Assembly (NCBI GenBank): GCA_018389105.1
Contig: JACATO010000652.1
Span: forward strand, 160,001-224,000
Direction of reading: 5' to 3'
DNA length: 64,000 bases
Origin: Nautilus pompilius
Lineage: Eukaryota > Mollusca > Cephalopoda > Nautilida > Nautilidae
A model generated the notes under the pieces. It searched no databases. It was not told the DNA's origin and saw only the letters and a program-made list of their open reading frames with translations. The translations under genes were made by a program, and so were the position numbers. Positions 1 to 64,000 of the stretch are shown here, in pieces. Each line of letters starts with the position of its first letter. Positions within the stretch are counted from its first letter, which is position 1.

Positions 1-840
1 TGACAACGGTCCTAGATGCGGAAAGAATCCATTTGTATCCAATAAAATAATAGTGTAGTCGAGCGGACGCGAGAAAGCAGAATACGAAATGAGTTTCGAG
101 TAAATTAACCATAAAAGAAAATCACATAATTTTAAAAGCCTTAAAATCTAAATTATCGGGTTTGTTGTTTTGCTTTCAGAAAGTTGTCACGAAATTTCCT
201 CCTTAAAATCTTAGCAAAGTGGCTGAATAATTGCATTTTATATATAAATTTAAAATATGTAATTATCTTTAAAAAATAAATTTAAATGCAAAGGTTTTCA
301 CTTTCTTTTTTTTTGACAACTTATTGATTTTTATTTCTTTAATTTGTTTGCAGGTTGTTTGGAATAATGATTGTAGAAATGCTTTCCATTTTTTTTTTCT
401 AATTGGAAAATCTACGAACGCTTTAAGTTGGCATATTTATCGGCCACTTGACGACTGGGATGCTTAGCAACTTCCTTTTGGTTTACAACTGGAGACAGAT
501 AATTCTGTTCACAATTTTTCTATTTCAATATCGTCTTGCGATTCTAAATATGTACGTTAGGAAAACAACAACAACCCTAATGTTTAGGTTTTCAGAATCT
601 ATGATAAAATTCGATAAGAAAATCGCCATGGAAAACGCGATTAGATACCTGCTGATTTCTTTGATCAGATCGAATGCGTGATTGGAGCATAAACCACCCA
701 ATAATAGTAAATAGACTTTCATTTATCCAAAAAGGATAATTTATTATATTTATTGATAGATTCAAGAGAAATGTCTGTTCCTAGTTGTTTTTTTTTTTGG
801 AACTTGCATAGTTACTATTGTTCTTGACAATATCGGTCAG
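1..840. other. AT-rich sequence, no gene seen
   Basis: AT-rich DNA with homopolymer runs. The short open frames here start at non-ATG codons, overlap on both strands and show no recognisable domain. I see nothing else that I can support. Confidence 0.5.
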
Positions 841-1740
841 TTATTGTTCTTAGATTTTAGTGACGTCACCGGCAAACGTCATTTCCCGGATACGGCTGCC
901 ATAGAACAAAGGTTCGCGTCGACAAAGTAGTGCGACTTTCCACGCGTGAAAGGACCGGACACTCGGCTGCATTCTCGTTTCTGCCGTTCTTCCAGCGTCG
1001 ACGAAATGCCGAGATTGACTGGCAATGAGGAAAACAAGGCAGTTGGAAGGCGGAAAGCTGGGATGACCAATTGGCCAAAGGTCAAATCTACAGAGCAGGT
1101 GGCGTGGATCGATTTCGGCAACACATGGGCGGGGATCGCTCCGCCACCCGCCTTCTCGACAAAAGCCTGGGGACACGGGCACCAGGCCGCACCTCGGATA
1201 CGCGAAGAAAAGACTTCGGCGAAGCTGCTGGCATGGAGAGGCTGTAGGAAGATTCCACAGCAGGTTCCGCAACGATTTGCGTGTTCCGTTGTCACGGGAT
1301 GTTGTGGTGCCTATATGAGCTATTAGATCCTACATAAAGCCTTGTGTCCTAGGACTGGGACGGTTTAAAAAATCAAGATGCATCGATTGAAGTGGGTCCA
1401 TTTTGAACAACTTCTTGGCGAATCCCCGTCCCGACATCTGGGGGTCTAGACATCCCGCGGCAGATGAGCTGTAATGAGAAGACGGTGGGGGGCACTGACC
1501 TTGGTGACCTTTGGCGGATTTTCAGCGGTGGCCAAGGATCAAGCCGGTCACGAATTATCCGCAGAGCTTTCACTATATGTGCTGGGAACTCTTATCGCGA
1601 CTCGTCTCCGGCCAGCTGGTTAGAATGAGCGAGACAGGCGTACCAAGCTGAGTGGATTCCCGACTGGGATTCGTACCTGTGCCCTCTACCGTGGCAGTCC
1701 CAGCAGCAGTCTACGGCTGGATCATTAAAAAAAAAAAACC
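841..1740. other. GC- and CpG-rich island of unknown nature, SINE-like end
   Basis: This block is clearly richer in G+C and CpG than its surroundings. It opens with a perfect CRE palindrome (TGACGTCA at 861-868) and ends in a run of 12 A at about 1727-1738. Open frames of 120-140 codons occur on both strands, as expected from GC-rich sequence, and none shows a domain I recognise. Two readings are possible: a promoter with a first exon, or an old interspersed repeat. The A-tail, together with a B-box-like sequence on the minus strand (GGTACGAATCC at about 1670), favours a repeat at least for the last 160 bp. I cannot decide between them. Confidence 0.4.
861..868. promoter_or_regulatory. Perfect CRE palindrome
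   Basis: TGACGTCA is the full consensus for CREB/ATF bZIP dimers. It sits at the left edge of the CpG-rich block. Function is inferred only from the motif; an 8-mer can occur by chance in 64 kb. Confidence 0.3.
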
Positions 1741-2735
1741 CAAAGGAGTTTTAATCGTCTGAAACGACAGTAAACTTATAATATAAATGTCACCTCTTCG
1801 TAAGACCTTTTTTTTTTAAATTCTTAGTTTAATAAATATTATCGATTTTTTATGTTTGATATATTTATATATATATATATATATAACTTTACCAAATTCT
1901 CTCAAGTAAAGTTTTTAGCTAATTTTTTTGGTCGATTTACCACTGAACCGTCTCGATTATCGCGTGGCTGCTTCTGAAGAATTTTCAGCAAGATAAATGA
2001 GCTCGATAAAACGATTATTTGCAATAATAAAAAAAAAAGTTGGCTCTTTCTTTGTTCTTAGAGAGCTTCGGTAGTTTTACTTTCTTTTAAATTAGCTGAG
2101 TTACCGCCACTTGGCTGGGTCGAGGCGGGGGGGGGGTTAAAAACTTTTTTTCAGCCTCTGCTCGTTCGCGGCAAAGGTCCGATTGCCTTCTTCCTAAACC
2201 CCCGAGACGAGGGCCTCCGGCCGAGTTAACCAGAGTTACCTGCTCCTTTGTACGTAAACATTCTAATGAAAAAATGTCTTGTCGGTTTTAGCTCACAAAG
2301 AATTTGCCAATTGTGTCGAGGTGGGATGGGGAGGTTTCAGAGCATCTGGTTCTGTGCAGCAGGAGTGCTCAGACTGTGCCAGCCTAAGAGAAATATGAAA
2401 ATCGATTAAAAATCAGGTTTGGTCACAGATATTTCAGTTAAAAAAACACCCTGAGACAACCGACCTCTGCCGTCGCATTACACATTTATATTTATATTAT
2501 TGTTCAGATTTTGGCCTCGCACAAAGTTTATCATTATTATTTTTTAAAATATCAGTTTCATTTTGATGCCGAATAAAATATCCTGGACTCAATACTTTTT
2601 CCCGTTATTTTATCAACTCCGGTGTAATAATAATCACCTTATGTTGTTGTTTTTTTACAAACAGTGTTTAATTTTGCCTTTCTTCCTCGCTGGAAGTGAT
2701 AAAGAACTTCGTGGCGGACAATACGGAGACACGGG
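1741..2735. other. No gene seen; short AT repeat and G-run
   Basis: Non-coding sequence with a (TA)n tract near 1865-1885 and a short G-run near 2130. Nothing else is recognised. Confidence 0.5.
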
Positions 2736-2809
2736 CTCTCTCTCTCTCTCTCTCTCCTCTCTCTCCATCTCTCTCTCTCTCCTCTCTCTCCATCTCTCTT
2801 TCTCTACAT

Positions 2810-2842
<33 letters not shown>

Positions 2843-3120
2843 CATCTCTCTCTCTCTCTATCTCTCCATTTCTCTCTCCATCTCTCTCTCTCTCTCTCCA
2901 TCTCTCTCTCTCTCCATCTCTCTTTCTCTACATCTCTCCATCTCTCTCTCTCTCTCTCTCTCCATCTCTCTCTCTCTCGCTCTCTCTCTCTCTCTCCATC
3001 TCTCTCTCTCTCTCTCCATCTCTCTTTCTCTACATCTCTCCATCTCTCTCTCTCTCTCCATCTCTCTCTCTTTCTCTCTCTCTCTCTCCATCTCTCTCTC
3101 TTTCTCTCTCTCTCTCTCCA

Positions 3121-3158
<38 letters not shown>

Positions 3159-3223
3159 CATTTCTCTCTCCATCTCTCTCTCTCTCTCCATCTCTCTCTC
3201 TCTCCATCTCTCTTTCTCTACAT

Positions 3224-3277
<54 letters not shown>
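2736..3277. repeat. CT-rich satellite with higher-order structure
   Basis: About 540 bp of almost pure (CT)n, interrupted by CATCTCT, TTTCT and TACAT variants. The variant block CTCTTTCTCTACATCTC recurs four times, at about 2796, 2919, 3021 and 3209. A longer segment near 2859-2945 is repeated almost exactly at 3151-3240, which points to internal segmental duplication as well as slippage. The long open frames seen here on both strands (Ser/Leu-rich on one, Arg/Glu-rich on the other) are by-products of a stop-free dinucleotide repeat. Confidence 0.95.
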
Positions 3278-3281
<4 letters not shown>

Positions 3282-6200
3282 TTACTGCTTTACTTATGGA
3301 AACTTAGTCTCCAGCATTGTCTGGAGGCGCTTCTGGCTACTCTCCTGTTAATGATACGACCCGGTAAATAATTTCTGGCAGGAAATCACTTATGAAAATT
3401 CTCCATCAAGTCAGTGTCTTGTTGCTGCTCTCCTCCCGCAAGAAATGAAAACAGTGGGGTTTAAGTAAATAAAACCATTTTGGTTTGCAAACAAAAATAT
3501 TACTTTCTGGTGTCTATATCAGGTGATGGACAGACATTTTTTATTACTTGGATAAGGGCCCGTAACTCATCTGTTTTTCCTCCAAGTGCCGCTAGATTAC
3601 TGCGTTTGCGCCGTACAGTCTGCTATTGGCTTTTAAGTAGATGTATCTCTTTAAAGACAAGCTACGTTCGTGCTTGATAGCAGTGCATAGGCTGTCATCA
3701 CGTCTGTTAAGTTCTCTAAACTCTGAGTGTGCGACCGATAAACAGACAGAATCCCCATTATTGTGATGTGTTGCTTATATATGTATCACTGTTTAAATTA
3801 ACTGTTATGGCCACTCCAGCTGACTTTACGATTCTGACATAGAAGGGGAAGGACTATTACTTTTGGCGACCAACTGAGTAGTTACCTAGGTATGGTTGGG
3901 GGCTCTTGAGAGGTAACCGAATTACCCGCGGAACTCTCGCCTTCAATTTTTACGTACTTTTACTTTTCTGCCTAATTTTAATTCATCCTTTATGCAGATG
4001 TAATAAAAACATTCCGAAAAATTATATACTGCTTCCTGTGATTTTTGGGAGGGGGTTATTCAAGAAAAGTATAACTCATGTTATAATCCCACATCTCGAT
4101 TTCCGAGTCCTATTTTGCATATCTATTATAGCGTAATTTAACATCCAGCAACACAATCGGCCACAAACAAAGACAAAAATTGCATGAAATCGAGACGTAA
4201 CCATTGCAATTGTATTACACCATGAAGCAGGCCAGATCCGAACTTCGTTTGACAGGGTCGTGGCTGGAAGCCGTCTAGCAGTGCTCCATTTAATAACTCT
4301 ATTTCTTTTCAGCAGATGTCTTCTCACGGTCGATTTAGCTGCGCTCCAACACGCTATTAATAAAATTTGAATGTTATCAGCTAAATTTTTATAATACGCT
4401 TTGGTTTATGTAAATTCGTGTTGTTTGCAAGTATTGGAATTGTGTCCCGTGGCAACTAAACTCAGCAGCAAAAGCGGGAGAGAGGGAGGTGTTGCAAAGA
4501 TTTCCGAGCGCGAATTCTGAAAAGCATTTGTTATAACTACAAGATCCAATCTTCCGTGTGGGAGCGTTTGCTGGTGTTGTTGCTTGTTGAAAGATCACCG
4601 ATTCTTGGGTGAGGTAAAGTGGAATAAGAAAGAGCATATCCAGAGACGACTGCAGCTGAACCCATTCTAGGAGAAATCCAGGAAATCCTGGAACACGTGA
4701 CTTTAGTGCTCTTTAAAATTTTTATTAGTGGTCAGGGTTTTTAATAGATAAAAAATAAACCTTTTAATAATAATAATTGACCTTTTAGGGGGTTGACCGA
4801 AACACTGATTTATAAAGGGGTTGTTGAGAAAGATAAAGGAAGCTTGAGGTGAGCTTTATACGAAAGTAATGACGGATAAGCCGAGACGTCACATTACATG
4901 GAAAATATTCCGGAAAACCCCTGGCAACGATACACGCGTCTGCTTCAGCTCGCTGGTTCTGTAGATCTGATTGCAAGCGCGGTTGTTATGGAAATGTGGC
5001 GAGAGAAGCCAAACAAACACTTATCTCCTCCTGCCAGATCGGTCGGTTTTAAGTTATTCCCGCCTCTTTTCTCGTTGTCCTTTGATTGTTCGTATAAGTC
5101 GATTTTTCTGACAAATCTTTTTAAAAAAAATTAGGAAAAAGAAAATTAGTTCTCTATTCTCTGATGCGAGCCTGAAACTGAGCTGGTTTTTCCGCAAAAG
5201 CCTTCAGTCGGATAAATGATAGCATCAGCTTTGTTACTCTGCCTAATTAAATAAAAAATTCCTTTTAAATCCTACGAAAAAGTGGATATAAAGTATTTTA
5301 AATAATTATGGAAACAGGAGAAAAACTGAGTATAAAATGACAGACAAGCACGTGATGGAATCACATATCACGTGAAGGCTCCATAGTACAGTCACGTGGT
5401 CCTGTGGTACACATGATCGGTTAACCCACCTGCAGGAGGACTATAACAATACAAATATCATTGAAGTGCGGTGAATGTGTGACGAACGACAGGTGTATAA
5501 AGATAAGGGTTTCAGCTAGTGAAGGATATCTGATGCTCAGATTGCGCAAGGCCGGGATAAATGTGCCAAGCTGCTACCGTTGGCAATACAAATTAATCTT
5601 GCTGACATTGTCTGACACGGCCAAATTGGTTAAAATGGCCACTTTCCCGTGGGAAAGAAAGCGAGTTCAGACCGAGATATCTCGGGGGGATATCACTCAT
5701 ATCATCACAATGTTATTTTCTAGTCTTTATACGACTAATCGTGTACTGAAAACTCAGTTTGCACGGTTCTGGATGGTACAGCAGGTACTCTAAGAAGCCT
5801 CCAAAAATGCCAAAAGACAAAAAGCAGCCCAAATTTTTTTTCGCTTTTGCAGTGTGCTGACAGGAAAGGGTTAAGAGCTACAGAAAAACCAAATGCATAG
5901 TCGTAATCTACGTAGAATTTTCTTCCAGACTGCAAAGTTAGGTATCTGTAGCCCAACAGGAACTAGTAAAAAAAATGTAGGCATAAATGGAAGAAAATTA
6001 ATGATGATTTTAAGTCTGAAAGGGGACTATGCACAAAAATGACCATATCTCAGTCAATTTTTTTTACTTAGGATGCTCAAATTTCACATTTAGAATTCTA
6101 AAAGCTTCTACAACAACATATATTGTTTGCAAATTTTTCTGAGGGGGGGGGTCAGGTGTTGACCACTGGTCCACTTGACGTGGAATGAGCCCCGTAAAGC

Positions 6201-6533
6201 ATACGAAGCGTTCGGTGGAAGGGAAGTTAATCTTGTTAGTTAAGACTGATTATCCCCCTTGAATTAAAAAATTTAGATTTAAAAAAAGCAAAAGGGCTAA
6301 AAAAAACAAAAAAAAAACGAATCCCTAATTAATTAAACACGTTATTGCTAACATGAGTTAATATAGTAATTGGATATATAATTCTAGTTTTATTGTTCGT
6401 TTCCACGGTCTGCTTCGCTATTCAATTAATCCCTCGCCCAACTAATATTTAAAATATTTCAGTGGTAAATAGTTCAGACCTGACCCTCTAAAATTGATAA
6501 TTAGAATCGCTGAGCAGAGTTATCTCCCATGTA

Positions 6534-6573
<40 letters not shown>

Positions 6574-7316
6574 CTTGGGGCAAAAGATAAGTTTACATGC
6601 GTTACAAAGCCAGATGCTTAGAGATGTTAAGTGATGCAGCGTTGACTCGCATCTTCATTGATTACCTTGAACGTAATGACAGCTGTTAGGGGTTGATGCG
6701 ACTGATAGCAGTTTCGATTCACGTCTCGTCGAACCTGTTTCGAAATCTCACGAATTACCGAAGAGGGAGCGTTCAGTCACACTTGAGGTGTTTCTCTGAG
6801 CTTCACACCTGAGAATATTCGAAAGCGGCTGCATAGAGTGTCGTTAACTGAACTTGTTCACCTGAACTCCTCCTCCTCCTCCGGACTCAGGATGGTGAAT
6901 TCCTGTAATGTGGTCTGAACTTTAATTCACTGCAGCCAGTCTCTTCAATTGTCAATTTTTGCTATTTCAGTTTCAAAATAGATAATAATAATTAACAAAA
7001 TCTTTAGGCTTTGTAATGCAATTAATAGTTTTGCTCTGCCTTATGTAGTTATGCAGTTATCAAGCATTGGAAACCTTCAAGGACTTTACTCTCAACCTGA
7101 TGTAAACAAACTTAACCAACATGGACCACATATTTGTAATTTGTCTAGTTCTTCATGCCAAAGAATTAAATATTTATTATATGTCTTATAATTCTTATAT
7201 AAGAATTAATTCTAAGTAAAAAAAATATGATTCAAGGTAAATTACAAAGATGTGAAGCAAGTTAGTTAAGTTGTATCATGTTAGTCTGGTTTGAGGCAGT
7301 AAGCTCCCAGTGCTGA
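3278..7316. other. Intergenic sequence, no gene recognised
   Basis: Mixed AT-rich sequence. Short open frames such as the one at 5461-5793 start at TTG, have no recognisable domain and no flanking splice signals that I could join. Only the (TA)n tract at 6537-6570 is clear. Confidence 0.5.
6537..6570. repeat. (TA)n microsatellite
   Basis: A perfect TA dinucleotide run of about 34 bp. Confidence 0.95.
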
Positions 7317-7339
7317 ACACACACACACACACACACACA
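7317..7339. repeat. (AC)n microsatellite
   Basis: AC dinucleotide run, followed by a short degenerate continuation. It adjoins the 3' side of the LINE fragment. Confidence 0.9.
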
Positions 7340-7359
7340 AACACCCACAGAAATGCCTA

Positions 7360-7700
7360 TAAACTTAATTTCTCTTTTAAACTGATTTTTTCAATACTAC
7401 AGAAACTGTCACCGATAACGCATTCCATTCATTTACAACTTTATTGCCAAAATGAACATTTTTAAATACTAAGCCATGCTTCTCAACCAGTTCGTACTTA
7501 CGGGTGCTGGCAGTGTTTTAAATCAGAATTCTCCCACATCAATTTGCTCAAAGCCCTTAATTTTGAGATCACTAACCAGATCTCCTCAAATGTCAAATTG
7601 AGTACCCAGTCTGGATATTCAATAAATTATTCGCAATAAGGGTGGTCTAAGTTACTACCAAGAGTTCTGGTGTCAAGCATTTTGTCATGACTCTTAAAAA
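7360..7700 (-). mobile_element. LINE reverse transcriptase C-terminal fragment
   Basis: Translated on the minus strand, this shows the conserved tail that follows the RT domain in CR1/Jockey-type non-LTR elements. A RGDLV...IKGFE-like block is followed by RKYELVEKHGLVFKN, then by NKVVNEWNAL near 7440 (family form: S/NRVVNEWNSLP). The frame changes within the fragment, so it is a decayed, 5'-truncated copy. The downstream (AC)n could be a remnant of a 3' simple-repeat tail. The clade is not certain. Confidence 0.6.
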
Positions 7701-8703
7701 TGACACGACAATTCTAAACAGTTAAAACCTGGAAACATTCTAGCAAATGTATCGCAAACTTTCTCGATGCCTTTTCCAAGAAATATTCATGTAATGCTGA
7801 TGAAATTATGCACTTTCTGTATTGCATTACCAGTGCATTACATAAATTAAACTACATCTGATGTTGCTGAAAATGCAGTACGTGCAATATCTCGATCTCA
7901 CCTGTCCATTGTTTGTACAGTACAAGCATTACTGTAGAGTTAGATTTTTACAAATGTCATTTCAAAATTCTACCTTCAAAAATAGCTGCTGAATGGAATG
8001 AACAAATACAAATTTTGGATGGAGATCTTTCCCAAGAACTGTTGCAGCTTGGCTATATGCTCACATCTTCACCATAAGTAAATGCGTCCCCCCCAATCCT
8101 GAATCTCTAGACAACACTTGAGAAGGCTCAGACTGGCATAAAGTCGAGCATTATTTCAGGCAATTCCCATAACTTTATTAGTAGTAACTAACTAATGGAC
8201 CTGTGTTTCTGGGATCTTTACCCATCACCATCATCAGAGATTTTGGCATACAATGATGTTAAGTTGCTGTAAAGGTTTTGCAATAAACATTTCTGTTTAT
8301 AAATGGTCTAGAATCTGTGACCTGTTTATTGCTAAGATTTGGAAATGCAGTTTTTGACAAATGCTTTAGCCTACTGCAAAACCAGGATATCAAGACCAAA
8401 ACTGTGATCTATGGAATCGCTGCTTAAATGTTTCAGCTTATTAATGACTTCCATTAGAACAAAGGGTGTACTAATGCATTTAACTGTCATCCTCAAGATC
8501 AGATGAGGTAAAGTGTGAGAAGCCATACAGTAGAACAATCACAGCTGACTGGCATCATCATGCATATCTGCAATGAGCCAAGGAATTTTCTTTTCCAACA
8601 AAATATCATACCACATATCCGTCAGCAAGTTACTGTAGAACTGACAGTAACGAAACAATTTCTCTACAGTCAGGGTATAATCCATGAGCCAGAGACTTTA
8701 TGC
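7701..8703. other. No gene recognised
   Basis: This may include more decayed LINE sequence upstream of the RT tail, but I could not follow it. Nothing else is supported. Confidence 0.4.
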
Positions 8704-8711
8704 ATGTGACT
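8704..8711. repeat. Left target-site duplication of hAT-type element
   Basis: ATGTGACT, matching ATGTGAAT at 9907-9914 in 7 of 8 positions. Eight bp is the duplication length made by hAT transposases. Confidence 0.6.
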
Positions 8712-9906
8712 CAGGAGTGGACTGGGGACCTGAGTTGTCAGGGGCCCATAGCCAAGTTAGAACAAATTCTTTGTCTGCAAATTCATGACAAATTCTGAAT
8801 CAGCAAAAACCAGTTCAGTATAAAATTGAAAGTAAAATGATACAGAGCACTTATTACAAAAAGAGTCTTTTCTGTTTCAAATAAATATTACTATTCACAC
8901 ACTACAGTGGAGCCTTTTGATTTTTTTATAAGTTATGTAGACATATGTTCTGTAAATTAAAAACTGACGAGACTTCATGATCCCCTGATCATGCCTTGTC
9001 TTGTACAATTCTACAATACTACCATGCTTAGGCTGAGGATTATACCTCCAAAAAGTTACTAACTTGATTGAGATGTTTATTTGTGGCACTATCGGGAGCA
9101 CCATACAGTTTCCAACTCCATCGCCACTGGCAACCATTTTGGTTGGATTGCACACAAGCAAAAAAAAGTAATCTGTCACATGAGCCACAACTAAGCAAAC
9201 ACTGATAGAATATTTGAAGTGCAATACCACATAAGGAATAATGTTGTCAATCTGTGGCAAAGATTAAAGTCAAATAATCGTGAATAAAGTTTCCTTCATC
9301 GGCCATTTTATTTTGTTGTTGTGAATCTTGTCTAATTAATTATTAAAAAAAACTAGGATATGATGATATTTAGGGTTGAAACTGTACTGATCTACTTTGA
9401 CATTTGTTGCTGTTAACCACGGGACCACAAAGGTGGGTGCAATAGAAGGAAGGAAACAAAGCAGCAGCGGGGAAAAAGTTGGGCCGTTCTTTAGCAAGAA
9501 ATTTTCACTGGTATAGAAGCCAGACAAATAACCAATGTAGGTGAATCAATAAGATTCGAAGGAAAGGAGAGACAGGGCCAGGCATTTGAAACAAACTAAC
9601 TCACAGAAATGCCTTGTTTCTTTAGCCACATGCATCAAACAATGCTGGAATTTCCAAGAAAATGCTCTTGGCATCCCAGCCTACAAACAGCATGAATGTC
9701 CACAAACTATTCATGAGAATGTTCCAGTTTTTTAAATCTTTGAACTATATAAAATAAATTATGCTGTATGACGACAGAAATATATAGACTTTTGTAAATG
9801 GTCTTTATAATGTTATGTTAATTGAAATCTGACAGATAAATTTTGCTGCTTTTTTTGTTGTTCAAAAGTTTGATCAGGGGCCCAGAATACTGTAGGCCCA
9901 CCCCTG
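8712..9906. mobile_element. Non-autonomous hAT-type DNA transposon
   Basis: The left end starts CAGGAGTGGACT and the right end, reverse-complemented, starts CAGGGGTGGGCC. Both have a second GGGCCC block about 30 bp inside (subterminal repeats). The CAGGGGTGG start is typical of hAT elements, and an imperfect 8 bp duplication flanks the copy. The 1.2 kb between the ends has no transposase-like frame, so the element probably depended on an enzyme supplied in trans. Scattered differences between the ends indicate an old copy. Confidence 0.65.
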
Positions 9907-9914
9907 ATGTGAAT
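9907..9914. repeat. Right target-site duplication of hAT-type element
   Basis: ATGTGAAT, the partner of ATGTGACT at 8704-8711 with one mismatch. Confidence 0.6.
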
Positions 9915-10600
9915 AACTCATTGGAACCTTGGCGTGAGATGATATCGCAGCACTTTATACAAGATATCATCAATCTAAAACCTCTACTTAAGCAAATGCT
10001 AACTACAACATTCTGTTATTTGTTATCGCACGTCACTGCTTGATCAACAAACTAGCTGGAATTAATTAACACTCTTCATGCCGTCTCACATTGCAGCATT
10101 TCCTCTCTTTCAATAAAGTCACCAAAACCCAGTCTATCGCACCTTGAAATGTAAGTTTTGACTCATTAGAATCAACAACCAACACTTTCTCTACCTTTCT
10201 TTTGTAAACATGTTTGCTAGGTGTGACGGATCATTACAAATGAAACATTCTTATCAGTATTTATTTGATCTCAACTTGCTGTCTAATAAACCAGAGTTAA
10301 AATTATTTTGTAGGTAATGAACAGCTGCCTAAACCATCATCCTATCCAGATAAATTAGCTGGAACAAGCACCACGATGATGTACAGGCTGATGCTCCATG
10401 ACCATCACCTTACTTGTGACTTTCAATATCACTGTATGATTGCTTGTAAAAAGATGTATCAACCCACTGTTGAAGACTCATCAACCAGCAATTTTCAGTT
10501 CAGATGGTGATCAAATAGGTGCCTTGCCAAATCCCTAGAGAATAGCCAAACCTTATTTTGTATCTAGTGGTTAATTGAAAAACTGTCACAGGTTATTTTA
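9915..10600. other. No gene recognised
   Basis: AT-rich spacer between the hAT-type element and the mariner. Nothing else is seen. Confidence 0.5.
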
Positions 10601-11582
10601 TTAGGTTGTGAAGGTGTATGTAGATAAGTTATATATCATTTTGTAGCATGTGCTTTGGCATATATTATCAAAACCTTCCTTTTTAAAAATCATTAAATGG
10701 ATATTTGTTTCAGGGTTCTGAGTGAAGCATGGATAGAAAAGTATTTCATGCCATTTTGCTTCACGAGTTCAAACTGGGCCACAAAGTGAGCAAGGCAACT
10801 CGTAGCATTAAGCAGGCGTGGGTCGAGGACACAGCAAACGAGCACTCAGTACAACGATGGATTGCAAAGTTTCAATCAGATGTAAGCCTCAAAGATAAGG
10901 AATGTATCGAACGTCCTTCCAGCTGTGATGATAACCATCTGAAAGCCTCAGTTAAAGCTGATCCAAGAAAAACAGTACGAGAAATTGCTGAAGAGCTTGA
11001 CATAAGCACTGAAACTGTTTCTCAGTATCTTGACGCAATCAGCAAAATGGAAACGCTTGACAGCCTCACGAGTTGAATGAATAACAACAAAATCAATGAT
11101 TGGAGGTCTGCTCTTGGCTTGTCATAAGAAACAAAACCTGGCAAAACCATCACAGCTGAAAGGTACTATCATGAATTAAACGTTGTTCATCAGAAACTCT
11201 CCCAACAACAGCAGGCATTGGTGAATCGAAGAGGCCCAATCCTGCTCCGCGACAATGCTCATCCTCATGACTCTTCAGAAACTGAACACCTTAGGATACA
11301 AAGTTCTCTGTCACCAAGCCTATTAACCAGGCCTTTCTCCCACAGACCACCGCCTTCTCTAACACCTTGACTGCTTCCCTAACATTAAATCCTCCTCCAA
11401 CAGTTTATCAACTCCATAAATCCAGATTTTTTTTAAAATGGTATAAATGTGCTTGTACCTCGTTGGCAAAAATGTATTGATTACAATGGAACCGACTGAT
11501 TTATAAGCTTCACGTTCAGCAACGATATGAAGTCTCGTTGTTGTGGTAAAAAAAAACCGACAAAACCTTTGTAACGACCTAA
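10601..11582 (+). mobile_element. Mariner transposon, internally deleted
   Basis: The ends are TTAGGTTGTG at 10601 and, inverted, TTAGGTCGTT at 11582. A TA lies directly outside the left end; the right flank reads CA, so one side of the TA duplication has mutated. The copy is about 0.98 kb against roughly 1.3 kb for intact mariners, because the middle of the transposase gene is missing. The coding remnant resembles the mariner lineage that gave rise to the vertebrate SETMAR transposase domain. Confidence 0.8.
10729..11502 (+). pseudogene. Mariner transposase, broken
   Basis: The first 115 codons, from an ATG, stay open. They cover the N-terminal helix-turn-helix (EFKLGHKVSKATRSI, EHSVQRWIAKFQ) and the second HTH (TVREIAEELDISTETV). 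The frame then breaks at about 11074. Recognisable later pieces are FEVCSWLVIRNK-like, VNRRGPILLRDNAHPH (carrying the second catalytic Asp), GLSPTDH (third Asp) and VPRWQKCIDYNGTD close to the C-terminus. The segment that should hold the first catalytic Asp (CDEKW region in relatives) is deleted, so this protein could not catalyse transposition. The pieces lie in more than one frame. Confidence 0.85.
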
Positions 11583-11825
11583 CATATCAACATGCATTAA
11601 CAAGTAGATTGGCAGATGATCCTGTGAAAGAATAAATGTAAGTTTCTGAAAACACTGAATAATTTATTTGATTGGTCAGCAAAGAGATAAATGGAGTTCA
11701 ATATTATTCAAAGGAGAAACAGAATTTTCAGTTATTATCTTACAGGGGATACTGTCATAACTCATTACTCCCCATCAAAAAATGTGTTAGTATCCTTGAA
11801 AGCTATCATGCTATTTACAAATAAA

Positions 11826-11856
<31 letters not shown>

Positions 11857-12080
11857 AGTACATTTTTTACATATTCATTTACTGGTGTTTAGTATGCATA
11901 GTTAAACATTCAAATATAGTGTAAGTTTACCTAGGTACCAACATTTTGGTCAAGAAACTAGCTATAAATAAAAATTCTGTACCTTTCATATCTTTGTTGA
12001 TGATGGTGGTGGTCATATAAACTAAGCCGATTCTGGAATCTGATTTTTTGGGTTTCATCACAAATATGATGCATACTCAG
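11583..12080. other. No gene recognised
   Basis: AT-rich sequence with a (TA)n/(TG)n tract at about 11827-11856. The start of the neighbouring Tc1 fragment could lie here but is not recognisable. Confidence 0.4.
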
Positions 12081-12375
12081 TTTGATAAAAAGACATCTTA
12101 TTTGGTGGGATTAATCTTCCAACATGATAATGATCCCAAATATACAGCCATTGTGAAGAAGATCTATCTGGAATGTAGAGAGGCTGATGGAACACTCAAA
12201 GACGGATTGGCTCGCCAAAAAGTCCTGATATGAACACCACTGAGACTGTATGGGGTTATATGGCTACTGAAAAGGTCAAACACTTTGGATGAATTGTGAA
12301 ACATGCTACAGGATATTTGGAACACTCCACAGTCATACATTGACAACCTGGATGGGAGCATGAAACAAGATTCCT
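12081..12375 (+). mobile_element. Tc1-like transposase C-terminal fragment
   Basis: The frame reads LIFQHDNDPKYTA, which matches the second catalytic Asp block of Tc1 enzymes (IFQQDNDPKHT). A different frame then gives GSPKSPDMNTTETVWG, the block with the catalytic Glu (SPDLNPIENVW). At least one frame shift separates them. No terminal repeats could be assigned, so this is a fragment. Confidence 0.75.
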
Positions 12376-14040
12376 TGCTCTATATATATATATACCAAAT
12401 ACTAATGCACTGTACTACGTATCCGTTTGTTTTTCTATATTTTCTATAATAATGCATTATTTATTACATACAGCTCTCAGGTGGTGTTACTCATTATTTC
12501 TGCATATCCTCTGTGTATTTCCAGTACTGTAACTCTCATTCTGGAGTTAATTATTATATTGAGCTCTGGCCTTAATTTGACATATTTCACTCAAAACTTA
12601 TAGATAATTAGAAGATACCAATCATGCCAGTGCACCTTCTTGTTGTAGAGTGTATTTTCGTATGCTTTGTATAGTTACCATATTTTACATCATTACATGT
12701 ATACACTTATTCTTATATGTATACATTTAATATATTTCAAATATGGAACATCAATTATATCTGCATATAAAATAAATAATATTTTTGAATTCTATTAAAA
12801 AAAATTCTTCACCTAAGCATCCTTGAAGTACTGTGTTAAGTGATAATTAGATCCAAGGGCTTAGGGTACTAAAATGCCCCTAAATATTTTGGCTGCCTGA
12901 TGCCCAAGGGCAAGATTTAGGTATTTCTGACTCAAATTAAATTCCCTTGGATTGTGTAAGCACGCTCGAGTTTCTATAAAATTCAAGGGAACTTACCGGT
13001 GCGTGTTATTAAGATGATTATTATATATGTATTATCTCCCTTTAAGCGACTTTTCCCCCAAATTGGAAAAGATTATTTTTTTCACAATTCCGAATTTTCA
13101 GTTTGATCTCTGAAGTCCTGAACCCTGGCCAAAGTTCTTTGATTATCCCTTATTAAAATTTAGTGCTATAGCATACTAAGACTATAGTAAAGATTCTCAT
13201 ACACACCTTAGAATGCTCTTGAACCCATATTATTATAGCCAACACAAAAATTCTAAAATTAAAGAGCAAATGAAGAAATTGTTTTATCTTCAAAAAGTGG
13301 CATGAAAAAAGAGCTAATTCTCTACTGAGAGACATGAAAAATGTATTTGTAATAAAAAAACTAACAGCATTAAACCATTTAGTGCCAATGTTCTATTATT
13401 AAACGATACCTGCATGGCATGAAGGACAATGGAAGCAAGGTGAGGCACACTGCCAGGATGGGCTGCTGCAATGCCTGGAAAAGTTCTTAGGCGGGAACAT
13501 CTGCTGTCACAATCAACATCCCAACTGATTTCACATCCTCACCTTGGAAACATTTATGCAATTCAACTCCCAAACTGTGTTCATTCAAAAGGCTTGCCCC
13601 ATTCTGGTTATCTGGCAGCAGAAGATCCACTATTCTGCTCCCATCAAGAAAAGCACAGGTTGTAAAACATTGTTGTAGTAACCTCACCACAAACTGGGAT
13701 AAGAATCTATACCTAAAGGTAGCTCACACTTGATCATCTAATCGACTATTCTCAGGAACATGGTTCTGAGCAAACAGCTTGTTTTGCCACTAAGAGACTA
13801 TCCATCTGCAAAACTCACATTAAAGTTAGATTCAACAGAAAAAGATGAAATCATGCTTTCCTCACTTCAAACCCAGCAGTCTTGCTACTGATAAAGCTAT
13901 AGCCAACCACAGCAAGGAAAACAGTAACAATAGCTTACTTTGCAAGAAAGTGCACACTTCCATACTGGTTGGAAAAGCAGATAAATCAACAGAACAATGA
14001 TATGACAATGGTTGTTGTGAGCTATAGTTATTTCACTTAC
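12376..14040. other. No host gene recognised
   Basis: AT-rich sequence. The overlapping frames at 13471-13690 on both strands have no recognisable domain. Part of the mariner-like remnant that follows may extend to the left. Confidence 0.4.
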
Positions 14041-14335
14041 AAGGACATATCAAAAAGTTCCAATGCTGGTCCTCATATGAACATGTGCAGTAGTTAGTTT
14101 TCAGTATGATTCCTCCGAAATAGTCCTCTTGACTTTTAATATGCATCTCACAGCATTTCTAGAGAGTTCGGAATCCTGGCTATAAGCCAACTGCACCCAT
14201 CCTTCAACAGGTTGGTCAAGCTAACTAGAGTGCGTGTTTTTTCCATACTTGGAAACAGCATGAAGTTACAAAATGCAAGGTCCAGTGAGTACAAGGATGT
14301 GGTGGAAGTGGTGTAATTACTTTCATAATTGGTTT
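14041..14335 (-). mobile_element. Mariner-like transposase C-terminal remnant
   Basis: The minus strand reads YSLDLAFCNFMLFPSMEK near 14240-14310, matching the YSPDLAPCDFFLFPKMK block of mariner transposases that carries the third catalytic Asp; here that position reads N. Downstream is RNAVRCILK, resembling the usual RWxKCIxxxGxYFE ending. Only the last third of the protein is visible. It is a different lineage from the mariner at 10.6 kb. Confidence 0.55.
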
Positions 14336-14916
14336 TGTCTTTTTTATCTCCACATCAGAATTTTTGTCCAGTTACCTAAGAGATGTCTCTGTTGTGTATG
14401 GAAACGTTTTACTTACTGGTTTGAAAGTAATTCGTTATCGATATACAGCAGTGACGAGGGAGCAGACACTCTTGTTTACAGAGCTGACTTGCCGCAATGC
14501 AATTTCCAATGGTAACATGCTATAATAAAAAAAAAAAAATTTTGTAATATTAATTTTGGGATTTCCAACAAAACACTGGTCAAATCATTAAAAGAAATGT
14601 TTATTGCTTTAAAATACAACATGATTATAAGAGTTCACACATGCAGACTAACTGCATTATTTAACCCTTTTCCCACTAAAACTGCCAAAGGGAGATAACC
14701 GCCATCATTGTTCAAAGCCTTTTAAGTTGTCAACTTCATTAATGACAATGTTAAAAGTCTGTACAAAAACTGGTATTTAGAACAGTATCTTGCATGGGAA
14801 TTTTGTTTTCCAAGTTATTTGTCCCTTGAATGTTTTAGCAGGCAAATTGTTAAGAGTCACTATGGTTACACGTGTGACTTAACTATACAAGCAAACTGTC
14901 TGGCCAATATATACTA

Positions 14917-14958
14917 GTAATAATAATAATAATAATAATAATATTAATAATAATAATA
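14917..14958. repeat. (TAA)n microsatellite
   Basis: TAA/AAT trinucleotide run with one interruption. A second similar run lies at 15107-15144. Confidence 0.9.
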
Positions 14959-15113
14959 AAGATACATTTGTTTTAAATATATATGACTGGTTGATTGATA
15001 CACAGAAGATACATTATGATTGATAATGAATGTCTTCCATCAAATTTTTATTTAAAGCATGCTATATCACCAATATTGTGAAACTCGGAAGGAAAAATTA
15101 AAAACTAATAATG

Positions 15114-15145
<32 letters not shown>

Positions 15146-17026
15146 GATAATTGAAAGACAATCTTTCAATAATTAAAAACATTCACTTACTTTATACAAA
15201 TGCTTGTGGCAGTATTTGTGGTCATGGCTAAAAAAAAAACAGACTGTTAGGCCGGCTCCTAGACTTGGAGTCACATGTACCAATGTTTCCTGTCCACAGT
15301 AGCAAACTACCATAGAAACCATTTTAATTACTATACTGCAAAATTAGCAGATTTATTAACAGTATGGAAAGTTGTTTTTTGGTGTATACAACGACACTAT
15401 ATAAACAAAATTCTAAAAGAAGTTTTTTTTTTAATTTTAAAACGGTACAAATTTCCAACACAACTGTTGGACTTAAAAAAAAGAAATAATAATTTCTTAA
15501 AACAAGAAAATTTGCTTTGAAAAAAGTATACAATATAAATTTAAACCAAACCTCAAGCTAATAGCATTTATTGCAAGTTCTACATCTAAATAATCATTTG
15601 TTTCAAAGTGTATTCTAATTACTTTCCCAGCACATTGTAAACGTGACAAATCAAAAATCACTTTGCTATTGTAGTTTTCTATTTCTTTTTCATTATACTT
15701 TCAAATTTTTTTTTTCCATCTCATTCTTTAAAAATCTCAGGTAAATAAATCAATGGCTGTTCTCACTATTTACAGGTTATTTATTACTTCCAATATTTCT
15801 CTTCCTCAGATATTTTAAGAGCTATACACATATAAGCATCTTTTAAGTTCTAGCAATGAAAACAGAGAACTTAAACACGTCAGCCAGCTCTAGATGGATA
15901 TCAGAGAGAACCTCTCTTACTTCAAAAACATTTTTAATTGATTTTATAATGAATATAACACTGACCATGGAAACTGGGAAGAACATGGAATCCCTCATCC
16001 CTCTTTAGACACTTCCAAGTTAATAATGATTTTTTCCTAAATAAAAAAAAAATGTTTGTAAAAGAGTTGAAAAAGTTTAGACTCGTGAGAAATCGACGGT
16101 TCAGAGCTCTGTCAAGTATCTATAGCAGAATGACAGGACTGAAGACTGATTATCACCTGGGATATTTACTCTCCCCACTAAAAAAAGCTCACTAATCATT
16201 TTTTTTTCTTCTCCTTCTGTTGTTAGTTCTCTCTCTCTCTCTCTCTTGGAGCATTCTTCGCTTCCTGCAGACCTTCAAAAATGCTATTCTTTGCATTATA
16301 AACAAGAAATATCCATCCTAAGAACCCTAAATCTTAACATTCTGAACAGTTTTCACACCTCACCAGCCCTGTAAGAGCCGGACAGTCGCGTATATAGGCT
16401 AATTTTTAATGCAAGTGCATGCCTGCTTTTTAAGAAATTTTAAGCAAACAATTCATCTGCCAAACATTTTGGGACACAGAAAAGTCAGTCAATAAAAACC
16501 AATTACAGCCTACGTAAGATTTATATCAGTAAGATGGAAAAAAAAAAAAATCTATCTAAAAAAGATGCAAAAATATATCAACATTTTTTCACAGCAAACA
16601 CAACTCAAACAACCGATTAATGGATGCAGAGATGCATAGACAATCAGTATGAATACAGGTTGAAATGTAACTGTTACATTTAAGAAAAATAATAATTTTG
16701 TGCATAAAATGAAAAAACGTATGCATACAGGGGTCATTTATATTGCATGTAATTATTTGAAATTTTTTTTGTTTAGCTTTTTTTGCTTAAATGTTGCATG
16801 TCAGATATTTACAACCCATTAGGTTTGTTTGAAGGCGAGGAAAAACTACTGCCGTTGTCTGGGACAGAACAACAGTGTCTGCGCAACACCTGCCCACTAC
16901 TCAACTTCATCATATGATCTTCTGCAAGGTGTTGTGCCAACTCACTTCAGCCATTTAAAGACTAAAAAAGAACAAAAAAAAAACATTATGTACCCACCAG
17001 ATAAAAAGCATCTCAGAGCAAGTACA

Positions 17027-17029
<3 letters not shown>

Positions 17030-17070
<41 letters not shown>
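17030..17070. repeat. (GA)n microsatellite
   Basis: Perfect GA run, followed about 50 bp later by a degenerate GAGAGG/GGGA tract. Confidence 0.9.
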
Positions 17071-17074
<4 letters not shown>

Positions 17075-19094
17075 TGTGCTAAAGAACACAGTAGTTATTC
17101 TGCTTGATTTTCAGCAGACAAGAGAAAGAGAGAGAGAGGGAGGGAGGGAGAGGTGAGGCTGCTTCCATTAAAAACTAAAATTTAAAAATGTCTTTTTCTT
17201 CTTTTTTTCTACCTCCTTCTCAATTAAGGGGAGGAAGGAGAAATATTGGAATACAAGAAAAAAATAATTCATTTTTTTTTAGAAAATACAGACGTTCTAC
17301 AAAAACCAATTGATTTGTACAAATCTCAATTCCAAGTATCATAACTAATTGAGACAACATACACGCACAACCCCTTTTTGTTAAACATGCTCCCTGGACC
17401 CTCTAATGGTTTTGTACAGCAGCTGTCTGGACTTTACAAAAATAAAAAATAATAACAATAATAATAATAATAATGTACTAAAGAATTTTGCAAAACTCTT
17501 GGATGCATGAAGAACTGTTAACCAAAATGTCCCACAGTTTAAAAACAAAGCCAAGCTTAATGATTCCTATAAGACAAAAATTTGGTAAGGGGAACTGCAG
17601 ATTATTTCTATCACGGATAAAGGCAATGATTTCATTAGGGATAAGCACTAAGGGAGGCGTCTCATCTGCAGCTTAAAGGGCAACTGCACAAACAGATTCC
17701 ACATAAAAGTTGTTCGCACGGCTCAAATGCCCAGTTTGCTGGAGCCAGGCTGCAAGTTAAAGAGAAGTTTCATTCAGCCAAGAAAACACCTGGATATCAA
17801 AATCCACGGCTTGCACTTAAAGACGACCATCAACTTGGATCTGTTTACAATATGTGAAGTCAGACAAGTAATTTACAACAATGATTATACCTAATTACAA
17901 TTAACATACATTTTTTTTTAAAAAAGAAAAAGCAATGAATATATTTTTTATAGAAAAGATATGAATTAACCACAAATCTGTTAAATTTTATGAATATATT
18001 ACTATGTATACAGGGAAGGATGGGGTAGAGGCAAAAGATTACGACACAAAGTGGAAATATTAGAGTTAATTTTTTTCACAACTGAAAAAGAACTGTTCTT
18101 GTTATTATTACCATTGGAAAATTAATAGTAAAAACTGACTGGAAAATAAAAAAAAAAAGTGAACAAAAAAATGTAAAACTTAAATAAATGTATGTTTAGA
18201 ATTTTTAAAAAAAAGCAAACCAACCAACCACAGACTTTCTTTTTTTATGGGATGAAAAAAACCAGCCTTGTTTGATTGTATCAAAGAAAAAGTCAGTCTA
18301 CACTGAAACCAAAAAAGAAAAACAAGCAAATCTAGAATTATAGATCTGATTAATACTACCGCAATCTGGCTAGTTCTAATTTTAAGGACTTTTTTTTTTG
18401 TTGTTTTTTTTTTTGTTTTTTGTTGTTTTTTTTTTTTTTTAATTTCAATACATCGACATAAAAACGAAACGTAAAAATCTTGTAAAAATTCTAGAATATT
18501 GAACATGAAATCTAAGCAACACCTGTGTAGAGAGATATGAAGGTACACACTGCAAACCACAAAAGCTAGTGCATATACAGTCCTCATAAATTTACATTAT
18601 AAACAAAAAAAAAAAAAAAAAACATTTTGTAAAAATGCTAAGAATTTTTTTTAAAAAACAACAACATTAATATTAAAAAATAAATTCAAGTTGATTTCAA
18701 ATATTCGTGTATTTTTGTTTGTCTGTCTGTCTGTTTTTTTTTTTATTTTTATTCAAAGATGCAGATGCCATCATTTCTTTCCTGGAAAGATTTTCAGCAG
18801 CAGATATCGAGCAAAGGAACACAACTGAGCAACATTATTCTCTCCCTTTTTGCTATTAGTTCTGTATCAACGCACGAGTTAAGCCAGCTTCACACAGCTG
18901 CGAATTCTTTACAAAAATATGAATAAATCAAATAAATTGCATAATATCTAGATGAATGAATAAATAAAACTTTTCTCCCCCCCCCCTTATTTTTTTCCTG
19001 GAAGCATTGTATTAGCCGTCTTGGGTTCCTGCCTTCTTTTAATAATTCCAATGATACCTCCGTTAACCGTACGTACACTGACTTATCCAACTTG

Positions 19095-19102
19095 TGACGT
19101 CA
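19095..19102. promoter_or_regulatory. CRE palindrome
   Basis: A second perfect TGACGTCA. It has no CpG-rich context, so it is weaker evidence than the one at 861. Confidence 0.15.
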
Positions 19103-20491
19103 CTGCTGTAAGTATCTTAACTATGGACTAAAATTCCGGTAAAAAGAATCAACTCTAAAGCAATAAAGGACAAACCTTAAAAAAATACATTTCACTTTTT
19201 GGTTTTTTCTTTTGACTAAAACAAAATATCAGAAATGTGTAAAGTAGGAGGCATACTAGATGATAATTTCATAAATAATCTTTCATATCCCCACCCACCC
19301 TCCCACCCCATTCTCTCTTTTCTTTTCTTTTTTTAATAAAGAATTAACAAAAGATAACTTGATTTTATTTCTTGAGTAAAAATGAATTAAAATCATTATT
19401 TCGATAATTTTTTTTGGTTACAAAAACCATCTAAAACATTCTCCACAGCAATTTGCATTTAACCAGAGCAGTCAAAATAGTGAAATGTTCCATGTTAGAC
19501 AATGCCGGATATTCTATCCATTTACACTTGATCCTACTCACTTGTCTAGCATTTCTGAATTCTACTTACATGGAAGGTTCATAGACAGGCCGACTACCAG
19601 TAGAGGGCACGTCTCAGCACGCTTACTGAGACCAGATTTTTCTTTGGTAATTTCTCTATCTACAAATATTCTTCAACTAAACTTCCTTGGGTTACTAAAT
19701 CAATCTCAAAACAGAAAAGGCATAAATATAATATACAAGTAAATATATTTTTAAAATATATATATATATTTTTTTAAGCTTTACAAATGTTTTTCTTGTT
19801 TTTGTTGTTGTTGTTGTTGTTGTTTCTGTGCTTTAACTTGCTACTTCTTTTTTTTTTTTAAGTTGATTCAAGATCCAGAAAACTATTTTTTTTTTCACTT
19901 TTAAATGCCTATCTTTTTCTTTTGTTTTATTAAATTAATAAATTCTGTTATGGAAAGATGATTTTCCCACTAAGCCGTTATCAATTCATTTCTTTCCCGT
20001 TTCGAATGGTGGCCAAAGATTGCTGATGATGCTTTGTCTCCAAACAGATGCATACATATGAGATTCCTTCTAATTATCCAGGAAATGCTAAAGAGTCGGG
20101 TGCCTTCTTTCATCAAGTACTTGCAAAAAATAATCAAATTTTTCTTTTAAAACATTTACCGCTCAGAAATATCCCCCCCCTCTCCTCATCCAAATAAAAA
20201 AAAATAAGGCCCCATAATTTTAATTAGATGGCACAAGTTTGTTTTTTTGTTTTTTTTTTAAATTCTGACTCCCTATTACAGCTGCTGAGGATTTTTTTTT
20301 AAAAGTCCTGCAATAGAAACACACAAAGTGGCCATGAACCTTACAAGTGACCTGATTTTAGTATTGTTAATTTCTAAGGTTTCTAACCAGTGCCAAAACA
20401 TTTTTCTTAGCCATTATAGTTTTAATAGCGAATTTTCATTGTCTGGATCATTAATATTAACAGAATAACAATGGTAATCCTTTGTGAGTGC

Positions 20492-20522
20492 ATGTGTGTG
20501 TGTGTGTGTGCATGTGTGTGTG
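20492..20522. repeat. (TG)n microsatellite
   Basis: TG dinucleotide run with CATG interruptions. Confidence 0.9.
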
Positions 20523-22005
20523 TACATTCTTCATATTGATGTAAACTATATCTTCTGACAGATTATTCTATACAAATATGATGCACAATCCATGCAGAGT
20601 AACAATCGTTGTTATACAAAAGGCTATAAACTTAATCACTGGCTTTATTCTTTGAAGAGTCTCATAAGGAAAGGCTTAAGATACTTCCAACAGTTTCTGA
20701 ATTATCGATAAGACAGTGCTGCATAACCAACCAGTCAACTCCAGATCCCTAAATCATGGTGAACTTTAAAATCCAACAATGATCTTGACGTTTCTAGCAA
20801 ATCCTATTAAACCCCTTAACTCCAAAATAGACTGGAACTAAGCCCATACTCCCATATGTTCCCTAGATCAGTAGTCTGGTCAGATCAACAATGTCACCAT
20901 TCTGAACCTACTTCTACCACTGTGATGATGGGCTCTACAGCATAGAATGTACCCCCAGCCACAGGCCTAAGGACATCTACTTACACAGTAAACGTTAGCT
21001 TTTCTTCTTCTTCTTAATTTACCTGGGCAGTAGTCAGTCACTTGGTTAACAGAAGTACTAAAGTTAAACATTTCAAAAGCCATTCACACTTTCATGCCAT
21101 TAGTATTTATATAGTCTAAATATTTAGACTTTACTAAGTGTTTGCTTTTCTTGTTTCCCCCCCCCTTTTAAAATATGTAAAGCTCTCTGCACACACAGAC
21201 TTTGTTTGAACATTGTGATGCAACCGCACGCACACAGCAGCATACGTCTCCAGAACAGAATATTTAGCCAATAATTTAAGTAGTGAACCACTCAGTTCTC
21301 CAGTTTAAGTGATTAAAATACACAAAGAAACAGCTTTTTTTTTTTTTTGTTTAAAAAAAAAAATTTACAAAACTAAAAAATATAGAGCTTACCAATACAT
21401 TTGTTTCTGCTTAAAAATAATACTATCATCATCATCATCATTATCATCTTTATCATCTTTTTTGCATTCTTAAAAAAAAAAAAAAAAAAAAAAGGGAGAT
21501 AAATTCTTCTAAACCTTTTCAATTGTCTTCATTTGTTGCAGTAATTTAAAGTTCTGTTCCATTTAGTAAGGTAAATCAGCAAAATTCTGCAAAAATAAAA
21601 GAAAAAAAAATCAAATCCCAATACAGTACTATTTTACTCTTACTGTTCTTATACAACATCTCCCACAAAATCAAAGAACTACATGAATAGCGTCAGGTAA
21701 AAGCAGTACATTTTTTAAAAACGTTTCATATTTTCAAGATTTTTACAAAATTTAATTTTTTTTAAATTTATGCTTTTACTGTATTAAAAACTGCCAGTTT
21801 AGCCACAATGTTTTTAATCTATGTTATACATAAACAGACAATGGCGACCACTTCTTTTAAAGTCATACAATCCTCTTACCATGTACTAAAGTGCAGTAAA
21901 AATATGGAGGACTGAAATATAGGAAGGAAAAAAGAAAGAAAAAAAAGTGCTGCTTAGATTTTCTGTTCTCTACATTAAAAATTATAAGACCAAAATAACA
22001 TGGAG

Positions 22006-23160
22006 TTACTGTACATAGCCTATTCCTATCGGTCTCTCCATGATGTTCATTTTAGGTACTGGAAAAGGTCTGATGGGTGGGAGACCCTTGTTATGACAGT
22101 CAAATCCGTATGACTGAATTTGAGTGGGCGTGGTCTGGTGACTCTGAGTGGCTGGAGGAGAGGAACCTATGGCCTTGTCACAAACGTCGCGCAGCTGCAG
22201 ACTGGGCTGCGGTGGCTGGGGGAGAGTCAGCGGCAGGGCTGGCTTCAGGTGGTTGATTGGCGATGGATACATGTTGAAAGTCTTCTCGCAGATGGAGGTT
22301 GTTGGGACTGACAGCGTGGTCTTTGGATGGTTCTGGATGTGGGGCGGGAGTGGCGAGGTCAGGGTGAACACCCTGTCGCACACGATGTCATGCGGTTGGA
22401 TCTGGCACTTCAGCGGGCTCTGGGCCGTCACCGGTGGTGCTGGCGGTGGTGAAGAGGCAGGAAATGCCTTGTCACACGTGTTGTTGATGCTACCCGGTTC
22501 CTGTGTTTTGACATGACTCAACATGTGCACTTTCAAGGCACCGGAGTTGGCAAAATTATTCCCACAACTTGGACATTTGAATGGCTTCGCTCCAGAGTGA
22601 GATTTCACATGTATTCTTCGAGCCCCAGGATTGGAAAAGTCCTTTCCACAAGTCTCACACTTGTAGGGCCGATCGCCAATGTGGATTTTCAAGTGAGTCT
22701 TCCATGCTCCAGAGTTAGCAAATCTCTTGTCACAAACCTCACAGCGGTAGGGTTTTTCACCAGTGTGGGTTCTGGAGTGCGTCTTCTGGGCCCCTGAATT
22801 AGCAAATTTTCTCCCACAGGTGTCACACTTAAAGGGCTTGTCTCCCGTGTGAGTCTTGGCATGAGTCTTCCATGCTCCTGAGTTAGCGAAGCACTTCCCA
22901 CAAACCTCACATTTAAATGGCTTCTCACCGGTATGGGTTCTTAAATGAGTTTTTAAATGACCTGAGCCAGACAATATTCGCCCGCAGATTTCACAGTCGA
23001 ACGGCATCTTAAGTCCAGTGGTGTTGTATGCAAACCTCGTTGGCGTGTCTGTCGCAGAGTTCTGAAATGCAGTGAAGGTGGTGAAGAAGTTGAACGGGCA
23101 CCAGTAACTGTTTTCAGACGTGCTGAAACACTGCACCGAAGACTGAGATTGTGTACTCAT
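22006..23160 (-). CDS. Six-finger C2H2 zinc-finger protein
   Basis: An intact 384-residue reading frame for a probable nuclear DNA-binding protein. The start is well supported because the codon just before the ATG is an in-frame TGA. Residues 1-53 form an N-terminal region without a domain I recognise (no KRAB, BTB or SCAN). Six C2H2 fingers follow with an exact 28-residue period: Cys/Cys/His/His at 56/59/72/76, 84/87/100/104, 112/115/128/132, 140/143/156/160, 168/171/184/188 and 196/199/212/216. Linkers are TGEKP, TGDKP or close variants. Fingers 2, 3, 4 and 6 share FANSGA at the start of the recognition helix; finger 5 has FSNPGA. Residues 220-384 are Pro/Ser/Thr-rich and contain short CDKAF-, CDRVF- and CEKTF-like relics of further fingers. 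All six main fingers keep their zinc ligands. The gene has no clear named orthologue that I recognise, so no symbol is given. The targets and role are unknown. Confidence 0.92.
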   Translation of the reverse strand: MSTQSQSSVQCFSTSENSYWCPFNFFTTFTAFQNSATDTPTRFAYNTTGLKMPFDCEICGRILSGSGHLKTHLRTHTGEKPFKCEVCGKCFANSGAWKTHAKTHTGDKPFKCDTCGRKFANSGAQKTHSRTHTGEKPYRCEVCDKRFANSGAWKTHLKIHIGDRPYKCETCGKDFSNPGARRIHVKSHSGAKPFKCPSCGNNFANSGALKVHMLSHVKTQEPGSINNTCDKAFPASSPPPAPPVTAQSPLKCQIQPHDIVCDRVFTLTSPLPPHIQNHPKTTLSVPTTSICEKTFNMYPSPINHLKPALPLTLPQPPQPSLQLRDVCDKAIGSSPPATQSHQTTPTQIQSYGFDCHNKGLPPIRPFPVPKMNIMERPIGIGYVQ

Positions 23161-23448
23161 TCACTAACTGATTACAAAGGAATATTTTGTGAGGTTAATG
23201 TATGATCAGGGGGAAAATGTAGACAGTCAGTTCTTGGTATTAGGCATTCCTTGAAAAGTAATTTGAATCAGAAAAAAAAAAAGGGGGGGTACAAACAAAT
23301 GTCCTGGATTGTCAAAAGCAAAATCTGGTCATGAACTTGTTTTGTCTGCCTGGTTCAAGTATAAGCCATGTTTTGTTGACAAACAAACCAAGGAACTGTC
23401 CGAAAGTCCAGCAATACTTGTTAATCCACTAGCCAACAATGGTGCATC
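23161..23448 (-). other. 5' UTR part of the zinc-finger coding exon
   Basis: On the minus strand a strong 3' splice site (long pyrimidine tract, then TTTCAG) ends at 23449, so the coding exon is taken to start at 23448. This leaves 288 bases of leader before the ATG. The boundary is inferred from the splice motif alone. Confidence 0.6.
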
Positions 23449-24063
23449 CTGAAACAACAGAGGAAAAAGAAAACAAAACATTCATCACAAGCAGCCATGC
23501 TGACAAAATGTAGAAATTTCTACTCGCTAAAAACAAACTAGCAATAAGAACTTCTGTACTGCCACACAATCAGTAGGCCCTGTTGTTGTTGTTGCTGTTG
23601 TCCTTTAACATTGAGACTAAATCTAAATAATATAATTCACAAAAATAGTAACCTTAATTAGATAAATATCCAATAGTTATCTTCATCTGTGATCCAACAA
23701 CTGGTTGTATTTCCTTATGATAAATCAGTTGCTTCACTACTGAAAGTAGTTTAATTTTTAACAAGCAAACATTCAAATTTAATTATACCAGCAAAAAAAA
23801 AAATGAAAATGAAAATCTTGAAAGCAAAAATATTATGTTACATTTCCAAAATAGATCAGATATATATAATACATTAAGTAGAGAGCTGGTTAACATGTGG
23901 ATGTTACATTTGGCTCCAATAAGACTAACAAGACGTTATCTCAAAGGACTTACAAACTGAATTCATCAGAGGGTGACAAACTAGTCAGCTATTTAAACTT
24001 CAGCAACAGTTTCCCCAAAAATTGTTAGATGAAAATTAAAACATAAATAAATTTATTTATATT

Positions 24064-25518
24064 TAGTGGCAGACAAAAGTTCAACTGAAACAAAGTATGT
24101 AAAAGTAAACATTCCAGCATGAGCATTATACACCGAGAGATAAGCAGTTTCTTGATTAGTAAATATTTTGCATGTGCAACCTTTTCTTACATTATGACAG
24201 AATTTCATGGCAACAAAAGTTTAGAACATGTTCGAGACTTTGTCACAAAAAACTGTATTCTTTAGAGATTACATTAGATAAACAGATCGAGGAAATAGTT
24301 GTATTTGGTTTCAAAGCCACGAGCATCAATTACAACCTGACATCACTTACCCATGCAGTCCACAAGATGGTTACACCAATCATTACAAATATTGGCCTGA
24401 GCTGACTGGATAATTTCAAATAATTGATTCAAATTTCTGGGTTTTTTCATCTTAATAGTTTTATCTATATTGTTCCACGGATTCTCTATTGGATTCAAAT
24501 CAGCACTTTGAACTGGCCAATTTAGAACTGGAATTTTCTGAGCTGTGGAATACTGCTTAATGATATGATAATATGTGAATGTTTCGGTTCATTGTCATGT
24601 TGGAAAATCCAGTTGAGAGGGAGGCAATTCTCAGAATATGGTTCTGATATATCAATCAAAATGTCCAGGTTAACGATCTGATCAGTTATTCCATGGTTAT
24701 AATAAAGAGAGCCCGTCCTTTTTTGAGAAAAATAGCCCCATACCACAATGAAGCTGCCCCTCCTCCCAACCTTTAATCATTGGTTCGGTGTACTTCAAGT
24801 AAAAACCTGTCACTAATTCTTCACTGCACATAACTCTCATCATCTGATATAAACCTATGAAACCATGGTTAGTTGGATTAGATCCTTGGTAAACTGAAGT
24901 TGGGCTCTTCAATTCTGCAAGAAAACAAAGGATTTATTCCTGGCAACATTCCCCATCAATTCAAAATCACAAAGCAGCTCTTGTAGGGATTAATAGATCC
25001 TCCAAATCCCTGAAAGTGTCAACAGATCATGCCAGTCCATTTCAGATAGGCACATGATTTTCCAATTGGTCAAAGCATAGTTTTTCAAAGACTGTTACTC
25101 CTAAGGCATTTGATGTAGCTGCCTTTTCTCCATAAAACTTCAGGGTATAACCTGTTTTACTGCATTCGATCCACTTAGCAATCATGGAATGCGAGTTTCT
25201 CCTCTCAAGCGCACAGTCCAAGCACATTTTGTTAGAGTTAAATCAGCTTTTTAAAAAAAAGTTATCCACCAGTTTTCTTTATTCTATTTGTTGTCCCAAA
25301 AAAACTACAAATACAAGCAGTTGACATTGGCATCTTTAAGCTTTGTCTTTGTCATGAAATTCCATCATAATGTAAGAAAAGCAAGCGAATGCTAAATACC
25401 GACTACCTACCAATCATGAGGACGTGTGTGTTAATCAAAAGAACAAGAAATTGCTTCTCTATCAGTAAAATGCCTGTGCTGGAATGTTTATTTTTACATA
25501 TTTTATGTTCTGTCACTG
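24064..25518 (-). mobile_element. Tc1-like transposon with long inverted repeats
   Basis: The two ends match as inverted repeats over roughly 130 bp with gaps. The outer part is TAGTGGCAGACA versus CAGTGACAGA. A strongly conserved core follows, TATGTAAAA(G/A)TAAACATTCCAGCA at 24096-24119 and inverted near 25475-25500. An inner block, CTTTTCTTACATTATGA, appears near 24183-24199 and inverted near 25366-25382. The CAGTG start and total length of about 1.45 kb fit Tc1. The flanks are TT rather than TA on both sides, so the exact outer limits are uncertain by a few bases. Confidence 0.75.
24340..25230 (-). pseudogene. Tc1-like transposase, broken
   Basis: On the minus strand the sequence MVWGYFSQKRTGSLYYNHGI (near 24690-24746) matches the Tc1 block MVWGCFS...G. 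It is followed by NWIFQHDNEPKHS with the second catalytic Asp. After a change of frame comes NWPVQSADLNPIENPW near 24480-24530, with the catalytic Glu, then a C-terminal helix region ending near 24340. The upstream DNA-binding part (24750-25230) is present but scattered over frames. The catalytic blocks are well preserved in sequence, though the frame is broken several times, so no active enzyme is expected. Confidence 0.8.
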
Positions 25519-26849
25519 TTCTTTAACTTCTATTGACCACTCTGTCTGTCTCTCTCTCTCTGTGTTTTTTTCTTTTTTTTTTTACAAGTGAAAAATTTGA
25601 AAATTAATTCATGCTGAAATTGGTGTATGATTCTAGAGGGAATCCAGTCTGAACCTGAAACAGTGTAAAGCCACAAAGACCTGCGTTAGGTCCTCCACTC
25701 TTATATAGGCCAACTATAATGTGTCATTCGTAGATTACACTAAAGAGTAACAAACTTACTTGCTGATTAAAGAAATCCAAAGTTCAGTTTTAATCTATGC
25801 CATGTACAGATTCACTTATCAAATGCATATAAAGAATAATTAAGTATCTTCAAACCAATATTTTAAAGACCACCTGCTTATTTTTTTAGCTCTTTTTAGT
25901 AAAAAAAAAGCAGTTACTGGAACCCATACAAATACCATATAACAAACCATTTTGCATAACAACCAAGTTCCATGTAGAACCATTATACCAAAGCTGCGAT
26001 CTTAATGTTTTCAGTTATTGAGTAAGTAAACTGTTTATTAACAATAATCAATTAGAAAGCTGGTCCTGTGAATGTCATTCAATGTCTGTATGTACAGTAG
26101 AAGAATTACAACAGAACTATTCTTGTACCTTGGGTAATAAACGATACAATATTGTAATAATCTCATAGCCATTTCCTAAAAGTCCCTCAAAACCAAGAAT
26201 TTCTTTTAGACATGTTATGGAAACTACTCACTAATTACACATCACAATTACTATTTTGAGTATAGCACTCCGTAGAGGCCTCGACTCAGACACAACTATA
26301 CCACAATGTCAATGTTTATCACTAATTTTTTATTCTCATGAAGTAAATAAGTAGACATTAATTTTCCTACTCCTGACTGCAGTACACATTACCCAACACA
26401 ACCAAGTTGAGACGCGTTTCAAATAGAAGCAACTTATAGTTTCCCTTCACAAACAATTCTACATAGAAAAGCAAATTACCTTACATAAAACTACACTTTC
26501 CACAAAGAAACAACAACAAAACCATTTACAGACAAATAAAGAATTTCATACAATAATTTCATTTATTTTCTAAAGATATGCAATTCATTCTGTGAGATAA
26601 CCAAAGTTTTGGGGCTTGGCTGAGAGATTATAATCGCTGCTTTGTCGATCTCAAACAATAGGTTCCAACATAATGAATTCAAATCATGATGAACATATGC
26701 AATTACACAAGTTCTACATAAGATTAATCTGCATTTAATTTGAAAATAAAAAGTAACCTTTATAATATTATTTGCTGCTAGTTTTTTTTTTTAAAAAATA
26801 AGTTGTCAGTGACTCTCCTTACATATACTGCACACAAAAATTTAGGAAT

Positions 26850-27560
26850 AAAAGATTTTGAGAGAGACTTTCTTTTGTACAATAGTTCGCAGGTTTATTT
26901 TAAACAATTTGGTAGCCACGTTATTCAGGGTCACATGGTGTCGCAGTACTCCAAATAATCTAGGCAGTAAACAACAAAGCAAGCAGTCCCTGGTTGGTCT
27001 ATACACAAGTCTTCTCACACTATGGATGAGTCGAGGGCATATCATGCCTCCAGCGATGTAGCAAAGTATCCAGTATCCTTAGTGCATTCTGAAAATTATG
27101 GATGGCTCTCCCAAAGACATCCCCCAAGTATTCAGTCTAGAAGAGACCTGACTACTATCTACCTGGATGATAAAATAACTCACAATGTCAGCCCAAGGGG
27201 GAGCATACCTTAAGTCATCTTGGCAAGCAAATCTAAACCCAGGCACAACAACTGGCTGGAAAATGTTTAGCCTGCAGAGCAGAACCTGTTATACATTCCT
27301 TGATGATGGTTAACTCAGTTCTTTCATGCACCACTATCCATCCGCGCTTGTGCTGCAAGAACATACCAATCAAGTTCACCTCAGTATTCTGCCATCCCTG
27401 AAGACAAGACCAAACCTTGACTCCGGCCATGAACATCAAGCTGCTCCATACCCTCTGCCCTGGTGTCTGTCAGCCACCACCTGCCAGTTTGTCTAGTTTT
27501 CATTACCATAACCAACTGATCACAGACTAAGGCACTCTCAAGCCTCCATCTCAAGCATTC
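26850..27560. other. Unclassified sequence, possible repeat
   Basis: Somewhat less AT-rich than its surroundings, with overlapping open frames of 60-68 codons on both strands. I recognise no domain and no terminal repeats. It could be an old interspersed repeat; there is no firm support. Confidence 0.25.
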
Positions 27561-27850
27561 AAACTGCACAGTCACGTATCACTGATCCGACAGCAAAAAT
27601 CAAATGCAGGGTGGTTTGTAAAGTCTTTTTCTTTAAACATCCATCTTTACCAGCATACAAAACCTTTTTATCTAATATGAGAAGTGCACTCCCAAAACCA
27701 CTTTCAGCAAAACCAGCATGAGAGATGAGAAATTCAGCCAACTACACAATTTAATTCTGAACACTGATGGCATAATTGTAATTTTTTCTTTTTTAATTTT
27801 GCACTGAGAAAGTCCAACGACTCTAACCTTTTGTGTGTGCGCATGTACAC

Positions 27851-30800
27851 TAGGGTGCATCAAACGCCCCATGATTTTTAAAGGTGTCTGTTTTTGACTT
27901 GACCCTAGATTAATTTTTTTCCATTATGTATAAAAATAACTCATGCAAAATTTCAGCAAAATTCACATTTGTTTATGTGGGCCACCTGACGTTTGGAAAT
28001 CTGAGCTGCAAAGCTGCCAAACTCGGCAGGTTCAGAGACCCCGATCTTTGAATATTTAAATTTTTTCATAGCCACTTGCCAGATATAAGCATTTTTTTTT
28101 AAAATAACACTTATGAAATCAATAAAAGGAAGTAAATAAACAACAAATTGCAATATTTTAGCCCAACTGACATGATTTTTTACCACTTTACCAACATTTT
28201 TATGCAATTTTCATCTATATTACATTAACATTACGTCAACTTACATGTATGGTACACTGTACATAAAGACAACATCGATGTTGTCAGATCTGCATAAATA
28301 ATCCATGTGGAAAAGTTCTGTTCTGCTTATTTACAATGTTCAGATTGTTTATTTAGCTGTCAGTCTTTGCCTTGCATTTTCGCAGATTTGGAAGAGACCG
28401 TCTGTCGTCTTCCACTACTTGAACATTTTGGTAGTGATCCTCACTTCTTGATGCAGAGAGAAAATCAGAACTTAACTTCACTCCCTGCTCAGCATAGTCA
28501 TTGATGACATTAAGTGCATCAACATGAGCTACGGAAGTCTGATAGGCAGCATACTCTGGCCATGCTTCAACAGGCTGTGCTAGGAACTCATGATTTATCT
28601 CAAGAATGTTCATTGTGAACCATGAGTCCCTCGATACTAAGTCACAAGTGTTGTAGATTCTGAGATGTCTGAAGGAAATTTTGGCTTTCCAAAGCCAGTT
28701 CCATAATGTTCTTCTGGAGTGACAAAGTCGCCATCTGACTTTGTGGCAAAGAGACTAAGAGCGAGTGCATGTCACTGTTCTGTTGGTATTTTGTAGTGAT
28801 GGTTTCTGCTGGGAGTTTTTTCATTTCAGACTCAAGTAAGCATATCTTTAAAGAGTACAACAGCTTAGCCATCCACCTAGCTTTGTGTAGTGCCTCAGAC
28901 TACTTGAATTTCACAGTCTGTTCAGCTCCAAGAAATACTAAGCACAATTCCACAAACTCGCAATAGTCATCCTGGTTGAAATTCAGCTCAGATTGCAGGA
29001 GCTTTAAAAAATCAGTTACCCATTGTTTTATCATTGCTTGGACTTCGATTCAACTGAGAAAGTACCTGATCATCACTATGTGCCAGCAAGTCAAAATTCT
29101 TGCAAAATCGCAAGAAAACTGTAATTTCTGGTGATGTTGACACTACAATTTGCAAGTCTTTGAAGACGTGTGTTAGGATTACTTCACCAATGTGATGTCT
29201 GCATATCAGACCATAACAATGCTCTTTGAAGACTTTCCTGTATTTTAATACATACAGCTGAAACATGTCCTGTATTAGCTGATGTAGTATCAAAGACCAT
29301 GTTTACAATGCTTTCTTGCAATTCCATGAAGTAAATTAACAGTCAATTGAGAAATTATATCACCAGATTTGCAATCTGTTCCTGGTTCATAAGATGGTAC
29401 GACTAACAATTTGATGTCCTGCTTAGTTCCTACAGCAACTGTTAATCGCTCCTGGTTTGCACACTTAGTTTCAAGAGATGGAAGAAATTTGGAGTCCCAA
29501 TGTAGAGATACTGGTTTAGAGGGAGTCCACTGTGCTTTGATGGAACTTGCTATACCTTCACCAACCTTTCTCCTTCATCTGTTAGCAGTAGAATATGACA
29601 TTGCCACTTTTGACACATCACCTCCAGATTCTTCAATTAAAGCAGCTGTAAAAGAAGCTTGCTGTGTGTTTGGCTGATGTTCATTCGTGTAGCTATGGAT
29701 ACAAGTTTTGTAGACTGAAGAATGATGTGGGGAATAAATGCTTCAGTTCCAGTGTGAACTGTGCAGTGATGACCTTGTGGCACTTGTGGATGCAAGCATC
29801 GTATTACTACTGGAAGGTGCAGTAACATCACCAAATGCAGATGCTGAAGAACTGCTGGATAAAGATCAGTTGCAGTAGCACACACATCAATATCACTTGT
29901 GTCTGTATCAGTTTCAGTTTCACTAAAGCTCTGGAAAGTAGTAGATGCCCTTAATATCTCTTAATTTTTCTCACGTCTCCTTGATTCTGCTTTAGCACGT
30001 TCTTCACTCCGCTGAATTCTTTGAGCCAACACCTTATCACTGGGTCCAAATGTAGCAGTACGGTCTGTTTTCATTGAATGCAGAAACTGCAAGTCTTCGG
30101 GATTTTTTATCACTTTCTCTGCATTAGCTGGCCACAGCTGAAAAGTTTGACCAAGTTTAGTTTCAACTTGTTCTAATTTAGAGAGGGTAGCTGGTGAAGA
30201 ACGATGATTAACGGGTATGCTTCTGAGTTTATCATCATCATCCACAAGCTTTATTATTTTTTCACATCCCTTGTGCTCTGTGATCATGGGAATTTTGGCT
30301 TTCCCATAGAATGGCACAACTTTAAGAAGCACAATTTTTGCACACTCCCACTTTGTTTGGTTCTTCGACGCACCCTTTTGAAGATGGTACATCATAGAGC
30401 GTAGTACTTGTCTACATGTTGGGAGGCATGAGCCATTTATTTGTGAATCATCATCAGTAATGCCTTTTCCAAGCCCAAATATGTTTTTTTACTTTACGTG
30501 TCATAGGAGTTGATTGTGGTGTATTAGTTGGTCTTGCTTAGAGTCTGACTCTGGAGTTGAAGGAGGTCCAGGTTCTGCTTTATCAGTCATGATTGAGATC
30601 AAGAAAAAATACCAATGTGCAAAAGGATGTAAGTATTATAAATTGAAACCTAAGTTAAAATATACCAATTTTTTCAAATATACCAAATCAAAAAAATGCC
30701 TACCAAAAACTTTGAAAATATACCAGTTGGCAACCCTGCCTTGATCATGGACTAATTCTAACAACATAATTATGCAATGGAAATTCCCACTTCTTTAGAT

Positions 30801-31422
30801 TGCATGTATGTTGTGCAATAGGCTCTAATTTTAGTAATGTTTGTATTGACCTTAAAGGCAATAGGAAATCCAAATTTCTAAAACTTTCTCCTTAGTATTT
30901 ATAAGACTGTGTGAAGATGTTTTGATGTGCTGTTAATGGGAAACACAAAACCAAAAAAGGAGAATTCAATTGTAACATTGTTTCATTTGAGTCTTATTAT
31001 TGTAAACGGCAAATTGTATGTTAAAATTATGTAGGAATGCAACAACAACGTCATATTATCGGACATCAGTTTGGCAGCAACACAGTATTCAATGATGTAC
31101 ATCTGGAATTTTAGTCATTTTTCTGTAAAAATATTGTTTTGAATGATTATATTCATTTCAATTAGGACTATCAATATCATATGTAGAAATCATAATTTGA
31201 CAATTCAGTAACTTTTAATTGACTTTTATGGTATGGATTTGCATATTACCTTTAAAGCCTGCCGAATTCAACAACCATGCAGGTCAAAATTTTCAAACAC
31301 ACAGTGGCCCTAAACCATCTTCAAATTACCTAAGATTTTACTGTTAGTGTTTTTCACTAATGGAAAACTTTTAGAGTAGGGACAGAAAAAAATCTGATCG
31401 AAGGAGCCTTTGATGCACCCTA
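27851..31422 (-). mobile_element. 3.57 kb DNA transposon with TIRs and an unnamed transposase-like family
   Basis: The left end reads TAGGGTGCATCAAACGCCCC and the right end, inverted, TAGGGTGCATCAAAGGCTCC: 17 of 20 positions agree. Both outermost bases can be read as a TA target duplication with GGGTGCATCAAA as the repeat proper. The flanks are CA/TG-rich and partly inverted, so a longer duplication cannot be excluded. The minus-strand gene between the ends spans about 2.2 kb. The combination of TIRs and a DDE-like gene makes this a cut-and-paste element. It is broken at several places. The superfamily is not certain. Confidence 0.7.
28353..30592 (-). pseudogene. Transposase-like gene of the 27851-31422 element, broken
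   Basis: From 5' to 3' on the minus strand: MTDKAEPGPPSTPESDSK near 30590; a charged N-terminal domain (30395-29961) with WECAKIVLLKVVPFYGKAKIP and a Lys/Arg-rich end; a central part with VSLHWDSKFLPSLE near 29490, MVFDTTSANTG near 29290 and CRHHIGEVILTHVF near 29180-29210; then a C-terminal region ending in NDYAEQGVKLSSDF near 28500. The two Asp blocks lie about 66 residues apart and the C..H block about 30 further on, a layout like the RNase-H fold of hAT enzymes; this similarity is my inference. I recall close relatives of these blocks as abundant unnamed proteins in arthropods, hydra and molluscs. Stops and frame changes separate the pieces, so the copy is dead or needs introns that I could not define. 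Confidence 0.65.
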
Positions 31423-31425
31423 ATG

Positions 31426-31431
<6 letters not shown>

Positions 31432-31459
<28 letters not shown>
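31432..31459. repeat. (CA)n microsatellite
   Basis: CA run directly outside the right end of the 27851-31422 element. Confidence 0.9.
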
Positions 31460-31467
<8 letters not shown>

Positions 31468-31559
31468 CACATATGTTTAAAGAACCAAACTTTTTGTCCT
31501 GCTATCACATTTTTTCCTGTCACACACACATGGTACACTCATGTTAGAAATGCTTTCCA

Positions 31560-31735
31560 GCATACCCGAGCTCAGGGTAGTTATTTTGGGCTATAGCTAA
31601 AAACAAAAGGACTGCATCTCTAAGATGCAAAAAAATCTGGGATTTGAACCAGAGCCCAAAGATTGTGCTAACAAGACTTCAAGAGCTGCTCAGTTTGATT
31701 TCATAGTTCCAAGGCACAGTTGTGTTTTCTTGTCA
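31560..31735 (-). mobile_element. tRNA-derived SINE candidate
   Basis: The minus strand contains TGGTTCAAATCCCAGA near 31650, a very good B box for RNA polymerase III (GGTTCAANTCC). About 30-40 bases upstream lies GTCTTGTTAGCACAATC, a poor A-box match. The sequence does not fold into an intact tRNA. A decayed SINE head is the likely reading; the body and tail are not defined. Confidence 0.4.
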
Positions 31736-34700
31736 CAGTGTAAATCAGTGCATTAATTACATTTTTTTAGTGCTAAAAATATTGTTCCTTTCTTTTTTCT
31801 CTCCCATAAAGTTTCTTTATCATTATCACTGACTGTTTAGTTCACATGTTTTATCACTTTAAAAAAAAAAAAAAACACTATTCCCATTATCAGTGATATC
31901 TTACCCTTCCCACTGACTGGATTTTTGATCTTTTAAGCAATTTTATACTCAGTGTATTTGCCTAAGGTAACAATAATTCTAGTGACTTTTAAATTTTTTG
32001 GCTCAGAAACAGCAAATGTGTCATGGAAATTTAGATATCAAAGGTTCATCCTCTAATATACTGAAGTTTCATAAAGCACCAGTTTTTTTTAAATAAAGGA
32101 AAACAGAATCCAGCCAACCACACATGAACATATTTCGTTGCTAAAGCCTTCATTCAAAATCATGGGGAAAAGAACAGAACCCTCACTTTGCTGATCTTTG
32201 AAACAGGACCTAAATACAGGTACATTGACAACGTTAAAATACTAAAATTCTGAATTAAATTAATATAATCCAAACTCCACCTAATTTCTTATTCCATACT
32301 CCCACTAGATACTTTATTACATTCAAAGAACAGCTAAACATCCTGACACATTTGTCAAAGTACCAAATGTACACAGCTTAACATCTTCCAGCTTGAGTGC
32401 ATTTGCAACCCACTACCAATCAAATCTATAACACTCAGCTTAGGCTGAGTCATAATACGCATGGTCCCTTCTCATTAATATTACCCTTTATAACAATAAA
32501 TCTGTAACACACCAATCCTATCTGGTTTGCATCACAAGTGTGTGTTGGTTAAATGTACAGCCAGTTAGTTCAGCACATACTGGTGCTTCTAGGCTGGGGC
32601 AGTATAAGGTAGATAAAAGCTGATGTGGTATTATATGGAGAATTAAATAATTTGTACAGACCAACATGTGGCACTTTCTAGTTTTCCCCAACAAACGGTC
32701 AGTGAGCAGCTGTACTGGGGTTGTTTTTACAAAATGCACAAATCATTCACTCCAAGCCAGTAGTGGAAATGGCAAGGTAACCAAGAAAAGAAAATGAAAT
32801 TTTACAATATTTCTCCCATCTGATCTCTGTAAAAGACAATACTTTGGACATAAAGTCAAATTAACCTTATCAATTTTCTTCAGAAGTAAATTGAAACTAA
32901 AAATAAATGTTTCACCAGCAGATAACAGTGGCCATATTATCATCTATATCCACCCACCCACCCAAAGGACATCCTTAAAAATCTCAACAAATGATAGCAG
33001 CAATATTTCAAATATGGAGAATTTTTGAAATTTTCTAAACATTTTTAAAAGGGTTTGTGCTGAAAAAGTCTAGCTAACACAGTGAGGCCATAAATATTCA
33101 ACAGATTTTCAAGAAAAAGAAGAGTTTGGAAGTTGTTTTTTTTATCAGCACAAATTTCTTAGCATGTATAATTCAGGTTTTTCCCTGTACCATTTTTTTT
33201 AGTTGAGATTCATGATTCAGCCTAACTTGGGAAGGTTGGCAATTGTGCACATGATGCTAAAACGTTCCTTTTTATAAATGTAGATTGTAAATTGGCTTAT
33301 AAAGCATGCACACCATCAAAGTTTTTCAGATATTCTGGAGTTGTTTCAAGCTACTTCACATACAATTGGTTAAAAAAAAAAAAGGTTGAATTTTAATGGT
33401 GCAGAAACAAGTAACTGTTCCAAAGAGAACGCAATGAAGCAACTAGATAATTTTAAAATAGTTGGTCATAGTTCCCTACTGCAATCTCACCAAGGAACCA
33501 ACGGTAACAGCATTATCATCCATGCATTGAGAATCCCTATTATATCAACCCTGCATTCTTGACAGCCAAAGCTAAGGGTCTGAGTTTGTTTCTCAGTAGG
33601 TGATGGCTCAAATTGGTAACATCTCCATTGATTTCTTCTTGCTCTTCTTCACCAGCTGGCCAGTCATGCGAGCTTCCTCCAATATTTAAAACTGAAAAGT
33701 TCTAGCAGGGATTTCCCTTCTGAAGTGGGAAATGTCAATCCTGTGGTGAAGGATAGGCAAAGCTCTCTAGCAAATAACTGCTATGCTATGCTTTCTCACT
33801 GAGGTTGTGTCCAATATAGAGGGGTTATCTCTGTTCTTCAGACTTGTGTACAACACAACATCCCTGCATAGAAATAATACAGCTAAGGTAGCCATGCTAC
33901 TGTAAGATCAGTTAATAACATCAGCTATATATACAACTTCAGGAGTCTGTTTGTCTGTCTGTCTCCCCCTCCCTCTCCTTAATGCAAAATTTATTATCAA
34001 GTTTCCATAAAAGAAAAAAAATATCATAGGCTTTCATTTTTTTTAAGTACCCTTACATAAATCTTTAAACTTTCAGCCATGGATCAAAAGATTTTATATG
34101 ATACATATTCAACTGTAGCTTCATGGGAAGAGGCCCAGTTTTGTTTCTTGTAATAAAATGTCTGCATGGACTTTTTTCAATATGAAAGCTGTGATTTGAA
34201 AACAAATAAGTGGGAGGACCCCACACTGACAAATCCACCAGATATTTCCATAAACAAAGTTAAACATTAATAACATAAAAGCTACTCTGATATATTAGAT
34301 ATAACAGCCCTATATCAGCTTTTGCACTGATTGACTTCAAGAAACTTTCATCATCTGTATGGTAGAATCTTTACAATTCCTCTTTAACCATTTGTTAAAT
34401 AAATCTTAAATTAGCAATCTAGATAGTATATTAAAAAATAACAACAAATGTGCATAAGCTAATAAAATGAAGAAATGTACATTAATTTAATTCCCATTTA
34501 CAAGGAAAAAACATTTACAGAAAATCTCACTACGTGTAAAATCTAATGTAATGAAAATTAAATTATAAACAAAAAAAGCATCACACAAGAATAATAATAA
34601 ACTTTAAAACTTGTTTAAAAATCCTTTAATTTCTTCGATATTTTTTCTAATTAAGAATAAAATCAACTACCCCAGTAAAAGATCTGGTCAAACTCCTCTA

Positions 34701-37386
34701 ATATTCCTATCAAAAATATGTATAGAATTAGTTACTTGTAGTAGAATGAGACTAAACATTTTTTTTTTAAAAAAAAAAAGGCACCAAATATGACTGATTT
34801 ACAAATTATTGGCATATTTCATGCGTGTTTAAAATTTCTGTTTTCTTTTATCATCTCACATTGTTATTTTTTTTTCACATTTTACATGATCAGTGCATTG
34901 AAACCAGTTTTGTGGTCATTAGCAGAAAGTGAAAATAGGCCAACGAACTATTCCACCATATGTTGCCTTGTTTTAAACATTTAGTATGCATTATTTTCAT
35001 CTGTTCTGCGTGAACAAACTCATTTAAATAAAAAAAAAGTCAATGTGCTCTGAGAAATGTTACGCTAGTAGTAAATTGCTCCTTTTTAACTTTCTGCCTT
35101 TGGCTGGTTAGATTTCCCAAATTAAAATGAATTTCAGCTTTAAAAAGACCAGAACAAATGTTAAACAAACTGGTGTATGTTCTGAAGAATATCTGGACTG
35201 TATTACAAAAAAATAAATAACAATTTGGGAAATTATGCATATGATCAACTAACTGGCCCAGAGTGTCAACATAAGATCTGCAAGTCAAACTAACAACGTG
35301 TTTACTCTAAAATATCAAATTTCTTACATTTTTAAAAATTATCTGTCCATACATATCTTTGCTGTTAAATGTCTGGTAAGTCAGGTGGATTTAACAGAAT
35401 TATAATCAGAGCTGAAAATGGAGAATCTGACATGGTTCAATTCTGTGGCAGAAAGATCTCTATCCTTGAGATGTATGTACGCCTTACAGTGTACTTTTAA
35501 TGTGAGTGTGTTTTACAATTAATTAAATTATTTAAGATAATAAAATATGCTATATCCGTTGTGGTACTAATAGTAGAAAGATAATTAATCACTGTCAGCA
35601 GAATATTTAATGATTCTTTTTCTTATATCTAGTATGTAAGGCTAGTTCCCAATTAACTTAGCCAAAACATAAGAACCAGCTAGAAACAGTTTTCTAGCAC
35701 TTTGTTATACTACAAAGCATAAAAAAGAAACTTTCTTTTATGTACAGTAAAAGTAATTTATAGTTTTATACAATTTAAACTTTGCTACTTTTGTTGCTGC
35801 TTTAAGTATCACACCAAACTATTTAAACAATTGTAAAAACTATTAGAGAAATCTGTTAATTTTAAATCACATGAATTAAATGTACTATATAAATTAACTA
35901 CTCGAGCCAATGTTCGAATCCTCAATTAATTTTCTACACTGAAAACTAAAAAAAGAGGGCAAGATAATATGATGAAAAAGATGAGTTAGAGTTATTAGTT
36001 GATGTAATGCTATTTATGTTTTTTTGCTTTGAGCTTAAAAATCCAATAAAGAATAAAAGATCCTGAAATAATTTAAAGTGTATTCTCCTTCTTGGGATTT
36101 TATATGTAACAGTCCACACAGCAAAAGGCAGACCCTTGATGTGACCAAACTCCTCCAACTTCCTAATTGTTTTCCTTTTTATGTCTGATATTCATCCATC
36201 AATCTGGCACAGTGAGGTTAAAATTCCATAAGTAATAGACTTAGAAAGCTGGCCATCAAACTAAACTAAATCCCTGTGTTTACAGAGTTCAGCGAGGAAA
36301 GTATTTAAAGATCTGGTCGTACAAAAGGAATAGCAAATCTGCCCTTTAGGTGAGCTACAAAATGATGCTCCCCTAATGCAAAATTCTGGGAAACATTTTC
36401 AAGCAAAGTAGATAAAATAATAATAGAAAATCATCACTTTCAAAAAGATTGTGCAGCAAATGAAAATTGTTACCAGAATTTTTTCTCCCTTATACCAAGA
36501 TCTTTTATATCAAATGAATTAGTTTACTAGCCTGGCTATGTTGACAAATATGGACAGGATTCAGATATTCAAATAGAAAAGGAAAGAAAGAAATCCTTGG
36601 AGACACAGATCTAATTACTTTAAACATGCATGCAAGTAGAAACCAAATTCATCTTCCCATGATGCAATACTCAAAATTTCCTGCTAGCCCTGAACTACTA
36701 TTGTGGGCAACATTGGTATTCACTGAACCACTGCTTTTGTAGAAGACTAAATTATGAAAAAGAAAGAAAGCAGATATAGTGTGGAGTTTGTCTAAAACAC
36801 AGAGCAGACAAGTTACTAACAAGGCTAACCAAATGAATTCGCTACATGCTTGTCAAAATCCAAAATTATAAAATATTAATTCATATACATATATTTGTAT
36901 GGATGGATGGATGGATATATACACACAGCAGTTCGTCTTTAGAAAGAATAAAATTAAGCCTTTGCGAGAATCAACCTAATATGATTTCAAAAAAATAAAT
37001 TAATAAATAAAATGACTATTTTCTTTTTTCCGTTTAGATAGCACGAACTAACAGAAATTTTATATTCGTCAAAATATCATTAAAAAAAAAAAAAACAAAC
37101 CTGGAGCTAAAGGGGAAGAAAGGAAATGATAAATACCAGCAAAAGGTTAAAATGTGTGTGTGTGTGTGTGAGGGTGTTAACTGCAGTTAATAAATCCATT
37201 TCTGTTCTGGATGCCTGGCAATCTATCATTTCAAATGAAATGCACGGACATGACATGGATACAATTACACAATCCAAACTCCATCTCTGTGGTCAGTTTT
37301 CCGGGGGGGGAGGAGGGAGAGGAGACCCTCGTTTGTTCGCTCGCAAGGCCGGGATCCCCGAAATGTAGGAATTAGCAACAGTCGCA

Positions 37387-37462
37387 AGGGGATGATGATG
37401 ATGATGATCAAACTACCGCCTGAGCACACACACACACACACAGACCGACCGACCGACCGACT
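37387..37462. repeat. Cluster of short microsatellites
   Basis: (GAT)n at 37387-37409, (CA)n at about 37425-37441 and (GACC)n at 37442-37460 follow one another directly, with G- and C-runs just beyond. Confidence 0.9.
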
Positions 37463-37699
37463 CTTCGTTCCTTGTAGTAGTAGGTTGTTGGGGGGGGGGG
37501 TTTTTGTTGTTGTTGTTGTTGTTTTTTTAAACACCCCCCCCGTTTTTTTGTTTGTTTGTTTGCTTGTTTGTTTTGTTTTGTTTTTTTTTTTTTTAAAAAA
37601 GGGTGGGGGGGAGGCGCAAACGGGGGTCGATTATAAGGGGCTAATGATTTCCGAGAAAGGTCAAGGGTGAATCAGAGAAATTGTCTGACACTATTTACA

Positions 37700-38095
37700 T
37701 CTCGGAAATATAGGCCATGGTCGCATCCATTTTACGCCCTGCTCGGCGGCTCGAATGACCGCCAACCCCGCTCGGCCCGCCGTCGGGAGGCGGCCCGTAG
37801 GAGCCGCGGGGGCCCCCCGGCCGCGGGTGCGGGGGCCCGGGGGGGCAAGGATTCGGCGGTTTGCCGGCTTTTCGGCGCTCGGAGTCGGACGTGTCACAGA
37901 CTCCACGGGGAAGTATCCCGCTGGGTGGAAGCCCGCCGCATCGCCGCCGCCGGGGCGCGTTTGCCGCCACCGCGGCCCGCCCGGACCCTCTCGGGCGGGA
38001 AGAGGAGCGGATAACGGACCCGGGGTGTCGGCGGCGGTTTCCACCCGCGCGGCCGGGGCGGAATTACAGATCGGAAAGCACACAAAAGAACTCAC
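37700..38095. promoter_or_regulatory. CpG-rich promoter region of the zinc-finger gene
   Basis: About 400 bp of very GC- and CpG-rich sequence in an otherwise AT-rich region. It lies just inside the candidate first intron, next to the GTGAGT donor on the minus strand. CpG-rich patches of this kind also coincide with the PIGM/DCAF13 and second zinc-finger 5' ends in this window. The open frames here on both strands follow from base composition and are not treated as genes. Confidence 0.55.
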
Positions 38096-38290
38096 CTATC
38101 ATCTCCCGAAGACTGTGCGGAGCTCGAGCAATGTTTATAGTAACTTCATGGTGGAGATTAGTCAAGGGACACAACTCGCCCGACAACCAACCAAAAAAAA
38201 AAAAAAACAAAAAAAAAAAAAAAAAAAGGCAGCCTTCTTGGGTGACCCGGAGTGGAGTGGACTCTGCTTAACTCGGAATCCCAGCATTTT
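38096..38290 (-). other. Candidate non-coding first exon of the zinc-finger gene
   Basis: Ends on the minus strand at a consensus donor, TAG|GTGAGT. The transcription start is not defined; 38290 is only a nominal limit. The exon would contain two long T-runs (minus strand). It has no useful coding frame, which fits a 5' UTR exon for a gene whose coding sequence lies in one later exon. Confidence 0.4.
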
Positions 38291-39140
38291 TTGAAATAAA
38301 TTAACGCAGTATTAAACGCCAGTCCTTCGACAAAGCCAGACCCGTTTCGGGCGAGCCTTCGACGTGCATAAAAAATGCATTAACTAAATGGTTTCTAACG
38401 CTGATTATTCGGAGAAGAAAAGAAAAGCCAAACAGATGCGTCATGGTGTCCTCAGTTATGTTACAGGGTTAATAACACAGAATATTCACAGCTGAAAATG
38501 TTAACAGAAAAAAACACCCTAACAAAATTTGTAACACATTTTTAGTAAATTTATGCATAATCTATTGATTGTGTTACATAAAAGCATAGAATTTGGCATA
38601 ATTAAGTGTTTTTTTTTTAACATAGCTCCTTTTAAAGATGAAATAATTAAGCATTAACCATCGAAGCAAGAGTAATTAGTATCCAAAATGTCAAAACATA
38701 AAATATTAACCAGATGAATATATATGTGTTTACTGACTAGAATAATTATATATATTTATATATTTAATGTGTTGAGCAATATGTTCTGATTTTAAATGTC
38801 TAACTTTAAAATAATATTTCGAAATTTAACAGTCTTTTAATATGTTGGCTGGTTGAAACTTTTACATTCCAAATCTTGTGATTTCATGACCAGAAATATT
38901 ATAGAAGCCACTCATTTCTTTTAATGAAACTTAGTGGTATTTAAATAGGCAGCAATTAAAATATACTTGTTACTGTAACTAACAGTAATCTCAACAGAGT
39001 GTGTGTGTTTTTCTTCTTTTTCTAATAAGCTAGACCTGAATTTTTTTTACAAGAAAATCTAAGTGAGATAAAGAGGCTGAGCTTGCATTCAAAAATGAAT
39101 GACACTAGAAAGTCTGGAAATTAGTGCAAAAGAGCCTAAC
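38291..39140. other. No gene recognised
   Basis: AT-rich intergenic sequence upstream of the zinc-finger gene. Nothing that I can name. Confidence 0.5.
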
Positions 39141-39149
39141 AACTCTGTA

Positions 39150-39385
39150 CTATGTTTGTTTCCTGTATTTATTGCGTATATACATCTTGGCCTAAGTTCA
39201 AATCCCAGTTGGGAATAACTTGGTTTGGTGTTTACTCCCTAGTATAGGTTTTCTTCATTTTTCTTCCCAGCCAGTCGTGGGTTTTCTCCAGGCACTTTCT
39301 AAGAATGAGCAGTTTTAGTATGGGCTCCTGCTGAGGCAGATACACCTCTTTCAATTTGGATTAGAGGTTCAGATTACCTATGTTA
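39150..39385 (+). mobile_element. tRNA-derived SINE candidate with a conserved-core-like segment
   Basis: Contains AAGTTCAAATCCCAGT near 39198, a strong pol III B box. It is followed at about 39285-39303 by TCGTGGGTTTTCTCCAGGCA, which resembles the GTGGGTTTCCTCCGGG core shared by several animal SINE families. Upstream A-box sequence is not clear. The copy is diverged and its limits are approximate. Confidence 0.4.
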
Positions 39386-39835
39386 TATCTCTTTATAATT
39401 TCACAATGTACAGGAGGTTTATCTTATTTCTTGCAAAGGATAAATGCTTACAGAAACACTCACCCAGGGCAATAAGCATGCAATGTTTGAAATGAAAATT
39501 TTAAAGCCAAACAATTTATTTTGTCATTACAGTGCTGTCTGACTTCATTATAAAATGGCTATTTTAAAAGCCAAAGTAAGGACCACTTTGTGCTAAAGGG
39601 ATATGGGATCATATGATAGTAAACACGGATCAAGATTAAGGAAAGCATTAGAGCAAGAAGACTGGTGAGAGATTTGGAGTAAAATGGATTTTACCATCTG
39701 AAATTGAAATTGCTAAACCAAGAAGAATCAGTATGTGATATGTAATGGTCCTGGCACATTGAATACAGCAGGGCATGCAGAGGACAATGTGGATACTGGC
39801 ATCTAGCTAGCATGCTGATAGCCATTGGTGTATCC

Positions 39836-39988
39836 TGTAATGTCTTTTATCTCACTGTACTTTAAGAATCACATGGACTCAAACACAACTTGCACACTTC
39901 AGCCATCTTTATTAACCTACATCATCCCACAATGTCTCAGTCCAAATAAAAATAAAACCATGTGGCACTTTAAAATTGTAGAATTACA
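39836..39988 (-). repeat. LTR (3' copy) of Ty3/gypsy element
   Basis: 153 bp bounded by TG...CA. It matches the copy at 43382-43546 in several blocks (TGTAATGTC, TTATTAA.CTACATCATCC, GAATTACA). Many differences between the two copies show great age. Confidence 0.65.
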
Positions 39989-42900
39989 TTCACCATGGAA
40001 AATCTGAGGATTTTAACAGATGGTTTGAAAGAAAAATTAATTAATTTTAACAAGTCTAAGTGATAATACTATACTTACAGTCATTTTAAATTACCACAGA
40101 ATGGACAGAACAATTCAATATAAATCAGATTTGTGAGAACTACATAAGTAGTGTTTGACCTTATGCTTTTATGATTTTATAATGGTATTATTTCTTAGTA
40201 GTCTCTGCTGGACTTATACATTCACATTCCACTTCATTGTTTTTCTTTTTTTTGAAATGAGATAATTGAAGGCATTGTGCCTTTAAGTCCTGACATTCTG
40301 TCTGTACTATGCATTATAGCCTGGCCATCAAATTAAAATGGATAAACTCATGGTCATGATTATCAAATAAAATCCAGGCTAACCTTATAAAATGTAAATT
40401 TAGGCTAGGTGAAATTGTTACATGAAAGACATGCTACTCTGGAAATGTGGAGATTACCTTTAAAATGACACTGACTCATTTCAAAACTATACTTTTAAGT
40501 AACATGTATTGTTCAACTTGACACTTTCTTAGATTAGTACAATCTTTAAACTTGTTTGGCAAGACTACTCTGATTTTGGCAGAAGTCTTCTTTACAGAAG
40601 TATTTGGAACTGTCTCAGAGACCATGGGCAGATGATGTTGGATTTATCTGGTTCAGTCCTTATGATAGGTTCTTCAGGTATCTAGACAATTTCAGCTTGT
40701 TCAATATGCTTCCTAGTGGATACCGAATTCCTTTGTACTCTACACTATCCTAAGACCTAACAGTCAGTTTTTTTTCTTTCCCAACTACATCATAGGACAC
40801 TGGATTAGACAGTTTGTTATCTCTTCTGCTTCACAAGGATTTTAATTTTTTACTGCAATAGCATTTGCTTTAGCATCTCTGTTATCATTAACACACAGTT
40901 CCCCTGGACTTCATTTCATTGTCTCTGACCCTTAGTGCTCTTGTCACAGCTTGTTCCACTGTGAATCTGACATTCTCTTTGACCTCTGTGTTGTGAAAGG
41001 ATGCTACTGAGTTAATTTTATGTCCCAACGATTTGAAAGTGAGTCTTCTTTGTTCTTTGACCATGGGGTACGTTTCCCTATGGAAGAGTAAGGTTGGAAT
41101 CTGACTACCCATTCTCTTTCCTTGCACAAGCCTTTGACCTTGGTGAGTAGATAGTCTCAAGCAGCTTATGGTCTGTTTCTTTGTCTTTATCTCAAATTCA
41201 GAGCTATAAAGGTAGTTATGGAATCTTTCATAGAGCCAAAAAGCTGCCACCTCTTTATTCAGTCTGTGAACATTTTCTCTATAACTGTGAGGCTGTAAGT
41301 TGTGAAACTAATAAAGCTAATGATTCTCTGTTCCTTTTCTCATTCTTGGACTAGCATTACAATGTGTCCTACTGGGCTGGCATCTGCAATCAAACTTGTC
41401 TTGGCTCCTAGCTGGAAATATGCTAATGTTTTGGCATCAGCAAGTTGATGCTTCAATTCATTAAAAGTTTTCTTCTGTTCCTCTCCAGATACAAATGGCA
41501 CACCTTTCCTAGTAAATCTCTTCAAGGCTCCAGAGATTATAGCTAAATTTGAAATAAAGCATGATGAAAAGTTAACAATATCAAAAACTTCACTGCTTGC
41601 ACATTTTCAGGTTCTCAGTTATCTTTGACAGTTTTTACTCTTTCTTCTGTATGACCAATGCATCCTGCAGAACAAGGAATTTCCCATGAAGTTCAATTTG
41701 ATTATGTGAAGCTCACATCTGTCTTGTTCACTGTAAGACTTTTATCTCACAGAATCTTAATATAGCTTCATGTTTATGGCTACATTCCTCCCTATTATGT
41801 CATCACATCCTCGAAACATATCTAGGATTATTTTCTGGAGCTGCACTTATCCTAAGCATTAATCTCTTAAATCAAAACAATTGTTTATGGGTTTTAAAAG
41901 AAGTGATTGTCTTGGCTTCTGTACTTAGCTCAATCTGATAGTACCCCCTATCAAAGATCTAGCTTCCTGAAAACTGTATGTCCCCATATGGCTTTGGAAC
42001 CATCACAGTAGGGCTTGATCTACACCAGGTACACCTTTGTTGATGTGAATACCTGTTTATCTGTCTATCATTCAATTTAGCAACACTTTCAAGCATCACA
42101 TTGATCATCAACTTGCTGTAGCATTACTAACTTCACTGGTTCATCGGTCTTTAAAACTTCTAATTCTGTAGCAGTCTTTTCCATCAATGACTACAACTTC
42201 TGCCTTTACACTGTTTTCATATACTTTAATCATGGCTGTGAATGTGTATTTAAGGGGTAATGGTGTTTTGGAACCATAAGAAAAAAAGTTGCTTATTATA
42301 ACTTTCGTCACTGGTACTTTATTCCCTTGCTACTTTTCAGCTTGTGTGTTTATTATATGCGTACTTTCACAGGAGTTAATATTCATTTTGATACCATTAA
42401 CGTTACCAATCTTTATTTTCAATAGAGTTGTGTGGAATATGCAGAGAGGACATAATCACCTGACTCCACATCAACCCTGGTATAATTTTGAGTGAAGTGT
42501 AAATTGTTTTTGGATATACACCTACTTGTAAAGTGTCCATTTTGACCACACTTCTTATAGTTTCTACCTTTGGCTGAACATCTTGGGTCTTTTATGTGGC
42601 CCCTCATAACCATGGTGTACTAGAAATCTCTCTTGCATAGTCCTCTGCATTTGCTGTGATCTCTAGACAAATTGCCATGCCAACCTGGTAGGCCTTTCCT
42701 CAAAGATTGGTTATGTTTCCTTGATGCAATCTTGCAACTCTATGCACTCCTTCCTTTTCCTAGATGTGTATAATCCGTATCTATTTGTTCAACAATTTCA
42801 GTTGCACAAACTCTTTGCTGCAATCCTTGTGAGTCAATTAATAGCATTGTCCAAGTCATTTAGAATGTAGTTGGTTAGAGAGATATCTTTGAATGACTTG

Positions 42901-43381
42901 ATGATCTCTTACTTGGTCATTTCTTATTTTACAATATGCTGCTATTCCCTGCAGTTCAGTAATGTACCAGTCCATTGTTTTACCCACTGTTTTTTTCTTA
43001 TAGATCAAATGCCTTTTATATGTAAAATTCATGTGTGGCATAGCAATCAGTAAGCAGTTGGATAGACTTTGTAGACATGAAGGTCTGCACTTTCAGCTTA
43101 AGCTTATCCACCATGATACTTGCTTTCAGCCAGAGCTATTCTATCAGCTGAACTTTTGCACCAGTACATTGCAATAATAAGTTCAATTTCTGAGTGATAT
43201 TTGTAAAACCTTTTCCACCAGCATAACATCAAAACCTGTCTATCCACTGTAAATCTTGGACCATCAGTTGTCTAATCATTATATGTATAAAATTCAGCAA
43301 TTCCATCAATATCTACTGCCATTCTATCTGCCATACACATATTATTCACTATTTTATGGAATTCTTAATCCTCATGCCATT

Positions 43382-43546
43382 TGTAATGTCTTTCACCTTC
43401 TTTTATTTAAGATGCACACAAATTAAATCTCAGCATAAAAAAGACAATTTGCATGCTCAGCTATCATTATTAATCTACATCATCCTACAATTTCTCAGCC
43501 CTTATTAAAAAACCAGAAAGCACTTTACCAAAATGGGAGAATTACA
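43382..43546 (-). repeat. LTR (5' copy) of Ty3/gypsy element
   Basis: About 165 bp, TG...CA, partner of the LTR at 39836-39988. The divergence between them implies an old insertion. Confidence 0.65.
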
Positions 43547-43779
43547 TCATATGTTAGTCTAATAGACCCTAGCTTTATTGGGTACTAGAAGATACTGAAT
43601 TTATTTCAGGGGATGATGTTTAGAGATTTTTAAGTTTGGGCCGCTGCAGCATTCTCCACCTAGCTCTCTATGTTTAAACACACACATGCATGTATGTGGC
43701 CAATCTGATAGACATTAGGATCATGGATGATACCATATACATATCAAGAGCATTGTTGATATACCTGTAAAGGCAATAA

Positions 43780-44650
43780 AGAACCTTCAGGTTGTTAGTG
43801 ACAGCTTGTTTAACAGGATGCAAAAGAATGCCATAAATATTCAGGCAGACAAGGCCTAATGAATGTTAGTGACTCATTCCTACATCAACACCCCTGTCTT
43901 TAGCTTCTTGCATGCAAAAGAAGTGGTACTAGGGGTCAGTTAGGTCAGAAAGGCACATTCACCACCTCAAGGCCAAGGCAAAGAAAAAGTATCTCACTGT
44001 TGACTTATGCTGCAAAAAGTCCTTAGCCAACTTGATTATAGTTTGTAGCAGAGCAGAATATGGGCTGGACTTGGAAAATGTGACCCTAGCGATTATAGAC
44101 AATGCAAAATAAGACCATGTGGGTAGTGACAGGAGTTGGCAAGCCCACATCATGAGAGACACTCAGATATTGGATGGGACTCAGCAGTATCAGAGAGACA
44201 GAGAGAAGCTTTTGGGTGCACAGACCATCTTCAAGGCAATCACCTCTGAGTTATACCCTCATGAGAATGAGGAGATTGGGAAAAGACTGAAAACAATCAA
44301 ATCATAGATTTTATGAGCAGAAGTGTGTGTTGAGGGAGCCTGCTCAGTGGACAACATCAAAGAGCTAGGAAGAGTGTTGCACAGCAGCTCAAATCCTGGA
44401 ACTTCAAAAATGAGAAACATAATTTGTAAGGAGGAGAATAACCATTTAAATGATGCAGAAGTGAGGAAATGGGAAGAAAGGAACCCTCATATTGATAACA
44501 GTATGGATAAGTCTCTTAGAGAGAATATCACAGCTTAGGAAGTAGCTTTCATCTGCAGTAGCTGAAGGCACAATAACCACAGTTTGACCCCGCAAGTTTT
44601 CAGCCCTGGAAAAAATGTGCTGAATGTGACAGAGATTATGTAAAAAAAAT
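43780..44650 (+). mobile_element. LINE reverse transcriptase C-terminal fragment
   Basis: The plus strand reads KSLAKLIIVCSRAEYGLDLENV near 44010-44080, then NKTMWVVTGVGKP near 44105, resembling the ...LxYGxxVW... and VQNxAMRVxxGCP blocks that follow the RT core in Jockey-like non-LTR elements. Frames change several times. It is a truncated old copy; the clade assignment is weak. Confidence 0.4.
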
Positions 44651-46049
44651 ATAACTTGCAAGAACAACATGGCTAAACAATTGTATTCAACTTGAACCTT
44701 ATAACTATATATTTATGTTAGAAATGTGTTTCATTTTCCTTTAAAAATTTATATCATTCAAATTCAAAAATTAAACTTGTTTAGTCTATACAGTCTAAGA
44801 GAACTAAAAATTACTTAAATTAACTAGAGTTTCACCAGTTTTCAAATTAGAAGTTTTTTTCTTTTCACTTCAGCAACTACAAATACAACAGACAATTGTA
44901 AATTAACAAAATAATTTCAGGGCTTCGTATCAAAATATATTTTTTGGTAACAGATTTGTGGATAAGTGGAAAATGTACAAGCACAAAATGTGAATAGCAA
45001 CAGTGACAACTATGTATAACAGTAGTAAAGCAGTATATAAGCTATAATGGCTTTCTGCTGACAGTACTCAACTTATCCATGAAGCAGGTCCAATCACAGG
45101 ATCAATCCACCAGATGAAAATTCTAAATACTAGAGTGAAATGTTAGAGCATATCAAAGGCAGTTGTGGTATGTCATAAAAAATACCAGCTATGGCATGGT
45201 AAGGACTTGCTTTTTGGACTGTTTTTTTTTTGTATTGTGGAGGGAGTAATCTCCCCTACAATGCAGTGTACAATATTCCACGTTCAGAGTTAAATATGTA
45301 AGCCCATGATCCTAAATAATAACAGATTTGTAAAAGTTTAGTATTTTATTCTTTTTTTTTTATTTTGTAATTATTTTTATCTGATTCTTTCTTCTTATCT
45401 GCTGTAGATCATCAAAGAGCTAGATTTTGGGTGGGAATTCATTTTCCCTGTTGGTTGCAGTACTAATAAATATTTAGCACCACATTATGAATAGAAATCG
45501 TTCCCTCTCATGTCAGTGTCTGGGTATCCTGTTAAAGAAACAGGTAGTGATCGAAAATTAAGAATGGCGAAAGCACAATCTAAATAGGCAAGTTAATGCG
45601 TCTTTCTGCCCATGGAATCTTAGATTTCTATTTAATGTTCATTTTTTTTTCTTTTTTAAAGTATAAAATAGCAGTATCCAATCATTTCAGAGCAATCAGC
45701 CTTTGGACAAAAGTTTTTTGCCAACATGTTTACCTACTTGTAATCTGATGAGAATTGCTGCCAAATAAGTATTCAACCCAATTCTGAGATTTTTTAAATA
45801 GAATTTCAATATGATTGAATCAAAGATAGAGATCATGGCTAGCTGATATGAGGCTATGATGTTACAGCAGCAGTAATTACTAATTATATGTATAGATGAG
45901 AAAAAAATGGCATCATATGCTTTAACCTTCTGATTATATAGTCATGGCTATGACAATTATAGCTCATCTGTATGTTTAATTAAGAATTACTGATGCTGTA
46001 AAAACTATCCCTGGTATCTTCTATCTACAGCACAAGTGTTATTCATATA
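44651..46049. other. No gene recognised
   Basis: AT-rich intergenic sequence without domains or repeats that I can name. Confidence 0.5.
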
Positions 46050-46814
46050 TAGTGTCCTGCCATAATAATTTGAAAACATGTTATTAATACAAATATTTGT
46101 TGTGGAAAAGATCAAATAATCAATAGAGTAGAATTCTTTATGTTAGTACTTGGTTGAGTCACCTTTTGAAGTACAAAAAGCCTAAATCCTCTTTGAATCA
46201 AGGTTTTGTGTCATAGTCTGACTCATTTCCCCCCATATCTGTGTGAGCTGCCTTTAATTCTAACATAGTGGTAGGGTAGGCATTGTCTGCTTTTAGCTGA
46301 CAATCCAGACACTCTCAAGGATATTTAATTAGATTCATGTCCTCTGACCAGACCTTTCAGTATTTTATTCCTATTGGACAAAAGAGGTTTCTCAAATGCT
46401 AAATACCTAGCCAAGTCAGTGGAGATGATGTTAGGCTGTTCTTCAGTTTGTCTCTGTTGCAGAGGCAATGTTAGCAAGAGAACTTTGGTGGTAAGTGCAA
46501 ATGTGGCAAGTAATAACACTGCTAATGGCCTCCCTGGGTCCTTTGCCACAGCAGTAATGTTCACCTCGTTACTTTCACAATAATAATGTTGGATACAAAC
46601 CCATGAAAAATGTCAAGATCTTTGGCAATCTGTCATTTACTCTGAACAGCGTATACCATGACCTTTGGTAAATGGAGAAATATCATGGGATCCACCTATT
46701 TTCAGCAAGTCTGATTAACTATCCACACAGATGTCCAATATATACATAACCACAAATGCATTGTATTGGATCATTCATTTATTAGGGTTACTAAATTAGT
46801 ATGGCAGGGCACAG
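46050..46814 (-). mobile_element. TA-flanked Tc1/mariner-type element, internally deleted
   Basis: The left end TAGTGTCCTGCCATAATAAT and the right end, inverted, CTGTGCCCTGCCATACTAAT form terminal inverted repeats, each flanked by TA (46048-46049 and 46815-46816). The minus strand reads EDMNLIKYP near 46330, resembling the SPDMNPIE block with the catalytic Glu. The element is only 765 bp, and the catalytic Asp blocks are not recognisable, so it is a deletion derivative. Confidence 0.6.
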
Positions 46815-47810
46815 TAAATAGAGACTGGCTTTAGAATATTGCTTTAGATGCAGTGTGAATAACAAAATAACCTATTTAAATAAGGGTCTAAACAATATAT
46901 ATATATACAGAAAATAACTTCATAACGAAAGGAGAGATGTAAATTTCATTTTCTTTTTTGCAAGCCAAAGAGAGAGAGAGAGAGTTAATGGACTAAAAAA
47001 TTATATATTCCATACATAAATTGATTTGTTATTGCATAAGATTACATCTACAGAAGCATGAATATTAGAATATCCATATAAGCAACAAAAAAGGGTTATT
47101 TTTTTAAGTAGAAGCCCTTTTTCCTGGAAATAACTAACTTTGTGGTTCATAAATTATTTATGGGTGAATTCAAAATTATTACTGCCACTGTAGATATTGG
47201 AAATTGTAAGTTGTACAATTATATGATGACACTAATGGTCACTGATGTGACTATCACACACATAACAATAAATACCAGTTTAAAATATCAATCAAAATAT
47301 AAAATAAAATAAAATAAATAAACAGAATGTTAGGAGAGGTTAACAATTATTATTATCTTATCTTTTTTTTTGGTTTCACAATAAACAGAATACAAAATAC
47401 AAATTTTAAAATTAAGCAAAATAATGATTCCCGAGTCATTTAACTATTCAAGTTAATATAAATACAGATGTGACTTTGTATTTTGACCTTTATGGTAGTG
47501 ATGCACATGCATTCTTCCTGAATTAGTTAAATAAATTATTGAAGATTCTGAGAAAAACACTACAAGTGAATGACAACAGATGTTTCATGCCAATTCATCT
47601 TAGTATTTTCACAAACAGGAAGCTGTCAGGACCACTTCATCTTTCAAAGTTTGCTTGTTTTCTCAAAGACTTAATTCAATTTCTTTCATTGTTGGTCACC
47701 ATATTTCTCTTGCATTAGCTTAGCGTAAAGAGCACTCATGTATATCAGTGTGCCTCTGGACTGTTTTTGTTTTTCTGCAAATGCCTATTTTCATGGGTTT
47801 CTTGCTGCTA
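46815..47810. other. No gene recognised
   Basis: AT-rich sequence with a short GA run near 46970. Nothing else is seen. Confidence 0.5.
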
Positions 47811-47912
47811 CTAATCAGGAAAGTTCTGGTAGGAAACTCTTTCTCCACCGAAGTTGGAGACACCTGGCTCGCTTGTATAGTGCGGTAATATCTTAAGCTC
47901 TGTCAGGTAATC
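47811..47912 (-). other. Possible small terminal exon
   Basis: After a pyrimidine-rich tract and an AG on the minus strand (47913-47914), a frame of 33 codons runs from DYLTELKILPHYTSEPGVSN to FPD and a stop. Its codons look more protein-like than the surrounding AT-rich sequence. It lies 220 bp downstream of the second zinc-finger frame, but the phase does not fit the best donor candidate there (CAAA|GTAAAG near 48131). Kept as a weak candidate. Confidence 0.25.
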
Positions 47913-48129
47913 CTCAAAGGTATACACATTAAAAAATAGAAAAAAAAGGGGGGTACATTTCACAAAAACAGGCCAATCTTCTATTTTAAACCTTGTAAAA
48001 TGCTTGTTTAAATTTTTTTTTTTTATCCAAACTAAAAAAGGGGTTTGCATTAGAATAATGTGCCAGATGATTCGTATACTTCTATCTTACAAATGGGCTG
48101 CTCTGCTTTTCCATATTGCTCTCTGATCT

Positions 48130-48966
48130 TTACTTTGTGGAACCGAGCTTCTTGAGAATGTGATTGCTATGGAACCCCTCACCACACACTGAACACTTGT
48201 AGGGATTAGGACCCAGGTGGCTTGTGGCATGTACAAGGAGTTTGTTTCTTTCCGTGAACACTCTCTTGCATTCACCACAGTGGTACGGCTTGACAGCCAG
48301 GTGGATCCTCCTGTGACTAGATAAGCCACTACTGCATGTGAACATCTTGTGGCAAGTATCACACTCAAATGGCTTCTCTCCAGTGTGCATTCGGAAATGT
48401 TTCTTGAGCTTAGAGAAAAATGCAAACCTTTTGTCGCACACACTGCACTTGTGCTGCTTTTCCACATGATGCACAGTCACAAGATGAGACATATGATATC
48501 TTTTATCAAAAAACATCTTGCCACAAAACTGACACTTAACACTTTTCACTCCAGTGTGCACCACATGGTGTACTTGCAAACTGCTGAAAGCAGTGAATGA
48601 CTTTCCGCAATAAACACATTTGTAAAGTCTTTCCTTGGCATGGATTCATAAATGCAGTTTCAAGATCATGTGCCGTGCAAAGGATTTCCCACATGTATCA
48701 CATCTGAACTCTTTCTCCTTATTTGTTAGCAAGCACTTTCCACACTGCTTGCATTTGAATAGTTTCTCCTTCACATGGATCTTCTCATGACTTCTCGAGT
48801 ACTGATGCTTTTTAAATCATTTCTGACACACCTCACATTGGAAGATACCCTCGTTTGTGTGGCTCTGCATTTGATGTTATCTCAGCTTTGCCATCTCCTC
48901 AAAGATTAATTCACAGTGCTCACATCTGAACTTTTTATTGCCACTGGACATCTCTACATGCAGAAA
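48130..48966 (-). pseudogene. C2H2 zinc-finger gene with about ten finger repeats, probably inactive
   Basis: On the minus strand a good 3' splice site (TTTATTGCAG) precedes 48966. An ATG at 48951 opens a frame that reads through about ten C2H2 repeats, all in one frame. Three in-frame stops interrupt it: TAA at 48879-48877, TGA at 48819-48817 (where CQKRF is expected) and TGA at 48648-48646 (where HLRIH is expected). One finger (near 48735) is cut short. The last finger (YKCSVCGEGFHSNHILKK) lacks its final histidines before the stop. The longest intact part (48645-48130) has four complete fingers after a first partial one and no ATG ahead of its first finger. The likely reading is a recently inactivated gene; rescue by unknown introns or RNA recoding is less likely. 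It is not an obvious copy of the finger gene at 22 kb, because the helices differ. Confidence 0.75.
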
Positions 48967-50275
48967 CTGCAATAAAGCAAATAATAATTCATAAATGCAT
49001 TTAAATAAGAGAGAGAAATTGTACATGAAATACACAACCATTTTCCCTGCTCTCAATTTGAAAGAGTTTCCTAGATGAAGATGGTAAACTCCAATGTATA
49101 ATCATGGAAACATTTAATTAATCACTTGTTTGCTACGTTAATAATTTCTGAACAGCAAACTTTAGCATAAAGTGCAAATAAAAATTATTCCTTTGTTACA
49201 ATGGCAAAGTTGAAAACACAAAATAACACTAACTTCTGCCCACAGATTTTGAATCAAAATTGAACATTTTTAATTTTCCAAAAATATATAGCTTACATAT
49301 CTCAAGATCACCTTAGCCTGTATAGCCCCCTCCCAAAACTGTAAATAGCAGAAAATTACATGAAAATGTAGAGTGTTAAGTGAGATCAGGATTAAAGTGA
49401 ATTCACACCTTCCCCAGTATTCTCTTTGTACACATTGAAATCTACTGTTTTATGATAAGAAATATAAAAGGGAAAAAATAGACAAAAGAATAATAATCTT
49501 CCTTGGTGGCGTCAACACACACACACACAGCAATTAATAACAATAGGTTATTTGTTAAGCAAATTTTCGTCTGTCTGTTCACATATTCCATATTTTGTTT
49601 CATTTATTGATCCAGAAAAAGTAGATATCATCATGATTTTCATAATGACACAAGTATGATGTCAGTTTATTAAAGTAATATGAAGTCCACATTTTAATCT
49701 GATCACACACACATATATATAATCTCATAACTATTGCTTAAAGTTTGGTTAAAGGTAAAATCACATGAAAACAAAAAGTTAACACTGTGATGCACTTTTA
49801 TGTGGAAATCCATTAATTAGATGTTTGAGAAAGAAAACAAATTAATATGCAGATTAGGTAAGTCATTATTTGAACCTTTCTAAGTTTGAAAAATTTTAAT
49901 TACAGTGTAATCTCCGATCTGTCCCTGAATTCTGACGGGCTTGGACTGTCTTAACGTTCAGAGAATGTACTCTTTTCTTGCTACTTAATTCTATTTATTA
50001 ATATTTACATAATTATAAGCACATGGTCTTGCCTCTGTCCCTTTAAAGCCTCTGTCCCTTTAAAATGGCACTACTATTGTTTTATATCATTCATAGCTTT
50101 AGCTTATGTACACTGAAGTATACAATATGGAAATAGATATATCTGAGCAGATCCCTATCCCCCCTCCCCTAAAGGGGGAATTTATTTAATCTATAGTGCT
50201 ACTGTAGATTAGCTTGTTTTCGTTTCATCTCGACTGAGGCGTGATCTGAAGTGTCGGGTTCACTACGATACTCAC
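48967..50275 (-). other. Candidate first intron of the second zinc-finger locus
   Basis: Bounded on the minus strand by GTGAGT at 50275-50270 and the TTTATTGCAG acceptor ending at 48967. The donor context (ATT before GT) is mediocre. The content is AT-rich without recognisable elements apart from (AC)n near 49517-49530. Confidence 0.35.
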
Positions 50276-50700
50276 AATAACGACACCCACCACGTGTCTC
50301 CCCGCCCGCCCCCCCGACATTACGTATCAATCAGCGATCGAACCCCGACCGACAGTCGCATCAGATCACCATATAGCCGGGCTGCGATCCTGGCCTAGAG
50401 AAGGCGGCGACATGTCCCCCCCCCCCTTCACCCTGTCTTCCTTCTCTGTACATTCGGCGGAGGGACCCCGTCGGGCTCGGCCGAATCCGTCTCCCTTCCC
50501 ACAACAACAGAACAGGTCCGTACTCCCACCACGCCAATCCGGCATCCCCGCCCGGCTGTATTCGGGCTTACAGAACGTTGACCCTACAAAGAAGAGGAGG
50601 GGGGGGGGGGAAACAGAGTTTACAGACCTTTTTTCAGCGATACCAGCTTTTACAAATGACAACAGAGGTAACGCGGACGGATATCGAGGTCAAAGCCATT
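50276..50700. promoter_or_regulatory. CpG-rich 5' region of the second zinc-finger locus
   Basis: A CpG-rich patch with C- and G-runs, in AT-rich surroundings, just upstream of the minus-strand zinc-finger locus. It probably holds its promoter and first exon. Open frames on both strands in this block are attributed to base composition. Confidence 0.45.
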
Positions 50701-53700
50701 AAAGTTCCGTGAGCCCCCTCCCCCCCCCCCTCCGGTATTTTGAAAAATTATTATTATTTTTAAACTATACTAACCTCAAACCCGGGTTTAGAAATAAAAC
50801 AGAATTAGATAATAGTGGAACGGGGGATTGCCACCCAAGCCGAACCCTGAATTATCCTGATGGTTCTGTGAAATCTAGGAATGTGTAATTCCTGATTTTA
50901 TACCAAACTCCATGTCTGCTGTAGAACCTTTGGTTGTTAGGACTCCCACTAGATTCTATTAAGCACAGTGGTACAGCAACCACAGCTCGGTTTATGCTCC
51001 AGGGTTGTCTGTGTACATCTATTTCTGCGTTTAAGAGATAATCACAAGGTGAATTTGAAGGCTAGAGCCAAAGATGTTCACCACTGATTCTTGCTAGTCG
51101 AAGGAGTGAATATGTATTCAAAAATAAAATACAATAGGGTTAATGGAAGTGATGAATTTAGCTGGGAAATCCTGGCTGCTTTCATCGACGCTATGATGAT
51201 TGTGTCAATAAAGGAAGATTACTAAGCTGTGATTAAGAGTATTGATTCGGTCTCAAACATGGAGGTGAAAATAATGTTTTATTTCCTCGGGCAAGTAATT
51301 AAAATGCTATTTTTATTCGAACCAATTTTGTACATTTAACCTTTCAGATTAATTGCCAGTTCTTCTTGACTGTTTATTGGTACATAAATACTTATAATTT
51401 ATCCTTTTTGCTTTAAAAAAAAAGGTGTTTTGTGTGCATTATAATCAATGGTGCATTTTATGTAAAAAAGAAATGTCGATTTTGCCAGTCTAGATACTGT
51501 AGCTGCCAGCCCCCTCACCTACTTACTGTGGGAAGGGCTGAGCCCTTCTGTCTCGGCTTGTAAAATGGCCTCTTATTACCGAAACAGAACCCAGCTGGGC
51601 TTTTCTGCCTTATACACCACACCGCCTCTGGCGCTGCAAAAAAAAAAAGCCTGGACATTGCCTCTCCCAGTAATAATTATTCAGATTTTATTAACAAAAA
51701 TATTCTTCTCAGACCAAACCAAAAAAAAAAAAAAAGTTAATTTATTTGGATTTACACATAAATATTAGGATGTATTTATTCTGCACTTCTGTAAACAAGT
51801 TCCAGTTTCCTTAGATCTTCAAACGCATTCATTCATCAGAATGCCATTAATGGAAGGTCTTGTAGGGGAAAAAAAAAGTGAAATTAATCACAGGAATAAA
51901 GCAGTCAGTCGGTCATCGAGAGCAAGAAAACATATGGACAGAAACCTTTTTTTTTTTTTCTTTTCCATAAATACCTTTGATTAAAATCGTTCATAGCTTG
52001 GCCAAAAACTCTCAGAGTAAACTGGTTGGATCCCTTAACTACTGTTCCATCTAAATTAGAAAACAAAACAAAGTGAGGCTTTAAAAGGAATCTTGATACG
52101 CAGCAAAGATGAGTCAGTTTAATCAGTATGTGCATTTTCGTTTTTGAGGAGGTTTGAACCTACACGATCACCTAGTTAGAGAAAACCAGATCAAAGTATT
52201 ACAGAATCACACCTAAAAAATTAAATATCTGTAACTCTTTATTTGGCCAGTGTGTATATATATATATATACAGTTCTGCCTCTAATCTCATGTCTGTATT
52301 TAATGTATCTCCAACTGCTCTTTGCCCAGAGATGTTTCACCTAAATCAGAATATTTAATTTTTTTTTTTTTTAAATAGAAAAAAAAAAAAAATTATTATT
52401 TTAATCAAAATCTTATCTGGTTCAAAACTTTAAGATCTTCTAAGAGTAGCTGTGTATGAAATCTGGTTTGTAAGTGCCAATAACTTAGAAAACCTTCCCA
52501 CAATGCAATGCAAAAAAAAAGGTTCTGTTTTCATTAAAATAAAGAGTGGAACAAAGATGGATTAGTTTTTTTTTGTTTATCTGTTATAAAAATCAAAGAA
52601 TATACAATTAAAATCTTTTTTTTTTTTTTTGGAGGCTTTAAATCCTGTAAAATCTCTCTCCCTTTTCAAAAGCAAGAGTATAACAATTTACTCATCAAAA
52701 ATCCAGAATTTTTTTTTTTCTTGTACTAAAGAATTTGCAATATTTAGATAAATTGTAAGTCGTGCTTGGCCAGTCTATGGGAAAATAAGAAAGGAAATCT
52801 GGCAAACGTGTTTAAAAGGATTTTAGATCTCAATTATATCAATACTACAAACTTCCACAGTCAACAACTATAATTATGATTAAAATTGCTAGTGGAAACA
52901 AATCAGAATTAACAAAAAAAATATAAACATGCTTTCACAATATATTTTTCATAGCTAATAGAATAGGAACTCAAGTTAAAATGTATGTTTAAGACTGGGT
53001 AACTAAATTTCTACATTTTGTTTACATTTTATGAAAATAAAAGGTTGTTGTTATTTTGGTGGACAAGTGAAAATCTGCACTGAAATCTAAATTTTCGGAT
53101 TTATAAATCTAAAAATTAAATTTTCTTCTTTTACTGACTAATATTAGTAATGAAAAAGGATAACAATACGGATAAATTTCATAAATTTTAAAGCGAAAGA
53201 ATAAGCACTAACTTGTTCTTTGTTTGAACAACATGAAAAGCTAAATATGAAGGTAAGATTTACTGCACTACAATAAAAAGATGTAGATAAATGAGATTAA
53301 ATAATAACAGACTGACAGCATGCAAAGTATGCAAGCTGACATATAGCTGATTGACCCTTTGCTGAGCGAGTTATCCTTATCCACTCGAGCAGCATAACTG
53401 AGATTAGTTGAGCATGCGGACAAGTCGTTTCTACTTACACTTTTAAAGATCCCTTTTCTCCTTAAATGCTTTTGTTCAGATTTTTAAAGTTTAGTGTTAG
53501 TTTTGATAACAGTATTATGAGTTACTTAGTGATTACTAATTTTTCCCAAGTGTCTCAGCTACACTGTAAAATACAGTTAAACTAGAAGCTGCCCCCCCAC
53601 AACTTTCTTTTTTTAGGAAAAAAAAAACAACAATGATAAACAATTTTAAAACACTAATATCTACACAAATCGATTACTGGCAGAATCCACTAGGTTGGTT

Positions 53701-55270
53701 CCCTTCTTTTTTGTCTGGTGTTCTTTCTAGAGGGTTGGTTGTTAGACTGGGCGTAGAAGTGTCTGGTATGAACGTCAATAGTGGAAACAGATTTTTCATG
53801 CAAGTAGAACTGTAGAAAGTTCAGAGGGCGTTCCATCTTGTACATCAACTCATTTTTATTCTCAAAATTTTAACCCACAACAGCTTATATCAACTAAAAA
53901 ATATCTATTAAACAACATTTTTCAGTGCACCCTTCGTGCCTGACTTTTCAAAGTAAAATATAACACAAAAAGACAAAATAGACAGAACCCATCCCTTCAA
54001 ATGTGGCAGCTTAATATGGTCATTGTGAGGCATTAATAGCTAACCAAAAGCAGCAAATAAAAGACAATCAATTTTACTCAGGGTAAATAAAGAACCAATT
54101 TTGAGGAAATTAAAATGCCGAAATAGTAATATGACCTATACATAAGTTGATATTCCAAAACAGAATTTTGAAAATGAAATTTTAGCAACAAAGTCAACAT
54201 AAACCTTTCAATGTCTTTTCATATTTGCAGTAAGTCTGCAATGAAGTGTCTTTGGCATTTCAGTTAATAGAAGATTGTAAAAACATAATTAATACAATTA
54301 AACAACAAAAACAGAAATAGGTTTAAAAATTTTTTTTTCATTGTTTTCACATAAAGTAAAATCTAGACTTGGTTGGAAGCATTCTCTCTCAGAACACAGA
54401 ACATGGGGGGGGGGACAAGAAAAGATTCAAAGGCTACAACCCTGAGAAGAAGAGAGAAGATATTTTAATAGTATTAATACACTGCATGATGCTTGTATAT
54501 CTTTCCTAAGATCATATTTCCTCACCAGGCCAATGGTCAATTTATCAAGTAAATAAGTGTTTTTAAAATTATTTTTACTTACAAAATTTCACATCACGTA
54601 ATAAGATAACATGAAAGTTGCATTACTGCAACATTTTTCTCCTTTAACAAATTATAAATTTTCACATTTTAAACCAGTCTATACATTTTAATAAGGCATC
54701 CAAGTCAGAATAAATAGCTGATCTTCAACTGACTGAAAATTATGTGGCTATCAATTTTCTTGTGTACATGACAGTAGGTGTAATTCTTTTTAAAGAATGA
54801 CAGATTTAGTATGCCTTCACACCTGAGGACTGCAGATACCATAGCAGGAGTAACAACACAATATCACTGCTTAACAAAAACATTTTCAGCTCAAAATTTT
54901 GTTAATTTTCTGTACCAATGATTCATTGCAAGCACTAAAAAATTCTTTCAAAATTAGATTACACCCTCACTTCATTCTTGGTAAAAGTGGTTGGGAAGTA
55001 AGTTATCATATAATAATGCAAGCAAAAGAATTAATTTCCAGCATCAATCATGATGGTCAAAACATGGATATTTATTAACCACATTGTGTACACTTCCTTC
55101 CAAGCACTAAAGGAAGCTTTTAGTGATGTCCTCAGAATCCTAAAAGTGTTACATTTTAATGTGCATCTAGAGTGAAAAAATAGAGAAAGAAATTTACTAA
55201 AGTTTCTTTAAGAAACCACTAATGGCTTGTCTGCAAGTTCAGGTACACCTGAAGATGCTGTGCTAAGAAT
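50701..55270. other. Long intergenic stretch, no gene recognised
   Basis: AT-rich sequence with many homopolymers and a short (TA)n at about 52254-52270. The part near 55270-55360 is the likely 3' end of PIGM. I saw no open frame with a domain and no transposon remnant. Confidence 0.5.
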
Positions 55271-55288
55271 TGTTTTTTTTTTTTCCCC

Positions 55289-55294
55289 TTTATT
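55289..55294 (-). terminator. Candidate PIGM polyadenylation signal
   Basis: AATAAA on the minus strand, about 70 bases after the PIGM stop codon. Confidence 0.4.
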
Positions 55295-55362
55295 TCTAAA
55301 GTTTTTAAACTTTACCAGTAACTGATTTTAAATAATGTCCATATTAATCACATGAGTAGTTT

Positions 55363-56640
55363 TCAGAAAACTTTCTCTTTGCTTGTTCTGTGGTCTTGAT
55401 ACTTTACAATAAACACTCCCATTATGCTGACATTTATAGTGAAGAAGAGAAGTCCAGCTAGCCAGATGTAGATGAATGTGTTCACTCCTTCAAACTCCAG
55501 ATAGTATGCTGGAACCAGCCAAAGTATCTGCCCTGCAAACCACAAGACAAGTATGCCCACTCCTTGAGCAGCACCCATATGAAGGTCAGGGATCACCATA
55601 GGAATGAGGCTCAGGTACCAGAGGAAGTACTGTGATGTGACTACTTTGTTGAAAGTCACAAAGGCAAATGTGTTGAGAAACCACGTGAAGCTGAGATCTT
55701 TATAAAACTTCAATGAAAAGCTTGCTATCAAGATTGCCTGAGGCAGGAATGTAAAAAGACTAATCCATCCAGAATAGGGCTTCTGATCTGTGAGATAGAG
55801 CATATAAAAGTAAACTGAAAAGTTGTGCCTAATGTCTTTCCGGGTTATGTGGTAGAGATAAGTTTCTTGTAAAAATGTCCAGCCATAAAAGTAAAAGAAG
55901 AACACAAGGAGGCACAAGAAGGTAAATCCAGAAATCAAAACAAATGTAACTCTTTTTAGGTTTGGTTTAACATTTTCTATAAACCTTTGAATAAAGCTCC
56001 TTGGAGCACTAACTGGCTCTCTCAAATTCAGATAAATAGAAACTGCATATGTTATGGGGTATATCTTCATGTGCACTGATAATGCATACATGACAGCAGC
56101 CATTTTTATTTTCTTTTTTAACAGCAGGAATAATGTCAACAAAACCAGACAGGACATAATGGATTCAGCATTGCCTCGACTTGAAACAGTCATCGGAAGT
56201 GGATTATACAACCATAAACTGGTGCATAGTTTTGCAGTTTTGCTAATACAACCTTTTGTTATCAGAATTCTATAAATCAACAGTGCACTGATAATATCAA
56301 ATATGATAAATACCATTTTCCCAAAATGAGGGGTGACAAGAATATTTGGTGTCAGTAACCATGCCAACAGTGGTGTGTATCGATAAGTAGCTCTCTGGTA
56401 TGGTGAGCAGCCTTTAACAACAAAATCAGCAGCATCAGTAAACACACTGTAGTCTATATCAGTGTATTTGACTTTCATGATGCTGTCCTGCCAAATTCCA
56501 TACCCCATCAGAGCAACACGAACTGTCAAGCCAATGAAACAGTGAAGCCAGATGGGACACTGAACTAAAACATGTTCAAGTTTTGTAAAAATGGCTTTAC
56601 TAATCATCTTGCTGTCTCTGTGTGTGTGCAGTAATGGCAT
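55363..56640 (-). CDS. PIGM: GPI mannosyltransferase 1 (PIG-M)
   Basis: Adds the first mannose, from dolichol-phosphate-mannose, to the glucosaminyl-phosphatidylinositol intermediate during GPI-anchor synthesis, on the lumenal side of the ER; in mammals it works with PIGX. The intact 425-residue frame matches the length of human PIGM (423). The glycosyltransferase family 50 signature KYTDIDYSVFTDAADFV starts at residue 58, with the DxD motif D61-I-D63 in the first lumenal loop. Also conserved are SPYQRATYRYTPLLAWLLTPN, NPLPMTVSSRGNAES, VHMKIYPITY, RKDIRHNFSVYFYMLY and FNKVVTSQYFLWY. About ten hydrophobic membrane segments are visible. The coding region is one exon, as in other animals. An in-frame TGA lies three codons before the ATG. 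Its start has a weak context, and Met12 is a possible alternative start. It is divergent to DCAF13. Confidence 0.97.
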   Translation of the reverse strand: MPLLHTHRDSKMISKAIFTKLEHVLVQCPIWLHCFIGLTVRVALMGYGIWQDSIMKVKYTDIDYSVFTDAADFVVKGCSPYQRATYRYTPLLAWLLTPNILVTPHFGKMVFIIFDIISALLIYRILITKGCISKTAKLCTSLWLYNPLPMTVSSRGNAESIMSCLVLLTLFLLLKKKIKMAAVMYALSVHMKIYPITYAVSIYLNLREPVSAPRSFIQRFIENVKPNLKRVTFVLISGFTFLCLLVFFFYFYGWTFLQETYLYHITRKDIRHNFSVYFYMLYLTDQKPYSGWISLFTFLPQAILIASFSLKFYKDLSFTWFLNTFAFVTFNKVVTSQYFLWYLSLIPMVIPDLHMGAAQGVGILVLWFAGQILWLVPAYYLEFEGVNTFIYIWLAGLLFFTINVSIMGVFIVKYQDHRTSKEKVF

Positions 56641-56650
56641 CCAAATTCAT
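56600..56650 (-). promoter_or_regulatory. Upstream ORF overlapping the PIGM start
   Basis: A 16-codon frame (MNLDAITAHTQRQQDD) starts 10 bases before the PIGM ATG in another frame and ends on a TAG that overlaps codons 12-13 of PIGM. Its ATG has A at -3, a better context than the PIGM ATG (T at -3). It could lower PIGM translation or direct initiation to Met12. Inferred from sequence only. Confidence 0.4.
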
Positions 56651-56686
56651 GTTTAACTTTTTTTCAGAATTTAATCTGCAATAATC

Positions 56687-57162
56687 CTGAAAAAAAAAAC
56701 AAAACATAACTTGAAGTCCAGTATCACTAAAACCAGGCTAACAACTAAAGTAAAAAACAAACAAACAAAGATATAAGAAATATATTGGCACTACTTGATG
56801 TTTAACTTTAAATAAAGAAATGGCCGAAAGGCTTACTGAATTGGTGTAAGGTGGTGGAGGGGGGGGATCATGAAATTTGTCATACAGACTGTTGAGGCTG
56901 CCGGGTCTGGTGTCGATGGAAGAGGTTTGAAAACGTAAATCCTGAGTTTGAATCTTTTTCTGTCCTTGGGAGTGGTGTAAGGCTGGCTCAGCAATAGATG
57001 TTCGGGCTCTACGTGGGATTCCTGCTCCTTTGCGCACTATCTATACTATCTATACCAGAGCAAAGTCTGAGGGCTGGTTGTACGTGATCTAGGGGGCTAC
57101 AGGCAGGGTTGGGGGTGGGTGGTGGTATTTGGAGAAAACAGGGGGGGAGGCTATTTATTTAC
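56687..57162 (-). other. Candidate PIGM 5' UTR intron
   Basis: On the minus strand an AG|GTAAAT donor (exon end at 57163) and an acceptor with a long T-tract and CAG (exon start at 56686) bracket 476 bases. The leader upstream of 57163 would be the first PIGM exon. The pairing is inferred from motifs. Confidence 0.45.
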
Positions 57163-57169
57163 CTAGCTA

Positions 57170-57649
57170 GGGCTTGACTTCGCTTTTTGATTTGAAAAAA
57201 AAAAAGAAAAAAAAGGCGAGACGAATACGCTACACCGTCCGGCCCTCTGCAGACAAATTCAGACTTTCTCAGACTCCTGTAATTCCAACAGAATAAATGC
57301 CACCGCGCCTTACTACATTTTCCAAGAGGCAGGCATCACGATTTAGAGAGAGTAAAACCGGTGCCTCTTCAATCTGCAACCGCCGCCTTTGTGTCCTCGG
57401 CGGACTGGCGGGCGGATATTATTTATTACAGTAAGCACGACGCGATGTCGTTTTACTAAAGCACACCATAGATACTAAGAGCGAATATCGAAACAGGTGA
57501 GGTATGAAATCTCCACGCATTTGTATTAGCTTATGCTGTTGTTGGTTTCCCCCCCCCCCGTGATCTTAGATTGCCCGGGTGGGGGGAGTGAAGAAGGGAT
57601 ACACCGCCTTAGACGCAATAGACCTTACCCCGCTCTCTATGGTGTCGCC
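57170..57649. promoter_or_regulatory. Shared divergent promoter of PIGM and DCAF13
   Basis: This CpG-rich stretch of less than 500 bp lies between the candidate PIGM first exon (minus) and the DCAF13 start codon (plus). No TATA box stands out, as is usual for housekeeping CpG promoters. Both genes have housekeeping roles, so a bidirectional promoter is plausible. Confidence 0.55.
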
Positions 57650-57719
57650 ATGAGGGTGAAAATCCTCAGTCGAAACCCTGACGATTATTTCAGGGAAACC
57701 AAGCATGATATTTTCAGAG
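57650..57719 (+). CDS. DCAF13: DCAF13 (SOF1 homologue), exon 1
   Basis: The 70-base coding exon starts with MRVKILSRNPDDYFRETKHD, nearly the same as the vertebrate DCAF13/Sof1 N-terminus (MKVKMLSRNPDNYVRETKLD). It ends at the donor AGAG|GTTAGT after the first base of a Val codon (phase 1), which joins exactly to exon 2. The protein is a WD40-repeat component of the small-subunit processome in the nucleolus, needed for 18S rRNA maturation, and is also described as a CUL4-DDB1 substrate receptor. It is divergent to PIGM. Confidence 0.93.
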
Positions 57720-59995
57720 GTTAGTAGATTACTAAATATGGGGCTAAGGTTGCCTATATATATATATATATGGATGTCGGTTGCATTTCTAATTAAGACT
57801 TAAATCGAGATTTGCGCTCGTTGCTAATGTCGAGAGGCAGCGAGACCCAGGACTTGTTTATTTATCCACCTCTTCCTCAAAATACCCCCCGCCCCAGCCC
57901 CCTTCCCTCGTATTTGTGGGGGTGAACGCACTATATTAGTACTGGAAAAAAAACAAAACCATGCTAGTAAAAAATAACTTAATGTTTCAGGTAAATTAGC
58001 AAAAAGGGGAGAGAGATGAGTATGTATGCTTTGATCCTGAACCAGTGGGACCTGTGTGATGGTCCCTCCATGCTTCATATGAGTTATATCTGTAGCAGTG
58101 TTTAACTTTCCAAATCTATATATTCATACTTATAATATATACTATTGATTCATATGTGCTTAAACTTTCTTTAACGGCGTTCAAAATTATAAGGCATGCA
58201 ACAACAACAACAACAACAAAATAATAACTTCAAATAAGGAAACAAGACGAGCTTATTTACTCCATCGAAAGTCAGATAAATAGCTTATACTGTTGTCTGG
58301 TTTTTCAGCACTTTATTGTTAATGAAAATACACTATCTCAACAAACATTAAAAAAAAAAAAAAAAAAACTGAGACGTTTGAATAACTGATAGCTGATACT
58401 ATGCGTTTCCATAAATGTTAATGGGCATCATCATTGCTGACGATTGTTGCTTTGTTTGGAATTTAAAAGTCGCACTTAAACCGAAATTTCACACAAAGCA
58501 AGGCTGTCTGTTATTGCCCTTCATAAAGCTAGTTACTCACAATGGAAAATAATGGAGGGTGTTGGAGTCACAGCGGTTTTCATGAAAAAAGATTTGTAAA
58601 TGATCAGTTGGCTCAGCTATGAACTTAGGAGTGTTAGGAAAGAATGGCAAAACCTCGAGAATGGGAAGATAGGTTGGTAGTGCAAAAGTCTAAGCAGTCT
58701 CCTGACATTTAGCCAGTTAACTTCTGATCACAATTCCTTTGCAAAATTTAGCATCTTAACCTTTAGCACCCAAAGGATGGTTAAGGGAGGTTGAATTGAT
58801 TGACCAAGCAGCAACTATAAATCTCTGGTTTAAACATAATAAAAAGACTTGACTAGGTAAAAAAAAAAAAAAACAGGGTTACCTTGGGAGAATGGTGCCA
58901 TGTATTATCAGATGAGAGCAGGTTGGAATATTTGATTCTTAGCAACAACAGTATGCTAGGAGAAAGGACACAGAAAAGTATAGGAAGAGCTGCATTTACT
59001 TTAAAATTAAGCATGGTGATGAATAAGTGATGTATAGGATTGTTTTGCTGGTTATTTGGCAGGTTGTCTGATAAGATTTGATGTGATTCTCTAAGAAAGA
59101 GATCATAATATCCTGCACCACCATGTAATTTCATCATGGCATATTTGAAAGATGATGGGTTAAATACTACTACAAGATAATGATCATCCATAGGCCACTT
59201 AAAAATTCATTACACATTACCTTAGCTAGTAAAGACTCAAAAGGACTTCTTAAAGCCATGGTTTGCTTCATCAATCCCCAGATCTGCCTTATTGAACATT
59301 TTGGAAGAACTAAATCAAAGAGTCAAGGAAAACTGTCTAACCACTGTCAGTTAGCTATGCCATTATTTACCAATGGTGTGAGGCACTTTGAAAAGTTTCT
59401 GGCCCGAAATATGTGCAGCAGTTATTCACATGAGAGGTGGTTCTGTTGATGAGAAAAGTTTGAATAACATGCAAATAATGGTGTATATGTTCTGTTACAT
59501 GGTTAATCAAATTTTAATTTTTTTTTTTCTTTGGATGGAATAATGCATTTTCATTAGCAAGAAAACGTTGAAAAGGCAGACAACTTTTTAAATGGTGGAT
59601 TCATAATTTTAAATTCTGGTGTTATTCATATTATTGTTTTTTTTTAATTTTAGTTTTGTAAAATTGCAGGCATTTTAGAATTAAGTGTTCCAAAACAATG
59701 GTTTAATGTAAAAAAAATTTGTTTTCACTGAAGTTGTATTAATCTTTCTCAAAGCCATTATATGCTGCTTTGTTTAGTTTTCACAATTTTTATTATCTTA
59801 TTTTGGGAAAGCTGAATACCAACTTCAGTAAGAAAACTCGTATTTATTTTTCTTTCAATTTTAACATATTCTTTATTTTTTTGTTTTTTTTTAAATGTTA
59901 TTAGAGCTCTCTCTTATCATTTACTGTTTCTTTAGTAACTTGAATGATGTTGGTAAACACCAAACGGTACAGTTTTTATTTTTCAATCTTTTCAG
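57720..59995 (+). other. DCAF13 intron 1
   Basis: GT...AG intron of 2.3 kb (donor GTTAGT, acceptor TTTTCAG). It holds a short (TA)n near 57756 and an (ACA)n run near 58200. Open frames at 58853-59191 (minus) and 59180-59449 (plus) have no recognisable domain. Confidence 0.85.
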
Positions 59996-60195
59996 TTCCT
60001 CGTAACTATAAACCCACACTGCATCCTTTTCAATCTTTGAGGGAGTACAGACGTGCCTTGAATGCAGCCAAACTTGAGCACGTGTTTGCTAAGCCATTCA
60101 TTGGCAGCTTGGATGGGCACAGGGATGGCATTAGCTGCATGTGCAAGCATCCTACCAGTTTGAGCTTGTTGCTCTCCGGAGCCTATGATGGAGAG
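59996..60195 (+). CDS. DCAF13: DCAF13 (SOF1 homologue), exon 2
   Basis: A 200-base exon after the acceptor CTTTTCAG. It completes the split Val codon and reads PRNYKPTLHPFQSLREYRRA, then LNAAKLEHVFAKPFIGSLDG and HRDGISCMCKHP. This is the conserved Sof1 N-terminal region and the start of the first WD40 repeat. It ends in phase 0 at ...YDGE, donor GTTAGT. Confidence 0.95.
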
Positions 60196-60391
60196 GTTAG
60201 TAAAAACTAAAAAAATAATAATAAATTTTTTAAATGATAAGAAAGTGTAGTAAGAATATAGCATTTCTGAATATAGTCATATAAAAATATATATTCATTA
60301 ACTCCTGCCTTCAACTGATGAAATTAGAATATTTTCTTTTAGTTTAGTTTAGTTTTTTTTAAAGTCTAATTTGTATTTGCTTTTATTTTAG
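60196..60391 (+). other. DCAF13 intron 2
   Basis: A short intron of 196 bp, donor GTTAGT and acceptor TTTTATTTTAG. Confidence 0.9.
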
Positions 60392-60499
60392 ATTCGTGTT
60401 TGGAATTTAGCCAGAAGACAATGTCTAAAATCATTTCAGGCTCATGCAGGAATTATTAATGGCTTGTGCACCCATCCACATGGAGAGTATTTCTTTTCA
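60392..60499 (+). CDS. DCAF13: DCAF13 (SOF1 homologue), exon 3
   Basis: A 108-base exon, phase 0 at both ends: IRVWNLARRQCLKSFQAHAG followed by IINGLCTHPHGEYFFS. It finishes WD40 repeat 1 and enters repeat 2 (family form VRIWNL...QAHEGFVRGIC). The donor is GTAAGT at 60500. Later exons lie beyond the window, so the gene is incomplete here. Confidence 0.93.
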
Positions 60500-61284
60500 G
60501 TAAGTTTTTTTTGCTTTTTTAAATTTACCTGGTGGTTTACTTTGAGTGATCAGCTGGAGCTGCTTCAATAGCAAATAAATATTCATAATAATAATAATGT
60601 TTTTAGTCTGCCATTTTTGTCTTGATGTCTTTTTCCAAAAACTGCTATGAACCCTCAATCTCAAAGCTGTTTGGATTTGTTTTACCCTTTTGTGAAAGAC
60701 AGGGTGCCTTGCTGCGCAACATCACTGCTCAAAGTGTTGACGAGGAACTGTTTGTATTCATGAGTCATTGAAGCTTTTTATTGATTGCCAGAAATCTGCA
60801 AAACTTACCAACTAGGGCCGTCAAACATATGTTAGTAGTTAGTGACTGCATCTGATTTTGTTCGAATTCTCTCTTCAGATCATCTTCAATCTAGCAGGGT
60901 TCCCATGGTTTTGGAAAAAAGGTTGGGAATTTTTAAAGTTTAGTCCAAAGTCCCGAAATTCTTAACAAAAGGCCTGAGAAATAGAGGCTATGGGGATTTT
61001 TTGCCACTCTAAAATACTATATTTTCTCAAAATGTTCCCATCAACATTGTTCTCAAATTTATATTGTTTTATGAACAAACAAATGTGTTGGAAACTTTGA
61101 TTACTTGTCTGAAAGTGTATACAAATAGAAATAAAAATGGCATTCAGATTAGCATAGAGATGGTTGAGTCCTGTGATGTGAGAAGCCAACATAGTGATGT
61201 ATGCCAGAGGAGATGAGAAGCCACTGCAACACAAAAAAAAAAAAAAACAAAAGCTGTTGTGTGCACAACTCGATGAGTGTAGAC

Positions 61285-64000
61285 CAGTGGTTCTCAACGT
61301 GGGGCATACACCCCACAGGTGGGCAATTCGATTTTTAAGGGGGGCAATTGAGTACGAATGAAGAGGTCAGGGTCCAAATTTTCAATTTTTATTTTTTGGA
61401 TTTTCCACCAGGTAAAGTTTATGTTTCAGATGCTATTTTGAGTAAATATTTTTTTTTAGTGAAAAAGGTCTTTATTGTATAGTTATTACATAATCACTGT
61501 GCCATCGCTCTTCATGCACGTCACACAAAGTGCACGAGGTCATGGAAGAACCTTATTTATTGAATTTGATTTAGAAATACGATTCAAAGGGCTTTTGCTA
61601 AGTTACCATTATAATAACTGTTTCCTCCGTTTTCTCTCAAAGGAGAGCATTTCCATTTTCTGAAAATTCAGAGCTCGTAAACCAAGAAGTTGTTTTGGTG
61701 TTTTCACGCAAGGTAATTGATACATATTTCTTTGGTTGCTCGTGAATATATTTATTGTTTAGTATTATGATGATACGAGAAGATACATAAAGTGTCAGAG
61801 ATGAAAACTTAATAGTCCAAATGCTAATATAATACAACAGTCTTGCCATATTCATTGTGTATGTGTGTGCATATTTTTGTCAGACGATTATCATCAATAC
61901 ATTCGTGTGTGATACAAATTTCTCACACATTCGTAAAAATCTGGTGTACCGCACTGTTTGTCCTTATAAGCTGTATAAAACGAATCGGCATTGTTTTATT
62001 AATTATGTGTTAACTTCATTTCATTTTTGTGTTAACTTAAACATCTTAAATTCTGAAAGTGCATTTCACTTCTTAAGATTACTCATTTATTTCAGTCACA
62101 GCCCCTATGCATAAAATGAGTAGTGCAAGCAAAAAGAAAGTTCGTCAGTATTCAGAGGAATTTTTGAAATTTGGTTTCATACCCGCTGCTCATGATGAAC
62201 GGTCACCTTTCTGTCTCTTATGCCAACAATGCTTGACCAACGAATCAATGAAACGAGGTCGTCTTGAGGTGCATTTGAAGGCGAAACATAGTGTGTATGT
62301 AAATTCAGATTTGAATTACTTCAAATCTTTAAAGAATAAGTTTGAAAAAAGATCAACAATAAAGTCTCTGTTTACTGCACAAACTGTTACTATCAGTCGT
62401 ACTCTTGAGGCAAGTTATGAAATTTCTTTACTCATTGCTAAATCTGGAAAAAATCATACTATAGGGAAGGATTTAATTAAATCATCAATATCTGCATTTC
62501 TTAAAACAATTCTGGAAAAAGATGACAAAGATGTTAAAGCCATGCCACTCAGTAACGACACTGTTAGGAAAAGAATAGATGAAATGAGTGAAGATATTGA
62601 AACACAACTTGTTGAAAAGCTGAAATCAAGAAAATTCTCAGTACAAATGGATGAATCAACTGTGAGAGGCAGTGAGGCCTTATTGCTAACTTATGTAAGA
62701 TATATTGATAAAGGTGAATTTGTTGAAGAAATGTTATTCTGCAAATCTTTAGATACCACCACTACCGCCACTGATATATATAATAAACTATAATACTACT
62801 TAGATATCAATAATATACCAATGGAAAACATAACATCTTGTGCAACTGATGGTGCTCCTGTTATGATGGGCAAGAAAAATGGCTGCTTAAAAATGATGAA
62901 AGATGAGAATCCGGAGATGCTTCTTGTGCACTGTGTTATTCATAGAGAGAACTTAGTGTCGAAAAATATTTCTCCTGTACTTAATGAGGTACTGAAATCA
63001 GTTATAAAATCTATCAATGCTATCAAAACTAATGCCAAATGTGAGCGTCTTTTCGAGAAATTTTGTGAAGATAACAATTCAGACTATGTGAGACTTTTAC
63101 TTCACACTGAGGTAAGGTGGCTTTCGAAAGGGAATTGTTTGAAAAGATTCATGGAACTGTTTGATGATCTTAGTGGCTTTCTATGTGACAAGCCTGAAAT
63201 GAAGCACCTGCTAACCGTTGATGGAAAAGCGTTTTTGAGTTATTTAGCAGATATTTTCGAAAAACTGAATGTGTTGAATAAACAACTTCAAGGAACAAAT
63301 AAAACACTTGTTGATGCAAAGGCGAAGATATTTGGCTTTATTTCATTTATCGAGGTATGCCAAAAAAAAATATTTCTGACAAAAATTTTGACCAATTTCA
63401 TTGGCTAAAAAAATGAGAGCCGACTGAGGCTGCTGTGCTTGTCATTGTGGATCATCTGAAAATATTGGCCTCTGATTTTAAAGAAAGATTTTCTGATTTA
63501 AAACAGATTAATTTTCCATCGTGGGTGATGCAGCCAGTGCTTGTGGATTTATCTGATGTTTCAGTGCAGTACCAAGAAGAACTCTCGGAAATAAAAAATG
63601 ATGAGTCAGTTAAAACTTTATTCAACATAAAAGGAGCGATGGCATGGCATTGTGATGAGACAGAAACTAAATACCCAAATTCAACTAGCTTTGCAAGGAA
63701 ACTGTTGTTACCGTTTCCATCTTCATATATAGCTAAATGTGGCTTTAGCATTGTAAATGATTTGCTACTGAAGAAAAGAAATTCGTTGGATATCAGTAAA
63801 CGAGGAGATTTGAGACTAAAGCTGACTAAATTAGTGCCTAATATAAAATCTCTTTGCAGCAGGCATGAAGCACAAGGGTCTCACTAACTTTATTCCGCTT
63901 TTCTTGAGGTGTGCTCAAATGGCATTTTGCATTTGATAGGAACCTATACTTTATTGTACAGTAATTAAAATGATAAAATAAGCTTCCATTCAAATTAGTT
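61285..64000 (+). mobile_element. hAT transposon (Buster/Charlie-like) in DCAF13 intron 3
   Basis: Begins with CAGTGGTTCTCAACGTGGGG, the typical terminal inverted repeat of Charlie/Buster-type hAT elements. The matching right end (…GAGAACCACTG) is not seen before 64000, so the element runs past the window. The candidate left target duplication is GTGTAGAC (61277-61284). About 820 bp of leader precede the transposase gene, which lies in the same sense as DCAF13. Confidence 0.8.
62107..63887 (+). pseudogene. hAT transposase (ZBED/SCAND3-like), lightly broken
   Basis: Frames from 62107, 62821 and 63435 together cover a nearly complete hAT enzyme of about 590 codons. Residues 36-61 of the first frame form a BED-type zinc finger (C36, C39, H56, H61). 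Next comes QMDESTVRGSEALLLTYVRY with the first catalytic Asp. ATDGAPVMMGKKNG follows with the second, then HCVIHRENL (the C..H insertion motif) and LLHTEVRWLSKGNC. Near the end, KCGFSIVNDLLLKK is the C-terminal dimerisation region. One in-frame TAA lies at 62791-62793, and one frame change near 63360-63410 separates the second and third frames. With only two breaks this is a fairly young copy. It resembles the ancestors of domesticated ZBED5/SCAND3 genes. Confidence 0.88.

Follow-up and report, generated by a model that had tools for sequence, protein, structure and literature searches.

A decayed, probably hAT-related transposon in Nautilus pompilius with relatives whose transposases carry no recognised domain

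What kind of mobile element occupies positions 27851..31422 of the window, the whole 64-kb stretch of DNA analysed here (C628:160001-224000 of the host genome, which was searched over 727.6 Mb)? An earlier note on this DNA described a decayed gene with a hAT-like protein layout between inverted repeats and suggested either a poorly described transposon superfamily or a hAT offshoot with a changed target duplication. We read the element, with a probability of roughly 85%, as a dead cut-and-paste DNA transposon with a hAT-like way of working, and sequence comparisons point to a probable relationship with hAT. The unusual feature that is left is the lack of any recognised domain in the transposases of a large hAT-like group.

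The limits of the element are well defined. The 14-mer TAGGGTGCATCAAA begins at 27851 and its reverse complement ends at 31422, and a search of both strands of the 64-kb window with up to two mismatches found no third match to it. The left terminal inverted repeat (TAGGGTGCATCAAACGCCCC, 27851..27870, plus strand) and its reverse-complement match on the right (31403..31422, minus strand) are identical at all of the first 14 bases and at 17 of the first 20. Both element ends are reached within 3 bases by 27 of the 39 aligned host-genome copies, and because these boundaries are common to genomic copies we take 27851 and 31422 as the true element ends. The bounding inverted repeats of the earlier note are thus borne out, and the genome search and copy alignment that it proposed defined the ends and revealed 8-bp duplications.

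The element search returned at least 94 pieces, counting that of the window itself (best 40 of 125 candidates scored), the long pieces being 82-92% identical to the element. We read 50 further genomic places, 39 from this search and 11 from a 521-base core query; two of the latter share a contig, apparently through duplication. The 14-mers are exact at both ends in 12 of the 50 places, and an open frame spanning the whole gene was found in none of them, the longest element frames being 330 aa (L011) and 334 aa (L119 and L120). Nine copies have an internal deletion in common whose left breakpoint falls within element bases 605-612; in seven of the nine the right breakpoint, at 1848-1859, is shared too. 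These shared deletions would fit non-autonomous derivatives moved by transposase made elsewhere. A mariner-like insertion carrying a 305-aa frame splits one copy of the element, L047; the window itself holds an N-terminal fragment of a mariner-type transposase (10726-11073, plus strand; PF17906). No relatives outside the host genome were found in the viral_contigs or genome_contigs collections, where misses say little since both hold few eukaryotes. Among 55 loci read in viral_contigs, none has a C-x2-H block after an Asp block, and none of 76 stretches there that fit a pattern was confirmed.

Target-site duplications were counted over the window copy and the 39 copies from the element search, of which 28 keep both ends; the other 12 are truncated and were left out of the count. 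The expectation came from pairing the left flank of one copy with the right flank of another. An exact 8-bp duplication flanks 8 of the 28 sites (0.15 expected), and a duplication with at most one mismatch flanks 17 (0.89 expected). No comparable excess appears at repeat lengths of 2-7 or 9-12, where the strongest departures are those at length 4 (3 exact versus 0.56) and length 6 (2 versus 0.26). The other 11 sites, including that of the window copy, have two or more mismatches. Presumed copies of the duplication in the window, their length taken from other copies, are ATGTACAC on the left (27843..27850) and ATGCGCGC on the right (31423..31430); they agree at 5 of 8 positions, each of the three mismatches is a transition, and the sequence is a CA/CG-rich repeat. 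Five of the 11 core-query places retain both ends, one with an exact duplication, three within one mismatch and one with five mismatches. A TA duplication of the Tc1/mariner-like type and the TTAA duplicated by Kolobok were both rejected, because 8-bp repeats flank the copies. The superfamily argument drawn from the duplication therefore falls, since the duplication is 8 bp, as in hAT, and the same result removes the proposed change of target duplication in a hAT offshoot; all four intact copies described below have exact 8-bp repeats. Among the 17 near-exact sites, T occupies base 2 in 12 and A occupies base 7 in 15, in agreement with the T2/A7 preference stated for the hAT element Hermes (PMC8721813).

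Between the ends lies a broken transposase gene on the minus strand (28353..30590), with its ATG at 30590, its stop at 28353-28355, and frameshifts and stops in between. HWDSK, FDTTSANTG and CRHHIGEVIL, which the earlier note named as blocks of a decayed gene, were all located, in three different minus-strand frames of this one gene. All blocks given here lie on that strand. The N-terminal block LPTCRQVL..YHLQKG (30372..30428) has a counterpart in copy L116 that aligns with LPRKRDVL.. and LPSKEQVL.. of intact relatives. The first Asp block, SLHWDSKFLPS (29476..29508), corresponds to HWDGK in the intact relatives and lines up with its counterpart, the first Asp, in Tip-like hAT; the second, VFDTTSANTG (29268..29297), aligns in exact register with the second Asp in the same proteins. 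CRHHIGEVIL (29174..29203) falls one column off their C-x2-H. The RW block ALHKARWMAKLL (28858..28893), whose HHARWM is invariant in four intact sequences, has a correspondence with hAT that was read by eye. After it comes a deletion scar (28783..28794) at which, from copy alignments and the protein view, about 230 bp (about 75 aa) of other copies are missing; in those copies the alignment covers element bases 1-944 and resumes from 933, with ~220 extra bases in between. Further on, INDYAEQGVKLSS (28467..28505) corresponds to N-D-x-A-E-R-G-V in the intact relatives and, by eye, contains the proposed third catalytic residue.

A protein search with the first-Asp region recovered two related families with open frames, at 26-29% identity to the query. 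L124 and L125 encode 755 aa in elements of 2,542 bp and are 99.7% identical, and L126 and L127 encode 796 aa in elements of 2,885 bp and are 99.9% identical. The two proteins share 39% identity and have HWDGK, FDTTASNTG, CRHH, HHARWM and ND-x-AERGV in common, and fragments of the window's family align along both. Their termini are TAGGGTGGTCCA and TGGACCACCCTA. Inverted repeats of hAT elements are short and start with (T/C)AGGG, which the termini of the window's family and of these relatives fit. Exact 8-bp repeats flank all four intact copies: CCCCCCTC, which is simple sequence, GTGCAGGG, GTATAGAT and ATGTACAT. The tie between the hAT-like layout, the inverted repeats and an unnamed protein family, as the earlier note had drawn it, holds in these two families, which have the same blocks between TAGGGTG ends. 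Such intact, recent relatives suggest that the unnamed protein family of invertebrates consists of divergent transposases of a hAT-like kind.

The group is large. A search of the host genome with the 755-aa core gave at least 153 matches (best 150 of 407 candidates scored). At least five of these belong to the 755 type, at least three with a full frame, and at least 22 rows, at 46% identity, are of the 796 type, at least eight of them with frames of 796-801 aa; many of the remaining matches are diverged, mostly with stops. At the level of sequence, the near-identical pairs of open-frame copies indicate recent activity of part of the hAT-like group in this host. Another lineage has recurring 436-aa frames, present in 6 of its 10 rows among the matches listed. 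Its example L128 (G000:C2022:669700-671300) has VDGK, LDNTATNTG and, as its C-x2-H, CALH; its match to the family profile spans 268 columns (E 2.4e-11). L128 alone gave no profile match to hAT; the lineage may be a bridge to ordinary hAT.

The intact proteins were then compared with known domains. In Pfam, with a limit of E 10 and with HMMER filters that drop most matches above about 0.1 despite that limit, neither a BED domain nor the hAT C-terminal domain PF05699 was found in them, and the only matches were two chance-level coiled-coil ones in L126. Four ordinary hATs of the host genome, taken as a positive control, match PF05699 at E 1.4e-19 to 3.2e-10, and a BED-type zinc finger is present in one host-genome protein, L103; such fingers are common in hAT and not universal. 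The family proteins have no NCBIfam match, and the family profile has none in the PDB up to E 10. Motif strings of the proteins, variants included, are absent from the literature searched, and for the terminal strings none among the matches listed concerns this transposon by its title.

Profile comparison gave a link to hAT. A first profile was built from 16 copies belonging to the family of the window's element. Its alignment with Tip-like hAT spans 104 columns and places both Asp residue to residue, with a score of 23.5 at a probability of only 2%; the maximum among 200 shuffles is 22.0, so that none reaches the observed score. In the comparisons of this profile with Buster-like and with ZBED-like hAT, its score is equalled by 74 and by 160 of 200 shuffles. 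With the intact relatives added, the profile scores 42.4 over 61 columns against Tip-like hAT (best of 150 shuffles 22.8) and 45.3 over 149 columns against all hAT of the host genome (best of 150 shuffles 22.2), at hhalign probabilities of only 37-50%. The second Asp is in register with hAT and the C-x2-H motifs lie one column apart. Matched singly to the family profile, L106 and L104 score 30.0 and 27.8, and the controls (a mariner, PIG-M and a zinc-finger protein) 14.4-19.4; L103 and L105 do no better than these. In four comparisons of the C-terminal part with hAT C-termini, 10, 51, 109 and 94 of 150 shuffles reach the observed score, and because nothing there rises above shuffles, the equation of AERG with ERxFS of hAT stays a by-eye reading. 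Within the hAT-like layout described in the earlier note, it is the second-Asp region that matches hAT above all shuffles. A very divergent PF05699 domain could escape both Pfam and the direct C-terminal comparison.

Two sets of ordinary hATs in the host genome serve as the nearest points of reference. L104 and L106, which we take to be Tip-like, carry DUF4371 and Dimer_Tnp_hAT. The window's family resembles them in its second-Asp region and in the alignment of the first Asp, and differs in that the Tip-like proteins have a recognisable C-terminal domain and a C-x2-H out of register with its own. No TAGGG was found at the limits of the pairwise match between L106 and L107. L105 and L108-L110, presumably Buster-like, have termini (CAGGGTGGTC / CAGGGTGGTCGAAC) almost the same as those of the window's family, and by eye exact 8-bp repeats stand beside L105, L108 and L110, with 6 of 8 bases agreeing beside L109. 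Unlike the family, L105 has PF05699, and the family profile finds no match to Buster-like or ZBED-like hATs alone. Elsewhere in the window, broken hAT-like ORFs on the plus strand (62077-63884; MDEST..., TDGAP..., CVIHRENL) resemble L105 by eye. Two pieces of these ORFs gave only chance-level matches in Pfam and score 15.7 and 24.3 against the family profile, the latter over 15 columns.

How these observations place the element among known transposons can be read in several ways. The alternative that survives best, to which we give about an even chance, is that the element belongs to the published hATm and that only its host is new. As described, hATm is a proposed fourth hAT family of 28 members with 5'-TAGGGTG and CACCCTA-3' termini and duplications of 8 or 9 bp (PMC6004678); the window's family and both intact families share these ends together with 8-bp duplications. 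The same description reports PF05699 in the hATm-6 transposase (PMC6004678), unlike the intact proteins here, which do not match it. At the level of this description, termini and target duplication speak for membership in hATm and the domain result speaks against it.

A more tentative reading is that the proteins with HWD[GS]K, FDTTASNTG, CRHH and NDxAERG form a deep hAT branch apart from hATm, Ac, Buster and Tip, recently active in the host, in which the C-terminal catalytic and dimerisation part would have changed beyond recognition.

We consider it improbable that the element represents a separate, non-hAT superfamily that reached its 8-bp duplications and TAGGG ends independently. P elements, Merlin and some others also duplicate about 8 bp, and the lack of a Pfam hAT domain, the empty result of a PDB search with the profile (limit E 10), and a core of which only part is alignable, with its C-x2-H one column apart, would all suit such an origin. 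A new superfamily is nevertheless disfavoured by the profile match to hAT that exceeds every shuffle, the T2/A7 target preference, the 8-bp duplications of the intact relatives and the near-identical termini of the Buster-like hATs. An element duplicating TA only, as the earlier note took its ends to allow from the TA at both termini, has next to no likelihood, because that TA lies within the element's own end, the copies are bordered by 8-bp repeats and all four intact relatives agree.

For the hAT-like element that we favour, the transposase would bind the TAGGGTG ends, and the element would be cut out by a DDE active site whose putative catalytic residues are the Asp of HWD[GS]K, the Asp of FDTT and the Glu of NDxAERG. 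Insertion at staggered cuts would leave 8-bp duplications of sites like nTGTAYAT, and internally deleted copies would be moved in trans. A family with no Pfam or NCBIfam match is now tied to mobile ends and an 8-bp duplication, so that such genes can be annotated as transposases and not as host genes. Its near-identical open-frame relatives provide natural material for studying the working of a hAT-like transposase that has no recognisable hAT C-terminal domain.

Other features of the window lie apart from the element. A single open frame of 427 aa on the minus strand (55366-56646) encodes a PIG-M mannosyltransferase (PF05007), frames of C2H2 zinc-finger proteins occur on the same strand at 22009-23160 and 48133-48645, and a CT dinucleotide array of about 540 bp spans 2736-3277.
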